Positions 1 through 64,000 of a stretch of 64,000 nt of DNA are shown piece by piece. The notes beneath the pieces were generated by a model. It had not been told where the DNA came from and searched no databases. It saw nothing but the letters and a program-made list of their open reading frames with translations. Position 1 is the stretch's first letter. Each line of letters begins with the position of its first letter. Position numbers and translations under genes: made by a program. The stretch covers positions 186,001-250,000 of the forward strand of contig JACJGO010000006.1 in assembly GCA_014163555.1 (NCBI GenBank), given 5' to 3'. This DNA is from Flavisolibacter longurius (GTDB lineage: Bacteria; Bacteroidota; Bacteroidia; Chitinophagales; Chitinophagaceae).

Positions 1-1
1 C

Positions 2-1381
2 TACTGGGGGCAGGCCCTTGCCCTGGGGCCTACTTACAATTATGGATATGCGTACAAAATGCCCGGCAGTATTCCCGGCATTTTAGCGGCCATGAACCGT
101 CATGCCGCCAGCGCCAGCCCTAAAGAAAAAGCCCTGATTGCAGCCATGAACTTCCGGTACAATAGCAACGATCCCGCAGACGAACAACGTCCTGCTTTGA
201 ATGCACGCTATGCCGAAGCCCTGAAACCCCTGGTGCATGCCTATGCCGATGACCTGGACATCAAAGCCCTGTACACCGACGCTGTAATGCTGCTTCATCC
301 CTGGGACTTTTGGTATAATGACGGACAGCCCAAAAAGTGGACACCGGAGCTGGTGAAATACTGTGAAGACATTTTGCAAAAGGATCCGCATCACCCGGCT
401 GCCCTGCACTACTACATTCATGTAACGGAAGCGTCGCGAAAGCCCGAGGTAGCCCTGCCGGGCGCCGACTCTCTGCTGAAACTCTTTCCTGGCGTGGCGC
501 ACATGGTGCACATGTCGAGCCATGAGTATGAGCGCATTGGTTTTTATACGCAAGGCGTGCAGGCCAATGAAAAGGCGGACCGCAGCCTGGTGGTATATGA
601 TTCCCTGGCAAAAGGCCTGTTGCCGCAGGTACATGTGCCCCATTATTTTGCGGTAGATGCGTATTGTGCCCTCAGTGGCGCCATGCAGGAAAAAGCCTTG
701 GCCAAATCCCTTGTACTGCGAAACAGCGTACAGCCCACCGCCGAAGCCCCCTACTTGCAATATCAGTTTATGTTCCCGCAACTGGCCATGGTGCGGTTGG
801 GCCATTGGAACCGTCTCTTGCAGGACAATTCAGCCATTGAACCGGATTGGCAATATGCGCAGGTGCTGCACCATTTTGCAAAAGGAATGGCGCTGGCCAA
901 AACCGGGAACAGCGCAGGGGCCGAAGCGCATTTACAACAACTCCGGGAGGCGATGAAGGGTGAAACGCTTCGCAAACGTTTTGTGCCCCATACTAGCAGT
1001 CCGGCCGAATGTGCCGTAGTGGCCGAAAACATTTTGCAGGCAACAATTTATTATGAACGAAAAGAACCGGAAGGAGCTATTCGTACGATCAAAAAAGCCA
1101 TTCTTGCCGAGGATAGCCTGATCTATTCCGAACCCAAAATATGGATGTTGCCGGCACGACAATACCTGGGGACTTATTTACTACAGGGAGGCAGGGCAAA
1201 AGAAGCCGAAGCCATTTATCGTGAAGACCTTGTGTGGAACCCCGGCAACGGCTGGTCTCTCTTGGGTCTTTATCAGGCTCTGATCGCACAGGGAAAAAAA
1301 GGTGAACTGGCTACCTTGAAAAAGGGGTACACATCTTCATTTTCGGGTGCCGAAGTGATTCCGCCACGGTCGGCTTATTGA
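2..1381 (+). CDS. TPR-repeat protein, 5' partial
   Basis: The reading frame is open from the first codon of the window (position 2), so the gene begins upstream; the first ATG at 59 is internal. The visible 460 residues are helical and carry repeated Ala/Gly/Tyr-rich 34-residue units, e.g. around YWGQALALGPTY at the left edge and YREDLVWNPGNGWSLLGLY near the C-terminus, which is TPR-like. Similar long TPR proteins are common, uncharacterised and probably periplasmic in Bacteroidota; the N-terminal signal cannot be seen. Function unknown; a scaffold or binding role is the family expectation. A hairpin with a T-run follows the stop at 1404-1431. Confidence 0.8.
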   Translation, partial: YWGQALALGPTYNYGYAYKMPGSIPGILAAMNRHAASASPKEKALIAAMNFRYNSNDPADEQRPALNARYAEALKPLVHAYADDLDIKALYTDAVMLLHPWDFWYNDGQPKKWTPELVKYCEDILQKDPHHPAALHYYIHVTEASRKPEVALPGADSLLKLFPGVAHMVHMSSHEYERIGFYTQGVQANEKADRSLVVYDSLAKGLLPQVHVPHYFAVDAYCALSGAMQEKALAKSLVLRNSVQPTAEAPYLQYQFMFPQLAMVRLGHWNRLLQDNSAIEPDWQYAQVLHHFAKGMALAKTGNSAGAEAHLQQLREAMKGETLRKRFVPHTSSPAECAVVAENILQATIYYERKEPEGAIRTIKKAILAEDSLIYSEPKIWMLPARQYLGTYLLQGGRAKEAEAIYREDLVWNPGNGWSLLGLYQALIAQGKKGELATLKKGYTSSFSGAEVIPPRSAY

Positions 1382-1403
1382 AACCATAGGGATAAGAGAA
1401 TTC

Positions 1404-1431
1404 AAAAAGGCGGTTAGTTCCGTCTTTTTTT
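1404..1431 (+). terminator. Rho-independent terminator after the TPR gene
   Basis: A GGCGG/CCGTC stem (one G-T pair) with loop TTAGTT is followed by seven T residues, 23 bases after the TPR stop codon. Confidence 0.6.
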
Positions 1432-1549
1432 GTGGCAAAGTAAAACACCAAAATGCTAGTGCTAGCAGTATTGGACAGCTTATTTAGAGCTTGCGCAGGA
1501 ACAAGCTTTGGAAAGATGAGAAAAAAGGAAAAGGAACGGCCATGCTTTT

Positions 1550-1768
1550 TCAGGCTTCAGCGCCTTTTGTGCCATACGAGCGGGAAGGAGATGATGCTGG
1601 TATTTCAAGGTAGAAAAAAGGCCGGGCAGGAATGCGTTCAATGGTATCTCTGTTTTGCAGCAGGATTTGCTGGCGAAGGGCCTGCAGGTAAAATTCATCT
1701 TTACAGCGGGATGGATTGACCGGTGTAGAGGCTACCAGGATGCCGTTGAGGGTGAGGTTAAGGCGCAT
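1550..1768 (-). CDS. Small hypothetical protein (72 aa)
   Basis: Begins MRLNLTLNGILVAST and has a well-formed soluble N-terminus followed by a Glu/Gln/Arg-rich helix (DEFYLQALRQQILLQN). The longer open frame extends upstream to 1894, but that extension is low-complexity and unlike protein; the ATG at 1768 is preferred. No domain is recognised and no signal peptide or membrane segment is visible. It stands alone, opposite to both neighbours. A competing frame on the same strand (1480-1698) looks less protein-like. Confidence 0.4.
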   Translation of the reverse strand: MRLNLTLNGILVASTPVNPSRCKDEFYLQALRQQILLQNRDTIERIPARPFFYLEIPASSPSRSYGTKGAEA

Positions 1769-1975
1769 GGTTGTTGTTTTGAATAAAGTTCGGAATAGCG
1801 AACGGCCAGGGACAACCGCAAAACGGATCAACCGGCGATTTTGCTGCTTCAACTGTACCAGTCCGGCGGCAACAAACCCGGCGGGAAAAAGCAATGCTAT
1901 TTTTTATCTGATATTTCAGTAGTCATGTCCGTATTGACGGCGTGGGAGAATTGTTTCCAACGCTATTTTCGCAGG

Positions 1976-2503
1976 ATGGTTTCCTTCTTTCGGATGGGCC
2001 CCACCGATGCGGACTTGCTGGCGAAGGTTGGCAGTACCAGCTTACTGGAATCGCATGGGCATAGCGCCCCGGCCGAGATCATGCAACAATATGTGGAAAG
2101 CAATTTCAGCCTGGCGGCCTGCGAGGCCGAATTGACCGATGACACTAACATTTTTACGGCCGTTGTGTACAACAACGTGCCGGTGGGGTACAGCAAGCTT
2201 ATTCTCCGTACGCCGCATCCGGCCGTAAACCTGCAGCCGGTGACAAAGCTGGAGCGCCTTTACCTGCTCAAAGAATACTATGACCATAAGCTGGGCCACC
2301 AACTGCTGCGTGAAGCCATCAGCCTGTCCCGGGAGAGTGGCGAAAGGGGCATGTGGCTGGACGTGTGGAAAGAAAATCACCGGGCCATACGCTTTTATCA
2401 AAAGCAAGGTTTTGAAACCGTGGGTGAAAGCAGTTTTGTGCTGACGGAAACCCGTACCAATCCAATCTGGGTACTGCTGCGCCGCTATGAGGCCTTGCCA
2501 TGA
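1976..2503 (+). CDS. GNAT family N-acetyltransferase
   Basis: Predicted cytosolic acetyl-CoA dependent acetyltransferase of about 175 residues. The start at 1976 (MVSFFRMGPTDADLL) gives the usual GNAT opening strand; an in-frame ATG at 1925 is an alternative. The acetyl-CoA loop region reads KEYYDHKLGHQLLREA, a weakened form of the Q/RxxGxG/A loop, and the C-terminal motif WLDVWKENHRAIRFYQKQGF is the typical GNAT strand 5/helix 4 signature ending in YxxxGF. Substrate unknown. It lies 128 bases upstream of the multi-PAS kinase on the same strand, but the spacing does not prove an operon. Confidence 0.85.
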   Translation: MVSFFRMGPTDADLLAKVGSTSLLESHGHSAPAEIMQQYVESNFSLAACEAELTDDTNIFTAVVYNNVPVGYSKLILRTPHPAVNLQPVTKLERLYLLKEYYDHKLGHQLLREAISLSRESGERGMWLDVWKENHRAIRFYQKQGFETVGESSFVLTETRTNPIWVLLRRYEALP

Positions 2504-2631
2504 AAATCGTCTGCTTTCCATCTGCAGCGCAGTGCTACTGAAAGACAGGATTTTTTTGTTCTCCTTCCATAAAAAACGCAGGCGGGGCAAGGGTCTTTTG
2601 CTGAATTGCTTACCTTCAGCCCTCATCCGAT

Positions 2632-5412
2632 ATGACGCAAGTAATCACCCAACCAGCCGCCTGGCAGACGCTTGACCTGAGCCTTTTTGAAGCCACCCCG
2701 GGATTACGGGTTGTTTTTTTACCCGATTCGCCCCGGTTTACACTGATCGCCATCAGCCAGGACATGTGCCGCTACGTTGGTATGCCCCGGGAGCATTTTA
2801 TTGGCAGGGGTGTATTTGATACTTTTCCGGCCAACCCAGCCGATACTGAAAATACAGGCCACAAAAACCTGCTGGCTTCGCTAAACGAAGTGGTTCGCAC
2901 CGGTGCGCCGCACCAGATGCAGCGCCAGCGGTATGATGTTGCGGTAGGTGGTGGCGACTTCCGCGAAATTTACTGGCAGAACAACAGTATGCCCTTGTTG
3001 GATGCGCAGGGCCAGCTTTGTTACATAATACATACGGCAGAGGATATTACGGAAAAGGTTAAGGCCGAAAAGCGGGAAGTTGACTTTAGGGGATTGGAAA
3101 GGGTGCACCGGCTTTTTATGGAGACCCCGCTGGTGATTGGCATTGCCCGCGGAAAAGATTACGTTCTGGAAATGGCCAACCGGGAAGCCTTAAAGCTCTG
3201 GGGCAAAGGTCCTGAGATCATCGGAAAGCCGCTGCTGGAAGGCATCCCCGAAGCGGCTAACCAGAACATCACTGACTTGTTTGATGAGGTGGTAAAAACC
3301 GGTAAGCCGTTTATTGGAAAAGAAGTGCCCGTGGTCACCCGGCGACAGGGCAAGGAAGAGTTACACTATTTTGACATGGTGTACCAACCCTATTACGATG
3401 AGGGGGCTGAACACCCTGCCGGTGTGTTTACCCTTTCATACGAAGTAACCGAACTGGTGGAAGCCCGCAAGCGGGCCGAAGAAAATGAAGAAAAATACCG
3501 CAACCTTTTCGAGTCGATGGAACAAGGCTTTTGCGTGCTGGAAATGATTTTCGATGAGGAGGGACAGCCGGTGGATTACCGTTTTTTGGAAACCAACCCG
3601 GTGTTTGAAGAGTTGACGGGCCTGAAGAGCAGCCTGGGAAAAACCGCCCGGGAACTGGTTCCTGATTTGGAGGCACACTGGTTTACCCGCTACGGCAACG
3701 TGGCACTCACGGGCAAGTCTATTCGTTTTACGGAAGGTTCGGATGTCATGGGTCGTTGGTTTGACGTGTATGCCTACCGCACCGGTGGCGAGGGCAGTCG
3801 CAAAGTTGCCCTGCTGTTCACCAACATTACCGAGCAGCGGAAAACCCAAGCTGCCATCGAGGCCAGTGAAGAACGGTTTCGCCAAATAGTGGAACATGCT
3901 CCTGTTGCCATTACTTTAACAAGGGGACCCGACATGATCATTGAAAGCGTTAATGAACCCATGCTGGAGATCATTGGAGAAAAGAAGGAAGAAGTGCTGG
4001 GAAAAAAAATGCTGGAAGTGGTACCGGAGCTGGCGGGCCAGGAAGTTTGGAAAGCGTTGCAAACGGTCATGAACACCGGTGAGCCGTATCGCGGCATGGA
4101 GATTCCTGTAAAGCGGCTGATCGGGGGCCAGCAGGAAATGTTTTATGTCAATCTTTCTTTCACGCCCATTATAGAATCCGGCAAAACCACGGCTGTTCTG
4201 CACCTTGCCATTGATGTTTCCGCACAGGTACATGCCCGGCACAAAATTGAAGAAAACAGCGAGGCCCTGCAGATGGCGATTGATATTGCCGAACTGGGTA
4301 CTTATGTGGTGGACCTGGTAAAGAACCGGGGACGGTTTACCAGCCGGGTGGCCCGCTGGTTTGGCTTTCGCGAAACAGAGCTCGACATGCAGGATGTTTT
4401 TGCTGCCGTTCATTCCAGTGACAGGGAAGACGTGATAAAGCAAATAAATGCCACCCAACGCAGCCAGGCCACCAGTCGCCACGACATTACCTACCGGGTA
4501 CCGGATCCCGTTTCCGGAGCAGAACGCTACCTGCGTTCCCTGGGCCGTACATTTTTCGACAAGGATGGAAAGGCCGTTCAGATCCGCGGGGTGATCCAGG
4601 ACGTAACCACCCAGATACAGTACCAGCACCAGATCGAACACAACGAAGCCTTGTTGCAGCAGCGGGTAAAAGAGCGGACGCAGGAACTGGAAGGCAAGAA
4701 CCGCGAGCTGGAACAGTTTGCCTATGCCGCTTCGCATGATATGCAGGAGCCGCTACGCAAGATAGCCACCTTCAGCAATTTTATGCTGGAGCACAACAAT
4801 ACGCAACTCGATGAAAGGGGAAAGGGCTACCTTGCCAAGATCGGCGTCTCGGTGCAACGGATGAAAAACATTATCGACGACCTGTTGCAGTATTCGCACC
4901 AGACAAGGGAAGACCGCCAGTTTCTACCTACAGACCTGTCGGAGGTGATCGCGGAAATTGAATCGGACCTGGACCTTGTCATTGAGCAAAAGGGGGCCGT
5001 TATTGAAAAAGAGCCGCTGCCAACCGTTATAGCGGTTCACAACCAGCTGCACCAGCTTTTTTACAACCTTATTACCAATGCCCTGAAATTTTCCAAACCC
5101 GGTGAGCCGCCTCATATTCAAATCGGCTGTGAAGAAAGGTCCGGTGCCGACCTGCCGCAAGGCCGTAACCTTGACCCTGAAAAGGCATATGTCCTCATTG
5201 CGGTCAAGGACGATGGCATCGGGTTTGAACAGGAATATGCCGCCCAGATTTTTACCCTGTTCAAGCGGCTGCATGGCCGCAGCGAATACGAGGGGACCGG
5301 TATTGGCCTGGCCCTGTGCAAAAAGATCGCGGAAAACCACGGCGGTGCCATCTGGGCGGAAGGAAGACCGGGTGCAGGGGCTACCTTTTACGTGGCGCTG
5401 CCGCTGGTATAA
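2632..5412 (+). CDS. Multi-PAS sensor histidine kinase (five PAS modules)
   Basis: A 926-residue soluble hybrid-free histidine kinase. Five PAS/PAC modules run in tandem at about 15-145, 155-280, 290-400, 412-535 and 540-660, most with the PAC ending DITE/DVSAQ. A short coiled coil (about 665-690) leads to the HisKA dimerisation helix with phospho-acceptor His702 in ASHDMQEPLRKI. The ATPase domain follows with N box YNLITNALKFSKP (about 811), G1 DDGIGF and G2 GTGIGLALCKKI. No transmembrane segment or signal peptide is visible, so it should sense cytosolic signals or diffusible ligands. No response regulator is adjacent; its partner is probably one of the stand-alone receivers elsewhere. The HDxxEPLRKI box is the type used by phytochrome-like kinases. 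Confidence 0.93.
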   Translation: MTQVITQPAAWQTLDLSLFEATPGLRVVFLPDSPRFTLIAISQDMCRYVGMPREHFIGRGVFDTFPANPADTENTGHKNLLASLNEVVRTGAPHQMQRQRYDVAVGGGDFREIYWQNNSMPLLDAQGQLCYIIHTAEDITEKVKAEKREVDFRGLERVHRLFMETPLVIGIARGKDYVLEMANREALKLWGKGPEIIGKPLLEGIPEAANQNITDLFDEVVKTGKPFIGKEVPVVTRRQGKEELHYFDMVYQPYYDEGAEHPAGVFTLSYEVTELVEARKRAEENEEKYRNLFESMEQGFCVLEMIFDEEGQPVDYRFLETNPVFEELTGLKSSLGKTARELVPDLEAHWFTRYGNVALTGKSIRFTEGSDVMGRWFDVYAYRTGGEGSRKVALLFTNITEQRKTQAAIEASEERFRQIVEHAPVAITLTRGPDMIIESVNEPMLEIIGEKKEEVLGKKMLEVVPELAGQEVWKALQTVMNTGEPYRGMEIPVKRLIGGQQEMFYVNLSFTPIIESGKTTAVLHLAIDVSAQVHARHKIEENSEALQMAIDIAELGTYVVDLVKNRGRFTSRVARWFGFRETELDMQDVFAAVHSSDREDVIKQINATQRSQATSRHDITYRVPDPVSGAERYLRSLGRTFFDKDGKAVQIRGVIQDVTTQIQYQHQIEHNEALLQQRVKERTQELEGKNRELEQFAYAASHDMQEPLRKIATFSNFMLEHNNTQLDERGKGYLAKIGVSVQRMKNIIDDLLQYSHQTREDRQFLPTDLSEVIAEIESDLDLVIEQKGAVIEKEPLPTVIAVHNQLHQLFYNLITNALKFSKPGEPPHIQIGCEERSGADLPQGRNLDPEKAYVLIAVKDDGIGFEQEYAAQIFTLFKRLHGRSEYEGTGIGLALCKKIAENHGGAIWAEGRPGAGATFYVALPLV

Positions 5413-5517
5413 AACAGGGCAGAAACCTCAGCCCGGCCGTAAAATTTAATGGTTTAGGAGGGTGAAAAAATATTATATTTAAGTTACATCTATTCACCTC
5501 ACCAAAACCAAATTGGT

Positions 5518-6144
5518 ATGAAAAAATTAGTTTTAAAGGTACTGGTCGCCTGCAGTGCCTTTTTCTTTTTCTTCTCCTGTGATAGTACAACTGAACCCAA
5601 AGTAGCCGGTATGCGGGAAGAGGCTACGGATTCACTTGCGCTTTACCGTTATGGTGGCTTTGGCTCCGCTGCCAAATGGGGCGAACATATTGTAACGATT
5701 GCCGGTTGCCACGATTGTCACACACCAAAGGTGATGACACCCATGGGTCCCGACTTTGACAGCACCCGTATGCTTTCCGGCTACCGGGAAGGCACACCCG
5801 ATTTTACGGTGAACCGCAAAGAAATGGAAAGCAAAGGCTTGGCCGTTACCGGCGACCTGACCGCCTGGGTGGGTCCCTGGGGCGTTTCGTATGCCGCCAA
5901 CCTGACCTCAGATGCCACCGGCACCGGCAACTGGACAGAAGCCCAGTTTATGAAGGCACTTCGCGAAGGCAAATACAAAGGCATGGACAATACCCGGCCG
6001 CTGCTCCCGCCCATGCCCTGGAATGTTTACCGCTACATGACCGACGACGAGATCAAGGCGATTTACGCCTACCTCCAAACCACCAAGCCAATCCGGAATG
6101 TGGTACCGGCGCCAAAGCCGCCAGTTTCGGCTGCAAAACCATAA
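5518..6144 (+). CDS. Monohaem cytochrome c lipoprotein
   Basis: A 208-residue periplasm-facing electron carrier. The signal peptide ends in a lipobox with acylated Cys21 (FFSC). One haem attachment site is present at Cys64-His-Asp-Cys67-His68, and Met in LLPPMPW near residue 165 is the likely distal ligand. The C-terminal helix MTDDEIKAIYAYLQTTKP is characteristic of class I cytochrome c. The tail is Pro/Ala-rich. Related proteins act as small electron shuttles or as cytochrome subunits of dehydrogenases; no partner oxidoreductase is adjacent, so the donor and acceptor are unknown. Confidence 0.9.
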   Translation: MKKLVLKVLVACSAFFFFFSCDSTTEPKVAGMREEATDSLALYRYGGFGSAAKWGEHIVTIAGCHDCHTPKVMTPMGPDFDSTRMLSGYREGTPDFTVNRKEMESKGLAVTGDLTAWVGPWGVSYAANLTSDATGTGNWTEAQFMKALREGKYKGMDNTRPLLPPMPWNVYRYMTDDEIKAIYAYLQTTKPIRNVVPAPKPPVSAAKP

Positions 6145-6157
6145 GCCACCCGCAAAC

Positions 6158-6190
6158 GAAAGCAGGCCGGTCTAGGGCTGACCTGCTTTC
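6158..6190. terminator. Hairpin between convergent genes
   Basis: A perfect 9-bp stem (GAAAGCAGG / CCTGCTTTC) with a 15-base loop lies between the convergent cytochrome and GH5 genes and covers the GH5 stop codon. There is no T-run, so a terminator role is inferred from position only. Confidence 0.35.
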
Positions 6191-7188
6191 AACATCGCCT
6201 GCTTAAAAAACCGGCCCTGCCGGGTGGGGGTAAATTTCCAGTCGCTGATCAGCATGGGAGCCCATTGCGGGTCAAACACCCATACGGAATACGAAATGCC
6301 ATTCTCCTTGCAATACTTCGTAATGGCTTCACCATACGACTCGTCGCTGATCACAGGAATGTGGGCGCCTTTTTCATCCGGTCCGCAAAACCCGATCTCC
6401 GTTAGCATCAAGGGATAGGTCTTTGCCACAAAACCCCAGTCGGCCGTCCATTTTTCTTCCCAGGGTTTGGGCCGTTTTTGCGGGTAGGGATGACTGACAT
6501 ATCCGATGCCTTCTGCATTGATCGGTTCTTTGGCTATCGGTGTCAGGTCGTAAGCCCAGTTGAATCCGGCCACCAGGGGAATGGCTTTGGCCCCATGGGC
6601 CCGGATAATGGTGATCATTTCTTCATTCATGGCTTTCCAATCCTGCCAGGTGCAAAGGCCCAGTTGCCCGTTTATCACCGTGGGCTCGTTGAACAACTCA
6701 AAAAAAGCAACAGTGGTATTTCCTTTGAAATGCGCTGCCATGGTGCGCCAGAATTCGTAGGTTTCTTTGCGGGTGGTTTCGTACATGGGATTCTGATACA
6801 TCTCGGTGCGTAGGTTGCCGATGCTGTGCCAGTCGATGTTGACATACAATCCTACCTCCGTAGCCCACCGCACACCATCATCCAGCAATTTCAGGTAGGC
6901 TTCCTGTCCGCGGCTGCGCCAGGCCCGGGGGTGTACAGGAAAGCGGATGATATTGGCATCCCAACTTTTCGCCTGCGCAAAATATTCCCGGTTCCAGTGC
7001 CCGTCTTTTTCAAGCTTATCGGGATCGCTGGCATCGAGGCCGCGGAAGATGATTGGCTTGCCGGCTGCGATAAAGCGGTTGCCCGACACCGTTACCAGCG
7101 GCAACGAGTCCTTTGCCTGGCCGGCGCAAGGGTGATAAAATGATAGTAAAAATAGAATTGGTAATAAAAGCAGAAAGGGCTTTTTCAT
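6172..7188 (-). CDS. Secreted glycoside hydrolase family 5 (cellulase-like)
   Basis: A 338-residue TIM-barrel glycosidase with a hydrophobic signal peptide (residues 1-23). The acid/base is Glu168 in ELFNEP and the nucleophile Glu264 in MLTEIGF, the GH5 pattern; His121 follows beta strand 4 in VNIDWHS. It should hydrolyse beta-glycosidic bonds in a periplasmic or extracellular polysaccharide; beta-1,4-glucan or mannan are family possibilities. No carbohydrate-binding module, T9SS tail or SusCD pair is present, so it is not part of a visible polysaccharide-utilisation locus. The cyclase gene ends 293 bases upstream on the same strand. Confidence 0.9.
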   Translation of the reverse strand: MKKPFLLLLPILFLLSFYHPCAGQAKDSLPLVTVSGNRFIAAGKPIIFRGLDASDPDKLEKDGHWNREYFAQAKSWDANIIRFPVHPRAWRSRGQEAYLKLLDDGVRWATEVGLYVNIDWHSIGNLRTEMYQNPMYETTRKETYEFWRTMAAHFKGNTTVAFFELFNEPTVINGQLGLCTWQDWKAMNEEMITIIRAHGAKAIPLVAGFNWAYDLTPIAKEPINAEGIGYVSHPYPQKRPKPWEEKWTADWGFVAKTYPLMLTEIGFCGPDEKGAHIPVISDESYGEAITKYCKENGISYSVWVFDPQWAPMLISDWKFTPTRQGRFFKQAMLKAGQP

Positions 7189-7481
7189 AACGTAATTGAT
7201 TGCGTGTTAAATATAAGGCAACCCAGTCGTTGAACAGATGACGAACGGCAGAAGGCAGCGCCTTTAAAAAGCAAAGATCATTGCCTTGCATACGTTGAGC
7301 AGGCTGCTGCTATCGGTTATGGAAAAATCATGTTTTTTCCGGTGGCGGTCATGGTTTGCGGCAACAAGGTAGTTGGTAGAAACCAACTCCTAAATATTCT
7401 TTGTACGAAGTCAGTTATGAATGATAATTAAAAAGCGTCCCTGCTCACCACTGACCATTCTCCACTCACCAGGTGAGCCTT

Positions 7482-9470
7482 TTACAAAAAGCCAATTCGC
7501 TGCAGGAGCGGTTCGTACCGGGGATCTTCCCGCAGGATGCCGGGTATCCAGGACTGGTATTTCAAGGTAAGGAGCAGCGGTTCGCGAATGGTAAATGCCT
7601 GCTCCAGGTGAACAAACGCTTCGTCCATTTCTTCCAGGGAAGCCAGCGCAATGCCCATCAGGGTGGGAGATACATATTCGGTGGCAGCCCGTTGTTTGAG
7701 TTCGGCCAGCAACTGTTGCGCCTTGCCAAACTTCCACACCTTGCAGTAGGCGATGATCAGTACATTCTGAGCCATATGAAACTTGCCCGAAGCCTGCGAA
7801 AGATGTTCCAGCACATCTATGCCTTCTTTGTACCGTCGCAGGGCCAGGTAAGAAAGGCCCAAATAAAGGTGGCAAATAAATGAATCCGGCTCTTCGTCCG
7901 CGCCTTTTTTGCAATAAGTGACGGCTTCCTGGTACTGGCCCACGGAGTGCAGGATAGAACCATACAAGCCCAGGGCCAGAGGGCTGAGCGGCTCCAGTTC
8001 GATAGCAATCCGGCCATGCGTGATGGCACCCATAAAATCGCCTTTTACCCAAGCCAGGTACATGCAGCCATACCAGAAATGCGCCTGGGTGTAGCGGGGA
8101 TTTATCGCCAGCGACCGCAGGAAATTTTTTTCCGCTTCTTCCCAGTTCCATTCAAAACAGGTGTACAGGTAGCCCAGCGAAGCATAAGGCTCACAGGCTT
8201 CGGGGTCCAGTTGCAAAGCGGTTTGGGCCGATTTTCGAACCCTGTGTGTGATTTCGGAAGGCGGCAGGAGGCCGTAAAAGCCGGCCATAAGGTAAGCATC
8301 GGCATAAGCGGTATGCGCCAGCATAAAATTAGGGTCCAGGGCGATGGCTTCCTCCAGGCACTGGATGGCAATCAGCAGCGAACCACCCCGCTTGTTCATG
8401 TAATACCGTCCTTTCAGGTACAGCTCATAAGCGGAAACGTTGTTAGTGGGATTTTTTGTGATCAGCTCCCGGTCATTTTCCAGCAGGGTGCATTTTAGTT
8501 TTTCGGTAATGGCCAGGGCCACCTCGTCCTGCACGGCAAATACATCATCCAGGTTGCGGTCATACTTTTCCGACCACAGGTGAAGGCCTGTTTCCAGGTT
8601 TACCAGTTGCACCATCATCCGCAGTCGACGCCCTTGCTTGCGGATGCTGCCCTGCAGGGCCGTTTTCACACCCAGCTTTTCCCGCACTTCACGCAGGTCA
8701 ATATGCCGGGCATCGAACTGGAAGGAAGAAGAGCGGCTGACGACTTTCAGGTCTTTAAGTTTGGAGAGGGCATTCAGGATTTCTTCCCCTACACCCTGGC
8801 TGAAATATTCCTGCTCGGGATCGTTACTGAGATTGATGAAAGGCAGTACGGCAATGCTTTTATCATCACTGCTAGGAACTTGTTTGTTAGCATCCAGCGC
8901 CTGGCGGGACGGGGGCGCCAGTTTTCCTTCCAGGGAGTTGGGTGCCGGTACAATAAGACCGGGATGGTTCAGCGCAAAAACTTCCATTTTGCGCCGGATA
9001 TTTTTAAACTGGTAACTGCCCACCGAAGCGGTCTGGAACTCGGGATGATTGCCGATCTCGTCGAGGATCTTTTCGGAAAGCAGCACACTGCCGGCTACCC
9101 CCAGCGATTCAATGCGTGAGGTAATATTGACACTGTCGCCGTAGATCTGCTCATCGTCAAACACAATATCGCCGCTGTGCAAACCAATGCGCACCGGAAT
9201 CATCGGCGCCTGACGAAAGGCCTGCTGCATGGACAGAGCGCAGGCCACGGCATTAACCGCACTGGAAAAAATGCTCAGGGTGCCATCGCCATAATGTTGA
9301 ATAATGCGGCCTTCAAACTGCTGGTGCCGGCTTTCCAGGATTTCCCGGTACCGGGCCCGCCACTGAATGGCCTGTTCTTCATTTTCCTGCATGAGCAGGG
9401 AATACCCCTCTATGTCGGCAAACATGATGGCGGCAAGCTGACGGCGATGCTGTGACTCAGAGCGATTCAT
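7482..9470 (-). CDS. Class III nucleotide cyclase-like protein with TolB-like and TPR regions
   Basis: A 662-residue cytosolic protein. Residues about 10-165 form a class III adenylate/guanylate cyclase domain: metal-binding Asp in FADIEGYS (Asp19) and in HYGDG, and the transition-state Asn/Arg pair in VNITSRIE. The position usually held by a substrate-specifying Lys before the second metal site is Gln (RIIQHYGDG), so product specificity is uncertain. Residues about 205-320 match the TolB/FlgO-like domain (SIAVLPFINLS), and from 345 onward TPR repeats continue to the C-terminus. Proteins of this layout are common in Bacteroidota and mostly uncharacterised. Monocistronic; the hairpin at 9582-9623 separates it from the genes upstream. 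Confidence 0.88.
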   Translation of the reverse strand: MNRSESQHRRQLAAIMFADIEGYSLLMQENEEQAIQWRARYREILESRHQQFEGRIIQHYGDGTLSIFSSAVNAVACALSMQQAFRQAPMIPVRIGLHSGDIVFDDEQIYGDSVNITSRIESLGVAGSVLLSEKILDEIGNHPEFQTASVGSYQFKNIRRKMEVFALNHPGLIVPAPNSLEGKLAPPSRQALDANKQVPSSDDKSIAVLPFINLSNDPEQEYFSQGVGEEILNALSKLKDLKVVSRSSSFQFDARHIDLREVREKLGVKTALQGSIRKQGRRLRMMVQLVNLETGLHLWSEKYDRNLDDVFAVQDEVALAITEKLKCTLLENDRELITKNPTNNVSAYELYLKGRYYMNKRGGSLLIAIQCLEEAIALDPNFMLAHTAYADAYLMAGFYGLLPPSEITHRVRKSAQTALQLDPEACEPYASLGYLYTCFEWNWEEAEKNFLRSLAINPRYTQAHFWYGCMYLAWVKGDFMGAITHGRIAIELEPLSPLALGLYGSILHSVGQYQEAVTYCKKGADEEPDSFICHLYLGLSYLALRRYKEGIDVLEHLSQASGKFHMAQNVLIIAYCKVWKFGKAQQLLAELKQRAATEYVSPTLMGIALASLEEMDEAFVHLEQAFTIREPLLLTLKYQSWIPGILREDPRYEPLLQRIGFL

Positions 9471-9581
9471 CGCATTAAAATTAAACCCAATGCCGTCAAT
9501 ATCCTATCACCGAAGAAAAGGATTTTTCGCTTTTGTAAAGTGTTGTGGAAACAGTGCGCTGAAGAAGGCAACGCTGCGATG

Positions 9582-9623
9582 CAGGGAAGAGAAAAAAGGA
9601 CGCCTCCGGCTTTCTCTTCCCTG
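9582..9623 (-). terminator. Terminator of the arsR/SRPBCC operon
   Basis: A perfect 13-bp stem (CAGGGAAGAGAAA / TTTCTCTTCCCTG) with a 16-base loop lies 11 bases past the SRPBCC stop codon. On the minus strand a T-run sits in the loop side rather than after the stem. Confidence 0.55.
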
Positions 9624-9633
9624 GTGATTGCTA

Positions 9634-10158
9634 TTACTTGGTTTGCGTCGTTTCTGGCCTCACCTTTGACTGCAGGTATTCGTCCAGGTTTTCCAGTCCC
9701 ATGGTAAAGCCTTCGCGGAAGCCCATTTGCAGAATGGTTTCCAGGTCGGATAGTTCATCAAACTGCAGGTCGATATTCACGATAGTAGTTTCTCTTTCCT
9801 CCTGAAAAGCATTCTGCCAGTGTAATCTTGGCTTTGTATTGTCCGGCACAGCTTCTTCATTGCAAAAAGCATCCAGGCCCGAAAAGCTTTTTTGCGGTTC
9901 GATTTGTTCAAACGAAAACAAGCACCATTGTTTTTCGCCCTGCGGGCCTACCATGCAATAGAGCCAGTGGCCACCTTCAGTGAACTGCATGGTTTTGGTT
10001 TCGGCCCGCCATGGTTTGGGCGCCCACCACTGGTCCAGGATTTCCTGTTTTGTCCAGGCATCCCACACCAGGGAGAGCGGCGCATGAAAAGATCTTTCTA
10101 CCCGGATGGATTTGGTCTCCTTGTCGACTACAAAATTGAAAAGGATTGAAGGGGTCAT
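9634..10158 (-). CDS. SRPBCC / AHSA1-type START-like domain protein
   Basis: A 174-residue cytosolic protein of the AHSA1/CalC family: helix-grip signature VERSFHAPLSLVWDAWTKQEILDQWW near the N-terminus (residues 20-45) and a C-terminal amphipathic helix. The fold binds hydrophobic ligands in a deep cavity. Its ATG overlaps the stop of the ArsR gene by 4 bases (ATGA), so the two are translationally coupled; ArsR-SRPBCC pairing is a recurrent arrangement in bacteria. A role in handling or sensing a hydrophobic compound is the usual inference; the ligand is unknown. Confidence 0.9.
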   Translation of the reverse strand: MTPSILFNFVVDKETKSIRVERSFHAPLSLVWDAWTKQEILDQWWAPKPWRAETKTMQFTEGGHWLYCMVGPQGEKQWCLFSFEQIEPQKSFSGLDAFCNEEAVPDNTKPRLHWQNAFQEERETTIVNIDLQFDELSDLETILQMGFREGFTMGLENLDEYLQSKVRPETTQTK

Positions 10159-10484
10159 GGTTTTTTTGTTTGGAGGTGAGTTAATACGGTATCAAGTTGA
10201 TCAAAGCGTTTGGCCAGCAATTGCCGGAACTGATCCAGCCATTTTTCGATCTCTTTCATCTTATCGGCGTTGAGGTGATAATAAATTTCCCGGCCTTGAG
10301 TAGCCTGCTGCACCATCTCGCAGGCCACCAGTACCTGTAAATGCTTGGAGACGGCCTGCCGGCTGCTTTCGAAATGGTCGGCAATGGCATTCGGCGTCAT
10401 GGCGGCGGTGGCCAGCAACAATATGATGGAGCGCCGGGTGGGATCGGCCAGGGCCTGGAACACATCTCTGCGGGTTTCGGTCAT
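10155..10484 (-). CDS. ArsR-family winged-helix repressor
   Basis: A 109-residue dimeric winged-helix regulator (MTETRRDVFQALADPTRR is the family-typical opening, which fixes the start at 10484; the frame runs on upstream but without protein character). The recognition helix is in HFESSRQAVSKHLQVL and the wing in TQGREIYYHLNA. No Cys-rich metal site is visible, so it resembles the YdfF/SdpR-like non-metal branch. It is coupled to the SRPBCC gene and transcribed from the promoter at 10504-10535, which contains two near-identical palindromes; negative autoregulation is the likely control. Confidence 0.92.
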   Translation of the reverse strand: MTETRRDVFQALADPTRRSIILLLATAAMTPNAIADHFESSRQAVSKHLQVLVACEMVQQATQGREIYYHLNADKMKEIEKWLDQFRQLLAKRFDQLDTVLTHLQTKKP

Positions 10485-10488
10485 AAAT

Positions 10489-10535
10489 GCAACTATATGG
10501 TTGCAAATATATGCGCAACTATTCGGTTGCACAAA
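10489..10535 (-). promoter_or_regulatory. arsR promoter with paired operators
   Basis: Reading the minus strand, a -33 TTTG (10535-10532), a 20-base spacer and a perfect -7 TATATTTG (10511-10504) match the Bacteroidota sigma consensus. Two copies of GCAACTATnnGGTTGC, each with GCAAC/GTTGC arms, lie at 10515-10530 (inside the spacer) and 10489-10504 (abutting the -7 box and covering the expected start point), 26 bases apart centre to centre. Binding at either would block transcription, fitting autorepression by ArsR. Confidence 0.75.
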
Positions 10536-10647
10536 ATTTTTATTTGTTTTTTTCTTGAATTTTCTGGCCATCGAAAAAAATAAATACAAGGAGCCAGCTA
10601 CACGAAAGCACATGCAGGGTTAAACACTGAGGCAGGAAAGAACAGTG

Positions 10648-10788
10648 TTATTTGAGGATCTTAATGGCAGATACAATAAATGATACCCACAACAGGGCGA
10701 ACAAGAGAGTAGACAACAGGACAAAAAACAGGGAAAACAGAACCTTCAGTTTATTATTATTTGTTGGTTGAAGTGCAACAGGTTTCAT
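10648..10788 (-). CDS. 46-residue single-pass membrane peptide
   Basis: A small open frame MKPVALQPTNNNKLK followed by one long hydrophobic segment (about residues 15-42) and a short basic end (IKILK). It has a clean start and stop, Asn-rich polar N-terminus and one predicted transmembrane helix, the make-up of small regulatory or accessory membrane proteins. No relatives are recognised. It lies between the ArsR operon and the glycine-zipper lipoprotein, on the same strand as both. Confidence 0.45.
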   Translation of the reverse strand: MKPVALQPTNNNKLKVLFSLFFVLLSTLLFALLWVSFIVSAIKILK

Positions 10789-10988
10789 TGATGTTGGTTT
10801 ATATTATGAAGCTAAACCGATTTGGCACCAGGTTGCAGCCAGATAGGCCAATTGTGAAAAACGATCGGCCAACCTGTTTTTGTTTCAGCCTGACAGAAGA
10901 TAATGACAAATGACACCTGTGGATCAGCCTGGTGGTAAACTTGTGCTCCAAAAGGAAATTTGATAGTGTAAACCTGGCATTACCGGCA

Positions 10989-11020
10989 AAAAAAAACGCA
11001 GCCACCAGGGCTGCGTTTTT
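10989..11020 (-). terminator. Terminator of the glycine-zipper lipoprotein gene
   Basis: A 7-bp stem CGCAGCC/GGCTGCG with a 5-base loop is flanked by A-runs on the left and T on the right. On the minus strand the run of T follows the stem, 19 bases past the stop at 11039; it could also stop plus-strand transcripts. Confidence 0.75.
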
Positions 11021-11038
11021 AATACTGGAAATCTTTTA

Positions 11039-11521
11039 TTAGTGACGGCCGTCTTTTTTATCCATTTCGTTGCCAACGACAGCACCGGCACCTGCACCCA
11101 CAATGCCGCCGATAACAGCACCGGCAGCCCGGTTCTTTTTGTTGATGATGGCTCCGGCACCAGCGCCTACAACACCTCCTACCACAGCACCTTTGGCAGT
11201 TTTGCTCCAGCCTTTTTTGGCTGGTTCTTCTGCCGCGGGTTGGGTCGTACTGCCGGTTTCTTCGGTTGCGGCGGAAGTGTTGCCCTGGCTATCGGTAGCT
11301 TTGGCTACCGTTGTTGCTTTTTTTCTTACAGGCGCAGGGGCTTGCTCCTGTTGAACAGGTGTGGTGGTCGCTGCAGCCTGTGAGTCTTTTTGCGGAAGCT
11401 CCGGTCCTACTACAAAGCTGGTGTCACTTTTCAGCAGGGGAGTGGTTTCTGTGGTTTGAGAACTATCCTTGCAGGAAGCCGTTAGGAGGGAGAGACAGAT
11501 GGCGGTGTAAAACAGTTTCAT
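11039..11521 (-). CDS. Glycine-zipper lipoprotein
   Basis: A 160-residue envelope protein. The signal peptide ends at lipobox LLTASC (acylated Cys17). Residues 20-100 are Thr/Ala/Gln/Pro-rich and disordered. The C-terminal third contains two glycine zippers, GAVVGGVVGAGAGAIINKKN and GAVIGGIVGAGAGAVVGNEM, the YMGG/2TM zipper type that inserts as a tight helical hairpin in membranes. Such proteins are found in outer-membrane stress and integrity contexts; the exact job is unknown. Confidence 0.8.
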   Translation of the reverse strand: MKLFYTAICLSLLTASCKDSSQTTETTPLLKSDTSFVVGPELPQKDSQAAATTTPVQQEQAPAPVRKKATTVAKATDSQGNTSAATEETGSTTQPAAEEPAKKGWSKTAKGAVVGGVVGAGAGAIINKKNRAAGAVIGGIVGAGAGAVVGNEMDKKDGRH

Positions 11522-11900
11522 ACGTTTTTCATCAGGGGTTTGTGAGTAATGTGTTTAACGGTCACAAATAAACAGCAAAAAAAAGCTGTGCACAAAGCTC
11601 ACAAACCAAAAAAGGTAAAACCACTTTATCGTTACGGTGGGTTTTACGAAAAAAGCAAAAGAAACAAAGCTTGGAATGGTATCCTCTGCATCAGGTTTTT
11701 CGGCGTCCTGGCCACTCTATCCTTTTCGGTTAAAAAGAAAGAATAAGGTAATGGGAAGATTCCATTTAAGAACAGGGATATTAAATGTCCTGCTTTTTCA
11801 GCACTTTTTGCCTGGCCTGGGCATATACACGAAAGCATAGTGAGAAAAAGCACAAGAAAGAAGCGGCATTCTTTTTTCTTAAAGAACAAAAAGGCCAAAC
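11522..11900. other. Gene-free interval
   Basis: About 380 bases with only short frames of low-complexity, Phe/Leu/Lys-rich composition on both strands. No convincing promoter, RNA or repeat was found. Confidence 0.4.
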
Positions 11901-12182
11901 ATGATTGACCCGGTTCGGAATTATACAACAGAGATTGATTATAGGGGTAAAAAAATTTCCATCACCATTGTGCAGGGCGATACCCTGAGCAACGGCTGGG
12001 TTGACTTTGGCGTAAAAAGCAGCGATGACACCTTCGTCGAGGTTTTTGGGAAAAACCCCATTCCACTGGTGGTGAAACCAAAACAGGAACTAAAGCCCGA
12101 GTACGACTTGTTTCAAAATACCCCCGAACAAATTGAGCTGGGAACAAAAGTCTGGAATGCTATTCAACGAATCTATTTCTGA
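11901..12182 (+). CDS. Hypothetical protein (93 aa)
   Basis: A soluble, acidic 93-residue protein (MIDPVRNYTTEIDYRGKK...) with alternating beta strands and a C-terminal helix (EQIELGTKVWNAIQRIYF). Codon use matches neighbouring genes. No signal peptide, membrane segment or known domain was recognised. A long hairpin at 12293-12333 follows it and is shared with the convergent DUF305 gene. Confidence 0.6.
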   Translation: MIDPVRNYTTEIDYRGKKISITIVQGDTLSNGWVDFGVKSSDDTFVEVFGKNPIPLVVKPKQELKPEYDLFQNTPEQIELGTKVWNAIQRIYF

Positions 12183-12292
12183 TACCCTGTGGCACCTTCT
12201 GCCGCCGGCCACTGGCTGCTTCTATAGCTATAGCTATATTTTATAAAAGCAGATACAACCTGATTGCGTTACCAAATGCTGCCGTAAAAAAT

Positions 12293-12333
12293 GGCCTGGG
12301 GCAGCAAGGTTGAAAACACTTGCTGCCCAGGCC
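12293..12333. terminator. Long hairpin between convergent genes
   Basis: A 15-bp stem (GGCCTGGGGCAGCAAG against CTTGCTGCCCAGGCC, one bulged G) with a 10-base loop lies between the 93-residue gene and the convergent DUF305 gene. There is no T-run; a terminator role is inferred from place and stability. Confidence 0.5.
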
Positions 12334-12427
12334 GCAAAATCATTAATCACCTGTGCTTTTTAGTATCTATCCACGTTGCCCAATCGTAACCATTTTCTCT
12401 AATTAGCTGCCAGTATTCGCTAATTGC

Positions 12428-13102
12428 TTATTGCTTGTGACCAGCTAGCCAGGTTTGCATCTGCTGTATTTCCTTTTGCTGGTCGGTTTTAATAGTGCCG
12501 GCCAGCGACTTTAGTTTTTCATTTTGCGCACCCGTTTTAAGGTAGAGGTCAGCCATGGCAATAGCGCCTTGGTGGTGCGGAATCATCATTTGCACAAACT
12601 GATGGTCAATAGAGCCGGAATGATCGCCGTTGTCCATGTCCATGTCGTCCATTTCTTTCATGGTCCTTTCGTAAAACGCACTGTTTTTTTCAGTGGCTGC
12701 ACTGTTTTGTGTGGTGTTTGAAAGAAAAGCATCAAACTCTCCAATCTCCCGCTGCTGTTCGCTTATCATTTTCTGCGCCATTTCTTTTATCTGTGGGTCG
12801 ATCCCCTCGGCTATTTGAAGTCTTGCCATTTCCAGGGCACCGGTGTGGTGAATCTTCATCAGGGCGGCAAAATCTTTGTCATTGCTGCCCAGTGACCGCA
12901 TGTCTTCCATCTGGTCCATGTTTTTTTTCATAAGATCCATCATCGATGCGTTGGCCATACCGGTGGAATCCATACTACCGGTTGTGTTATGGGCACCGTG
13001 CGAAGCGGTATCCGAAACCGTAGAATTCGCTCCTTGTTGTTCGGATGTATTACAGGCCACCAGTACAAAAAGAGCAACGGCGAAAAGGAAATGCTTTTTC
13101 AT
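12428..13102 (-). CDS. DUF305 lipoprotein, two-repeat
   Basis: A 224-residue lipoprotein (lipobox VLVAC, Cys17) with a Ser/Thr/His/Met-rich linker and a duplicated DUF305 four-helix unit. Each half holds the family motif: KIHHTGALEMA at about residue 85 and MIPHHQGAIAMA at about residue 175. The His and the many Met residues (e.g. MDDMDMDNGDHSG) suggest copper or other soft-metal binding; DUF305 proteins are often encoded with copper resistance genes. No copper genes adjoin it here, so the metal role is inferred. Confidence 0.88.
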   Translation of the reverse strand: MKKHFLFAVALFVLVACNTSEQQGANSTVSDTASHGAHNTTGSMDSTGMANASMMDLMKKNMDQMEDMRSLGSNDKDFAALMKIHHTGALEMARLQIAEGIDPQIKEMAQKMISEQQREIGEFDAFLSNTTQNSAATEKNSAFYERTMKEMDDMDMDNGDHSGSIDHQFVQMMIPHHQGAIAMADLYLKTGAQNEKLKSLAGTIKTDQQKEIQQMQTWLAGHKQ

Positions 13103-13460
13103 AGATCAATTTTTGATAAAGGCCTAAAAACCGTTCCATTTTATTGGCGACAAAAATCTGTGGTCAGTACAAAATGCCTTGATCCGGACCCTTCAGCAAA
13201 ATCCGCCAACCGCCGTTGTTTACAGATGCAGAAGCTTGCTGGCAAGGTGGCGCAATGCGAGTCCAGTTGATAACAAGATGCTACAAAAAAACGCAATTGC
13301 ATGTTTTCGCGGTTAGGCATTACAGGTGGTCCGAACTACCGGCAACGCAAAAACGTTTTGTAAACGTTTGAATACGGTTTAAGCTAAACTATTTGATAAG
13401 TGGTAAAATGGAACCTTCTCGTCCCCCTATTTTTGCCGCAAATTTTCAAAAACCCTGCTC
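13103..13460. other. Divergent intergenic region
   Basis: 358 bases between the divergent DUF305 lipoprotein and the barrel gene. It contains the palindromic octamer AAACGTTT twice (13351-13369) next to the promoter candidate described separately; no gene is seen. Confidence 0.4.
13367..13395 (+). promoter_or_regulatory. Candidate promoter of the barrel gene
   Basis: TTTG at 13367-13370 and ACTATTTG at 13388-13395, 17 bases apart, resemble the Bacteroidota -33/-7 pair (TTTG, TAnnTTTG) with two mismatches. The start codon is 65 bases downstream. Confidence 0.35.
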
Positions 13461-13937
13461 ATGTTAAAGCAAACGCTCTTAGCCAGTTTTTTAACAGCCA
13501 CTATCTTTTTCGCAACGTCTGCATCGGCGCAAACGGGTCCTGCCTACAAAACAGGATTGGGTATGCGTTTCGATCTTGGTGAAGGAAGCCTTTACGGTTT
13601 TTCGGCCAAACATTTTTTATCGCAGCAACTGGCCGGTGAAGCCACTGTCTTGTTCGGTACGGGACTGAACGCTTCCCTTGGTGCCGAACTGCAGTACCAT
13701 GTACCCATCGCCAATGCAACCGGATTAAGCTGGTATGCCGGTGGCGGCCTGCAAGCCCTGTTTACTAAGTATGGCGGTGGCACGCCTATCTGGCTGCGCC
13801 CCATGGCTGGTTTGGATTACAAGATCAACACGGCCCCTGTTAACCTGTCGCTCGACTGGCGTCCGACCTTCCAGCTCAATTACGGCGGTGGATCCGAAAT
13901 TGGCCGCTTTGGCCTTGCACTCCGGTATACCTTGTAA
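13461..13937 (+). CDS. Small outer-membrane beta-barrel protein
   Basis: A 158-residue protein with a signal peptide cleaved after ASAQ (about residue 24). The mature part is made of alternating-residue beta strands rich in Gly/Tyr/Phe (GMRFDLGEGSLYGFSAKHF, GLSWYAGGGLQALF, LDWRPTFQLNYGGG) and ends in the aromatic C-terminal strand FGLALRYTL used for BAM insertion. Length fits an eight-stranded OmpX/OmpW-size barrel. Ligand or function unknown. A strong terminator follows. Confidence 0.8.
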   Translation: MLKQTLLASFLTATIFFATSASAQTGPAYKTGLGMRFDLGEGSLYGFSAKHFLSQQLAGEATVLFGTGLNASLGAELQYHVPIANATGLSWYAGGGLQALFTKYGGGTPIWLRPMAGLDYKINTAPVNLSLDWRPTFQLNYGGGSEIGRFGLALRYTL

Positions 13938-13954
13938 GGAAAGCCATAAGCACA

Positions 13955-13988
13955 TTTTTGATCCCGCCTCCGGGGCGGGATCTTTTTA
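13955..13988 (+). terminator. Rho-independent terminator of the barrel gene
   Basis: A 9-bp stem GATCCCGCC/GGCGGGATC with loop TCCGG is followed by five T residues, 22 bases after the stop. Confidence 0.85.
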
Positions 13989-14039
13989 TGCATTCCACTA
14001 ACAGATTTCTTATGAAAAGCCTACAAATAAGGCTAAAAG

Positions 14040-14183
14040 CAAGCCCATTCAGTTCTTTTGCCTACCTTGTAGTTACTATATCAGCACGTTCGTCAATCGC
14101 TAACTATCGCCTGTGAGGTTGGCTCGTTCCTCCTGACGTGCAGCTATGATGTCATAAGCTCCCATTTTTACGGGAGCTTTTTT
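14040..14183 (+). ncRNA. Candidate small RNA with terminator
   Basis: A gene-free stretch ends in a perfect terminator (AAGCTCCC, loop, GGGAGCTT and T-run, 14156-14183) that has no upstream coding gene, because the barrel gene already has its own terminator at 13955. Upstream, GCAC...GTCA (from 14093) can pair with TGACGTGC (14136-14143). An independently transcribed RNA or a leader element are both possible. No Rfam family is recognised. Confidence 0.35.
14156..14183 (+). terminator. Orphan Rho-independent terminator
   Basis: Stem AAGCTCCC/GGGAGCTT with an 8-base loop and a following run of six T. It ends the candidate small RNA rather than a protein gene. Confidence 0.75.
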
Positions 14184-14358
14184 AAAAATTGGGGTAGAGG
14201 GTGCCTGCTTTATCCTCTTGGAAAACCTTTCATTAAGACCTTACCTACCCATATTAATAAAGGCTGTCAGGGGCATAGGCAATCTCCTGTAAATATGTTC
14301 TTTTAACGGTTAAAGATCTACGTTACTCTCATTTAATGAATAGTATTTGGAGATATGT

Positions 14359-17300
14359 ATGGGCGTCAGGGCCTGGGGTAAGCTACTGATGATAACAAAT
14401 GATTGCAAAAACAAAGACGCAAAAGCCTATACCACTGGACGGCAGCAATTGACGCTTCGGCCAAAGAAGACAAGATGCTATATTCGTTTCTTTTCTGATT
14501 ATACGAAAACCATTGTTGTGCTAGCAAATCCCGAGGACTTATCGCTGGTTTTTTCTGCTCTTCCCGGCCCGCATGTGCTGGTATTTCCCGATGCACCCCT
14601 TTATACCATTGCAGCGGTGGGCGATGACTATTTACGCATAACCGGCCGAAGGCAGGAGGATCTTATTGGCAAAGGGCTTTTCGAAGCGTTTCCCAACAAT
14701 CCGGCCGATCCCAATGCCGCCGGCGAAAAAGCGGTCCGCGCCTCGCTTGATTATGTATTGGCACACAAAACACCGCACCAGATGCCGGTGCAGCGGTATG
14801 ATATTAAAAAGCAGGACGGCTCCTTTGAAGAGCGTTATTGGTCAACCCTCAATAAACCCGTGCTGAACAATGAGGGCACTGTTGTTTACCTGATCCACAC
14901 CACGGAAGATGTTTCAGTCCAAATAAAAGCTGCACAGCGGGATGCCCGCCTGGCCGGCATCGAAAAGGCTTATACCTTCTTCATGAACGCCCCTGTCATT
15001 ATCGGCATTTTACGGGGCGACGATTATATCATTGAACTGGCCAACGAAGGCTTGCTGGAAGTATGGAACCGTACCAGCCAGGTAGTAGGAAAACCCTTGC
15101 TGCAGGCTATCCCTGAATTGGAGCCCCAGGGTTTTTTGGCCTTGCTGGAGCAGGTGCGAACCACGGGACAACCTTTTTATGCGTATGAGTTTCCCATTAC
15201 CCTGGTGCGGCACGGCCAGGAGGAAGTCGTCTATTTTGATTTTGTTTACAAGCCTTTTTATGAAAATGAAAAGGATAAAGACGGCAAGGCCGCCGGGATC
15301 ATTTCTGTAGGCCATGACGTAACCGAACAGGTAAAGGCCCGGCAACGGTTTAAAAACGTGGTGGAACAGGCGGCCGATCCTATCCTGATCCTGAAAGGAG
15401 AGGACCTGGTGCTGGAAGTAGCCAACCAGGCCTTGTTTGACCTTTGGCAAGTGGGCCCCGATGCCCTGAACAAGCCGTTTTTAGAGATCCTCCCCGAGAT
15501 GAAAGACCAGGTATTTGTGGAGTTGCTGAAAGAAGTACTGCATACCGGTAAGCCTTTTCACGGAGAGGAAGTTCCGGCTGTTTTCCACCGCAAGGACGGC
15601 CGGGAGGAAACGGTTTACTTCAATTTTGCGTATCAGCCCTATCGTGAAGCGGATGGCACAATATCAGGTGTCATAGTAACGGCCAATGATATAACCGGCC
15701 AGGTGCAGGTGAAGCAGCAGCTGGTGGAAAGCGAACGCAATTTTCGCAACATGATCCTGCAGTCGCCGGTGGCTACCTGCCTCCTGGAGGGGCCATCACA
15801 TGTGATTACGCTTGGCAACGACCGCATGTTTGCCCTGATGGGCCGCAGCGCTGAAGAAGTGCTGAACAAGCCCCTGTTTGAGGCCCTTCCCGAGGTCCGG
15901 AACCAAGGCCTGGAAGAGGTGGTGCAAAGGGTGTATACAAAGGGCGAAACCTTTGTAGCCCATGAACGGCCCGTACCCCTGCTTCGCGATGGAAAAGTGG
16001 AAACCGTGTATGTTGATTTTGTTTACGAACCCTTTCGCCAGGGGGATGGCACCATCTCCGCCATCATTGCCGTGGCCATTGATGTCACCGAAAAGGTAAG
16101 GGCCCGGAAGAAAATGGAGGAAAGCGAACAGGAGCTGCAGCAACGGGTGCAGGAACGCACAGCCGACCTGGAGCACCAGCGTGCTTTGGTCGATAGCATC
16201 CTGAACGCCTCCATCAGTGGTATTATGGCACTCGACGCCGTGCGGGATGAAAATGGAGAAGTGGTCGATTTCACCCTTATCAAGATCAACAAACAACTGA
16301 CCCGCATCATTGGCCTGGATGAATCGGTTGTGGGGCAACGTTACCTGTCCCACTTCAATAACTCTCTGCACAACGGGATTTTTGCCATGTACAAAACGGT
16401 GGTGGAAACCGGCCGGCCCCAACGCCAGGAAGTGTATTCCACCAACCTGGATCTCCACCACTGGTTTGATATCTCCGCCGCCAGCCGCGGCGACAGCGGC
16501 ATTGTTGTCAACTTTGCCAATATCTCTCCGCAGCGACAGGCAGCCATCCAGATCGAGCAGCAAAAAAACCTGCTCGACAGCATCCTGAAAAATTCTCCCA
16601 GCGGCATAACCGTGTATGCGGCAATACGGGATGCTGACAACAGGGCCATCGACTTTCAGTGCATTTTGACCAATGATGCCGCGGAGGTCTTTACAGATAT
16701 TTCCAATGTAGACCGCCTGACAAAAACGGTGCTCCAGATCAGCCCCGGGCTTAAAGGCTCTGTCCAGTTTCAAATGGGATTGAATGCCCTGGAGAGTGGC
16801 GAATCTTTTCGCACCCAGTACTGCGAGCCGGGAAGCGGACGATGGCTGGAGCTAACAGTGGTAAGGATGGATGAGAATCATCTGATAAACGTTTTTACGG
16901 ATATCACTGAAACCAAACGAACGCAGATGCAACTGGAGGAAACCATCGCTTCCCTGAAACAGGCCAATGCCGAACTGGAGCAGTTTACTTATGTCTCCCA
17001 CCACGACCTGCAGGAACCGCTGCGCAAGATTTCCCTTTTTGCCGATATGATCCGCTCTGAAAGTTTTCACCTCCTGTCGGAGGCCGCACAGAAGCGCTTC
17101 GATAAAATAACGGATGCTGCCAACCGCATGAGCATGGCCCTCCGGGATGTGCTCAACTATGCCTCGCTGAATAAGGAAGAGCAGTTCACGGCAATTGACC
17201 TGGATATCAGCCTGGCAGATGTGCAATCGGATCTTGAACTGGTGATCGCGGAAAAAAATGCCCGGATTCTTTCCGACGCCCTGCCCACCATCCGGGCGGT

Positions 17301-17676
17301 GCCCCAGCAAATGCACCAGTTGTTTTACAACCTGGTCAACAATGCGCTGAAGTTTTCCCGGCCGGGTGTACCGCCGGTAGTCTCGGTGCGCTGCCGGGAA
17401 CTGGATGGAGCAGCGCTGGCCCAACATCCGGAACTGGAGGCGGGCAGGTGGTATTATGAAATCATTGTCCAGGACAACGGCATTGGTTTCAGCGCCGAAT
17501 CGGCCGACAAGATCTTTGGCATGTTTCAACGCCTGCACAACCGGCAAACCTTTGCCGGCACCGGCATTGGCCTGGCCCTTTGCAAAAAAGTGGTGGCCAA
17601 TCACAAGGGAAAGATCTGGGCGGAATCGGAGCCCGATAAAGGGGCTAGGTTTACGGTAATCCTGCCGGAAGCCTGA
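14359..17676 (+). CDS. Multi-PAS sensor histidine kinase (six PAS modules)
   Basis: A roughly 1105-residue soluble histidine kinase. PAS modules lie at about 65-190, 205-325, 335-450, 465-580, 615-735 and 740-855, with a coiled coil (EQELQQRVQERTADLEHQ) between the fourth and fifth. HisKA carries phospho-acceptor His882 in VSHHDLQEPLRKIS; the ATPase has NLVNNALKFSRP, DNGIGFS and GTGIGLALCKK boxes. The start is uncertain: ATG at 14359 is used, but homologous sequence begins only at about NPEDLSLVF, so a GTG at 14518 or ATG at 14389 may be the true start. No membrane segment; no adjacent response regulator. It resembles the 2632 kinase module for module, suggesting duplication. Confidence 0.92.
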   Translation: MGVRAWGKLLMITNDCKNKDAKAYTTGRQQLTLRPKKTRCYIRFFSDYTKTIVVLANPEDLSLVFSALPGPHVLVFPDAPLYTIAAVGDDYLRITGRRQEDLIGKGLFEAFPNNPADPNAAGEKAVRASLDYVLAHKTPHQMPVQRYDIKKQDGSFEERYWSTLNKPVLNNEGTVVYLIHTTEDVSVQIKAAQRDARLAGIEKAYTFFMNAPVIIGILRGDDYIIELANEGLLEVWNRTSQVVGKPLLQAIPELEPQGFLALLEQVRTTGQPFYAYEFPITLVRHGQEEVVYFDFVYKPFYENEKDKDGKAAGIISVGHDVTEQVKARQRFKNVVEQAADPILILKGEDLVLEVANQALFDLWQVGPDALNKPFLEILPEMKDQVFVELLKEVLHTGKPFHGEEVPAVFHRKDGREETVYFNFAYQPYREADGTISGVIVTANDITGQVQVKQQLVESERNFRNMILQSPVATCLLEGPSHVITLGNDRMFALMGRSAEEVLNKPLFEALPEVRNQGLEEVVQRVYTKGETFVAHERPVPLLRDGKVETVYVDFVYEPFRQGDGTISAIIAVAIDVTEKVRARKKMEESEQELQQRVQERTADLEHQRALVDSILNASISGIMALDAVRDENGEVVDFTLIKINKQLTRIIGLDESVVGQRYLSHFNNSLHNGIFAMYKTVVETGRPQRQEVYSTNLDLHHWFDISAASRGDSGIVVNFANISPQRQAAIQIEQQKNLLDSILKNSPSGITVYAAIRDADNRAIDFQCILTNDAAEVFTDISNVDRLTKTVLQISPGLKGSVQFQMGLNALESGESFRTQYCEPGSGRWLELTVVRMDENHLINVFTDITETKRTQMQLEETIASLKQANAELEQFTYVSHHDLQEPLRKISLFADMIRSESFHLLSEAAQKRFDKITDAANRMSMALRDVLNYASLNKEEQFTAIDLDISLADVQSDLELVIAEKNARILSDALPTIRAVPQQMHQLFYNLVNNALKFSRPGVPPVVSVRCRELDGAALAQHPELEAGRWYYEIIVQDNGIGFSAESADKIFGMFQRLHNRQTFAGTGIGLALCKKVVANHKGKIWAESEPDKGARFTVILPEA

Positions 17677-17710
17677 TGGTTGCAGCCCTTTCAAATACTT
17701 TCCTTGTAAA

Positions 17711-17740
17711 GAAAAAAGGCAGCCCTATGGCTGCCAAAAA
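17711..17740 (-). terminator. Terminator of the PNPOx-like gene
   Basis: Stem GGCAGCC/GGCTGCC with a CTAT loop; on the minus strand a run of six T follows. It lies 27 bases past the stop of the 17767-18303 gene. Confidence 0.75.
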
Positions 17741-17766
17741 CATTCAGTATAACAAATTTACCGGGC

Positions 17767-18303
17767 TTATACCTTTAGATTGCCTTCAATGGAGTCGTCC
17801 AGCGTTTTCCCGATGGCGGCACCTAAAAGCATTTTCACGCCGGCCACCACATTGCCATGCTTGGTATCCCAATAATAGCCGCTCTCCGGAGTTACCTTAA
17901 TCACGGTGATTCGGGGATCATCCACCCCGCCGGTAAACCAGGTCTTGATGACCGGCTCCCAGAGCTCCTTGATTTTTTCTTTGTCTTTAGAAATGCTGGC
18001 CCGACCCTGCACCGACAGGAAATCAGAATGCGCTGATCCCTGGAAAAGCAGTTGCACTGTTGGGTCCTGTTCCAGCTCCGCATTTTTATGGCTGTCGTCG
18101 GAACTAAGGAACCAGAAAACCCCTTGCTCATCCAGTTTCTGTACCGACATCGGCCTTGTGTCAAATGGCAGGCCGCTGGAGGCTCGGGTGCAGAAAAAGC
18201 AGGTCTTGGCCTTATCCACCAGGTCCTTCATTTTTTTAACGGCTTCCTGACCCTGCAGGTCTTCATGGTTTTTCTCCGGTTGCTGTTGATTGATACTGTC
18301 CAT
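17767..18303 (-). CDS. Pyridoxamine 5'-phosphate oxidase-family (general stress) protein
   Basis: A 178-residue split-barrel flavin-binding-fold protein. Family marks are the Thr-Arg-Pro strand (FDTRPMSVQ), the KNAELEQDP segment and VQGRASISKDKEKIKELW, all usual in general stress protein 26-like members of the PNPOx superfamily. It probably binds FMN, F420 or haem; true PNP oxidase activity is not expected. Cytosolic, monocistronic. Confidence 0.88.
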   Translation of the reverse strand: MDSINQQQPEKNHEDLQGQEAVKKMKDLVDKAKTCFFCTRASSGLPFDTRPMSVQKLDEQGVFWFLSSDDSHKNAELEQDPTVQLLFQGSAHSDFLSVQGRASISKDKEKIKELWEPVIKTWFTGGVDDPRITVIKVTPESGYYWDTKHGNVVAGVKMLLGAAIGKTLDDSIEGNLKV

Positions 18304-18583
18304 CGTTTCTTTTGTTTGGTCCTATAAACTTTTTATGGCTGCTTTCCCTGCAGCCTAGTTTTACAGGCAACCGGCATGCCGTTCTCCTTTTGTTTAAAAA
18401 CGAAGGAAAGAAAGCGGCAGGAATCAAACAATTGGGTTGCGAGGAGTAAAGAACTGGTCTGGATAAACGAAACGGAAAAGCTCTGGTTTGGGCAAATGGG
18501 AAAGTATGATGGTTTGCAGAAAGCCAAGGTGACGGCTACTCTAAAGGCTAAGCAGAATGAATTTGGGAGCAATGACCACTCAA
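18304..18583. other. Intergenic interval
   Basis: 280 bases with a plus-strand frame of Lys/Gln-rich composition that runs into the antisense of the next gene; no reliable gene or site. Confidence 0.3.
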
Positions 18584-18850
18584 TTAGTCTTCTGGTTGGT
18601 GCAGCGCTTCTTCCAAAATCTCTTCGCCTTCAAGCTGCCGTAGAATGCGCTCTTCCATATGGTCCAGTACCTGCACAAATCCAAGGTACATTTCTTCTTT
18701 TTCGGTGGAATGGGGCACAAGGGTGTTGAGAAGAATCAGCGAAATGTTCTCCAGGTAGCGCCGGCCACCAGGACGGCGGAAGAAACTTTCGGCCAGCCCT
18801 GTATCGCCTTTGGAGATGGCACGGATAGCGTCGCGGAGGTGTTCGTTCAT
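18584..18850 (-). CDS. Hypothetical protein (88 aa)
   Basis: A small, acidic, all-helical cytosolic protein (MNEHLRDAIRAISKGDTG...LEEALHQPED). The frame is open upstream to 18946 but the ATG at 18850 begins the protein-like part. No domain recognised; a Glu/Leu-rich helix in the C-terminal half (EERILRQLEGEEILEEAL) could mediate protein contacts. Confidence 0.6.
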   Translation of the reverse strand: MNEHLRDAIRAISKGDTGLAESFFRRPGGRRYLENISLILLNTLVPHSTEKEEMYLGFVQVLDHMEERILRQLEGEEILEEALHQPED

Positions 18851-19058
18851 ACAGAACAAAGTTGCGGCGGATCGGGGGAAAAGAAACGTTATGATTTTGG
18901 GCCGTTCACGATAAAGGGTTTCAGGAAAGGCCGCTGAAATAATCATTAAAAGAGCTTATCGAAACACTTACCGAAAAGGCCTGGCCTAAACCGTGCATTT
19001 GTAGTATGTTTAGCCGGTTAAACCAAAACGATTCTTTGTACGGCTGAAGAAGATTCCC

Positions 19059-20135
19059 ATGAAAACGTCTTTGTTCTCTCTTTCCCTGCTGCGGGTGTTG
19101 TTGATCCTATTTTCGGTTGTGCTTATCCGCTGCACCCGCGAACCCGGTGAACCGCCACCCAACCCTACCCAGCCCATTGATTCGCTCCCCAATCCACCAA
19201 AGCCGGTCGACACGGTTCCGGTGCCGCCGGCAGACACCATAAGTTATGTACAGCGGTTGGAGGAGTACTACGTACAGGGTAACCCGGTATGGTCGCGACT
19301 TAACCGTGTGTACACCTTTGCTTACGATGGCCTGAACCGGGTGACCACCGTTGGCATCACCAATCACAATGGAGTGCAGTTTGACACCGCCACCACGCGG
19401 CTGTTTTATAGCGGCAACAACCCGCGGCCTTCCATGATCATCACACCCAACCAGTACACGGGCAATCCTACCACGCCGCCGCTTTATGACACTACCTATT
19501 TCTGGTACGATGCGCAGCACCGACCCATGAGAGATTCGGGTGGCCTCTGGGGATATTACCTGGGATACACGATGTCGCAGCAACCGGCCTGGCGAAACTA
19601 TTTTTACCCGGATAACGGTACTATGATTGTGCACTGGTATGCCGCGACCTTTACCAATACGCCACCGGGCCTGGTTCGGCAGGATACGGTAAAACTGAAC
19701 GCCAACCGATCGCTGGAAAAAATCAAAACCCAGTATTTCAGTCCGAACAACGTTCCGTCCAACTACCTGCTGACAGAGTGGTTTACACCCGGTACCTTCA
19801 TTAACCCGCTGGCAAAGCTCAATATCGGCGGCATGATCTTCTCTTATGTGTACACACCAACGTATACCGAAGTGCTGGGCAATGCGGCACACAAGGCCGT
19901 GCACAACTCTAACATCCTGGCCTATTACCTCGATTTCTTTTCTCCCCTGCTGCCGCGAAGTTTTTATATGGGCGGTTTTACCGCAAACGACTTCCTGATT
20001 GCGGCCCAATACGACGCTATGACCGTGGAAGTTACTCCCTGGCAAAAGCGCAGCGACTACCCGGCAGAAATTACGGTTCGGGGATCTACTTCATACCCTG
20101 ATGACCGCTTTGTGTACAGGTATTATTACCGGTAA
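19059..20135 (+). CDS. Hypothetical lipoprotein with Pro-rich linker
   Basis: A 358-residue surface or periplasmic lipoprotein: long hydrophobic signal, lipobox VLIRC (about Cys25), then a Pro/Asp/Thr-rich spacer (PPPNPTQPIDSLPNPP) to residue 60. The folded part has YD-like beta hairpins (VYTFAYDGLNRVTTV, TYFWYDAQHRPM) and a Tyr-rich C-terminus. This layout is frequent in Bacteroidota lipoproteins of unknown function. Confidence 0.75.
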   Translation: MKTSLFSLSLLRVLLILFSVVLIRCTREPGEPPPNPTQPIDSLPNPPKPVDTVPVPPADTISYVQRLEEYYVQGNPVWSRLNRVYTFAYDGLNRVTTVGITNHNGVQFDTATTRLFYSGNNPRPSMIITPNQYTGNPTTPPLYDTTYFWYDAQHRPMRDSGGLWGYYLGYTMSQQPAWRNYFYPDNGTMIVHWYAATFTNTPPGLVRQDTVKLNANRSLEKIKTQYFSPNNVPSNYLLTEWFTPGTFINPLAKLNIGGMIFSYVYTPTYTEVLGNAAHKAVHNSNILAYYLDFFSPLLPRSFYMGGFTANDFLIAAQYDAMTVEVTPWQKRSDYPAEITVRGSTSYPDDRFVYRYYYR

Positions 20136-20277
20136 ACCGGCTATAAAAGAAGATGGGATCGTACGATTTTGCCGGCTTGTAAATATGATTACAATAGTTT
20201 ATATTTAGTTATCGGTATTCTTCGAAATCGTATTCCTCCCTTTGTCATGCTGTTTTCATTCTTATAAAACTAACATC

Positions 20278-20679
20278 ATGAAGCAGATCCTTCTTTTCAT
20301 CGCTCTTTTTATGAGCGCCGTCTCGAATGCACAAACACAATCACCATTGGTGGGCACATGGAAACTGATATCGAGCAAGGTCACCACAAACGACAGCACA
20401 CGAACGTTTGCAGAAACTGACCTCAATTCCATCAAAATCATTTCACCCACTCACTTTGCTGTTTTTGGTCAGAACAGTGATGGATCGTTCCGGCATGCCA
20501 TTGGTGGGGCCGCCATCATCACAGCCGATTCGTACACAGAATCGATCGATTATGGAAACTATCCCAATATGAAAGGCCGCAAGTCCGTATTCAAATACGA
20601 GGTAAAAGGAGACCAGTTGCACATCCGGGGCGGGGTTGACAACACGACGTTTGACGAAGTGTGGACAAGGATGAAATAA
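20278..20679 (+). CDS. Secreted lipocalin-like protein
   Basis: A 133-residue secreted protein with signal peptide MKQILLFIALFMSAVSNAQ. The mature part starts SPLVGTWKLISSKV, the first-strand signature of small lipocalin-like (DUF4488/lipocalin_4-type) barrels, and continues as beta strands to FDEVWTRMK. The start is set at 20278 by the signal peptide. It likely binds a small hydrophobic ligand in the periplasm; identity unknown. The intergenic hairpin at 20807-20838 may end its transcript. Confidence 0.75.
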   Translation: MKQILLFIALFMSAVSNAQTQSPLVGTWKLISSKVTTNDSTRTFAETDLNSIKIISPTHFAVFGQNSDGSFRHAIGGAAIITADSYTESIDYGNYPNMKGRKSVFKYEVKGDQLHIRGGVDNTTFDEVWTRMK

Positions 20680-20806
20680 CAACCACTGCCAGCAATCTCC
20701 TAGTAAAGGCAATCATTAATGTAACAGTGACTCCCAATGAAACTGTTAGCTCGCTGATTGACGATATTTCAATTGAATGTCATTAGCAGCAGGGAGGAAT
20801 ACAATT

Positions 20807-20841
20807 GGCAAAGGTGCTGTCAACACAGCACCTTTGCCTTT
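20807..20841. terminator. Perfect 14-bp hairpin terminator
   Basis: Stem GGCAAAGGTGCTGT / ACAGCACCTTTGCC with loop CAAC and a short TTT tail, in the 340-base interval between the convergent lipocalin-like and T9SS genes. The rest of that interval holds no gene. Confidence 0.7.
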
Positions 20842-21019
20842 AACTACCGACTATGGTCATTTGTTTTTCGCTTGAAAGCAACCGTCGGAACAAATGCAAT
20901 AAATGAAAGTCTGCCATTGGTGTCAATAAAAGCTTTATGAACCCAACACCGTTCAGACATTTCATTGTTTCATTTGCGTATCCACTGCCACACCGTAAAG
21001 TAGAACAAATCCCATGTGC

Positions 21020-23956
21020 TTATTGAACCGTAAAGGTTTTTGTTTTGACTTCGCCGGAAGTAACAAGCCTGACAACATAAATGCCCGGGGTCAAGCCTGC
21101 AGCAGTTGTAAAAGCAACGGTATTCCGTCCCTTTGTTACCTGGATCGCCTCTTTGTGCACAATGACTCCCCCTGCGGAAAGCAACTGCAATTCGGCTTTT
21201 TCGGCCACTGCCACAACGAATGAAACAAACCCGCCTCCTTTTACCGGATTCGGATATACTTCCAGTGACCCTGTTTTATCATCACTGCGGAAAAGCAGTA
21301 CCTGGCTAAAGTGATGCTGGCCATCGGCGCCGGCCATCCGCAAACGGTAATAGAGCGGTTGGTGAGCAAAAGAAGTCGTGTTGTCTTCAAATGCATACGC
21401 GGTTTCCCTTCCGGTTACACGTTTTCCAATAAGGGTAAACTGCCGGCCATCGGTGCTTCGTTCGATGTCAAATAGACGGATGCCTTCAGGGTCTGCAGTT
21501 TGCCACCGGAGAGCAACCGTTTCGCTGCTTCGGTTGCCGCTGAACCGAACGAATCCCACCGGAAGGGCAATACTGTTTTTCTGTATCAGCGTGGCGGCGT
21601 CATTAGTTACCACCGGCAGGTTATAATCAAAATAGATCGATGCCGTGTTGTGAATGATCTCACCGATACCAACATCGGTTTTTGGCCGTATCCGGTACAC
21701 GATATACCCATGGCTTGCGGGTTCGTTCCGGTTACTGTCAGGAAGAAGAATGTTGGTGAATGTCCAGGCAAGGTGAACCCCATCCTGGATGGTAAACGTG
21801 TAAGGATGACTGCTACTAACCATTTCAAGTGAAGAGGCGTCCAGCAGGCTGCTGAGCGTATCCCTTACCACAACCGTGAAGGCAGTATCAGTGCCGGTGT
21901 TCTGAAAACGGATACGGTATTGGAGAGATTCGCCATTGGTGACAAAAGCGTATGGAATAACACCACCATTGTTCTCTGCTTTATCATTGGGGTCGTAAGA
22001 GCCCACCACTACCTGCTTTAGGGTTTCAGTGTTGTCCTGCGGCGTTTCATCGCCTGCGGCCGGGCTGATTGAAGCCAGGAAAATGAGCGTATCACCATTA
22101 TTGACGGCAGGCGGTGGCGTTACCTGCAGCCTGATGTCGATAGAAGCCGAGTCGCCGGGGGCAAGGCTCACCACAGACCAGGTCAACGTATGTCCGGTAC
22201 CGGTAGGCGCCGCAGGCAACGTGGCAACCACCGTTGTTCTGGCATCTTTTTCCAGCTTTACCTGTGCATTGGTAACCGTTGTGGTTCCGGTATTTTTATA
22301 CTGGAGGCGATAGGCAACTTCAAACCCGGGCCTTGCCGGTTGCAGGGCGAAAAGGCTGATGGCCAGGTCCTGCTTGTTGGGAAACGGCTGCAAGGCAAAA
22401 CTGATCGAATCCACACTGAAATAAGAAGAAAAGGTTCTGTTGAGGGTTGATGGAGCCAACTGGTAATAAGGGGATCGGATGTTGACAGTTGCGGTATAAG
22501 AACCCGTATCTACGTCAACTTTAAAATGGCCGTTCTGCAAAAGCGTAGACCGCTCATAACCATCTTGCTTCTGCACCGTTACCAGCAATTGCTGGGAGGC
22601 ATAGGTTTCGCCGGCATCCTTTGCTCCGTTTAAATTGGTATCAAGAAAAACACTTCCCTTGATGGTATTCCCATTTCCAAGACGAACAATGTAGGCATCA
22701 AAATCAGTCCGGCCCAGAGGCTTTCCGGCTCCGGCGATCATAAAATCATTTTCAGCAAGACTGTACCCGGCAAAGGCCACTTCGTCATTCCCGGTGCCCA
22801 TAAATTTCTGCCATAGCAGGGTACCGGCAGAAGAGAGCTTGATCACCCAGGCATCTGTAGCGCCATTGCTGGCGGCAGCCGCGCCATTTATTGACTGGGT
22901 ATAACCGGTCACAAGGCAATGCCCCTCCGGCGTAAAACCAACCGAAAATGCTTCTTCATCTTCTGTGCCGCCATAGAGCTTCGACCAGAGCACCTCACCA
23001 CTCAAAGAGGTCTTCACCACCCAGAGGTCTTTTTTTCCTGAACCGGTTCCTTGCAAAAGGGAAGAACTGGTGGAATAGCCGGCAAATGTATAAGAGCCGT
23101 CAGGATCGAGAGAGATGGCTTTGAACGCCTCATGACCAGTGCCTCCATAGGTTTTCTGCCATTGAATCGCACCCAGGCTATCAGTCTTGATCACCCAGGC
23201 ATCTGTAGCGCCTGCGTTGGTGCTAACATCACCATTGTTTGATGCAGTGGAGCCGGCGATCAGAAATCCTTTGTCGGGTGTTTGCCGGATGGCGTAGGCT
23301 GAATCGTTCAGACTTCCACCAAGGCATTTTTTCCACACGATATTACCGGCGTTGTCAAGGTGCAGCAGCCAGGCATCAGTATAAAAGGAGTGATTGTCGG
23401 TAACATCACCATCAATGGAATTGGTATAACCGGCTACCAAAAACCCGTTGTCTGCCAGTGCAACAATGCCCATGGCACGGTCATCACCGGTACCGCCAAA
23501 TTTTTTTTCCCATTGAAAGCTTCCATTGTTGCTGTGTTTGGCGAGGTAAAGATCCCGGTCCGGGTTGGTCGGGTCGCCGGATAAAAGTTGTTGGCTGGTA
23601 AACCCGGTGGCGGCATACCCTAGGTCAGCACTTTGGGTAACGGAAAGAAAAGCAGAGGAATGTGGACTTACAAGGCTGTTTTGCCGGTCGCGGCTCCATT
23701 GAACAGTCCCGTTACTATCCAGCTTTGCCAGATAAGGCCTGGAGCCAATACTTTTATTGAGGACCATTGCAGTTGCGTTGTACCACCCCGTATCGGCGCC
23801 GGCTAAAATTAACCCTCCGTCACGGGTGGGCCGGGCATCAAATACAACTTCGTCATACTGTGCTTTAGTAAGGTATTTCGTCCATCTGGCAGCAGGTACT
23901 TGTGCAAACGAACCAATGGCCAGGAGAAGGCATACAAAAAAGGTACAGAGTTTCAT
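21020..23956 (-). CDS. T9SS-secreted beta-propeller protein
   Basis: A 978-residue secreted protein. After a signal peptide (to about SFAQ, residue 19) come six to seven repeated blades of about 50 residues with the pattern GNIVWKKCLGG...GFLIAGST (residues 25-430), a propeller. Next is an SdrD B-like unit (GSVFLDTNLNGAKDAGE), then CARDB/DUF11-type Ig-like domains (SYDPNDK, FQNTGTDTAF) to about 800, and a type A T9SS sorting domain at the end (LEVYPNPVKGG ... GIYVVRLVTSG). It is exported through the Por secretion system and anchored or released outside; a binding or adhesion role is inferred. Confidence 0.9.
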   Translation of the reverse strand: MKLCTFFVCLLLAIGSFAQVPAARWTKYLTKAQYDEVVFDARPTRDGGLILAGADTGWYNATAMVLNKSIGSRPYLAKLDSNGTVQWSRDRQNSLVSPHSSAFLSVTQSADLGYAATGFTSQQLLSGDPTNPDRDLYLAKHSNNGSFQWEKKFGGTGDDRAMGIVALADNGFLVAGYTNSIDGDVTDNHSFYTDAWLLHLDNAGNIVWKKCLGGSLNDSAYAIRQTPDKGFLIAGSTASNNGDVSTNAGATDAWVIKTDSLGAIQWQKTYGGTGHEAFKAISLDPDGSYTFAGYSTSSSLLQGTGSGKKDLWVVKTSLSGEVLWSKLYGGTEDEEAFSVGFTPEGHCLVTGYTQSINGAAAASNGATDAWVIKLSSAGTLLWQKFMGTGNDEVAFAGYSLAENDFMIAGAGKPLGRTDFDAYIVRLGNGNTIKGSVFLDTNLNGAKDAGETYASQQLLVTVQKQDGYERSTLLQNGHFKVDVDTGSYTATVNIRSPYYQLAPSTLNRTFSSYFSVDSISFALQPFPNKQDLAISLFALQPARPGFEVAYRLQYKNTGTTTVTNAQVKLEKDARTTVVATLPAAPTGTGHTLTWSVVSLAPGDSASIDIRLQVTPPPAVNNGDTLIFLASISPAAGDETPQDNTETLKQVVVGSYDPNDKAENNGGVIPYAFVTNGESLQYRIRFQNTGTDTAFTVVVRDTLSSLLDASSLEMVSSSHPYTFTIQDGVHLAWTFTNILLPDSNRNEPASHGYIVYRIRPKTDVGIGEIIHNTASIYFDYNLPVVTNDAATLIQKNSIALPVGFVRFSGNRSSETVALRWQTADPEGIRLFDIERSTDGRQFTLIGKRVTGRETAYAFEDNTTSFAHQPLYYRLRMAGADGQHHFSQVLLFRSDDKTGSLEVYPNPVKGGGFVSFVVAVAEKAELQLLSAGGVIVHKEAIQVTKGRNTVAFTTAAGLTPGIYVVRLVTSGEVKTKTFTVQ

Positions 23957-24280
23957 AAACAGTTAATATGACCCCGAATATAAAAAACATTGCAGAAAAA
24001 TACTGACAGGTACATTTTACTGAACTTAACCCCGGCATCTTAGCTCCGGCCAATTAAGTAGGCATAGGGCGAAAAAATGCAGCGAAGACTGAAAGCGAAA
24101 AACCGGAACGATCAGCACTAACCCTTTTCATGTTTTGGCTACTGCAGCAGATGGGCCTAATTGACCACGTTCTGCAAACAGCTGGCCATCTTAAATAACC
24201 GGCCCGGTTTCCCAGGTGGTTATACAGTGTTTGTGTAATGTGATAAGAAGGTCAGACGAATTTTAAACCCCTCAAAAGCG
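23957..24280. other. Gene-free interval
   Basis: About 320 bases between two minus-strand genes. No gene, repeat or clear promoter is seen. Confidence 0.3.
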
Positions 24281-25054
24281 CTATCCCTTTTCCTTTCGCA
24301 GTTTCAAATCCAGAAGGCCTACCAGCACAAATACCGCAAAGAACCCGAGCGAATTCCATTCATGATTTTCTACCACGGGTCTTCCGACCTTTTGGATAGC
24401 ATCAAAGGTTTGCGCCGGAAACGCATAGGGGTGTTTGGCAATATGCTTCCACTGGAGATTGAGGGCAACAATACTGCTGATGAGCAGAGCCAAACCAATG
24501 CCCACCGGAACAATAAAGTTTTTGAACCGCAAAGACAGCCAGTACTGAATGGCACTGATGCCCAACAGTGAAAGATAGATTTTGCTATTCAGGCGGGCCA
24601 GCAGGCTCCAGTCTGCACTCCGCTCCAGGAACGTAAGCTGTGGCTTAAAAAGGCTGGCCATTACCGCAGAAAGAAACATCAGGAGGTTAAAAAGCAGGAA
24701 GGTGAAAAGGATCATCAGGTGAATGGTAAGCGCCTTGGAAAAATAGATGGTGCCTACCGATTGCGGAGAGCTGAATACCTGCTTCCAGGTATTGTTCCTG
24801 AATTCAATTTGTGTGATCAGGGTTGTGACCAAAATAACATACATCGGTAGTAAAAACACCGACAGGATCTGCCAGCCCATATTGAAGAATTTTCGCCAGG
24901 GATCGGCCGCAAGGCTTTTGCCGGCATTGCCATCGGTAAGCAACGCAATAAAAAGAATGGTGGGAATAAAGGCGGCACCAAAGATGCTGAACCAGAAAGC
25001 GGCGGTGCGTTTGGTTTTCAGCAATTCGGCCTGTGTAGAGATAAGAAGGCTCAT
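24281..25054 (-). CDS. ABC-2 type transporter permease
   Basis: A 257-residue integral membrane protein with six hydrophobic segments (about 20-40, 58-80, 105-130, 150-170, 180-200 and 230-250). It starts MSLLISTQAELLKTKRTAA, the usual amphipathic opening of ABC-2 permeases. It overlaps the ATPase gene by 4 bases (ATGA), so both subunits are translationally coupled into one exporter, possibly for a peptide, lipid or drug. Last gene of the operon. Confidence 0.9.
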   Translation of the reverse strand: MSLLISTQAELLKTKRTAAFWFSIFGAAFIPTILFIALLTDGNAGKSLAADPWRKFFNMGWQILSVFLLPMYVILVTTLITQIEFRNNTWKQVFSSPQSVGTIYFSKALTIHLMILFTFLLFNLLMFLSAVMASLFKPQLTFLERSADWSLLARLNSKIYLSLLGISAIQYWLSLRFKNFIVPVGIGLALLISSIVALNLQWKHIAKHPYAFPAQTFDAIQKVGRPVVENHEWNSLGFFAVFVLVGLLDLKLRKEKG

Positions 25055-25968
25055 GCGTTGTTGGTAGAGGTTATGTCCATGAATAGTTGTTCCAGGTCGT
25101 TTTGCTGGGGTTGCAGCAGGTAGATATCCAGGTTCTGGGTGATCAGCTTTCGGGCAATGGCAGCTGTGCTGTTTTTGTCCCGGAAAGGCACGGTGATATA
25201 GCCGTTGCGAATCTCGGCGCCTTGGTCAGCCAGGAGTTGCAGGGCGGTACTGTTGTCACTGGTGTCAAGTTGCAAAAAGCTTTGCCGGGCTTTCATGTTT
25301 TGCAGGTCAGACAGGGTGCCCTGAAACAGCAGTCTTCCTTTGTGGATGATGCCTACATGTGTGGCCATGCGTTCCACCTCGGCCAGGATGTGGCTCGACA
25401 CAATAATGGTCACACCTTTTTCCCGGTTCAGCTTTTTGATCAGCTCCCTGGTTTCAACAATGCCATTGGGGTCAAGCCCGTTGGTCGGTTCATCCAGGAT
25501 CAGGAGCTCGGGGTTGTGCAGCAAGGCAATGGCAATCGACAGGCGCTGTTTCATGCCCAGCGAAAACTGCTTTGCTTTTTTCGCCCCGGTTCCTTCCAGC
25601 CCTACCAGTTGCAGTGCCGAAGCCATGTTTTCTTTGGGAGCGCCGTACACTTTCCGGTACACCTGCAGGTTTTCTTTTGCCGTTAAGTGACCGTACAATG
25701 AAGGCTGCTCGATCAGGGAGCCGATATTTTGCAAGGTCTCCAGCCGGTGCTGGTCAAACTCTTTTCCAAAAAGCCGGATAGAACCTGTTTGTTTTTTCAA
25801 CAGTCCCAATAGCAGGCGAAGGGTGGTGGTTTTGCCAGCCCCATTCGGGCCCAGGAAACCATAGATGCTGCCCTTTTCTACCCGGAGGTTTATGTCGTCA
25901 AGGGTTTTTTGCTGTTTGTTGAAATGATAGGTGAGGGCTTCGGTTTGAATGATGGCAGTGGATGTCAT
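25051..25968 (-). CDS. ABC transporter ATP-binding protein
   Basis: A 305-residue ATPase of the BcrA/NatA-like group: Walker A GPNGAGKTTT (residues 40-49), signature FSLGMKQRL, Walker B LLILDEPTNGLD and H-loop Ser-Ser-His. The extra 80-residue C-terminal domain is usual in ABC-2 exporters of this type. It partners the overlapping permease and follows the three-helix membrane protein at 26055. Confidence 0.95.
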   Translation of the reverse strand: MTSTAIIQTEALTYHFNKQQKTLDDINLRVEKGSIYGFLGPNGAGKTTTLRLLLGLLKKQTGSIRLFGKEFDQHRLETLQNIGSLIEQPSLYGHLTAKENLQVYRKVYGAPKENMASALQLVGLEGTGAKKAKQFSLGMKQRLSIAIALLHNPELLILDEPTNGLDPNGIVETRELIKKLNREKGVTIIVSSHILAEVERMATHVGIIHKGRLLFQGTLSDLQNMKARQSFLQLDTSDNSTALQLLADQGAEIRNGYITVPFRDKNSTAAIARKLITQNLDIYLLQPQQNDLEQLFMDITSTNNA

Positions 25969-26054
25969 GGTGAAAAACCGGTTGGTGTGTAATCGATTTT
26001 AAAAAGGAGGAAGCTGTGGCTTCCCGGTATAAGCGTTTCCGTATCCTGCCTGCC

Positions 26055-26390
26055 TTATTGGGACAAAACCGAAGGAAGCAACAAGGTTGTTTCCAGCGCA
26101 ACGCTGCCCTGCAGGTTGGTCCGGAAATAACCGGTTGCCAGTTCGCCCCAGATCAGGAGGAAAAGCAGGATGATAACGCCAAGAACAATCAGCCGGTGCT
26201 CCGTTTCTTTGATCTTTCGCAATGCCAGCTCGCAGGCCAAACCTGTTAGCGACAACAGCGTACCCATAACCAAAAAATCGAAAAGGTCCCAGTTAACCTC
26301 TGTGGTAAACTGCATGGCTACGAGCGGAATGAGTAAAAGAATGGGCACGGCGGCCAGGATTCTAAGTAGTCGTTTGTTTGATGCGGTCAT
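26055..26390 (-). CDS. Small three-helix membrane protein, ABC operon
   Basis: A 111-residue protein with hydrophobic segments at about 8-26, 36-55 and 66-85, the second ending near LACELALRKIKETEHR. Similar proteins accompany ABC exporters in Bacteroidota. It is the first gene of the operon (86 bases before the ATPase) and is read from the promoter/operator at 26441-26484. Confidence 0.75.
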   Translation of the reverse strand: MTASNKRLLRILAAVPILLLIPLVAMQFTTEVNWDLFDFLVMGTLLSLTGLACELALRKIKETEHRLIVLGVIILLFLLIWGELATGYFRTNLQGSVALETTLLLPSVLSQ

Positions 26391-26755
26391 AATGCTGTGT
26401 TTTATCAGTAAGAAAGCTTGTTTCTTTTAATTGAAAAAGAACTTTGAAATACAAAGTAAGCACATTCATTCCATATTTTCCAAACAACGATTCCATTTTG
26501 GGCTGAACGGTTTTATTTTAATGTGAACAGTCAATAGCGCTGGGATACTGCTTTTGAACGGTAGCTTCTGCCATTGCAGGGGCGCTTTCCTGTGCTATTG
26601 TGAACAATGCCGGAAACAGCCGGCCTGCGGTCGATGGGAAGGGGACATCTGTACTAACGGGGAGGAAAGGCCGAAAAGTTTGGTGCCGTCCCTCTTTTCT
26701 GTTGGCTACTTCCCCGGATGAAAGTAATTTGAACCGGTTATCCAAACAAAACAAC
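26391..26755. other. Divergent intergenic region
   Basis: 365 bases between the divergent ABC operon and the DUF1080 gene. It holds the ABC-operon promoter; no gene is seen. The plus frame opening at 26600 is dismissed because the DUF1080 signal peptide starts at 26756. Confidence 0.4.
26441..26484 (-). promoter_or_regulatory. ABC operon promoter with inverted repeat
   Basis: On the minus strand TTTG (26484-26481), 21 bases, then TTACTTTG (26459-26452) resemble the Bacteroidota -33/-7 pair. The inverted repeat ACTTTG-AAATA-CAAAGT (26441-26457) overlaps the -7 box and the expected start point, 51 bases before the first start codon; a repressor such as a PadR or GntR protein could bind there. 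Confidence 0.6.
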
Positions 26756-27697
26756 ATGAACAAATTCTCGCTTCTTCTTTGCCTGTTCCTGCTCTCGGGC
26801 ATCACCTGGGCTTCTGCTGCCGAACCGGTAGCCGATTCTGTTTCCATTGAAGGCCGCTGGGATATCACCATCGACATGAATGGCCGTCCGCAACCTTCCT
26901 GGCTGGAAGTGCGGCATTCGGGCAACCACACCCTGGTGGGTGATTTTGTGGGTACAGGCGGCAGTGCCCGACCGGTATCGCAGGTACATTATACCAGTGG
27001 CAAGCTGCATTTTGCCATTCCGCCACAATGGGAAGGCGGCAACGGCAACCTGCAAGTGGATGGCGAAGTAAAAGGACAGGGCCTGGCCGGTACCATCACC
27101 TTCCCCGATGGAAAGCGGTTCAACTGGACGGCTGTACGGGCTCCATCCCTGAAGCGGGAAAAAGCGCCGGTGTGGGGAGAGCCCATTCAACTTTTTAATG
27201 GAAAGGACCTTACGGGCTGGCGCTCCCTTGGCCGGGAAAACCAGTGGCAGGCAAAAGAGGGTGTTTTGTTCAGTCCCAAATCCGGCGCTAACTTGGCCAC
27301 GGAAGGAACATATACAGACTTCAAACTGCACATCGAGTTCCGGTATCCCAAGGGAAGCAACAGCGGGGTGTATCTCCGCGGCCGCCACGAGATCCAGATC
27401 GAAGACAGCAAGGGCAGTGAGCCTTCTCTCGGCGGTTTGGGTGCCGTGTATGGCTTTATCGTGCCCAGTGAGCAGGCAGCCAAAGCGGCCGGCGAATGGC
27501 AGTCCTTCGATATTACCCTGGTGGGCCGCATGCTGACCCTCGATGTGAATGGTGTAACGGTGATCTGCAACCGTCAAATCCCCGGCATTACCGGTGGGGC
27601 GCTGAATAGTAAAGAAGGGGAACCCGGACCTTTCTACCTGCAGGGGGATCATGGCCCCATCGAATACCGGAACATTGTTTTGACGCCGGCAAAATAA
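26756..27697 (+). CDS. Secreted DUF1080 (3-keto-disaccharide hydrolase-like) protein
   Basis: A 313-residue protein; the signal peptide MNKFSLLLCLFLLSGITWA sets the start at 26756. Residues 25-125 form a beta-rich extra domain (SIEGRWDITIDMNG...). From about 140 comes the DUF1080/concanavalin-like fold: LFNGKDLTGW, then YPKGSNSGVYLRGRHEIQI, and the end GPIEYRNIVLTPAK, all family signatures. Members have been shown to cleave 3-keto-glycosides; substrate here unknown. Confidence 0.9.
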   Translation: MNKFSLLLCLFLLSGITWASAAEPVADSVSIEGRWDITIDMNGRPQPSWLEVRHSGNHTLVGDFVGTGGSARPVSQVHYTSGKLHFAIPPQWEGGNGNLQVDGEVKGQGLAGTITFPDGKRFNWTAVRAPSLKREKAPVWGEPIQLFNGKDLTGWRSLGRENQWQAKEGVLFSPKSGANLATEGTYTDFKLHIEFRYPKGSNSGVYLRGRHEIQIEDSKGSEPSLGGLGAVYGFIVPSEQAAKAAGEWQSFDITLVGRMLTLDVNGVTVICNRQIPGITGGALNSKEGEPGPFYLQGDHGPIEYRNIVLTPAK

Positions 27698-27816
27698 GCG
27701 GCAGAAAAGGAAGCCTCAACAAAGCCTGGCCCCGCATCGTTTTCTAAAAGGAGGAATGGATAAGTGTTAAACTGGTCTGCCGGCAGTTGCGTTTACCAAT
27801 CAAAAGGACATCCAGC

Positions 27817-28233
27817 TTAATTGTTTGGATGCTTGCAAACCTGCCAGTAGTTGTAAATCTGTTCCAGTACGTTTTTTATCTCTTCAAACAAAGAGCCTTT
27901 TTCGAACAGGCCCTGTACGTTCATGTTGTACACTTCCTGCACCATGGCTTTGGATACGGTGGTGCTAACGAACACAAAAGGAATGGCCTTGGCCCGCAGT
28001 TCCTCGTCGGCTTCAATGTTTCGGCGAAGGGTGGTGCCATCCATCCCCGGCAGTTTGTAGTCGCAAAGAATAAGAAAAGGAGGGTCCTCGGTTCTGAGGT
28101 AACGCAAGGCCTGCTCTCCGTTGCGCAGGTCAACTACTTTGTTGGATATACCCAGTTCTTCAAACGCCTGAGCCACCACTTCCTGGTCATCGGTATCATC
28201 GTCAATGTACAGAATCACTCCATCCTTTGCCAT
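27817..28233 (-). CDS. Single-domain response regulator (Rcp1-like)
   Basis: A 138-residue stand-alone receiver with no output domain. Acidic pocket Asp11/Asp12, phospho-acceptor Asp58 in LILCDYKLPGMDG and the conserved Lys in FEKGS. The start at 28233 (MAKDGVILYIDDD) gives the canonical first strand. Such Rcp1-type receivers accept phosphate from phytochrome-like kinases with the HDxxEPLRKI box, of which this window has four; none is adjacent. It shares its layout with the receiver at 47294. Confidence 0.92.
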   Translation of the reverse strand: MAKDGVILYIDDDTDDQEVVAQAFEELGISNKVVDLRNGEQALRYLRTEDPPFLILCDYKLPGMDGTTLRRNIEADEELRAKAIPFVFVSTTVSKAMVQEVYNMNVQGLFEKGSLFEEIKNVLEQIYNYWQVCKHPNN

Positions 28234-29191
28234 GTTTTGCTTTTTGCAGGTGGTAAGCAAAATCCTGACCACGGCTGTAGTGGACGCATAGAAACCTTTT
28301 TTCCTTGTAAACAGTGGAGGAGGACAGCAAAAATTCGAAGGTTTATCCGGTACCCGGGTTTCGAAAAAAGATTATAACCTTGGCTCGATATACTGTTAAC
28401 CTATCATAATAGTGGTTCTTTGTGTAGTAGATAAAAGCCCGATAGAGTTATTGTCACCTTTTCGAATCAAATTAATTTCCTTTCTGTAAGCATTCAGGCA
28501 TTTTTGCCGGCAAGTGAATAACCAAGAAATCAGCTGTTTTTCAAGGATCATTTTGGGAATATATTACAGCCACTATTCAGCTTATAGATTGTCATTACCA
28601 ACATGTCAATCGCATACTTTTTACCTTTGCAATTGTCTATTTCAGCTCTATATTGAATTTTTCCTTTCGTAATGCCCTCGAAAAGTATTGTAGTTATCGA
28701 TTAAAAAATTATTGGTAGTAATGTTTGGAATGTGAAAGAACATCGTGTCGATCCATTTTCTGTTGTTGCTGATTGCTTTCAACTTCGGGGTCTTCTCAGA
28801 ATCATTACTTATTGATAACTGGCTGTAACGGGGGAAATTTAGTTTGGTAATCATTGCGACCACTACTCATTCGCTGCAATTAAGTCGGACAGGACAGGGA
28901 ACAACAAAGACTTCCGTTATTCAGCCCTGTTATTGCTTTTAGAGAAGCGGTGAAAGAAGTACTGATTTCTTTCATCCGGAAAGGTGATTCTGGTCAATGG
29001 GCATGCTGTTTTGTTTATTGTACCTTAAGGGAATGTTGCGGCTACCTGCCCGGTTGTTCCCAGTCCCTCCTGAAAATTCACATTGCTAGCCCAGTTCAAT
29101 CAACCGGAGCCCCTTTTATAATGGCGGTTTAGCTGGATTTGCCGTATTGCTAGGTACCCTTTTCTTTTACTCAACCGCTTTAAACTTTTTT
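28234..29191. other. A+T-rich gene desert
   Basis: About 960 bases, visibly more A+T-rich than the flanks between 28380 and 28870. A minus frame at 28648-28863 (71 codons, Asn/Ile-rich) could be a small gene or a remnant but has no recognisable domain. A plus frame at 28950-29132 is no better. No RNA gene or repeat was identified. Confidence 0.4.
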
Positions 29192-31954
29192 ATGAGACAG
29201 TCCAACACCTTCAGAACGGCTACGGCTTTGTACCCGTTAGTCCATGGATACCTGCGTTCTTCCCGGTATTTCCTCCTACTGACAGGCTTACTCATGAGTG
29301 GTGGCTTGTTTTGCCAACAGGTCTACCGGCAGGCAGGACCCTCACCCGCCTCCATTCAATCCACGGTTGACGCTTTCCGGGAAGCGATCGGCGGTGGCTC
29401 GGTGCCCAACTATTTTGGCGGAGGGTTCGGAACGCTCCGGACTGAAATAAACTGGGAAAACCTTGATGATTTTAAGGCGGCGCCTGCCAGCTTAAACCTT
29501 GATTACCTCAAAGGTCATTTCTATCAAGGGCGCGTTTTCTACCAGGGAGTTGTATTTTCCACGCCGGGCACCGGCTTCCAGGTCAGTGCCCGCCCTGGCA
29601 ACCTGACCGCTACCGCTTCGGAATTTGGCAACATCAATCCCTCCTACCCCTCTCTCTTTGCTCCTTTTTCCGGGCAACGGCTATTTACACCGTTGGGTAG
29701 CAATATCATGGATGTTTCGTTCTTTGTGCCCAGCACCGAGTTGGCGGCACGGACGAGGGGATTTGGTGCCGTTTTCACGGATGTGGATGGGGAGAATGGC
29801 ATTACGGCCATTCAGTATTTTGATCAAAACGGCACGCTGCTCACAGAGGCTAAAGCCATACCTGTACCCGGAAATGAGACCTTCTCCTTTGTAGGGGTAC
29901 TCTTTCCTACACCAGTTGTTGCACGGGTACGCATTGTTACCGGCAATACGGCACCGGGCCCAAACGAAGTGCTTCCGACTGAGGATCTGGTAGCATTGGA
30001 TGATTTTATTTATGGCACACCGGTATCCGAAGGCAATCCCTGCATCCTCACCTGCCACGAGAACATTATCACATCCGCCAGGCCACAGATCTGCGAAGGA
30101 TTGGTTTCGTACCCTCTCCCCGCGAGAACTGCCGGCTGCGGACAGGTTGAGGTGTTGCCAGGTCCTCCTTACTTCCCGGTTGGGGTGACAACGGTTACAG
30201 CACGGGCCGCCTCCGGGGATAGTTGTTCTTTTACCATCACTGTTGTAGACAATGTGCCACCCATGGTTTTCGGCTGTCTACAGTCTCAGACGTTCTGTAC
30301 CAATGCCAGTGGCACGTACACGGTGGAACCCTTCACCAGTTTCGGCGATAATTGTACGCCGGTTTCGGTGCGTTACACCATTTCGGGCGCCACCACAAGG
30401 GCTGGTACCGGTAACAATGCCAGTGGCGCTTTCAATGAAGGCACCAGCACTATCCGGTGGACAGTCACCGATGCAAACGGCAATAGTTCCGCCTGTACCT
30501 CACAGGTGACAGTAAGCTCATCCGTTATGAAGGCTACCATCACCACCTCCCGTGGTTCTTCTTCTGCGGGTCTTTCTTACAAGTACTATGAGGGCAGCTG
30601 GACCTCACTTCCGGACTTTGGAGGCCTGCAACCTGTTGCCACCGGCAGAACAGCCAATGTGAGTCTTGCTCCCCGCAATCGCGACGATAACTTTGCCTTC
30701 CTCTGGGAAGGGACTATCACCATTGCGCAAGCCGGCACCTACTATTTCGAAACGGCGTCTGACGATGGCTCCCGCCTTTATATTGGTAACTACAGCCACT
30801 ATGTAACACCGGTGGTAAACAATGACGGGCAGCATGCCGAACAGCTGGCAGGGGGGTGGTATACGTTCCCGGCAGCCGGCGTCTATCCCATTGCCATCAC
30901 CTATTTTGAAGCGGGTGGTGCCGAAGCAATGAAGGTGTATTGGACGGCGCCACAAGCAGGTATTCCCACCCGCACCCCCATACCCGATGCCGCGTTTACG
31001 CCACCCGCCAGCCCACTGCCTTCGCTGACTTACAAGTATTACGAAGGCAGCTGGACCCAACTGCCTGACTTTGGCGGGTTGACACCCCTGGCAACCGGCC
31101 AGGTAGACAAGGTGGATATTTCGACCCGGCAACAGGACAACAACTTCGCCTTCCTCTGGGAGGGTACCATCAACATACCCAAGGCAGGCCGTTATTACTT
31201 CGAAACGGCTTCAGACGACGGCAGTAAGTTATACATTGGTAACTATGGGCACTATATCACGCCGGTAGTGGACAACGACAGGGAGCATCCTCGGCAGTTT
31301 GCCGGTGGCTGGTATTCCTTCCCCCAGGCAGGGACCTATCCCATTGCTATTTCCTTTTTTGAGGCCGGCGGCTCTCAGGGTATTGAAGTCTATTGGACCA
31401 GCCCCGATGCCGGCATCCCAACCAGAATGCTGATTCCCAACACGGCCTTTCAACAAGGGACGGGCGTGGTCTGTTCTGCAGAAGGCGTCACCCTGACTGC
31501 TTCTAACGGGAATACTTACCTGTGGAGCACCGGGGCGGTTACGCCTGGAATTACCGTACGGGAAAACGGCAGCTACACGGTAACGGTTACCAAGGACGGC
31601 TGCTCGGCTACCTCCGAACCCCTTGTAATCAGTTGTTTCCCGGGTGCCGCGAGGGTGGGTACAGGAGCTCAGATTGCCAATGTGAAAGAAGAAAGTATCC
31701 AAGGTTCACTGGTCGTAACGGTAGCACCTAATCCGTCTCACACCTCCTTTACCCTGCAGGTGAGGAGTGCGAAGGCAGAAGCAGTCACCATCCGTGTCAC
31801 TGACGGGCTGGGCAGAACGGTAAACGTCATAGATAGAGTTGCTCCCAACAGCACCCATACCATTGGTCAGCACTTCCGGCCCGGTGTGTACTTGGTGGAA
31901 ATTATGCAGGGCAAATACCGGTCAACAGTTAAACTGGTAAAGAGCGCTGACTAG
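29192..31954 (+). CDS. T9SS-secreted protein with tandem PA14 domains
   Basis: A roughly 920-residue secreted protein; ATG 29192 is preferred to 29147 because a basic, then hydrophobic signal (YFLLLTGLLMSGGLF) follows. The N-terminal 250 residues are a beta-rich unknown region. HYR-like/Ig segments (CSFTITVVDN...) lie at about 300-450. Two PA14 modules follow in tandem (about 470-600 and 620-745), each with YYEGSWT...LPDFGGL, WEGTI and FETASDDGS. The C-terminus has a Cys-containing Ig segment and a T9SS tail (VAPNPSHTSF...GVYLVEIMQGKY). PA14 usually binds carbohydrate, so a cell-surface glycan binder is inferred. Confidence 0.88.
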   Translation: MRQSNTFRTATALYPLVHGYLRSSRYFLLLTGLLMSGGLFCQQVYRQAGPSPASIQSTVDAFREAIGGGSVPNYFGGGFGTLRTEINWENLDDFKAAPASLNLDYLKGHFYQGRVFYQGVVFSTPGTGFQVSARPGNLTATASEFGNINPSYPSLFAPFSGQRLFTPLGSNIMDVSFFVPSTELAARTRGFGAVFTDVDGENGITAIQYFDQNGTLLTEAKAIPVPGNETFSFVGVLFPTPVVARVRIVTGNTAPGPNEVLPTEDLVALDDFIYGTPVSEGNPCILTCHENIITSARPQICEGLVSYPLPARTAGCGQVEVLPGPPYFPVGVTTVTARAASGDSCSFTITVVDNVPPMVFGCLQSQTFCTNASGTYTVEPFTSFGDNCTPVSVRYTISGATTRAGTGNNASGAFNEGTSTIRWTVTDANGNSSACTSQVTVSSSVMKATITTSRGSSSAGLSYKYYEGSWTSLPDFGGLQPVATGRTANVSLAPRNRDDNFAFLWEGTITIAQAGTYYFETASDDGSRLYIGNYSHYVTPVVNNDGQHAEQLAGGWYTFPAAGVYPIAITYFEAGGAEAMKVYWTAPQAGIPTRTPIPDAAFTPPASPLPSLTYKYYEGSWTQLPDFGGLTPLATGQVDKVDISTRQQDNNFAFLWEGTINIPKAGRYYFETASDDGSKLYIGNYGHYITPVVDNDREHPRQFAGGWYSFPQAGTYPIAISFFEAGGSQGIEVYWTSPDAGIPTRMLIPNTAFQQGTGVVCSAEGVTLTASNGNTYLWSTGAVTPGITVRENGSYTVTVTKDGCSATSEPLVISCFPGAARVGTGAQIANVKEESIQGSLVVTVAPNPSHTSFTLQVRSAKAEAVTIRVTDGLGRTVNVIDRVAPNSTHTIGQHFRPGVYLVEIMQGKYRSTVKLVKSAD

Positions 31955-31966
31955 ATCTATCATCCG

Positions 31967-32007
31967 GCAAAAAGGCTTACCCATCGGTACGAGCCTTTTT
32001 GCTTTTT
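31967..32007 (+). terminator. Terminator after the PA14 gene
   Basis: An 11-bp perfect stem GCAAAAAGGCT / AGCCTTTTTGC with a 14-base loop and T-rich tail, 12 bases after the stop; usable in both directions. Confidence 0.8.
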
Positions 32008-32045
32008 CAGAGTTGAGGAAATGCAAACAAGAGCAATGCCTGTGC

Positions 32046-32540
32046 TTATGCATTTGTCCCTTTGCGAAGTAGGGCCAGGAATTTCTGCAGCACCTGCCGG
32101 GTATAATCCACCTGGGCATCCACCCTTTCTTTCCCGGTGCTGATCTTTTCGCAAAGAACTACCTCTCCCCGCAGGGCGATGGCATACCAGGCAAAAAGAT
32201 CGTTGAGTCCTTTTTCCGGCATTTTGGCGGCATAACCGGTAATGGCAATCCCGTACGGGCAGGCAAATAGAGTACTCACTTCCACGGCCATGGTACGGGC
32301 CACGGCTTCATCCACACAGTCGCAGTCTTCGGCCTGGATCGGATCAACCTGCAGGTGGCGGCATTTCTGCCCCAGGTTATAGGCCGTGATGCCGCCCTGG
32401 AAAAACCGGGAGGCTTCTACTGCCGACGACAGGGCCGCCTGCAGGTGACCGGCTGTAACGCTTTCGGCAACGGCAATGGTTAGTTGTTTTTGCGTAAGAA
32501 TATCCTTGATGGCATTGACCACATTTTCGTCGTAAAGCAT
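32046..32540 (-). CDS. CinA C-terminal domain amidase (PncC-like)
   Basis: A 164-residue stand-alone CinA C-terminal domain, related to nicotinamide-nucleotide amidohydrolase, which converts NMN to NaMN in pyridine nucleotide salvage. The active-site loop is AESVTAGHLQ (Ser27; the common family form is ESCTGG), followed by GGITAYN and GIAITGYA strands. Bacteroidota versions often have ESVTxG, so activity may be retained or altered. It lies 157 bases downstream of msrA on the same strand. Confidence 0.85.
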   Translation of the reverse strand: MLYDENVVNAIKDILTQKQLTIAVAESVTAGHLQAALSSAVEASRFFQGGITAYNLGQKCRHLQVDPIQAEDCDCVDEAVARTMAVEVSTLFACPYGIAITGYAAKMPEKGLNDLFAWYAIALRGEVVLCEKISTGKERVDAQVDYTRQVLQKFLALLRKGTNA

Positions 32541-32697
32541 GCGCTGAAAAAGATTTGGCTGTAGGGTTTAAAAAACTTTGCCAGCTGCTGCAGGCATGGC
32601 GTGGGCAGGTACAAATGTTCACACAGGAAACATTCCGAATGCCTGTCATAAAGGGTTCATAATAAAAACGCCCTACTCACCACTGACCACTCACAAC

Positions 32698-33195
32698 TCA
32701 CGTCTGCGCCAATTGCCATTCCGGCCGGATATAATGACAGGTATATCCATAGGGATGCTTTTGCAAATAGGCCTGGTGTTCTTCTTCGGCATCCCAGAAA
32801 TCCGATGCCGGCGCCACCTCCGTTACCACGGGGCCCGGCCATTTGCCCGAGGCATCAATTTCCCGGATAAGGTCCTGCGCCGTGGTTTTTTGTTCTTCGG
32901 TGAGGTAGAAGATGGCCGACCGATAAGAAAGTCCGATATCGTTGCCCTGCCGGTTTTTGGTGGTTGGATTGTGAATCTGGAAAAAGAACTCCAGCAGTTT
33001 GCGGTAGGAAAGCACGTCCGGGTCAAATGTAATAGCGATGGCTTCGGCATGCGTGCCATGATTGCGGTAGGTCGCATTCGGCACGTCGCCGCCGGTATAG
33101 CCTACTACGGTTGATTCCACTCCCGGTAGCTCCCGAATCAATTCTTCCATTCCCCAAAAACAGCCCCCGGCCAATATTGCTTTTTCTGTTGCCAT
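32698..33195 (-). CDS. msrA: Peptide-methionine (S)-S-oxide reductase
   Basis: A 165-residue MsrA that repairs oxidised methionine (S form) with thioredoxin as reductant. The start at 33195 ([15 protein letters not shown]) places nucleophile Cys12 in the GCFWG motif; the downstream EEHQAYL and TCHYIRPEW with a C-terminal Cys are also standard. No MsrB partner is fused or adjacent. Divergent from the bacteriophytochrome gene. Confidence 0.96.
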
Positions 33196-33351
33196 AAAGT
33201 TTATTTCGTCTCCTGATGGCATCAAGTTTAACGCCAATCTGTTTGACTGGCAGCCTGGCAGTAAGGCGCCGCTGATATTTTTCACATGATCTTTGGCGCT
33301 GGTTGGACAAGAATTTTTTATGGATAACCCTGAGTTGGGATTTCATTTGGG

Positions 33352-35640
33352 ATGTATCTTCCGCCGATGAATCTGCGTGACGTGTCGAACCAGCAGGTAG
33401 CCTCCATTGCTACCTGCGATTCGGAGCCCATCCACATCCCCGGCGCTATTCAACCGCACGGCGTACTGATAGCAATCGATAAAGAAGACATCATCCGTTT
33501 CTGCAGCGGGAACTGCGACATTTTTTTGGGTAGTACCCCATCTCAGGTATTGCAGCAATCCTTAGCCACTGTTTTGCCCGGACTGTACAGGGTTGTTAAG
33601 GAAACCCTCGAACAGGAGATTGTTCCCTCAAAACCCTTTCCTTTTCAGCACGGCAACCAAACCTGGACAGTGTTTGTCTGCGAACAGGACGACTTGGTAT
33701 TGATTGAACTGGAAGCACCTACACCCGTCTCCGAAACCGTTGACCTTTTCGACCAGTCGAAAGAGTTTGTGCAAATCATTGAACGGGTCCAAAGCCTGCC
33801 GGAACTGTGTCAGCGGATAGCCGATCAGGTCCGTCGGGTAACCGGCTACGACCGGGTGATGATCTATCGTTTTGATACGGATTACAATGGCGAAGTGTTT
33901 GCCGAAAGCAAACATGATGGCCTGGAACCTTATCTCCATCTACACTACCCGCATACCGATATCCCGGCGCAGGCAAGGGAGCTTTACCTGCGTAACCATA
34001 TCCGCATGATTGCTGATGTGGATTATGCCGCAGTGCCCCTGCTCACTACCGACAACAGCGGCTACGCACAACCAGACCTGAGTGATTCCGTGCTGCGCAG
34101 CGTGTCACCCATCCACATTCAGTACCTTAAAAACATGGGCGTGAAGGCCACGCTGACCATTTCGCTCCTCTTGGATGAAAAGCTGTGGGGGCTTATCGCC
34201 TGTCACCATTACTCGCCGAAACAGTTGAACATTGTTCAACGACAGGCGGCACTCATGCAGGGCCATTTCCTGACCTCCCAACTTCGGGTACGGGAAGTGG
34301 CAGAAGAGTATGCCATTCACACTACCGTTGAAGCGCACCTGCAGCAATTGCTCAACGCCGTTCCGCAAGCCGGAGACTTTGCGCTAAAGCTGAATGCTTT
34401 TTCCTCGCTGCTACCTGTCGCCAATGCGAGTGGCGCTGCCATTTTACATAACGGAAAACTGTTTGAAAAAGGCTTGGTGCCCCCAGCAGATAAAACCAAA
34501 GCCCTGTTTGCCTGGCTGGCCGATAATGCATTCGGCATGCAGTTCAGCACCTCGCAATTACGGTTGCATTATCCCGAAGGGGAAAAAATCAGTCGTTATG
34601 CAGCCGGCATTCTGTACCACAAACTCGGAAATCCAAAGAAGGATGCGATCATCTGGTTTCGCGAAGAGACTGAAAAAACGATCAACTGGGCTGGCGATCC
34701 GCATGAAGCCGTGCGCAAGGTGCGGGAAAACAAGCTCTCACCCCGCTCTTCCTTTGCCATTTACAAGGAAATAGTCCGCTTTCAAAGCCGCGAATGGCGC
34801 TTTTCAGAGATCAATGCGGCCTCCCGCTTTGCCAATGCGCTTCAAAATCATTTTCATCTGGAGTACCTGAAAGCCGAGGAAACCAAACAGCGCCTGCTGA
34901 ACGAACAACTGCTCAAGGCCAATAAGGAGCTGGCCAATATTAACTGGATCACTTCGCACGATTTAAAAGAGCCGCTGCGCAAGATCCTTGTGTTCTCTTC
35001 CCGGATGATGTACGAAGAGAAGGAGCTATCGGAGAAACTAGCGTCCTCCATTACTCGCATTCAGCAGTCGGCAATGCGCATGCAAAACCTGGTAAGCGAC
35101 ATCATTGCGTATACCTTGGTGGATGATAAAAATACAAAGTATGTTCCCACTGATCTCAATGCAATTTTAGAAGATGTGGTAGCCGAATATGCCGATGAAG
35201 TAAAAGAACGCAACGGTACTATCCATGTGAAGAGCTTACCAGTGGTATCTGCGATTCCTTACCAGATGCGGCAACTATTTGTGAACCTCCTTGGCAATGC
35301 CCTCAAGTTTGCCAAGGCCGACACGCCGCCGGTAATCACCATCGACTGCGAAAAGCTGTCCAGTACTACTGGCAGTGCCCTGCTGGCGGATGCTGACCTT
35401 TATTACCGCGTTCGGATCATGGACAACGGCATTGGTTTTGACCCGGCCTACAGCCAAAAGCTGTTCGACATTTTTTACCGCCTTAACAACCCGAAAGCTT
35501 ATTCCGGTACGGGTATTGGTCTGGCCATTTGCAAACGCATTGTGGAAAATCATGGCGGTGTGATTACAGCGCAGGGTGAGGAAGGGGTAGGGGCCACCAT
35601 CGAAATTTATCTCCCTCAAAACAGCGGGAATGGTGGTTAA
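33352..35640 (+). CDS. bphP: Bacteriophytochrome histidine kinase
   Basis: A 762-residue red/far-red photoreceptor kinase with PAS-GAF-PHY-HisKA-HATPase layout. Cys22 (ATCDSEPIHIPG) is the bilin-attachment Cys of bacteriophytochromes, which bind biliverdin. GAF pocket: Asp203 in YPHTDIPAQAR (the usual motif is PASDIP) and His255 in SPIHIQYLKNMGV. The PHY tongue has PRSSF (464-468) and NWAGDPHEA. His536 in TSHDLKEPLRKI is the phospho-acceptor; DNGIGF and GTGIGLAICKR form the ATP lid. No heme oxygenase or receiver adjoins it. The last 366 bases overlap, antisense, the frame of the gene at 35275. Confidence 0.96.
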   Translation: MYLPPMNLRDVSNQQVASIATCDSEPIHIPGAIQPHGVLIAIDKEDIIRFCSGNCDIFLGSTPSQVLQQSLATVLPGLYRVVKETLEQEIVPSKPFPFQHGNQTWTVFVCEQDDLVLIELEAPTPVSETVDLFDQSKEFVQIIERVQSLPELCQRIADQVRRVTGYDRVMIYRFDTDYNGEVFAESKHDGLEPYLHLHYPHTDIPAQARELYLRNHIRMIADVDYAAVPLLTTDNSGYAQPDLSDSVLRSVSPIHIQYLKNMGVKATLTISLLLDEKLWGLIACHHYSPKQLNIVQRQAALMQGHFLTSQLRVREVAEEYAIHTTVEAHLQQLLNAVPQAGDFALKLNAFSSLLPVANASGAAILHNGKLFEKGLVPPADKTKALFAWLADNAFGMQFSTSQLRLHYPEGEKISRYAAGILYHKLGNPKKDAIIWFREETEKTINWAGDPHEAVRKVRENKLSPRSSFAIYKEIVRFQSREWRFSEINAASRFANALQNHFHLEYLKAEETKQRLLNEQLLKANKELANINWITSHDLKEPLRKILVFSSRMMYEEKELSEKLASSITRIQQSAMRMQNLVSDIIAYTLVDDKNTKYVPTDLNAILEDVVAEYADEVKERNGTIHVKSLPVVSAIPYQMRQLFVNLLGNALKFAKADTPPVITIDCEKLSSTTGSALLADADLYYRVRIMDNGIGFDPAYSQKLFDIFYRLNNPKAYSGTGIGLAICKRIVENHGGVITAQGEEGVGATIEIYLPQNSGNGG

Positions 35641-36039
35641 GAATTGAAAGGAATGAAGCCATCGAACCAGATGTGATGCATTGTGCGTAAAGTAGTTCTC
35701 AATTTTCTGCACTACAACGTTCATGTCTTTCCGCACCTGTTTATCTATCAACTGGAGAAAATGCAGGCCCATGTCTTCCAGCACGGATTGCCGTTCCTTA
35801 TCCTTTACCTGCTGCGCTGCTCCTAAATGATAACCACCATTTACTTCAATCACCAGGTAGAGGGGTTTGCAATAAAAAGCAACAATGTAGTTTCCCAATG
35901 GTTTTTGCCGGTTAAAGGTGTAGCCTTTCATGCTGCCTGCCCGCAGTTTTTTCCAAAGCAGTATTTTGCCCGGTGTAGAGTTGTTGCGAAGCCTTCGGGA
36001 AAAGGCTTTCAGGTTTTGGTTGTAAGGCAGGTAGTACAT
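35275..36039 (-). CDS. DUF559 endonuclease-like protein, active site substituted, antisense tail
   Basis: The first 133 residues match the DUF559 family (VSR-like PD-(D/E)XK fold): TPGKILLWKKLRAG, GNYIVAFYC and VIEVNGGYH. The family's catalytic Asp in IVDFYC is Ala54 here and the following IEVDG is IEVNG, so nuclease activity is doubtful. The frame has no stop before it enters the antisense strand of bphP and continues 121 codons to 35275; family members are about 120 residues, so that tail is probably read-through from a lost stop codon. Could be a decaying gene. Confidence 0.6.
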   Translation of the reverse strand: MYYLPYNQNLKAFSRRLRNNSTPGKILLWKKLRAGSMKGYTFNRQKPLGNYIVAFYCKPLYLVIEVNGGYHLGAAQQVKDKERQSVLEDMGLHFLQLIDKQVRKDMNVVVQKIENYFTHNASHLVRWLHSFQFLTTIPAVLREINFDGGPYPFLTLRCNHTAMIFHNAFANGQTNTRTGISFRVVKAVKNVEQLLAVGRVKTNAVVHDPNAVIKVSIRQQGTASSTGQLFAVDGDYRRRVGLGKLEGIAKEVHK

Positions 36040-36259
36040 GTTTTAAGGTAGGCAATCTTTCCGCGTCGTGCAAGCGTATCCCCCTTGCGATCTCTCCTAC
36101 ATTCGGAGTGACTGCACTCCCTTTCAAAGGGGATGGCAGACAGGTGCTTCAGCAGCAAAATCGTAAGGGGGATTCGCCAACTGCTTCAGAAAGCGTTTGT
36201 AACCACACCATGGCCGGAATGAAAGGGCTAACCCGGTATAACAGAAACCTGCCTCTTTA
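36040..36259. other. Intergenic interval
   Basis: 220 bases with a short CCCTTTC/AAAGGGG-type hairpin near 36118-36131; no gene is seen. Confidence 0.3.
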
Positions 36260-36991
36260 TCACAGCTTTTTCCGGAACAGAAGATAGTGCTGGATGGGCA
36301 GGAACTGCTTATACTCGGCCAGTACAAAGCCGCTGGCCGCCAGTTCTTTTTGCGCCTGCGCCACGCTGAGTTTATGCAGGGCCTTGATGGGAATGGAAGG
36401 GTCCTCGGCACGGTATTCCAGCAGCAGGAGCTTTCCGTCGGGCCGCAGGGCTTTGTGCAACGCTACTAACATCTCCTTTGGATAAGCCAGTTCGTGGTAC
36501 ACATCCACCATAATCGCCAGGTCAATTGAGCTGTCGGGCAGGTTGGGCTCCTGGTCGCTGCCCCTGATAACGGTTACATTGGAAGCGCCTTCCCGTTCGG
36601 CCCTGGCCTGCAGAGACGCTACAAATTCATCCTGTACTTCTACCGCATAGACCCTTCCCTGCCGTACCCGCCTGGCGATCCGAAAGGTATAATACCCGCT
36701 GCCGGCGCCAACGTCAGCAACAGTACTGCCTGGCCTTAGCGGCAGGGCGGCAATGGCCGCATCGGCATCTTCTTCCTGCTGCCGGCTGCTCCGCTCCAAC
36801 CAGCCGGCGCCGCTGGCACTCATCACATGGGCAATCTCCCGGCCCATGTACACTTTGCCCGTACCATCGGGGTGCGGGGTTTTGTACGTGTAAGCGGTAT
36901 CGGTAGCCGGCCGGCCCGATTGGCCGGTTGTGCCGCAACGCAGGAATGAAAGGCTAAGCAAAAGGGCCAGGGAAAAAAGAAAAGGGTGCAT
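36260..36991 (-). CDS. Exported SAM-dependent methyltransferase (lipoprotein-like)
   Basis: A 243-residue protein. The N-terminus is a signal with lipobox SFLRC (Cys19), so the enzyme should face the periplasm. Residues 85-215 form a class I Rossmann methyltransferase: motif I VADVGAGSGYYT, motif II YAVEVQ, motif IV DLAIMVDVYHEL. A periplasmic methyltransferase without a known SAM source is unusual; the domain may have been recruited to another function. Start set at 36991 for the signal peptide. Confidence 0.8.
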   Translation of the reverse strand: MHPFLFSLALLLSLSFLRCGTTGQSGRPATDTAYTYKTPHPDGTGKVYMGREIAHVMSASGAGWLERSSRQQEEDADAAIAALPLRPGSTVADVGAGSGYYTFRIARRVRQGRVYAVEVQDEFVASLQARAEREGASNVTVIRGSDQEPNLPDSSIDLAIMVDVYHELAYPKEMLVALHKALRPDGKLLLLEYRAEDPSIPIKALHKLSVAQAQKELAASGFVLAEYKQFLPIQHYLLFRKKL

Positions 36992-37115
36992 AGGCAAAAA
37001 GAACAAAAACAATGCGGGGTTGGTTGAATAAACCGGTTTTCGCTGCCTGCCAATGGCTTATGAGGTCCGCTGCTAGCCTGGGTTGTAAGACGCATACGAC
37101 CGGGGTAGCAGATGA

Positions 37116-37415
37116 CTACAGTTTCATGGCAGCTTCTATTTCATCTTTCAGGGTGCCGGAGGCTTCGTCAAACAGGTTGTCTTTTTCTTTCTTGGAGGCC
37201 TTGGGACTGTTTGAATTTTTAACCGTGGCCCGGATAGAATCGAGGGGCGCAAAAAGCGGCGCTGTATTAGCGCCGTAGCGTTCATCGGCTTCCATTTCTT
37301 TCAGCACATCTTCATACGCGTCCAGGATGCTGTAAATCTCTTTAACGTTGTCGGCCGTGTGCCGGCGGGGAATGCGGCTGTACAGGGCCTGCAGTTTTTC
37401 GTACGTTTCGTTCAT
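37116..37415 (-). CDS. Hypothetical protein (99 aa), helical
   Basis: A 99-residue cytosolic, all-helical, charged protein (MNETYEKLQALYSRIPRRH ... ASGTLKDEIEAAMKL). ATG 37415 is chosen over the upstream low-complexity extension. No known domain; a coiled-coil role is possible. Confidence 0.65.
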   Translation of the reverse strand: MNETYEKLQALYSRIPRRHTADNVKEIYSILDAYEDVLKEMEADERYGANTAPLFAPLDSIRATVKNSNSPKASKKEKDNLFDEASGTLKDEIEAAMKL

Positions 37416-37703
37416 GCCAAAAGGTTTCGGGTAGTGCAAAGGTAGCGGGAATGTTGTTGGAGAAAGGTTTGCAAAAAAAGCATTTTGAAGAACAGGCCTG
37501 CGTTGCAAAAAAGCAGGCAAGTTGAACCAAGCACATAACCGATAGCTCTGTTTCCTTCATCCGCAATCTTGGGTTAATGCCGCAAATCCTGCCGGCCATA
37601 TTATAAAACAAGCCCCGGCACTTTAGTGGAATACCCATTTCAGCACCCCCTATCCGCACTTCATACGGCTTCCGTATACCCCTTCCTAAAGGGGCAATTT
37701 ACA

Positions 37704-37715
37704 TTTGGCGCCAAA
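37704..37715. repeat. 12-bp palindrome before a lipoprotein gene
   Basis: TTTGGCGCCAAA is a perfect palindrome 10 bases before the preferred start of the lipoprotein at 37725. A CCCCTT-CCTA-AAGGGG hairpin lies just upstream (about 37679-37694). Either could be a regulatory site. Confidence 0.35.
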
Positions 37716-37724
37716 ACAGTAACC

Positions 37725-38456
37725 TTGAAGCCAATCATCACTCTTGCAGTCCTGTGCCTCCTCTTCGCCTGCAGCAAAAAGCAACACCGGGAAGAAGAAA
37801 TAAGTTCCGCCTCTTTGGTGCTGAACCTTTCGCAGTCGGTCCTGTCCATTGGGCAGGTCGATTCGGCGGATGTTGTCTTTCGCAAGCCGGGCAGCAGCGA
37901 AACCAGCAAAGCAAAATTTGCCCGGCAGGGCACCAACCTGGCCGCTTCTTTACAATTGCTTACACCCGGTACCTGGAACGCCGATGTGGAGGTGTACACC
38001 CGGGCGGTGAACGGGCAAAGCAACCAGTATAAGACGGTTCAGTCCATCCTTGTAACCGAAGCCAGGGCCCGGGTTGAAATACCGGGACCCCGCGCCACCC
38101 CGGGCAATGGCTGGTTGAAACGGCATGTAAAAGCAAGCACCGGCAACGAGGTAGTGGTTATTGTTCCCGATGAGGTGTATGATTCTTATTTTGAATTCAG
38201 GGCCAAACCGGGCCGCCGGTATGTGCTGGGCATTCAACGCGAAGCCATTAACGTGAACTATGTGGTAGAACAGAAAACATGGGCCTGCGCCAGTGCATGT
38301 TTTAATGCCCAGGGCCTGATCATCGACACCGAGCATTTTATGCCCTTTACGCAAGCCATTTTAGCCTCACCCTGGACCCGGAATGAGATCAGCATTGGTG
38401 TGCTGAACGAGCAACAGGAAAGCGTTTTGATTTATGACAGAACTTGGGTGCAGTAG
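37725..38456 (+). CDS. Hypothetical lipoprotein
   Basis: A roughly 243-residue lipoprotein. The first in-frame ATG (37626) would give a long non-signal N-terminus, whereas TTG at 37725 gives MKPIITLAVLCLLFAC, a proper signal with lipobox LLFAC, so TTG is preferred. Beta-rich mature part (VLNLSQSVLSIGQVDSAD...); two Cys in WACASACF may form a disulfide. Function unknown. Confidence 0.75.
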   Translation: MKPIITLAVLCLLFACSKKQHREEEISSASLVLNLSQSVLSIGQVDSADVVFRKPGSSETSKAKFARQGTNLAASLQLLTPGTWNADVEVYTRAVNGQSNQYKTVQSILVTEARARVEIPGPRATPGNGWLKRHVKASTGNEVVVIVPDEVYDSYFEFRAKPGRRYVLGIQREAINVNYVVEQKTWACASACFNAQGLIIDTEHFMPFTQAILASPWTRNEISIGVLNEQQESVLIYDRTWVQ

Positions 38457-38753
38457 GCGGTACCACTACCGGCATTGGATAAATTTTTCATGAAGCCTGC
38501 CTCCCCTTGGTGTCCTGTCGTTCTGTTTCTTTCTCGTCAAAGGAACACAACGACTGGCTGCAGCAGCCACACCCATGCATAACTCCAACCCAGCCTTATG
38601 TAAAAATCCGTCACATCAAAATTCTTTCATCACTCCCCGAAAGCACAGGCACCGTTGTTGCCGGCTCTCAGCAACTGCCGCTTATACAGTTATTAACGGT
38701 GGTTAACGGAGGAATGGAATACCTTTTTGCTTCAATATTTAAATTAATCGATT

Positions 38754-39122
38754 ATGAAGAAGCTTTTATTCCTCACCTTGATCTTAGGTGCCCTCGTTTC
38801 CACTAATGCCTATGCCCAGCCGGCCGGCGATCCTCCATCGATGCTGCAGCAGATGAAAGAAAAACAAAAGCCCGGGTTGATAGAAAAAGTGGGACTGACC
38901 GATGCCCAGGCCGAGAAGGTGATCGAGCTCAATTATGAAATGCGCATGAAGGCGGCTGCTGAATTAAAAGATTTGAGTGCAGAAGACCGCAGCAAAAAGA
39001 TCGCTGAAATGAAGGCAGAAAAAGAAAAGAAGTTTAAAGAATTTATGACGGCGGAGCAAATAACTGCCATGAACAAGTATTACGAAGAGATGGGAAAGAA
39101 CCGGGAAAGAGCAAAGAACTAA
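38754..39122 (+). CDS. Secreted helical protein (Spy/CpxP-like)
   Basis: A 122-residue periplasmic protein with signal peptide MKKLLFLTLILGALVSTNAYAQ. The rest is highly charged and helical (QAEKVIELNYEMRMKAAAELKD, KEKKFKEFMTAEQITAMNKYYEEM), like the LTxxQ-type Spy/CpxP chaperones and DUF4890 proteins. A role as envelope stress chaperone is the family-based guess. A terminator follows at 39150. Confidence 0.75.
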   Translation: MKKLLFLTLILGALVSTNAYAQPAGDPPSMLQQMKEKQKPGLIEKVGLTDAQAEKVIELNYEMRMKAAAELKDLSAEDRSKKIAEMKAEKEKKFKEFMTAEQITAMNKYYEEMGKNRERAKN

Positions 39123-39149
39123 GAACTAAGCATAAACAGTAACGATAGA

Positions 39150-39175
39150 AAGGCTGCCGCGAGGCAGCTTTTTTT
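39150..39175 (+). terminator. Rho-independent terminator
   Basis: Stem GCTGCC/GGCAGC with a GCGA tetraloop and seven T, 30 bases after the secreted helical protein gene. Confidence 0.85.
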
Positions 39176-39324
39176 GTTTGACGGTGCACCCGGTAACGTA
39201 CAGGGCTAATCGTAGATTAGAGCAAAGGCCCGTATGTTTATTGTTTTGGCAATGGGCTGGTGCCCTTAGTAAGAGCCAGTCCTCCTATCACTTAAAGGAA
39301 CATGCCGAATAGCAGGCGGTAATC

Positions 39325-41439
39325 TTATTCAGCCGGCAGCAACACATTGAACGTAGCGCCTTCGTCCTGCCTGCTTTCTGCCCAGATATAACCGCCATGG
39401 TTATGCGCTACCTTCCGGGCAATGGATAAGCCAACGCCGGTGCCTTTGTATTCGTTGTTGCCATGCAGGCGGGTGAATACAGTAAAGATCCGTTCGGCAT
39501 CCTCCTGCAGAAAACCAATGCCGTTGTCCTTTATCCGGATCAGGTGATAGCGTGTTTCGCCTTCAATGCCATTGAGGTTCCGTTGGATGGCCACCTCCTT
39601 TCCGTTTACCAGGCTGGCCTCGATGGTGATTTCCGGTACGCCATCCGGTTTGCTGTATTTCAGTGCATTGGCCAGCAGGTTTTCAAAAAGCTGTTGCAAC
39701 TGGCGTTGCTGCCCTTTGATCGTAGGCAGTGGCCCAACGGTTACGTTGGCTCCCTTTTCGGCAATATGCAGTTCCAGGTCATCCAGCACAAAGGCCAGGG
39801 TCTGGTTCAGGTCCACCGTTGCCGTTGACCGAACACCCCGGCTGACATGCGAATACAGCAGCAGGTCGTCGATGAGAGAATTCATGCGCCGGGCACCCAT
39901 CTCCAGCCGCTCAAAATAGCGACGGTCTTCTTCTTCCAGCTTGCTTTGCAGCCGTCCTTTCAGCCGGTCGGCAAAAAAGTGGATCTTCCGGATGGGTTCC
40001 TTCATGTCGTGCGAAGCGGCATAGGCAAATTCTTCCAGGTTTTGGTTCGACTGCCGGAGTTCTTCGTTGGTTTTTTCCAGTTCCCTAGTGCGTTCCATCA
40101 CTTTTCGCTCCAGGCTTTCTTCCGACTTTCGCAGGGCTTGTTCGGCCAGCTTCCGGTCGTGTATGTCAATGCCCACGCCAAACCATTTAGTGACTTTTCC
40201 CGTAACGGGATCCCTGTACGGCGTGGCCCGGTTAAGGAACCAGCGGTACTCGCCTTCTTTGGAAAGATTGCGTTGCTCCACCTCCCAGGGCTCTCCGGTT
40301 TGCATGGCTTTGCCAAAGGCCTCCATCACGTTGGGCGCATCGTCGGGGTGAAGGTGCTTTACGGCAATATCGGCTGCCGTGGTGTCGGAGAAAGGCACAC
40401 CGCAGTAGTCGCACCAGTGCCTGTTTAAAAATTCCGCCCGCCCGCTATCATCCGTGATCCAGATGCTTTGCGGAACGGTATCAGCCATGGTGCGAAAGCG
40501 TTCTTCCGATTCGTGAAGCGCCTTCTCAACCCGGGCCCGCACAACGGCATCCCAGGTACGTTCGGCAACGGTTTGCACCAGGCTGATCTCGTCTTCCGTC
40601 CAGGAATACGGTTGCCGGTGGTGGATGAAAAAAACAGCAAGCAGTTCTCCGTTTCGCAACAGCGGCACATTGAGCATGGCTCCCAACAGGAGGGCCTTGT
40701 GGGCCTCCTTTTCTTCTTTGCTGAGCGAAGGGTCGGACGCAATGTTGCTGCGGATGATCGTTTTGCCTTCCCGGAGGGATTTTAACAGATCCGGGCCGTA
40801 ATCGTCATAGGTGTGCCTGCCCCGGATGGAGGTTACGTCGTTGGTATAGTCGGTGGTGACAATCACCGTTCGCCCGTCACCGCCGTCTTCGGCATACCCG
40901 GCACGATCGGCATGCAGGTACCCGGCCAGCAGACTGGCCGCCCCGTATTGAATATCGGCCGGATCGGCCATCTCCTTTAAATGGTCATTGAGGTGTAGCA
41001 GGAAGGCTTGCTGCTTCCCGCTTTTACGCACCATGTCTTCGGCCTTTCTTATTTCCGTGATGTCGCGGGTGGTGCCCGCTACCGCTTCCACGTCGCCCTG
41101 TTGGTTGGTCACTGGCACAAAGATGTAATCGTAAATGCGGTTGCCCAGCACGGCATGCGGGAAGGAAACTTCGCCGCGAATGGGCTGGCGGGTAGCCACT
41201 ACCTGGTCAATCTCCCTCTCGTGCATCTCGGCATGCCAGGGTTCGTACCCATTTTCCAATAAGCTTTTCCCGATCGCCTGTTCCCAGGTTTTACCCCACA
41301 TGGTAAGCACGGCATGGTTCACATAGGTAAAGCGATAGGAGAGATCAAACGCATAAATAAGATCAGGTGTACTGGCAGAGATGGAGTTCAGGATGGATAA
41401 GGTATCCACTGGTTTTGCTGCGGTTGCTGACATCGGCAC
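39325..41439 (-). CDS. PAS-GAF-PAS sensor histidine kinase
   Basis: A 704-residue soluble kinase. Modules: PAS about 15-130 (TPDLIYAFDLSYRFTYVNHA), GAF about 145-300 (LLGAMLNVPLLRNGELLAVFFIHH), PAS about 315-435 (WFGVGIDIHDRKLAE at its end), a coiled coil, HisKA with His477 in ASHDMKEPIRKIH, and ATPase with NLLANALKYSKP, DNGIGF and GTGVGLSIARK. The GAF could bind a small ligand or haem; no Cys for bilin is visible. No adjacent regulator. Confidence 0.93.
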   Translation of the reverse strand: MPMSATAAKPVDTLSILNSISASTPDLIYAFDLSYRFTYVNHAVLTMWGKTWEQAIGKSLLENGYEPWHAEMHEREIDQVVATRQPIRGEVSFPHAVLGNRIYDYIFVPVTNQQGDVEAVAGTTRDITEIRKAEDMVRKSGKQQAFLLHLNDHLKEMADPADIQYGAASLLAGYLHADRAGYAEDGGDGRTVIVTTDYTNDVTSIRGRHTYDDYGPDLLKSLREGKTIIRSNIASDPSLSKEEKEAHKALLLGAMLNVPLLRNGELLAVFFIHHRQPYSWTEDEISLVQTVAERTWDAVVRARVEKALHESEERFRTMADTVPQSIWITDDSGRAEFLNRHWCDYCGVPFSDTTAADIAVKHLHPDDAPNVMEAFGKAMQTGEPWEVEQRNLSKEGEYRWFLNRATPYRDPVTGKVTKWFGVGIDIHDRKLAEQALRKSEESLERKVMERTRELEKTNEELRQSNQNLEEFAYAASHDMKEPIRKIHFFADRLKGRLQSKLEEEDRRYFERLEMGARRMNSLIDDLLLYSHVSRGVRSTATVDLNQTLAFVLDDLELHIAEKGANVTVGPLPTIKGQQRQLQQLFENLLANALKYSKPDGVPEITIEASLVNGKEVAIQRNLNGIEGETRYHLIRIKDNGIGFLQEDAERIFTVFTRLHGNNEYKGTGVGLSIARKVAHNHGGYIWAESRQDEGATFNVLLPAE

Positions 41440-41540
41440 AAAAACGGGGTTAAGGAAGACTAAGTTAGGTTTTTACAGATAGCGTTCCTCCTTTTTAACA
41501 TACGCCGGCCGTCTTTTTTTGGCGGGAAGCGGTCGGTGCG

Positions 41541-41600
41541 GACGGACCTGCTTCACAGGCGCAGGCCTGTTATCCTAGAGTTTGATGACACTGCGCATGG
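41541..41600 (+). repeat. Dispersed repeat, copy A (degenerate)
   Basis: GACGGACCTGC, then TTCACAGGCGC and TATCCTAGAG-TTTGATGACACT, recognisably the core of copies F and G but with several mismatches. It is the only copy not at a gene 3' end. Confidence 0.5.
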
Positions 41601-41750
41601 TTGGGCGTATCCTGTTTCTTTTGGGAGAGGACGGCTGTCAGGATTAGCCAGCCCCTGGTACGGGCGGGGAAACCAGGTTTATTCCCGGTACGGATTTCCC
41701 CTTATTCCCGGAAAAAACACCTGTGCACCGCTGTCAAGAAAGGCACCGCA

Positions 41751-41783
41751 ACTTGAAATTGCAGAAACGGCAGGTTAGCTTTG
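41751..41783 (+). promoter_or_regulatory. Promoter of the T9SS Asp-box gene
   Basis: ACTTG (41751-41755), 20 bases, then TAGCTTTG (41776-41783), a perfect match to the Bacteroidota -7 TAnnTTTG with a near -33 TTTG. The start codon is 31 bases downstream. Confidence 0.6.
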
Positions 41784-41814
41784 CACCGTTTTATCGAATC
41801 TTAATCAAAATCCT

Positions 41815-44268
41815 ATGAAAATTCTGAAACTCACTGCGTTTCTCTTCTTTTCGTTTTTCCTTTTTTGTCAATCACGGGTACAGGCACAAGCTCCTACCGT
41901 TACGGTGCAGGCAGGCTATCCCATTGGCCGGCCGGCCAGCCAGGTAGCGTATGGCAATGGAAAGTATGTTCTGCTGACCACCTACCAATACAACCAGGTG
42001 TTTCAATCCGCTTCGGGCACCGCTTGGAGCACGGTAAGCACCAGCGGGCTAACCGCCAGCCAGTTAAATTTTATGGTGTATGGCGCCGGTGTATTTGTGG
42101 TGGTGGGCAACGGCGGCGTGATTCAAAGCTCCGCCGATGGCAGTAGCTGGACAACCCGTCCATCGGGCACAACAGCCGACCTGGTAAAGGTTTATTTCGT
42201 GAACAACACTTTTTTTGCCATTGGCAAAAACAGAACCCTGCTGACATCTGCCGATGGTCTTAGCTGGGAAGCCATGGTGTTTGGCGCCGGCGACCCGGCC
42301 GACTTCTTTATGTCGCTGACCTACGGCAACGGCGTTTATGTTTTGTCGGCCCGCAAAGACTACGGTTCCCAGGCCATCATCTACCGCTCAACAACAGCAA
42401 CAAGCAACAGCTGGACGGTTACCACCAACTCCCTTCCCCCGGCCACCTATATCAACCGCATTCAGTTTCTGAACAACCGGTTTTTTGTTTTTACGGCGGG
42501 TAATGACATGTATCAGTCCACCGATGGTATTAGCTGGACCAACTTTACAGCCTCCGTGGTGTTAACACAGCCCGATGGAACCACAAGACCATGGGGCTTA
42601 GGGCATCAGATTTTTAATGGTGTTTGGGACGGTACCAACTACCATTTTTACGGCTCCGGCACTTACTACGGTGGCTACGGATCTACCTTCACCTCAACGG
42701 ATGGCGTCAACTTTATACTGATCCCCAAGACCGCCTACATTGTTCCGCAGGAATCCACCATCATCAACGGAATCTATTTTATTTGCGGCAACGAAGGCAT
42801 CGTAAGCTCTGCCGATGGTCTGGTGTATAAGCATTCCGGCAACAGCTTCACCGACATGGTGAAAACGGCCAACAAATACGTGGCTGTGGGCGGTATCACC
42901 AGCGACGGGCTGCTCTGCAACACTGCTGACTTCAGCAACTGGACCAGCCGCGGCCCTGCCAACATCCGCGAAGTTTATACGGTGGCTTACGACGGCAGTA
43001 CCGTATTGGCAGGCGGTTATACCGGTATCTACAGCTCATCCGATGAAGGTGATAGCTGGACAAAGGTTTTCCACGATGCCAACGAAAGCACCATTGCCAT
43101 GACCTATGGGGCCGGCCGTTTTGTAACCGCCGGGTACAACAACGATGGTCCTTTTCTCCGCTACTCTACCAACAGCGGTGTTAGCTGGACAACGGCCAAT
43201 ACCCTGAACAATTATTACAACAGGGTGCGTTATGTGAACAACCGTTTTTTTGCCTTGGGCTCCAACGGCGATGAATACGAGGGGCGCATCCTTACCTCCA
43301 CCGATGGTATCAGCTGGACCGATGTAACCCCCGATCTTGGTTTTACCGTGTACTATTACAACGACGTGGTTTTTGACGGCACCCGGTACCATGTGCTGGG
43401 CATCGATGCGGACTATAACTTTTTTACCGTGTCAACAGCCACGCCGGCCACGGCTTCCAGCTATGGAAACAAAGCCGTGTGCACCAACACACCGGCAGGG
43501 GTTACCCTTGGCGGCAACTGGGACCAGGGCCTGCTAACCTACAGCAACGGACAGTTTACTGGGGCTGTGATTGATGCCGTAACCGGCCAGGATTATATCA
43601 TTACCTCCACCGATGGTAGTAGCTGGACGGCCCTGCCGCAGGCCAGCTTTGGTTCGGCCATGGCAGCCTATACCAATGGCAACACCGTGCAGATGGTGGC
43701 CAGGGGAAATACCCTGATTACCGTTCAATACGATAACCTTCTGCCCGTACGGCTGCTCCATTTTGAGGGAAGCCTGGCCGAAAAAGGCGTACAGTTGCGC
43801 TGGAGCACGGCCACCGAACAAAACAGCTTAGCGTTTGCAGTGGAGCACAGCACCGATGGCCGGGTATGGAAACGCATTGGCACTGTAAATGCAGCAGGCA
43901 ACAGCAGCAGCCGGCAGGATTATAGCCTTCTTCACACGGCACCAATAGAAGGCATAAACTACTACCGCCTGCAACAGCAGGACAGGGACGGCACCAACAC
44001 TTACAGCCGCGTAGTAACAGCGCGGTATGGCAAGGCCCTGCAGGCAAACCTATATCCCAACCCGGTAAAAACTAGACTCACGGTTCGCACCGGCAGTGCG
44101 CAGCCCGGCAGCATTACCCTGTTTACAACCGCCGGGCAACCGGTAAAGCGTGCCGCTATCCAGGGCTTTGAAACCAGCTTGGATGTAAGCGGCCTGCCGG
44201 CCGGTGTGTACCTGGCCGAGATGCGCCAGGGCAACCAGCAGTTGCGCCTCTCCGTGGTAAAAGAATAA
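41815..44268 (+). CDS. T9SS-secreted Asp-box propeller protein
   Basis: An 817-residue secreted protein. Signal peptide to about residue 25 (RVQAQ). The body holds at least seven Asp-box-like repeats of the form STDGISWT (residues from 105 to 610), the hallmark of BNR/sialidase-type propellers, with no sialidase Arg triad recognised. The C-terminal part is a T9SS type A sorting domain (LYPNPVKTRLTV ... GVYLAEMRQG). The DNA around each Asp-box is itself repeated. It likely binds glycan or acts as an adhesin; enzymatic role not shown. Confidence 0.88.
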   Translation: MKILKLTAFLFFSFFLFCQSRVQAQAPTVTVQAGYPIGRPASQVAYGNGKYVLLTTYQYNQVFQSASGTAWSTVSTSGLTASQLNFMVYGAGVFVVVGNGGVIQSSADGSSWTTRPSGTTADLVKVYFVNNTFFAIGKNRTLLTSADGLSWEAMVFGAGDPADFFMSLTYGNGVYVLSARKDYGSQAIIYRSTTATSNSWTVTTNSLPPATYINRIQFLNNRFFVFTAGNDMYQSTDGISWTNFTASVVLTQPDGTTRPWGLGHQIFNGVWDGTNYHFYGSGTYYGGYGSTFTSTDGVNFILIPKTAYIVPQESTIINGIYFICGNEGIVSSADGLVYKHSGNSFTDMVKTANKYVAVGGITSDGLLCNTADFSNWTSRGPANIREVYTVAYDGSTVLAGGYTGIYSSSDEGDSWTKVFHDANESTIAMTYGAGRFVTAGYNNDGPFLRYSTNSGVSWTTANTLNNYYNRVRYVNNRFFALGSNGDEYEGRILTSTDGISWTDVTPDLGFTVYYYNDVVFDGTRYHVLGIDADYNFFTVSTATPATASSYGNKAVCTNTPAGVTLGGNWDQGLLTYSNGQFTGAVIDAVTGQDYIITSTDGSSWTALPQASFGSAMAAYTNGNTVQMVARGNTLITVQYDNLLPVRLLHFEGSLAEKGVQLRWSTATEQNSLAFAVEHSTDGRVWKRIGTVNAAGNSSSRQDYSLLHTAPIEGINYYRLQQQDRDGTNTYSRVVTARYGKALQANLYPNPVKTRLTVRTGSAQPGSITLFTTAGQPVKRAAIQGFETSLDVSGLPAGVYLAEMRQGNQQLRLSVVKE

Positions 44269-44283
44269 GCTTTTTTACAAACG

Positions 44284-44326
44284 GATAAAAAAGCCCCTGT
44301 CGTCACCGGCGGGGGCTTTTCTTTTG
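44284..44326 (+). terminator. Terminator of the T9SS Asp-box gene
   Basis: Stem AAGCCCC/GGGGCTT with a GC-rich loop and a T-rich tail, about 18 bases after the stop. Confidence 0.8.
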
Positions 44327-44461
44327 AAAAGAGCTAGCCGTTTTGCCCGGGCCCTGTGGCAAAATTCCGGGTGTTTTATCCTTGGCCCTAGCAGTGCACC
44401 CGCCGCCGCAACGGCCTTTCCCCCGGTTGTGAAAGCGGTGTTTGACTATCCCCATTGCCGT

Positions 44462-44511
44462 ATCAAGTCCATATCAAGTCCATACTTTAATGGACTTGAT
44501 ATGGACTTGAT
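44462..44511. repeat. Perfect 22-bp inverted repeat made of tandem 11-mers
   Basis: Each arm is ATCAAGTCCAT repeated twice head to tail; the arms (44462-44483 and 44490-44511) are perfect reverse complements with a 6-base spacer ACTTTA. The four sites could be bound by a dimeric or tetrameric regulator, or the element could be a transposon end or replication-related structure. It lies in a 520-base gene-free interval (44269-44788) whose only other structure is a small CCCTTC/GAAGGG hairpin at 44621-44639. Confidence 0.85.
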
Positions 44512-44788
44512 CCCATTTTTTGCCCTTGCGTACAGGGGGGTAACACCGAGCCGCAACAGGAGCAGGGTTGGAAGGAGGCGAAACAAAACGCAGGGAAGAC
44601 AAACTGCTTAAATAGGACTTCCCTTCTGTGAGTGAAGGGTAGGCTTCCGGTTTGAAAGAACAGGCCGGGTGGCACAATGATTTTAGCTTACAGGCGGCCA
44701 GCATGGTGCCGGTTGCCGGAAAGCTTTTTACAACTATGCCTTTCCGTGACTGGCAGCAACAGCCAATAAAAACGAAATGGTATCTAAC

Positions 44789-45481
44789 ATGAAAACCTCA
44801 GTTCCCTGCCTCCTGCTCCTGCTCCTGGCCGCCTGTAATGGGGAGCCCACCACCACAGGAGAAAACAATACTGTTCAAAATGAAGAAGCCCCTGCGGAGA
44901 GCCAGAACGCCGGCCTGTTAGCCCCATTCCGGGAAAAGCGGTTTGATACGCTTTGGGTGTATTCGCCGCCCGACCTGAAAGGGACGTACGAAGGGGTGCC
45001 GCTGGACAGTGCGGCGGCCGTCCTGTTTCCGCCTGAGATAGCCGAAAAACATTTCAGCGATCCCCCGGGCTTGTTTGCAGTGTACCGCTTACCGTTGGCA
45101 CCAGGATTTACCGGCCTGCTGGCCCGCACCCCCGACTGGTATGTGCCCAACTCCCTGAAACTTTTTTACTGGAACCAGAAAGCCGACAGCATCACATCGT
45201 ACGTGGAGCTGGCGCAGGCCTGGGGCGATGCCAGTGACTTTCACCGCAAAGACGCCTGGATCTTCCGGGCGGCTGACAGCAGCCTGCAGGCCCTGGTGTG
45301 GTTTTACGAGGAGCACGACAACAGCATTGAAATGCCATCGGACAAAACCAAAACGGTCCGACAGTCCTACGCTCTTTTGGCCCTCTCCGGCCCGCGAGCC
45401 GATACGCTCAGCAAAGACAGCGCAGCCCTGGCATCTCGGTTCGGGCACCTTACCCGTAAGCTGGCAGGCGATCCTTACTGA
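44789..45481 (+). CDS. Hypothetical lipoprotein
   Basis: A 230-residue lipoprotein: signal MKTSVPCLLLLLLAAC, acylated Cys near residue 16, then a Thr/Glu/Asn-rich spacer. The folded part mixes helices and strands (FDTLWVYSPPDLKGTYEG, WVFYE-like strands) with no known domain. Repeat copy B follows its stop at 45531. Confidence 0.75.
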   Translation: MKTSVPCLLLLLLAACNGEPTTTGENNTVQNEEAPAESQNAGLLAPFREKRFDTLWVYSPPDLKGTYEGVPLDSAAAVLFPPEIAEKHFSDPPGLFAVYRLPLAPGFTGLLARTPDWYVPNSLKLFYWNQKADSITSYVELAQAWGDASDFHRKDAWIFRAADSSLQALVWFYEEHDNSIEMPSDKTKTVRQSYALLALSGPRADTLSKDSAALASRFGHLTRKLAGDPY

Positions 45482-45530
45482 GGCTACCGGTGATTGGTAA
45501 ACGTTTTTTCGTTGTTCACTTCTTTTTCAT

Positions 45531-45665
45531 GGCAGGTTGTAGTTTGACCTTGCAGCCCGAACGATTACTCTATTTGGCAAGACGCTACAGGTTCGATAGG
45601 CAGACCTGGTTTACGAACGCAGACCAGCTATCCTATAAATTGAAGAACACTTCGGATAGCAGGGT
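45531..45665 (+). repeat. Dispersed repeat, copy B
   Basis: About 135 bases, 50 bases after the lipoprotein stop: left part TTGTAGTTTGACCTTGCAGC, middle GGCAAGACGC, right core TCCTATAAATTGAAGAACAC and GGATAGCAGGG. Aligns end to end with copy E. Confidence 0.75.
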
Positions 45666-45733
45666 TTGTTCCCTCTCTCCTTCAACACAACCAAGGCATA
45701 CGTTTTGTTTCTCTTCACGCCTAATTCTTTTCC

Positions 45734-47068
45734 ATGACGTTATATCGTATCACCCTTCTTTCTTTCGCCGCTTACATCATAAGCACGGGCTGCGGCCCCG
45801 GCGCCGAAGAAAAAAAGGAACAAAACAAGGGCAAGGACGCTACTGTAGCCACTGCCACGCAAACGGTTGATCTGCCGGCGCCCTACGCCACCGAATCGGT
45901 GCGCAACTTCAGCAACGTGATTGGATGGGCGGCCGGGCAAACACCAAAAGCGCCGGAGGGGTTTACGGTCACGGCGTTTGCCGACAACCTGGAAAACCCG
46001 CGGTGGATTTACATTACGCCGAACGGCGACATCCTGGTAGCGGAATCCAACACCAAATCGGGGGTGAAAGACAAGGTGAAAAACGTTGTGGCCGGCAAAA
46101 CCAAATCGCAGAACGATGGCGCTTCCGCCAACCGCATTACCCTGTTCCGGGATGCTGACAGCGACGGCCGGTACGAAACCCGTTCCCTTTTTCTGCAGAA
46201 CCTGAACCAGCCCTTTGGCATGCTGGTGCTGGGCAACACGTTTTACGTGGCCAATACCGACGGCGTGCTGCAATTTCCCTATACACCCGGCGCCACCTCT
46301 ATCACCGGGCAGGGGAAAAAAATCCTTTCCCTGCCGGCCGGCGGCTACAACAACCACTGGACGCGGAATTTGCTGGCCAGTAAGGACGGTTCAAAAATCT
46401 ATGTTTCGGTAGGCTCGGCCAGCAACGTGGCGGAGCACGGCCTGGCCACCGAAAACCGGCGGGCCGCTATTTTGGAGATCAACCCCGATGGCTCCGGCGA
46501 ACGGCTTTACGCCAGTGGCCTCCGCAACCCCGTCGGCATGGGCTGGGCCCCCGGCAGCACGACCCTGTGGACGGCGGTTAACGAGCGGGATGGCCTGGGC
46601 GACGACCTGGTGCCGGATTACCTGACATCGGTAAAGCCGGGCGGCTTTTACGGCTGGCCCTTTTATTATTTTGGCCAGAACGAAGACCCGCGGCTGAAGG
46701 ACAGCGTACCCAAACCGGCCGCCGCTTCGGTGCTGGTGCCCGAGGTGCCCCTTGGTTCGCATACGGCTTCGCTGGGACTTGCCTTTGACGAGGCGGCGGC
46801 CCTGCCGGGCAAATACAGCGGCGGTGCCTTTATTGGGCAACGCGGCTCCTGGAACCGGTCGCAGTTGGCGGGGTATAAAGTGTTGTTTGTTCCGTTCAAA
46901 GGCGGCAAGCCTTCCGGGCCGCCCGAAGATTTCCTTACCGGCTTCCTGGCAGGAAAGGAAAACGATGTGCACGGCCGGCCGGTAGGCATTGCCTTTACCA
47001 GGAACGGCACCATGCTGGTAGCTGATGATGCGGGCAACCGGGTGTGGGCAATACGGCCCAAACGGTAA
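45734..47068 (+). CDS. Sorbosone dehydrogenase/PQQ glucose dehydrogenase-family lipoprotein
   Basis: A 444-residue lipoprotein (lipobox STGC, about Cys20). The body is a six-bladed propeller of the soluble glucose/sorbosone dehydrogenase family: NPRWIYITPNGDILVAES, GGYNNHWTRNLL, GLRNPVGMGWAPG, NERDGLGDDLVPDY and DAGNRVWAIRP are its standard strands. The family oxidises sugars with PQQ; whether PQQ is made in this organism cannot be judged. Substrate unknown. Confidence 0.9.
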   Translation: MTLYRITLLSFAAYIISTGCGPGAEEKKEQNKGKDATVATATQTVDLPAPYATESVRNFSNVIGWAAGQTPKAPEGFTVTAFADNLENPRWIYITPNGDILVAESNTKSGVKDKVKNVVAGKTKSQNDGASANRITLFRDADSDGRYETRSLFLQNLNQPFGMLVLGNTFYVANTDGVLQFPYTPGATSITGQGKKILSLPAGGYNNHWTRNLLASKDGSKIYVSVGSASNVAEHGLATENRRAAILEINPDGSGERLYASGLRNPVGMGWAPGSTTLWTAVNERDGLGDDLVPDYLTSVKPGGFYGWPFYYFGQNEDPRLKDSVPKPAAASVLVPEVPLGSHTASLGLAFDEAAALPGKYSGGAFIGQRGSWNRSQLAGYKVLFVPFKGGKPSGPPEDFLTGFLAGKENDVHGRPVGIAFTRNGTMLVADDAGNRVWAIRPKR

Positions 47069-47293
47069 AAACCAGCGTGCTGGTAGCTCCCGGCTGTTCT
47101 TTGCGGAGCAGCTTTATACCGATGGGGAGAAAAGGGGTGATTATTTACTGGCTGTGCGCTACAGGTATCCAGCCCGTTTGCACACAGGGAAAGAAATCGT
47201 TTACAATAGGAGAATGCGCCGAGGCAAATGGATAACAAATCTCCAGGGGAAAATAAGTATTGACACGGAAGGACTATCACCGACCAGCGCTGT

Positions 47294-47725
47294 TTATTTT
47301 GTTGCGCAGGCCGGATGGAGGCTCATGTGCCAGTAATCAAGGATAACCTTCAGTTGGGCCGTAATCTGTTCCAAGGTGTTCTTTTTGTGGAAATAGCCCT
47401 GCAGGTTGGCCACCCCGTAGGCTTCTTTTACGGTGGTTGGGTTGTCGGAGGTGGTTAAGAACACAAACGGGATGCACAGGGAACGCAACTGCTCGTCTGC
47501 TTCTATTTTCCGCTTGAATTCAATGCCGTTGAGCTTGGGCATGTTGATGTCGCAAAGAATTAAAAAAGGCTTTTCTGTTCGGCTTTGCAGGTGTTGGTAA
47601 GCGGCCTCGCAATCATCAAAAAATACCAGCGGGTGCGAAACACCCAATTGCTGCAGCACGTCGCGGACCATGTCCTGGTCATCGCGGTCGTCTTCGATAA
47701 TAATGATCTCCTCAGGTTTAGACAT
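47294..47725 (-). CDS. Single-domain response regulator (Rcp1-like)
   Basis: A 143-residue stand-alone receiver. Acidic pocket Glu11-Asp12-Asp13, phospho-acceptor Asp59 in LILCDINMPKLNG, conserved Thr in VFLTTSDN and Lys in YFHKKN. Like the receiver at 27817 it has no output domain and no kinase next to it; it probably relays from one or more of the HDxxEPLRKI kinases. Confidence 0.93.
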   Translation of the reverse strand: MSKPEEIIIIEDDRDDQDMVRDVLQQLGVSHPLVFFDDCEAAYQHLQSRTEKPFLILCDINMPKLNGIEFKRKIEADEQLRSLCIPFVFLTTSDNPTTVKEAYGVANLQGYFHKKNTLEQITAQLKVILDYWHMSLHPACATK

Positions 47726-48039
47726 AAACGGGTCTCAAGATAGATAAATTAATTCAGAGCCTGCTGCTATCGTGCAGGCACAGACGAACACGGCATGTCG
47801 CTGCCGAAAGTACAGGACAAGCAAAACCCCCTGCAAGAGAGGGGGTGCCCAAGGATTCATTCCGGTACGTGTGAATGGTGTTTTTCGAAAGGGTAGCAAG
47901 ACCGTTTTGCGCTTTTCAGGTACGTTAACGCCTGTACAGTTGCAATTCCTTTGCCAAAGGGGAGGCCAGCCTGCGTAAATGTGGAAGGCCGTACGCCGGG
48001 CTATCCAACAAGGGTTCTTACAAATATCAACGCCGGGCT
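47726..48039. other. Gene-free interval
   Basis: 314 bases. A 7-bp hairpin ACCCCCT/AGGGGGT (47826-47846) without a T-run is the only structure seen. Confidence 0.35.
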
Positions 48040-48249
48040 TTAGGCTTGTGTTCTGCCGGGAAACTCGGCCGGGTTGTTCAGGCTTTTGTCGTAAAGGAGC
48101 TTGGTGAGGGTAATGAGCCGCTTGCGTTTGTCCTGAACATCCTTCCAGGCAGCGCCATTGAGCAGGGCATCCGAAAGCGCCTTGAATTCCACTTCATACA
48201 GGGCTTTCAGGGCAGGGGTATCCAGTTGCTTCCACTGTCGGTCCATCAT
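48040..48249 (-). CDS. Small hypothetical protein (69 aa)
   Basis: A 69-residue helical, charged cytosolic protein (MMDRQWKQLDTPALKALYE ... NNPAEFPGRTQA). Start at the MM pair, since the upstream extension (to 48333) is Arg/Cys-rich and unlikely. Unknown function. Confidence 0.6.
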   Translation of the reverse strand: MMDRQWKQLDTPALKALYEVEFKALSDALLNGAAWKDVQDKRKRLITLTKLLYDKSLNNPAEFPGRTQA

Positions 48250-48419
48250 CACGCTTTTTGGGTTTCGTAGGTCAGATACGAAGAACGCGTTGGTGCGCCG
48301 GGTTCGTATGCAGTACAGGGCTACAAAATGCATACCTATAGTTTTTCAGAGCTGTTGTAAACAGTTTTTTTTCATCCCATTAAACCTTTTGCACCAGAAA
48401 GGTTCTTACCCTTGAAAAA

Positions 48420-48590
48420 AGCCCGTTTTCGTACCTGTGTGAAGGATCACCATGGCTATTTTCAGTAGGTTTTTGTCTGATCGCACTCTCTTTGAAAACA
48501 AACAGCCCTTTGACAAACACCGCACCCTTCAAGTACGACCCAGTACTTATTTAGCTCAGCAGCCCCTCTTTTTTGGAGGGGCTTTCTTTT
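48420..48590 (+). ncRNA. Candidate small RNA before a terminator
   Basis: A stem AAGTAC/GTACTT (48531-48548) is followed by a strong terminator (48561-48590) with no coding gene reaching it. The 5' end and promoter are not clear. The overlapping 95-codon frame (48452) runs through the terminator and is not protein-like. Confidence 0.25.
48561..48590 (+). terminator. Rho-independent terminator
   Basis: Stem AGCCCCTC/GAGGGGCT with a TTTTTTG loop and a T-rich tail, 145 bases before the next gene. Confidence 0.8.
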
Positions 48591-48735
48591 ACCGCTTACA
48601 AAAAACGCAATGTGCTGAAACGATGAAGACGTTTCTGAGGACAGGCTTCCACAAAGTTTTGGACAGAACCCGGAGCGTAGTGTTCAGCCTGCTCCGGCAC
48701 TTGGATTGCAGTGATAACCTTTTAACCCGTACCCC

Positions 48736-48996
48736 ATGACCTTACAGGATTTTCAGGCATTTTCATCAGCCAAACAACGCAGGCTGGTACACACCAAAGG
48801 TGTTTTCCTGCTCACCAGAACCGGTGTTGGCCTTACCGCTATTCTTTGCCAGGTAGAAGGCTTTTATGTAGAACTGCACCTCGATGCGGATAGTGCCGTG
48901 GTGCTCGACCTGCATTCCTTTGACGACACCGCGGGGCTGGACCCCTACCTGCCACAGATTAGGCTTACGGAATTGCAACCCCTGCTGCGGCGATAA
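48736..48996 (+). CDS. Small hypothetical protein (86 aa)
   Basis: A compact 86-residue cytosolic protein with beta strands (GVFLLTRTGVGLTAILCQVEGFYVELHLD) and a C-terminal helix (RLTELQPLLRR). Codon use fits a real gene. No domain recognised. Confidence 0.7.
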   Translation: MTLQDFQAFSSAKQRRLVHTKGVFLLTRTGVGLTAILCQVEGFYVELHLDADSAVVLDLHSFDDTAGLDPYLPQIRLTELQPLLRR

Positions 48997-49308
48997 CGGC
49001 ACGGTTTTGAAGGCAGGCTACCTGTCTCTTACCAAAGCAGCAGGACAGGCGCTTCACCCTTAATCAGTACGAACTATGATCATGTGTTGTGGCCTGTCCT
49101 TTTTTCTTTTCCTGGAACAGGATAATCGCAGTGGAAAGTGTCGACAGGTAGGTAGTGCTGTGCGTTGATGGCTTTAGGCAGAGGACCTGTTGTTGGTGGG
49201 CTGGCACTCTAAGCCAGGCCGTACACCAACAAAGGCAGCATCCTATACGTTGAACCACACCACGGATAGGTAGGGGCGGTTGTTGCCGTTAGTGAGCCCC
49301 TTTCTTCC
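48997..49308. other. Gene-free interval containing repeat copy C
   Basis: 312 bases between the 86-residue gene and the convergent VOC gene. The right half is repeat copy C (49171-49298); the left half holds nothing recognised. Confidence 0.4.
49171..49298 (+). repeat. Dispersed repeat, copy C
   Basis: GAGGACCTG, an internal hairpin with arms TTGTTGGTG (49190-49198) and CACCAACAA (49224-49232), then CATCCTATACGTTGAACCAC and CGGATAGGTAGGGGCGGTTG. It lies at the 3' end of the VOC gene, 10 bases from its stop. Confidence 0.7.
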
Positions 49309-49746
49309 CTAGATCTTTCCCTTGTGCCGGGCGTCGTAATCCACCATCCATTCAATGCCGTATTTGTCGCGGAACATACCAAAGTAAGAACCCCAGGGAC
49401 TGTCCCCAATGGGCATTTCCACCTCTCCGCCGGCTGAAAGGCCGTTGAATATTTTGTCAGCTTCCTCCCGGTTTTCGGCGCCGATCGAGATCTTAGACCG
49501 GTTCTCCCGTTCATTTGTTTTTCCCATGAATTCCGGAACATCATTACCCATTAAAACGTTGGGGCCAATGGGCAGGGCAATGTGCATGATCTTTTCTGCT
49601 TCGTGTTCGGAGATGGGATGCCCGGCCGCCGGCAGGTCTTTGAAGCGAACAATGTTGGCGAACTCGCCACCGAAAACCGATTTGTAAAAGTGGAAAGCTT
49701 CTTCGGCATTGCCGTTAAAATTGATGTGCGGGTTGATGAGTGCCAT
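49309..49746 (-). CDS. VOC family protein (PhnB-like)
   Basis: A 145-residue glyoxalase/bleomycin-resistance-fold protein of the PhnB/DUF3861 type: MALINPHINFNGNAEEAFHF opening, then ISIGAENREEADKIFNGL and the SPWGSYFGMFRDKYGIEWM closing motif. Metal binding or substrate is unknown; members are often annotated as dioxygenase-like. A -7 box TAGTTTTG lies just upstream of the start. Confidence 0.9.
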   Translation of the reverse strand: MALINPHINFNGNAEEAFHFYKSVFGGEFANIVRFKDLPAAGHPISEHEAEKIMHIALPIGPNVLMGNDVPEFMGKTNERENRSKISIGAENREEADKIFNGLSAGGEVEMPIGDSPWGSYFGMFRDKYGIEWMVDYDARHKGKI

Positions 49747-49973
49747 GGCTAAAAATTTATTTTTTCAAAACTAGCGCACAGAAAATATCACGGTGAGGTT
49801 ATTTGCGGCATTGTTGAATGCCGTTTGCGCCAGGCCCGTTGTGCAGTGTGGGCTGCGTTTTGTGGACGGTACACATACGGCGATGATTTTATTGGAAGAG
49901 CACTGCAAATAGCAGGGAAAAGAACCGCAGTCCTGTTCGCCCTTTGTTTAGAATCACTACCTTTTTACCAAAT

Positions 49974-50756
49974 ATGCGAATGTACAAAAGCCATCTGCTG
50001 GCAGCGCTGCTGCACCTGTTGGTGGGTAGCCAGTCAACGGCCCAGCAAAAAACACTGCTCGCCATCTTCCCCCATCCCGATGATGAAACAGCGATTGCCG
50101 AAGTCTTACTCAAACACAAAGAGATGGGCTATAAAGTGCAGCTCATTATTGCAACCGATGGAAAGGATGGCACCCGGGTAACTAAAATCCCGGCTGGCGA
50201 CTCACTGGGCAATCTCCGGAGAGAAGAAACCCGTTGTGCCTGCAACATTCTTGGTATTGAGACGCCCATCTTCCTGGGCATCGAACGGCTGGATACCAAA
50301 ATAGGGGTGGGTAAGTATTTTGGCCAGCATAAAAAGTTCCTGCAGCTGCTGAAACAAAAGATCGATTCTATCCAACCTTCCTTTCTGCTCACCTTTGGCC
50401 CCGATGGCGACACGCATCATGCCGAACATATTGTAACCGGAGCTGCCGTTACAGACCTGTTGCTGCGGGAAGGATGGGTAGAAAAATATCCGCTTTATTA
50501 TGTTGCCTGGACCAAGCAGCAATCCGAAAATTTCATGGAAGAACTGGGCTACGTACACGAGCAGTATTACAATGTAAAACAAACCTACACGCAGGCCCAG
50601 GAAGACAAAGCCCTGCAGATCATGCCCTGCTATGCCACGCAATACACGACAGAAGAAATAGGGGATGACAGGAAAAAAAAGCTGGCGGATAAAGGCAATA
50701 CCATTTACTTCAGAAGGTTTGTGGTGAAGCAAGGGGCGCAGGAGGGATTTGAGTGA
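49974..50756 (+). CDS. PIG-L family deacetylase (LmbE-like)
   Basis: A 260-residue zinc-dependent deacetylase. The N-terminus is a signal peptide (to about STAQ). Zinc site in AIFPHPDDETAIAE (His, Asp, Asp) and the distal His in GDTHHAEHIVTGAAV. Family members deacetylate N-acetylglucosamine-linked substrates. Substrate here unknown; secreted PIG-L enzymes of this form occur in Bacteroidota. Confidence 0.88.
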   Translation: MRMYKSHLLAALLHLLVGSQSTAQQKTLLAIFPHPDDETAIAEVLLKHKEMGYKVQLIIATDGKDGTRVTKIPAGDSLGNLRREETRCACNILGIETPIFLGIERLDTKIGVGKYFGQHKKFLQLLKQKIDSIQPSFLLTFGPDGDTHHAEHIVTGAAVTDLLLREGWVEKYPLYYVAWTKQQSENFMEELGYVHEQYYNVKQTYTQAQEDKALQIMPCYATQYTTEEIGDDRKKKLADKGNTIYFRRFVVKQGAQEGFE

Positions 50757-50909
50757 GGGTGAGGGGTGCGGAAAGAAACAGATGACAAGTGATAATACAA
50801 TACACAGCTGGCAGGAAGCTGTTGGTCTGCGCGGACTTTCCTCGCAAACAAATGGCAGCTTTCCGAAAGGCGGAGGAACAAAAGGGGTAGCCGTAATTGC
50901 AGGCTCCTT

Positions 50910-51116
50910 CTAGTCCGTATCCTCTTCGAGAATTTCCTGCACTCTTCCGATTTGGCCGTCCTCCAGCCGCACTTTGATGCCGCGGTGATGGTTGGGCGCA
51001 CTGGTCAGAATGTTCTTCACCACGCCTTCTGTAAGCACTCCCGTACGTTGGTCTTTTTTTAAAATGATATTGACCAGCATACCGGGTTTGATGTTCGCCC
51101 TGACGGTTCCGTCCAT
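50910..51116 (-). CDS. YwbE family protein
   Basis: A 68-residue basic beta-barrel protein (MDGTVRANIKPGMLVNIIL ... RGIKVRLEDGQIGRVQEIL) typical of YwbE, a conserved KOW-like small protein of unknown function. Start 51116 gives the standard family length. It lies 22 bases downstream of the NmrA-like gene, likely one operon. Confidence 0.9.
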   Translation of the reverse strand: MDGTVRANIKPGMLVNIILKKDQRTGVLTEGVVKNILTSAPNHHRGIKVRLEDGQIGRVQEILEEDTD

Positions 51117-51138
51117 GTTCGCTGTTTTGTGCGGCAAG

Positions 51139-52071
51139 TTAGCCTGTTTTCGCCGTTGACAATTGCCGCGATGCTTTGGGTAGCCCACTCCGTAAAACGT
51201 CTTCGACGGTGGTCCACTGCAAGTCAGCATAACGGTCGTTGTCAAGCGGATTAAGCTTGGGCAAGCCGGTGTACATGTTGTGTAAGTACTGCATGCCCTG
51301 CCAGGGCGGAAACACGTCGCTCCGTTGGGGCAGGAGGGTTTTCGTAATCGTGATCATGGCTTTTAGAAATCCCAGGCCGCCAACCTTCGTTAGTGTAAAG
51401 TGATGGCCGGTTGCCCGGGAAGCCGCTCCGGCTACATCGCGGCTGCTCACCACGTCGCCGGCTATGCGAAGATAGCGTGGCGTATCCCTCTCCAGGGCTG
51501 CCCGTGCCGTGAAGGCGGCCGAGTTGTCGATGGTGGTAAAGTCAAGGAGTTGATCAGCGTCGCCCCAATAAAGCACCCGCTTCCAGCCCGCCTGGATCAG
51601 CGGGGCTTCTTTCAGTAACAGGTCAGTGAACATGCCGTTGAGCACCGACGTGGCGGCAATATTCGCGGCATCCAGCCTGCGGCTAAACTCGCGGCGGAGG
51701 TCAAGGTTGCGGTTGCTGCCGTCGGGCAGCCTGGTGTAGTCAATGCAATAATCGGAGGGAATAAACCGCGGAACGCCGGCTTCCACCGCAGCGGTGAGCA
51801 GCGCAGTCTGTGCGTCAACAATCACCTCCCGCAGTCCCGAAAGAGCGGACACCACGCAGTGGGCCCCACGGCAAGCGGATAGCAATGATTGCGGATCGTT
51901 GTAATTCACGACAACTGTTTCTGCACCCGGAAAAGAAGCTTTACTGCTTTCTCTTACCAAGGCTCTTGGTTTTGTTCCAAGTCGCACCAGTTCTGCTATA
52001 ATTCGACCTCCCAAGTCTCCGTTGGCGCCAGCTACGGCAATGATCTTTTCCTTTGGCTCTTCTGTTTGCAT
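51139..52071 (-). CDS. NmrA-like NAD(P)-binding protein (isoflavone-reductase type)
   Basis: A 310-residue atypical short-chain dehydrogenase. Rossmann motif AVAGANGDLGGRIIAEL (residues 13-29), then ASFPGAETVVVNYNDPQSLLSAC and SDYCIDYTRLPDG, the pattern of aromatic-alcohol and isoflavone reductases. It probably uses NAD(P)H to sense or reduce a small molecule. Cytosolic; operonic with ywbE. Confidence 0.88.
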   Translation of the reverse strand: MQTEEPKEKIIAVAGANGDLGGRIIAELVRLGTKPRALVRESSKASFPGAETVVVNYNDPQSLLSACRGAHCVVSALSGLREVIVDAQTALLTAAVEAGVPRFIPSDYCIDYTRLPDGSNRNLDLRREFSRRLDAANIAATSVLNGMFTDLLLKEAPLIQAGWKRVLYWGDADQLLDFTTIDNSAAFTARAALERDTPRYLRIAGDVVSSRDVAGAASRATGHHFTLTKVGGLGFLKAMITITKTLLPQRSDVFPPWQGMQYLHNMYTGLPKLNPLDNDRYADLQWTTVEDVLRSGLPKASRQLSTAKTG

Positions 52072-52153
52072 GCCCTACCCTGACAAACAGCGAACCGAAA
52101 AGTTCGGGGATTTATACAAAAAGAAGCGGAGGTGATTGAGGTCCATAGCCCTG

Positions 52154-52254
52154 TGAGTTGTAGTTATAGACAAGAGGCTGCTATGAGACAGTCCTGCGTC
52201 GCAGACACAGGTACGCAATGCTATAGCTTAACGAACACTACGGATAGCAAGGGA
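52154..52254 (+). repeat. Dispersed repeat, copy D
   Basis: TGAGTTGTAGTTATAGAC, then CAGTCCTGCGTCGCAGACAC and AACACTACGGATAGCAAGGGA, ending 2 bases before the stop codon of the serine hydrolase (3' side). Confidence 0.7.
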
Positions 52255-52256
52255 CT

Positions 52257-53585
52257 TTACAGTTTTTTCATCCCCGTTTCCATCCCGTTACGAACGAGCC
52301 GCAACCCTTTGGCCTCACCGCTGTCATTCCGCAAGACATACAGCTGTGTATCAGGACCCTCATCCAGAAAAAACGCATCCGTCGCAAACTGTTTCCACTC
52401 CGTCAGGCGGCTTCCGGTTTGGGTCCACAGCCTGCCGTCTTTTACCAGGAGCACAAAGGGACGCAGGCCCACTTCGTAGCGACCGACCACCGCTTCCAGT
52501 CCGGTTGCGGTTGTGGGTATAGCGGTGTATTTTTTGGGCAGTTCAACCGGTTGGTTCAGGTAAATACCCGCCAATGCATACGCCATGTTTACAAATGGTG
52601 AAGCGCCACCACCATTGCTTAGCACAATCACATGCAGATCGCTTTGCGGGAAATACAGCGCATAATTAGCAAACCCCGGGTAGCTGCCCGTGTGGTAAAT
52701 CAGCTTTTGCCCGTGTACCGAATCGATCCAGAACCCGAAACCGTATTTACCCAGGCCCGGCGTAATCATTTGGCGATAACGGTCAGCGCTGACCACTTTT
52801 CCGCCGTGCAAGGCCTGTTGCCAGCGGTGAAGATCGGCAGCGGTTGACACCATGTTGCCGGCGCTGAACAGCACTTCAGGCGCATACGGCAGGGCCGGCA
52901 TCCACCTGCCTGCTCTTCGTTCGTAGCCGGTTGCCAGTTGGGGCAACAGCGTATCGCTACGGTCGGGCATTGTGCGGTTTAGCCCGAGGCGCTGCACCAT
53001 GTTGGTTACGGCAACATGGAAGGGCTGACCAGTCACCTTTTCTGCTATGCTTCCCAAGAGGACATACGCCGGGTTGCTGTACCAGAAATCCCTGCCGGGT
53101 GAAAACCGCAAGACGTTGTGTTGAAAGAGTGTGATCACCGAATCGGGCGGCACCGCACGGCCTACAAGGGCCAGGAATTGCGGTGAGCCTTCGTTGATGC
53201 TGCCCAGTCCGGATGTGTGGTTGAGCATTGTCCGCAACGTGATGCTGTCGGCTTTGGGAAGGGCCGGAAACCATTGGCTTAACCGATCCTCCAGCGACAG
53301 CCTGCCCGCATCGGCCAGTTGTAAAATAAGTGCAGCGGTAAATTGTTTCGTCAGCGATCCAATCTTAAAACGGGTATCCGGCGCAGTGGGAATGTTCCAC
53401 CGGCGGTCGGCCGTGCCAAATGCTTTTTGATAAACAACGGTGGGTCCTTTGGCGACCAAGACAACGCCGGAAAACTGGTAGAACGATGCCTGTGCGGTGC
53501 AATAGGCATCCATCTTTTTTTGATTAGCCGACTGGCCGAAAGAGAGCTGTGTGATGACCAACAGCGGCAGGAAAAACTTTCTCAT
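52257..53585 (-). CDS. Secreted serine hydrolase (class C beta-lactamase family)
   Basis: A 442-residue penicillin-binding-like serine hydrolase. Signal peptide MRKFFLPLLVITQLSFGQ sets the start at 53585. Catalytic Ser77 and Lys80 in GSLTK, Tyr in FWYSNPAY and the HTG (KTG-like) in YHTGSYPG. A C-terminal extension of about 100 residues is a beta domain common to this group. It acts on peptides or esters in the periplasm; true beta-lactamase activity is not established. Confidence 0.9.
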   Translation of the reverse strand: MRKFFLPLLVITQLSFGQSANQKKMDAYCTAQASFYQFSGVVLVAKGPTVVYQKAFGTADRRWNIPTAPDTRFKIGSLTKQFTAALILQLADAGRLSLEDRLSQWFPALPKADSITLRTMLNHTSGLGSINEGSPQFLALVGRAVPPDSVITLFQHNVLRFSPGRDFWYSNPAYVLLGSIAEKVTGQPFHVAVTNMVQRLGLNRTMPDRSDTLLPQLATGYERRAGRWMPALPYAPEVLFSAGNMVSTAADLHRWQQALHGGKVVSADRYRQMITPGLGKYGFGFWIDSVHGQKLIYHTGSYPGFANYALYFPQSDLHVIVLSNGGGASPFVNMAYALAGIYLNQPVELPKKYTAIPTTATGLEAVVGRYEVGLRPFVLLVKDGRLWTQTGSRLTEWKQFATDAFFLDEGPDTQLYVLRNDSGEAKGLRLVRNGMETGMKKL

Positions 53586-53710
53586 AGTTCGTATATCCCA
53601 GGCCTGCGGCGAAAGAGGGAATGGCCGCAAGCCTGCGGGATAAAGCAAAATAAGATTTCTTCTGCATGTGTCCCGCACCGGCTCCCCAGAAGGGTGCAGG
53701 AAATCAACGG

Positions 53711-53944
53711 CTACGCCGTTTGCGCTTCTGCCGGTTGTTGGGCAGGAAATTTTGAAATGTCCATATAAAAAACTTCCCAGGTGTGGCCGTCAAAATCTTC
53801 AATGGTGCGTTGTTGCATAAAGCCATAGTCCCGCATCTCGGTTGGTTCGGTGCCACCGGCGGCCAGTCCAGCCTCCATGATGCTGGCCACTTCGTCCACG
53901 CTGTCAAGCGACAGGGCGAAAAGCCCGGCGCCTCTGCAATTGCA
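53711..53944 (-). pseudogene. 5'-truncated VOC protein remnant
   Basis: The frame reads FALSLDSVDEVASIMEAG, then PTEMRDYGFMQQRTIEDFDG and HTWEVFYMDISKFP, the C-terminal half of a VOC/glyoxalase family protein. The preceding N-terminal half (about 65 residues) is missing and a stop lies at 53945-53947, directly before the M24 peptidase start at 53958. A deletion or rearrangement joined the remnant to the peptidase's 5' region. Confidence 0.7.
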
Positions 53945-53957
53945 TTACATTCGCTAT

Positions 53958-55295
53958 ATGCGGTTCCTCTTCCTCCTTCTCCTTTTTTTCTCTCTTACGG
54001 ACCTCCATGCCCAGGTGCTTTCGCCCCGCGAACAGGCGCGGGTGGTCGATGAAATTCTTGCCGACCGGATCAACCATTTGTTGCCCGGCCTGATGGACCG
54101 GGCGGGTATTGATATGTGGGTTATCATCAGTCGCGAGTACAACGAAGACCCGGTGATCAAAACCTTTTTGCCCGCTACCTGGTTGTCGGCCCGCCGCCGT
54201 ACGATACTCGTGTTTTATCGTGATGCGAAAAAGGGCCTGTTTGAAAAGCTGGCGGTGGCCCGTTACAATGTGGGCACCGCCATTCAGTCGGCCTGGAACC
54301 CGGAGAAGCAACCCGACCAATGGAAAGCGTTGGTCGATATCATCACCAGCCGCAACCCGCAAAAGATCGGGCTTAATTTTTCCGCCGACTTTGGCCATGC
54401 CGATGGCCTTACCCATACCGAGTACACCGAACTGCTGCAGCACCTGCCGGCCGCAGAAAAAAGAAAGATCACCTCGGCCGAAAAGCTGGCGGTAAGCTGG
54501 CTGGAAACCCGCACCAGCCGGGAAATGCAGGTTTACCCAAGCCTGGTGCAGCTAACGCACAGCCTCATTGCGGAGGCTTTCTCCGAAAAGGTCATTACAC
54601 CGGGCATCACCACCACCGATGATGTGGTGTGGTGGTTCCGGCAACGGTTTGCCCAACTGGGGCTGGCCACCTGGTTTCATCCTTCGGTGGACGTGCAGCG
54701 CTCCGACAGCCTGTCGGCCGAACACCTGCGCAGCTTTGCGGCCAGGCCGGCCGACCAGGTGATTCAGCCCGGCGACCTGCTGCACTGCGATGTAGGCATT
54801 ACCTACCTGCGCCTCAACACCGATGTTCAGCAGCACGCCTATGTATTGCGTCCCGGCGAAACCGCTGTACCCGCATCGATTGGGGCGGCCATGACGGCTG
54901 CCCGCCGGCTGCAGGACTTTTTAACAGGGCAGTTCCGCAACGGCGCTACCGGTAACCAGCTCCTTGCCGGCGCTTTACAGGAAGCAAAAGCGGCCGGCAT
55001 CCGTCCCAGCATTTACACCCACCCCCTGGGGTTGCACGGCCACGCCGCCGGGCCTACCATTGGCCTGTGGGACCAACAGGGCGGTGTGCCCGGCCCCGGC
55101 GATTACCCGCTTTATTCCAACACGGCGTACAGCATTGAGCTGAATGCCACCACCTATATTCCCGAATGGAAAAAAGACGCCCGTATCATGCTGGAAGAAG
55201 ACGGCTTTTGGGATGGCAAAACGTTTCGCTATATCAGCGGCCGCCAAAAAAACATCTACACCATTCCGCGATTAACGACGGCAATAAGTGAGTGA
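53958..55295 (+). CDS. Secreted M24 family metallopeptidase (Xaa-Pro aminopeptidase-like)
   Basis: A 445-residue exopeptidase of pita-bread fold. The signal peptide MRFLFLLLLFFSLTDLHAQ starts at 53958; the frame is open further upstream but that part is antisense to the VOC remnant. Metal-binding positions are visible: LHCDVGITYLRLNTDVQQH (two Asp), HPLGLHGHAAGPTIG (His), SIELNATTY (Glu) and MLEEDGFW (Glu). It should remove N-terminal residues before proline, using two divalent metals. Repeat copy E follows its stop. Confidence 0.9.
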   Translation: MRFLFLLLLFFSLTDLHAQVLSPREQARVVDEILADRINHLLPGLMDRAGIDMWVIISREYNEDPVIKTFLPATWLSARRRTILVFYRDAKKGLFEKLAVARYNVGTAIQSAWNPEKQPDQWKALVDIITSRNPQKIGLNFSADFGHADGLTHTEYTELLQHLPAAEKRKITSAEKLAVSWLETRTSREMQVYPSLVQLTHSLIAEAFSEKVITPGITTTDDVVWWFRQRFAQLGLATWFHPSVDVQRSDSLSAEHLRSFAARPADQVIQPGDLLHCDVGITYLRLNTDVQQHAYVLRPGETAVPASIGAAMTAARRLQDFLTGQFRNGATGNQLLAGALQEAKAAGIRPSIYTHPLGLHGHAAGPTIGLWDQQGGVPGPGDYPLYSNTAYSIELNATTYIPEWKKDARIMLEEDGFWDGKTFRYISGRQKNIYTIPRLTTAISE

Positions 55296-55302
55296 TGGGG
55301 AG

Positions 55303-55468
55303 GGCCGTAGTTTGGGCCTATGGCCCGAACTAAGCCTTGGCAAGATGCGGCAGGTACGGACGGGCTTGAGGCAAAGACGCAGGCTAGCATTCCTATAATT
55401 TGAAGAACACACTGCCGTTGTTGGTGTTGAGGCGAGGCTTTGTAGCCTCAGCCTACCAACAACACCAG
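55303..55468 (+). repeat. Dispersed repeat, copy E, with REP-like hairpin
   Basis: Left part GGCCGTAGTTTGGGCCTATG, middle GGCAAGATGCGGCAGGTACG, core TTCCTATAATTTGAAGAACA. It then carries a hairpin with arms GTTGTTGGT (55417-55425) and ACCAACAAC (55455-55463) and an inner GAGGC/GCCTC stem. It lies between the M24 stop and the RAYT start, 25 bases from the latter. Confidence 0.8.
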
Positions 55469-55493
55469 TGATAAGCTTTACCTTTCATCAAGC

Positions 55494-56012
55494 ATGTCCG
55501 CCATCATCACGGAATATCCTCACTTCTTTACCGCCACTTGTCTTGAGTGGAAGAAGCTATTGGCGCCTGATAAGTATAAAAACATTCTTATCGACAGCCT
55601 GCGCTTTTTGGTAAAAGACGAGCGAGTGATGGTGTATGGTTTTGTCATCATGCCTAATCATATTCACGTGGTGTGGCACCTGAAGGCTGGTCGCAAACGT
55701 CCAGAGGTGCAACGTGACTTTTTAAAGTTTACGGCGCAGCGAATCAAAGAAGACTTGACAAAACATCATCCGGCCGTCTTACAGCAGTTTCGGGTAGAGG
55801 CAAAGGACAGGCAGTACCAGTTTTGGGAGAGAAATCCTTTATCCGTGGAACTTTGGACCGAAAAGGTAGTGCTGCAAAAGTTGAAATACATTCACCTGAA
55901 TCCGGTAAGGGCAGGGCTTTGCCGGTGGCCGGATGAATACAAGTATTCATCCGCTCTTTTTTACCATACCGGTGTTGACAACTGGGGATTTCTGACACAC
56001 CTGCGGGATTAG
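55494..56012 (+). CDS. REP-associated tyrosine transposase (RAYT), intact
   Basis: A 172-residue Y1-type transposase. HUH motif in VIMPNHIHVVW (residues about 51-61), the QFWERNPLSVELW segment, and the Tyr-bearing helix LKYIHLNPVRAGL with following DEYKYSSALF. RAYTs cut and move REP palindromes as single strands. Repeats E and F flank this pair of genes. The start MSAIITEYPHFFTAT matches its subfamily. It is convergent with the truncated RAYT and overlaps its end. Confidence 0.92.
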   Translation: MSAIITEYPHFFTATCLEWKKLLAPDKYKNILIDSLRFLVKDERVMVYGFVIMPNHIHVVWHLKAGRKRPEVQRDFLKFTAQRIKEDLTKHHPAVLQQFRVEAKDRQYQFWERNPLSVELWTEKVVLQKLKYIHLNPVRAGLCRWPDEYKYSSALFYHTGVDNWGFLTHLRD

Positions 56013-56441
56013 GCTCCCGGTCAATTGGTATGTTTTGTTTCGGCCATTGGCTTCGCCTGCTTGTAGAAAGATGCGCAGCATCCAGGCCTTCCGGCTTTCC
56101 TGCGCATTGGCCTGGATGGCTGTTATAATTTGCTTCGACGTAAACTTTTTAAAATCGCGAAGAATGTCGGAAAGGTTGTTTTCATGAGCCGATGCCAGTA
56201 AATGAACATGGTTGCTCATGATGCACCAGGCATGCAGCACGAGGCCTTTTTGCTGCTGGCAGTGCCGAAGACTATCAATAAGCATATCGCGGTAGGCTTT
56301 GCGGGTAAAGACATCTACCCACTCCACCACGGCAAAGGTGATGAAGTGAATGGCTTGCTGATTTCTGATTTTGTAGCCGCCGATGCGTATGGTTGTTTTG
56401 GTTGCTACCTTAAACTTATCACTTTCTGGTAGAAGAAACAA
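55947..56441 (-). pseudogene. REP-associated tyrosine transposase, 3'-truncated
   Basis: A 164-residue frame whose first 137 residues match a second RAYT subfamily: IHFITFAVVEWVDVFTRKAY, HUH motif MSNHVHLLASAHENN, DFKKFTSKQIITAI. At KTYQ (near 56030) the homology stops; the expected FWQQ...KYIH..NP helix with the catalytic Tyr is absent and replaced by unrelated residues read antisense to the intact RAYT. It should be inactive. Confidence 0.75.
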
Positions 56442-56486
56442 TACGCCGGATAAGCCGGTAATGACTGATTTTGGTTTAGGATGGCT

Positions 56487-56614
56487 GGCCGTAGTTTAGG
56501 CCTACGGCCCGAGCTATTAGTTGCTTTTTACAGGATGCTGTTGTTACAACGGACCTGCGTCACAGACTGGGGCCAGCAATCCTAAAGATTTAAGAACACT
56601 ACGGATAGCAGGGG
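56487..56614 (+). repeat. Dispersed repeat, copy F
   Basis: A perfect 8-bp stem GGCCGTAG/CTACGGCC (56487-56509), middle GGATGCTGTTGTTAC, then core GGACCTGCGTCACAGACTGG, AATCCTAAAGATTTAAGAA and CACTACGGATAGCAGGGG. It lies 5' of the truncated RAYT and 3' of the VIT transporter. Confidence 0.85.
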
Positions 56615-56702
56615 ACAGTGGCTCCCAATCTTTTCGGCACATGAACTTGTATGACAAGGTTATCAACCAACAGGCATTAACCACATTTGAACATGCTCAC
56701 CC

Positions 56703-57413
56703 TTAAACCTGAACACCAAAAAGATAACCCACGAAGGCAGACAAAACCATGGCGATGGTGCCCCAGGCCACAATACGCAGAATGGCCTTCGGGATTCCGG
56801 AACCACCTGTTTTAGCAGCTACCGCACCCAGTACCATCAGGGAAAGAATGGTAAACCCATAAAGAAAATATTCCATGGTCTGTACAGGAGCAAACAACGT
56901 AACCAATAGCGGCAGCAGGCCGCCAGCCGTAAAAGCGGCCCCGGAAGCAAAAGCCGCCTGTATGGGATTGGCCTGGCTGATTTCGTTGATGCCCAGTTCA
57001 TCCCTGATGTGCGCACCCAACGCATCCACCGCCGTCAGTTCTTTGGCTACCTGCATGGCCGTTTCCTTTTGCAACCCCCGCCTTTCGTAAATCTGGGCAA
57101 GTATCTTCAGTTCTTCGTCAGGCATTTCTGCCAGTTCCTGCTTTTCTCTTTCGATATCCGCTTTTTCGATATCGGTTTGTGAGCTCACCGAAACATATTC
57201 CCCTGCTGCCATGGACAAGGCACCGGCAACCAGCCCGGCAATGGTGGCCAGTAAGATCGGGTCGCGGGTGGTGCTGGCGGTTGCCACGCCAATGGCCAGG
57301 CTTGCAACAGAAATAATGCCATCGTTGGCCCCCAGCACGGCGGCCCGCAGCCAGTTGCTGCGGTGGATATAGTGGCTATCCAGGTAGTTGTCGATGGTGG
57401 TCTCTTTGTTCAT
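56703..57413 (-). CDS. VIT1/CCC1 family metal transporter
   Basis: A 236-residue membrane protein of the vacuolar-iron-transporter family, moving Fe2+ or Mn2+. Start set at 57413 (MNKETTIDNYLDSHYIHRSN). Five membrane segments: GANDGIISVASLAIG in TM1 (with the Asp/Glu metal site), the ATIAGLVAGALSMAAGEYVS signature in TM2 and a helical cytoplasmic domain (IEKADIEREKQELAEMPDEEL) before TM3. VIT1 proteins usually act as antiporters that sequester or export the metal. Confidence 0.93.
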   Translation of the reverse strand: MNKETTIDNYLDSHYIHRSNWLRAAVLGANDGIISVASLAIGVATASTTRDPILLATIAGLVAGALSMAAGEYVSVSSQTDIEKADIEREKQELAEMPDEELKILAQIYERRGLQKETAMQVAKELTAVDALGAHIRDELGINEISQANPIQAAFASGAAFTAGGLLPLLVTLFAPVQTMEYFLYGFTILSLMVLGAVAAKTGGSGIPKAILRIVAWGTIAMVLSAFVGYLFGVQV

Positions 57414-57595
57414 ACTGTTTGTGCTTGACATTCGAGTATCAAGGTAAGCATCATTCGGCATGCAAAATTTGATTTTGACCATTGCCCACCGGCAAAACGG
57501 GGTATGAGTTTTATCATGGATTTACCGGGACCACCTGCGTACATTAGGACGATGCCTGCGAGAATGACATCGACAACCCTGACAACTTTACCACT

Positions 57596-58021
57596 ATGGT
57601 CAAATCTATTTTACCACTCTTGGTGCTTTTTATGGCCGGCTGCGCTAACGATCAATCGAAAAGCGAAACCAATGCAACAGAGCGGCACGCAACAGTAACC
57701 ACACAGCCGGCGATACTACAACTGAATAATGGCCAAAAGTGGAAACTGGATGCGGCCACGCGGCAACATATGAAAGAAATAAAAACCCACATTTCACAGG
57801 CTTCGCACGCCAGCGGCGTACTCAGTGGTGAAGAACTGCAAAGACATGCTGATAAGCTAATAAAGGATTGCCGCATGACGGGCCCGGACCATGACGCCTT
57901 ACACCTTTGGTTGGGTCCTTTTTTACAACACGTGCAGGCGTTAAAGAACAACCGTGACGCCGAATCTGCATCACATGCATTGAATGACGATGTGAAGGCG
58001 TTTGATACGTATTTTGAGTAA
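57596..58021 (+). CDS. Hypothetical lipoprotein (141 aa)
   Basis: A lipoprotein with signal MVKSILPLLVLFMAGC, acylated Cys near residue 16, Ser/Thr/Asn-rich spacer, then a helical part (KWKLDAATRQHMKEIKTHI, EELQRHADKLIKDC). No domain recognised. Repeat copy G follows. Confidence 0.75.
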   Translation: MVKSILPLLVLFMAGCANDQSKSETNATERHATVTTQPAILQLNNGQKWKLDAATRQHMKEIKTHISQASHASGVLSGEELQRHADKLIKDCRMTGPDHDALHLWLGPFLQHVQALKNNRDAESASHALNDDVKAFDTYFE

Positions 58022-58050
58022 AGTCCGTTTTCCTGCGTATTCGGAATGCT

Positions 58051-58259
58051 GGCCCTAGTTTAGGCTTACGGCCCGTAGTACTGCCTGTATTTTGCATGGT
58101 AAGATGCTGTAGTTACGGACGGACCTGCGTCACAGACTGGGGCTAGGAATCCTAAAGATTGAAGAACACTACGGATAGCAGGGGCGGTTGCCCCGGTTCT
58201 GCATCGGGTTGTTGGTGCAGGTATATACAGAAGAGGGAAAGAGCACCAACAATGGCGGA
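58051..58259 (+). repeat. Dispersed repeat, copy G, with second hairpin module
   Basis: Left part GGCCCTAGTTTAGGCTTACG, core GGACCTGCGTCACAGACTGG, AATCCTAAAGATTGAAGAAC and ACTACGGATAGCAGGGGCGG. It is followed by a hairpin TTGTTGGTGC (58209-58218) / GCACCAACAA (58243-58252), a 10-bp perfect stem. Most complete copy; it lies 29 bases after the lipoprotein stop. Confidence 0.85.
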
Positions 58260-58331
58260 AATAAATCATTTTTTGTCATAAACATTTCTATATATTTATC
58301 ATATTCTACTTACAATCAAAAACTAACTGTT

Positions 58332-59039
58332 ATGAAGCCTTTCTTATTTATGGCTATTTCAGCACTCGTGCTTGTTAGCTGCTCTCCAACGTCAACAGTA
58401 ATCACTTATCCCAAAAAAGCAGATGAAGTATTTGCAAACAATAACCTGAAAACATTTTTCAGAAATAATCCAAGTCCAACATTTGTTTTACGTGTCCCCA
58501 ATTCAAATGATAAAGCAACAAGTAATACTGCATCTAGTAAGGATAACAATATTCTTTTCAATACAATTGAGAAAGAATTACTCAAACAAGGATTCAGTGT
58601 ACGGGATAGGGGCTTGTTTAACGAAATAATCAACAAATCAGGTTCTACTGACTATTCTAAAATCAAAGACTTAACAAATACAGATCTGATTTTAGAAGTT
58701 GTAAACATTGATCCTGCTGTTATCTACACAACGAATAAAGTAACAAAGGTTTCAAGCAAAAAACAGGTAACTGAAGTCGGAACGATTGATTACAAACGTA
58801 ATGGTGCGTCGATTGAGTTTAAGTTAATAACTGTAAAGAATAACGAAATTGCTGGCATCTATAAGTATAATTATCAACCTTGTCCTAATGGTTGTGCAAT
58901 CGGAACATTTAGTCTGATTGGAAGGCCCAAGTCAAAGGGTGGTAAAGAAGTTGAATTAAAGGAATTGGTATCTGTCAATGAACTTGAAAATTTTATTCAG
59001 CGGTGTATGCAAGACTTAATTGGTTCATTCAAATCGTGA
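58332..59039 (+). CDS. A+T-rich hypothetical lipoprotein
   Basis: A 235-residue lipoprotein: signal ending in VLVSC (about Cys18), SPTSTVITYPKK spacer, then alternating helices and strands with two Cys in CPNGC. The 60 bases 58681-58740 have only 21 G or C, well below the flanking genes, which points to horizontal acquisition. Start set by the signal peptide. Unknown function. A possible promoter (TTTTG at 58271, TATATTTA at 58291) lies upstream. Confidence 0.75.
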   Translation: MKPFLFMAISALVLVSCSPTSTVITYPKKADEVFANNNLKTFFRNNPSPTFVLRVPNSNDKATSNTASSKDNNILFNTIEKELLKQGFSVRDRGLFNEIINKSGSTDYSKIKDLTNTDLILEVVNIDPAVIYTTNKVTKVSSKKQVTEVGTIDYKRNGASIEFKLITVKNNEIAGIYKYNYQPCPNGCAIGTFSLIGRPKSKGGKEVELKELVSVNELENFIQRCMQDLIGSFKS

Positions 59040-59171
59040 ACCGGAAAAGTGCTTTATAATCTTTGCTCAAACTTTCTTTCGCTTACGATGAATAGAGATT
59101 ATGATTTCTGAAGAACTCTATTAATGCTTCACAGAGATAACCTTTGCCATTTGTAATTCATTAATCAAAAC

Positions 59172-59492
59172 ATGACCATAAAAGAAAAAATTTTATCTAC
59201 GTTCAAAGGGAAAGAAGGCAGAACATTTAAGCCGCATGAAATTATAGATTTGATAAAACAGAAGTATCCTGATACAAATCCTTCGAGCATCATTCCTGCT
59301 GACCGCTGTTATAATAAAATAAATATAGGAATTGAAAAATATTTTGACTTTCATGTTTTTGAAGCACTAGATGATGGTTCATATAAATTCTTAGGTGAAG
59401 AAAAACCGTTTACTGGATACATAAAATGGAAGGGAAGAATTGTTGGCGAGTGGTTAGATGGTAAAATCGTTTGGCTGAAGAAGTTACAATAA
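59172..59492 (+). CDS. A+T-rich hypothetical protein (106 aa), winged-helix-like N-terminus
   Basis: A 106-residue cytosolic protein. The N-terminal 60 residues (MTIKEKILSTFKGK ... KYPDTNPSSIIPADR) look like a small winged-helix (HTH) unit, with a beta-rich C-terminus ending YIKWKGRIVGEWL. The family is found in accessory regions and is uncharacterised. Base composition matches the gene at 58332. Repeat copy H follows directly. Confidence 0.7.
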   Translation: MTIKEKILSTFKGKEGRTFKPHEIIDLIKQKYPDTNPSSIIPADRCYNKINIGIEKYFDFHVFEALDDGSYKFLGEEKPFTGYIKWKGRIVGEWLDGKIVWLKKLQ

Positions 59493-59495
59493 CAA

Positions 59496-59556
59496 AGCCT
59501 GAGTCACAGACCAGGGCCAGCAGGCTTACCGTTTGAGAAGTACTGTGGATAGCGGG
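59496..59556 (+). repeat. Dispersed repeat, copy H (short)
   Basis: AGCCTGAGTCACAGACCAGG, then GCTTACCGTTTGAGAAGTAC and TGGATAGCGGG, immediately after the stop at 59492. Shorter and more diverged than F and G. Confidence 0.65.
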
Positions 59557-59563
59557 AATAGCA

Positions 59564-59590
59564 AGGGCCCGGGTAGAATACCCGGGCCCT
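59564..59590. terminator. Perfect 10-bp GC hairpin
   Basis: AGGGCCCGGG/CCCGGGCCCT with a 7-base loop between the convergent genes at 59172 and 59613. No T-run; probable bidirectional terminator or part of repeat H. Confidence 0.5.
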
Positions 59591-59612
59591 GGTGTCATCT
59601 GCGTACAAAGGC

Positions 59613-60578
59613 TTACAGTATCCGTTTGATCTTAAAGAATCCCCGGAACGGTTTGCTTTCTATCGTTTTGCCATCACCGTTACAGGCATTTTCATTCTTA
59701 TAAGCAGCCCCGCTGATGGTACCCTCTATATAGCCGCCTACAGGGCCAATCGCACTGAATTTCGCCGCACCCTGGTTATAAACAATCGATCGTCCCCCGC
59801 AATCACGCCCCGTGGTGGCATACACCTGGTCGGACGGAATATTGAACATAGCCGAAGAGGTGCCGGCATCATCCACATCGCCAAACGCAACGCTGGTATT
59901 GACGGCTTTTGTATTCATCACCAGGGTTACGATCTGGTTGTTGGAAGCAAGTCCCATGATAAGATAGCCTTTGTCATGGGGCGTGGCTGCCAAGGCATGC
60001 AGGCTATACGTGGCCCCATCAAATTCAAAATCAAAAAACTGGAGCGACGGGTTATCCGGTGTTTCGGTGGGCAACGACGTTTTCAGGGAAAGGGCCACCG
60101 AAATAGCTTCACCGGTTGCCGTAAAAAGGGACCCGGTAAACGAAGCCGTCAACACGCCATTGGCAACGCTTGCGTTTATCCTACCATTGCTGGTGGTTAC
60201 ATTCCCGGTACCCGTGTTCAGGTGGCTGGAGCTGAACTGCTGGCCGGCACCCAGGCTGCCACTGACATAAGCTTTTCCCGTTTCCGAAAAGTTGCCATAC
60301 CCAATAGTGGCACCGGGTGTTTTTGTATTCAGAAAAAGCGATATCCCATAGGCATCATTCGGGTTTTCTTTTTCCGTAGCCCGGATATAGTAACCCAGCG
60401 ACGTCTCTATCACCTGCAGGCTATCCAGGTTGTACGTGGTGTTACCCACCGTAAGGGAAAAAACGCTGGACCCGGCTGGCGGTTTTACTATTTCTTCCAC
60501 GGTGGACGATTTGCTGCAGGAAAGAAAGAAGAGGGAGAGGGTTAGGGCAAAAAGAGCGACAAAATTTTTAGGGATCAT
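59613..60578 (-). CDS. Hypothetical lipoprotein, two similar domains
   Basis: A 321-residue lipoprotein (lipobox FLSC, Cys21). The mature part appears to be two related beta-rich domains (SSVFSLTVGNTTYNLDSL and SLQFFDFEFDGATYSLHAL), with a Cys pair near CGGRSIV and NENACNG. Similar DUF6252-like lipoproteins occur across Bacteroidota. A -7 box TACATTTG lies 5' of it. Long antisense frame on the plus strand is judged a shadow. Confidence 0.75.
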   Translation of the reverse strand: MIPKNFVALFALTLSLFFLSCSKSSTVEEIVKPPAGSSVFSLTVGNTTYNLDSLQVIETSLGYYIRATEKENPNDAYGISLFLNTKTPGATIGYGNFSETGKAYVSGSLGAGQQFSSSHLNTGTGNVTTSNGRINASVANGVLTASFTGSLFTATGEAISVALSLKTSLPTETPDNPSLQFFDFEFDGATYSLHALAATPHDKGYLIMGLASNNQIVTLVMNTKAVNTSVAFGDVDDAGTSSAMFNIPSDQVYATTGRDCGGRSIVYNQGAAKFSAIGPVGGYIEGTISGAAYKNENACNGDGKTIESKPFRGFFKIKRIL

Positions 60579-60699
60579 ATGATACGTAGGTTTAAGTGAG
60601 GAGCAAATGTAGCCGCCTCTTTATGGCTGTTTAGGGACAGGCCGTTTCAAGCGCTGTAACAGCTGCATCAAGTGTTTTAGCAATAGATGAATTGCGGAT

Positions 60700-60810
60700 G
60701 TTGCCCCGGTTCAGCAGCGTGTTGTTAGTGCAGCTATGCACTGAAGCAGGAGGAACATCCACAACGGCGGAAAATCCTAAGGTTTGAGGAACACTACTGT
60801 TAGCAGGAAG
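60700..60810 (+). repeat. Dispersed repeat, copy I (rearranged order)
   Basis: The hairpin-type module comes first (GTTGCCCCGGTTC, GTTGTTAGTGCAGC, ACAACGGCGGAAA) and the core follows (AATCCTAAGGTTTGAGGAAC, ACTACTGTTAGCAGGAAGG). It ends 2 bases from the stop codon of the operon's last gene. Confidence 0.7.
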
Positions 60811-60812
60811 GA

Positions 60813-62048
60813 TTATTGTAGCAGTTTTTCCAATTGCGACCTAGTGCTGTAGAAAGTATCACGTTCCCAATCCATGATCTCTGAATGCAGGAAAAGCTCT
60901 TCAAACTGACTCGCTTTCTCTGGCTGGAGAAGGGCAAAAAAACTTTGTGATAAGGTTGCGTAGACCCATTTACGATCGATACGCTGGTTGAAATCATCGA
61001 CTGCTGCCTCTTCTTCGAGCTTTTCCACGATAGCCTGTCTTGTTTTTTTGGCTTCCATTCGAGCATAGGTTTTTTCATCCTGGTCTTCTTCCAATTGGGC
61101 TTTCATGTTCAGGCAAAGGGCATAGTTTTCACCATTGTAGTAATCGTTACGGACTTTGAAGCCTTTGCCATAATATTGAATAGCCCGTTTCAGGTATTCT
61201 GGATCATTTTCTAGGATCCAGAGGTTCTTGTAAATCGCACCAGTGATTCCTAAAGTCTCAGGGTCGTTCGTGTTACCTTCAGGATCGAGCTCTCTAATGA
61301 TGCCTAAGGCGTCGATCAAAGCTGTATTGGGAGAAGGACTTTTGGACTTATACCGACACAGGGCTTGCTGCTGAATAAAATATGGCTCCGATGGAGCTAA
61401 CTGCGAGGCTTTCTCCCATTCTTTGTAAGCATCAACAAATTCATCATGCTTCATGTGAAGCAGCGCTTTCTCCACATGGGCAAAAATGTGTTTTTCTCTT
61501 GCTGCAAGGTCTTTTACAAGTTGCTGGTATTCCACTTCCGGCAACTGGGGGGGATGAATGTCCTTCACATATTCGTACAATGGACTATCAACTGCCTTGC
61601 TTTGTTCAACAGTTTTTATCAAGCCGGTTAGTGCTTCAACACAACGTCGTGACTCGTCGGCACCGATGTCATCACCCAAATGTGCATATTTAAAAATGCG
61701 GGTGTGATCGAGATCGAACGGAATCTTACTTTCGCTGTCTTCCTTGATGATGATTGTGGTGAATGGCCGAACTGCATGCCGCACACCCAGTTCGTAGATG
61801 GCGTTTGGATTGTACGTAGAAATATCAGCAATCACTAGGTCAGCTTGCATCAATAAAGCATACATACTTTTGTCTATAATCCCAGATTCCATAATCTCAT
61901 CTGCGCGGATGCATTCGTATCCGGCTGCACCCACTGCTGGTTTGATAATGTTTTTATAGGTCTGGTCAAGATCAAAGGTTTTACCAGTAGAGAAATCTGT
62001 CTTCTTCCCAAACCCCATTATGACGAAGCATATTTTCTGAAATGCCAT
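60813..62048 (-). CDS. DRHyd/TIR-fold domain fused to TPR/TRAFs-binding region
   Basis: A 411-residue cytosolic protein, last gene of the TIR/SLATT operon. Start 62048 (MAFQKICFVIMGFGKK) is 10 bases after the TIR2 stop. Residues 1-130 match a nucleoside 2-deoxyribosyltransferase-like fold of the DRHyd type: FVIMGFG, ADLVIADIST (Asp75) and NPNAIYELGVRHA with Glu86. The rest is TPR-like and matches the TRAFs-binding/DUF4071 family, best seen in NTNDPETLGITGAIYKN and LKRAIQYYGKGF. The same order occurs in ASK-type MAP kinase kinase kinases, where it precedes a kinase; no kinase is present here. It likely processes or senses a nucleotide. Confidence 0.85.
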   Translation of the reverse strand: MAFQKICFVIMGFGKKTDFSTGKTFDLDQTYKNIIKPAVGAAGYECIRADEIMESGIIDKSMYALLMQADLVIADISTYNPNAIYELGVRHAVRPFTTIIIKEDSESKIPFDLDHTRIFKYAHLGDDIGADESRRCVEALTGLIKTVEQSKAVDSPLYEYVKDIHPPQLPEVEYQQLVKDLAAREKHIFAHVEKALLHMKHDEFVDAYKEWEKASQLAPSEPYFIQQQALCRYKSKSPSPNTALIDALGIIRELDPEGNTNDPETLGITGAIYKNLWILENDPEYLKRAIQYYGKGFKVRNDYYNGENYALCLNMKAQLEEDQDEKTYARMEAKKTRQAIVEKLEEEAAVDDFNQRIDRKWVYATLSQSFFALLQPEKASQFEELFLHSEIMDWERDTFYSTRSQLEKLLQ

Positions 62049-62058
62049 ATTATTCTTT

Positions 62059-62544
62059 TTAGAATGACCGAGTATACCAGACAGGTCCTGAGTACCTTCT
62101 GGCGTAGTTATTATGATTGGGTGCGAAATCATCCATGGCCAACTTAATAAAGTCCTTTTTGAATGGCCCATGAACCGATAGATGTGATTTAAGTACAGAT
62201 GGGCAGTTTGTGTGATCAACACCGTTCAAGCCACCCAAGTTAGCTACGATGATGGGAATATTCAGATTCATAGCCAATTCAATTTCCCATTGTACGTATT
62301 TTCGAAGAAAGCGTGTGGATCCTCCCACTAACAAGATGAATTGCTTTGCGTTTTTCATACGTTCCCGCAGCACAGATTTAATGTAGAATTCATTCTGCGC
62401 TCGATAGGTCAGTTCACTGATGTTATGTGCATCGTGGAAATCAAAATCAATGTGTTCACGGGCATTCCACCCTTTCATAAATGCATAGGCCCACATATCG
62501 TTATCGCCATCAAAAGCGACATAGGTCTTGTTTCTGTATGCCAT
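62059..62544 (-). CDS. ThsB-like TIR-domain protein (MTH538/DUF1863 type)
   Basis: A 161-residue single-domain TIR protein of the Thoeris ThsB type: KTYVAFDGDNDMWAYAFMKG opening, DFHDAHNISEL, then AKQFILLVGGSTRFL and the conserved Glu in VQWEIEL (Glu87 or Glu89). In Thoeris, ThsB makes a cyclic ADP-ribose-related signal on infection. Starts 5 bases after the preceding TIR gene stops; co-transcribed. Confidence 0.88.
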   Translation of the reverse strand: MAYRNKTYVAFDGDNDMWAYAFMKGWNAREHIDFDFHDAHNISELTYRAQNEFYIKSVLRERMKNAKQFILLVGGSTRFLRKYVQWEIELAMNLNIPIIVANLGGLNGVDHTNCPSVLKSHLSVHGPFKKDFIKLAMDDFAPNHNNYARRYSGPVWYTRSF

Positions 62545-62549
62545 GTTGA

Positions 62550-63083
62550 TTAATTTAAAACCCAGGTTCTGAAATTAATTTGTCGACCGTCAGGGAAGGT
62601 CACGTACCAGTTATCATTTTTGGGAAAAAAGTTGTCGTTATTTTCAATGCGGCCGTATATCCTCCCGTATTCTTGGTCGGGCCAGTGATTGACGGTAACA
62701 GTAAGTGGCAGCACGGCTACGTTGGGATAATTGATGATTCGATCACCAAGGCCGAGTTCCCATGGCATCCATTTAGAATTACTACTGTTGGGTGTAGCCA
62801 AGGAAATAAATTTTGCGCAGGCACGAATGCGGTCTCGCAGGATGCCAGCTACTTGTTCATTTGTTCGTTCCTCGAGTGTTTGGTCTAAGTAATCTACATA
62901 AACCGATACACCCATCCCTTTCAGAAAACGTACTACGTCATTCACCCACTGACGGTCGATATGCCGGTAGGAAAGGAAGACGGTTCGGGTAGCAGCAGAC
63001 CTGGTAGTACCTAAGTTTTCGTTCAGAGTTTCAGCCTTAAAAAACTGACGTGTAGACAAGTTGTTGAATGTTAAATAAGCCAC
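62550..63083 (-). CDS. TIR-domain protein, canonical
   Basis: A 177-residue TIR protein. Domain from about residue 33: RTVFLSYRHIDRQWVNDVVR, VSVYVDYLDQTLE, then FISLATPNSS and the catalytic-type Glu109 in MPWELGLGDRI. The first 30 residues are an unstructured Thr/Asn-rich leader. TIR domains of this form cleave NAD+ to make signalling or depleting products. Second gene of the operon, 24 bases after the SLATT gene. Confidence 0.9.
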   Translation of the reverse strand: MAYLTFNNLSTRQFFKAETLNENLGTTRSAATRTVFLSYRHIDRQWVNDVVRFLKGMGVSVYVDYLDQTLEERTNEQVAGILRDRIRACAKFISLATPNSSNSKWMPWELGLGDRIINYPNVAVLPLTVTVNHWPDQEYGRIYGRIENNDNFFPKNDNWYVTFPDGRQINFRTWVLN

Positions 63084-63107
63084 TTTTTTACATTTTACTA
63101 TGAGTGA

Positions 63108-63983
63108 TTATTTTCTTTTTCGTGCAACCCATTGAGTGTGTTCGCGGGAGAAGGCTCCCTCGCAATTGAGCACATATTCTGAGAATTGTTCCTCCAACGA
63201 GATGGTTTCATCTTCGCATTTGATCAGTGCAATTTCGTGTGCTGTCTGGGAATACGATGAGGCCAGCTCGTTGTACTTTTTCGCCTGCATCCAACCTAAC
63301 ACTGCGGAAGTGGCCACGCCGATAACCGATACCGGCAGCACGAGAGAGGGCTCTTTGATATTCCATAGGAGAAGTCCTATAGCCAGCCCGTGAAGTGCAA
63401 TGGCGATGGCGAACATGTAATTGCCCATCTTTCGGTTGTCGGCCTCTTTTTTTGAATACCACTTCTGCTGGTCTTCGATGCGTTCAGTCTTATACCACTG
63501 CACCCGCTCAGCGAGTGACAGACGGCGTGCATTCTTCATCGCGTCGGAAACTGCCTTTGAACTAGTCGTTTCCGCTTTTAGTTTGCGCACCAACACTTCG
63601 TTTTGGTTTAGTATCTCTCGGATATCGTTGCGGAACAACTGATCGGCCTCTGTATCAACTCCTTCATAGGGAGATGCTTTGGTCATAAAACGCCAGGTAG
63701 TTGTTTTTACGGATTCTGCTACCGCCCTTGCGTTGTACCAGATTTCTTCCAGCTTTTCTGTTTTTTGCCAGATCATGAGTCCTAGCGATAACAAAAACAG
63801 ACTCGCAGAAATTAGTTTGAAGAAAGGGTCTGGGTCTCTGGCCCAGAAGGCAAACAAAGAGGCGATCAATAGCAAACCCGAGTACCCCAGTACGGAAAGA
63901 AAATGCTTTTGCTGCACCTCTTTTGCCTTGACATCAGCTGCTTGGTACAGACCAGGAAAGTCGGTTTCTTTTAAAGGAGTCAT
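63108..63983 (-). CDS. SLATT/DUF4231 domain membrane protein
   Basis: A 291-residue membrane protein, first visible gene of the operon. Two transmembrane hairpins: about residues 29-47 with 54-72, and 189-207 with 212-230, each followed by a long amphipathic helix (EEIWYNARAVAESVKTTTWR; AKKYNELASSYSQTAHEIAL). This is a tandem SLATT (DUF4231-like) layout. SLATT proteins are predicted pore-forming effectors controlled by nucleotide-producing partners. The start at 63983 is 17 bases from the window edge, so the promoter is not seen. Confidence 0.88.
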   Translation of the reverse strand: MTPLKETDFPGLYQAADVKAKEVQQKHFLSVLGYSGLLLIASLFAFWARDPDPFFKLISASLFLLSLGLMIWQKTEKLEEIWYNARAVAESVKTTTWRFMTKASPYEGVDTEADQLFRNDIREILNQNEVLVRKLKAETTSSKAVSDAMKNARRLSLAERVQWYKTERIEDQQKWYSKKEADNRKMGNYMFAIAIALHGLAIGLLLWNIKEPSLVLPVSVIGVATSAVLGWMQAKKYNELASSYSQTAHEIALIKCEDETISLEEQFSEYVLNCEGAFSREHTQWVARKRK

Positions 63984-64000
63984 TTTTGTATTTATTATGG

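Follow-up and report, generated by a model that had tools for sequence, protein, structure and literature searches.

A convergent RAYT gene pair, probably left from the fusion of two RAYT/REP units, in a Flavisolibacter-like member of the Chitinophagaceae

The window (the whole stretch of 64,000 nucleotides that was analysed) contains two convergent open reading frames situated between two repeat copies, E and F (Table 1). As claimed in the preliminary description, both genes are RAYTs, of two subfamilies (~35% identical) lying side by side, and the spacing given there is also accurate: the palindrome of copy E ends ~24 nt upstream of the first gene, RAYT1 (25 bases had been stated), and copy F starts ~45 nt from the TTG of the second one. 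RAYT1 scores 88.3 bits against the NCBIfam family REP_Tyr_transpos (cut-off, 80 bits), and no other RAYT of the window genome exceeds this cut-off. Its product carries the motifs NHIH and YIHLNP; the AlphaFold2 model (pLDDT 93) has as its top PDB match 4er8, the structure of a RAYT in complex with a REP hairpin (E 3e-9). With the HxH motif, the catalytic tyrosine within YIxxNP and a model closest to 4er8, RAYT1 is predicted to adopt the Y1 HUH fold. The frame of the second gene, RAYT2', reaches 68.8 bits, below the same cut-off, and exceeds that of Pfam Y1_Tnp; the intact RAYT2 of F. longurius (genome G014; L043:9435-9989, 184 aa) scores 102.4 bits. RAYT2' is 91% identical to residues 1-123 of the latter protein, keeps NHVH and has lost the YIHxNP tyrosine motif, while the last ~25 codons of its frame are antisense RAYT1 sequence. 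This minus-strand gene is a pseudogene.

Table 1. Coordinates of the RAYT genes, repeat copies and junction (window numbering).
Feature	Position	Strand	Remarks
RAYT1, intact REP-associated tyrosine transposase	55494..56012	+	172 aa; HIH and YIHLNP motifs
RAYT2', pseudogene of a truncated RAYT	56022..56390	-	residues 1-123 of 184; no Tyr motif; ATG -> ATA
Open frame holding RAYT2'	56441-55947	-	164 aa, TTG start
Junction, RAYT1 3' flank fused to RAYT2	56021..56023		inverted downstream REP2 of F. longurius begins exactly here
Copy E, REP1 doublet part	55290..55410	+	left REP 55290-55327 (+), right REP 55362-55399 (-)
REP2 hairpin, upstream REP of RAYT1	55412..55469	+	TTGTTGGT..ACCAACAA core 55418-55462
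Copy F, REP1 doublet and tail, upstream of RAYT2'	56473..56614	+	left REP 56473-56510 (+), right REP 56551-56588 (-)
Copy A, REP1 family	41480..41611	+	
Copy B, REP1 family	45521..45670	+	
Copy D, REP1 family	52123..52258	+	
Copy G, REP1 family, then REP2-like hairpin	58037..58189	+	
Copy H, REP1 family	59428..59563	+	clear in right half only
REP2-type hairpin	49190..49232		
REP2-type hairpin	58209..58252		

Comparison of the sequences distinguishes two unrelated REP families at this locus. REP1 is the ~138-nt repeat (model R1) of copies A-H, which were initially lettered A-I. Its unit resolves into an inverted REP pair, the left REP on the plus and the right one on the minus strand, with a common head and hairpin (TTATAGGATTGCTGG followed by a GC-rich stem) in opposite orientation; such a doublet is REPIN-like, its two inverted REPs forming one repeated unit. 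Since the automatic structure of R1 (6 pairs) missed the first hairpin, a second model, R2, was built on single REPs. Among 28 REPs from six genomes (including the window genome, G003, G006, G008 and G014, several REPs per genome), 86% of the stem cells pair, both sides are changed in 7 of 10 pairs, and the covariation score was reached by none of 500 shuffles, a figure to be read as support and not as a probability, because the REP sequences are related. REP2 is the hairpin TTGTTGGTG...CACCAACAA, members of which occur in G015 as pairs ~94 nt apart. Copy E, previously taken for a single repeat copy, does contain a REP1 doublet; its 3' part, however, is the unrelated REP2 hairpin, which reads CTGCCGTTGTTGGTG...TACCAACAACACCAGTG and differs from REP1. 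The hairpin foot is GCTGG in REP1 and YGCC in REP2, and the GT[AG]G tetranucleotide of canonical GTAG-type REPs is absent from the foot of both. The repeats far exceed what chance would give: dinucleotide-shuffled sequence yielded 0 matches to either repeat core. A single repeat family was considered and ruled out, REP1 and REP2 being unrelated and paired with different genes.

In the 5.66-Mb window genome, the seven REP1 units that are clear are all confined to 18 kb and share one orientation; exact REP2-type hairpins number four, each located inside this stretch or at most 7 kb from it. Both families have copies away from the RAYT genes, as is expected of cognate REPs. At the locus itself RAYT1 has REP2 on its 5' side only, and RAYT2' has REP1 on its 5' side only. 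Directly after copy H there is a strong perfect GC hairpin, GGGCCCGGGTA..TACCCGGGCCC (59565-59592), possibly a terminator. Conserved and covarying hairpins between genes might also be expected of structured RNAs or terminators, retained for a role in the neighbouring genes; we regard this as very improbable for the repeats, which gave no Rfam match within the window, carry their common head and hairpin in both orientations, as REPs do, and occur at RAYT2 flanks in several species. A secondary effect of the repeats on transcripts is nevertheless conceivable.

The pairing of enzymes with repeats was assessed from the flanks of 53 RAYT loci, 33 of the RAYT1 subfamily (from Flavisolibacter, Taibaiella, Rufibacter, Arcicella, Mucilaginibacter, Cesiribacter and others; one of them, L066, duplicates L010) and 20 of the RAYT2 subfamily. 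The REP2 hairpin (TTGTTGG..CCAACAA) flanks 27 of the 33 RAYT1-subfamily loci across Bacteroidota, being present on both sides in 22, and the best-aligned pairs are mostly inverted; the RAYT1 of F. longurius (protein 97% identical) likewise has inverted REP2 on both sides. The same hairpin was found in the flanks of none of the 20 RAYT2-subfamily loci, most of which bear other inverted hairpins. Matches to R2 adjoin RAYT2 in both G014 and G006. A RAYT2 relative absent from the R2 training set (L079, 58% identity) carries one match on either side, in inverted orientation (E 0.006 and 0.004). L009 is the sole RAYT1 locus of those searched with R2 matches, which lie 1.7 kb upstream of the gene and, as a weak match (E 0.02), ~70 nt beyond its 3' end; this weak match counts against strict pairing. 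A candidate counter-example, the RAYT2-like gene of G021 with one TTGTTGG hairpin nearby, was rejected: the gene is flanked by its own inverted repeats, whose centres (GTTTGCAAC/GTTTGTAAC) are as in REP1. Near F. longurius RAYT loci (L043:7946-8060; L009, ~2820-2910) there is also a further, third type of repeat, CCCGTTGGCGTCCCC..CCAACGGG or the like. The association of RAYTs with REPs proposed earlier is real, and flank position in relatives pairs REP2 with RAYT1 and REP1 with RAYT2.

This bears directly on the earlier suggestion that the A-H repeats may depend on the intact enzyme, the 55494 protein, in other words, that RAYT1 mobilises or maintains them. Copy E ends near RAYT1, the family is clustered around this gene, and RAYT1 and REP1 occur together in the window genome, G014 and G003. 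Yet the part of copy E closest to RAYT1 is REP2, a different hairpin from the shared family, and it is this different hairpin that flanks the relatives of RAYT1. The search of the genomes' contigs points the same way. REP1 copies number 16 in G006 (several contigs of which end in or close to REP1, so that its true copy number may differ), 9 in the window genome, 6 each in G014 and G008, and 4 (two of them weak) in G003, with a few single weak matches in other genomes. G006, a Flavisolibacter congener with the highest count, has an intact RAYT2 (81% identical) and no RAYT1, while no REP1 was found in the RAYT1-bearing G010, G020, G023 and G029; the comparison of relatives with and without the enzyme, proposed at the outset as a check, thus goes against RAYT1. 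REP2-type hairpins are present in at least three copies (3-49) in every one of the eight genomes whose RAYT1 is 54% identical or more, and three or more occur in 6 of the 50 remaining genomes. There are discrepancies on both sides: G008 and G003 contain REP1 without a close RAYT2, and G021 (20) and G012 (4) contain REP2-type hairpins with no RAYT1 orthologue found, possibly as orphan families. Such repeats may be leftovers, yet they weaken a strict rule. The counts support the RAYT-REP pairing and are no proof of it, because the genomes are related, a close RAYT2 is present in three only (in one of them truncated), and part of the training set of R2 came from the very genomes counted. On the whole, it is improbable that RAYT1 serves the A-H family; since REP2 pairs with RAYT1 and REP1 with RAYT2, REP1 seems to be independent of the 55494 protein, and the earlier reading most likely attributed the family to the wrong enzyme.

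Comparison with F. longurius allows the junction between the two genes to be placed. In that organism RAYT1 is followed by GGCTCCGGGTCA and then by the foot of the inverted REP2 (GTTGTTGG); in the window it is followed by GGCTCCCGGTCA and then by ATTGGTATG, which is RAYT2 sequence. The downstream REP2 from the hairpin foot onward and the 3' third of RAYT2 are missing. Because RAYT2 and copy F are found at the syntenic place in F. longurius, from which RAYT1 is absent, the present place of RAYT1 is probably the result of a later event. The successive invasions suggested earlier, with RAYT2 resident and RAYT1 arriving afterwards, are therefore supported by this synteny and by the junction that cuts RAYT2, though not proven.

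The surroundings have been rearranged as well. The blocks VIT-ORF and M24-RAYT1 stand in another order and at another locus in F. longurius, where (L045:6034-10505) two direct RAYT1 copies, one of them a frameshifted pseudogene and each with REP2 on both sides, enclose VIT-ORF-REP1-M24; the order in the window is a permutation of this. The region 38456-67912 (window numbering, extending past the window end), which contains all the repeats, is variable: between conserved flanks it measures ~29 kb, against ~7 kb for its counterpart in F. longurius (G014:C44). Identity to F. longurius at fourfold sites is 85-91% for M24, RAYT1 and RAYT2' (91% for the M24 peptidase gene, 53904-55295, and 85% for RAYT1) against 41-64% for backbone genes, and because of this difference the three pieces have probably been exchanged between species recently. 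It is tempting to consider the REP copies as joints for moving blocks of host genes: a RAYT1/REP2 unit would have carried M24 between species and been re-joined at REP copies, yielding both the permuted order and a RAYT2 cut at the foot of the REP2 hairpin. We consider this scenario improbable; if it were true, RAYTs would be linked to the movement of host genes. The altered block order and the layout of the seven units, which share an orientation over 18 kb at one locus and recur every one or two genes, could also recall an integron-like array with the repeats as cassette-recombination sites. This is extremely improbable, as each unit consists of two separate, mutually inverted hairpins (a REP doublet) and not of one long attC-like palindrome, reading the ORFs of the downstream 20 kb by eye revealed no integrase (IntI), and REP1 is scattered over contigs in G006, G008 and G014.

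Taken together, the data are best explained if two RAYT/REP units (REPtrons) of a Flavisolibacter-like member of the Chitinophagaceae have been fused and survive here as remnants, the 138-nt family being the REPIN-like family of RAYT2 and not of RAYT1; we assign this reading a probability of roughly 0.8. The first unit would comprise the intact RAYT1 and, 5' of the gene, its own REP2, while the inverted REP2 of the 3' side is missing; the second one would comprise RAYT2, broken at the junction with the first, and, 5' of this gene, its own REP1 doublet (copy F). By analogy with the known class, each enzyme would bind its own hairpin as single-stranded DNA, and would nick and rejoin beside it, seeding new copies near the gene. 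RAYT1 presumably does not act on REP1; with RAYT2 broken, the REP1 copies would no longer be renewed and would decay. The family indeed looks orphaned, because its enzyme is broken, its copies have diverged and all of them lie in one 18-kb cluster. The locus offers a natural test of whether a RAYT sustains its own REP family only, with an intact RAYT1/REP2 and a broken RAYT2 whose REP1 remains, to be set against G006 with its intact RAYT2 and no RAYT1.

The name REPtrons denotes RAYT/TnpAREP genes that have inverted REPs at their flanks (Nunvar 2010, PMC2817692; Quentin 2018, PMC6006769). The units described here resemble them in the HUH/Tyr protein, in one REP family per enzyme, in the inverted REPs that stand beside the gene in relatives, in REP copies elsewhere, and in the accumulation of REPs near the gene, which is seen in some genomes and for which there is a precedent (PMC2817692). 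They differ in that REP1 and REP2 lack the GTAG/GTGG head (GCTGG and YGCC, respectively, stand instead), and in that here two units have been joined, with one of the enzymes broken and a flanking REP lost. Subclass 2.6 of Quentin (Bertels group 5) is found mostly in Bacteroidetes, with the motifs NH[LIV]H, WQ and YIH[QN]NP and no GT[AG]G in the flanking structures (PMC6006769). The Bacteroidota host, the NH[LIV]H and YIHxNP motifs (in many relatives) and the flanking structures without GT[AG]G agree with this subclass, whereas the W motif is FWER in RAYT1 and FWRQ in RAYT2 instead of WQ, and the tyrosine motif of RAYT1 is YIHLNP; Bacteroidota RAYTs of subclass 2.6 with non-GTAG REPs would be the nearest. 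As in REPINs or BIMEs (Bertels and Rainey 2011, PMC3116915), two inverted REPs make one repeated unit, here a REP1 doublet of ~140 nt; unlike them, the copies are few (at most tens in these genomes) and form one local cluster in the window genome. We found no description of these repeats in Chitinophagaceae in open-access papers. One RAYT subfamily has a REP hairpin common to it across several Bacteroidota genera, another has a non-GTAG REP doublet, and the locus is a new, though unremarkable, case within a class of bacterial repeat systems that is already known.
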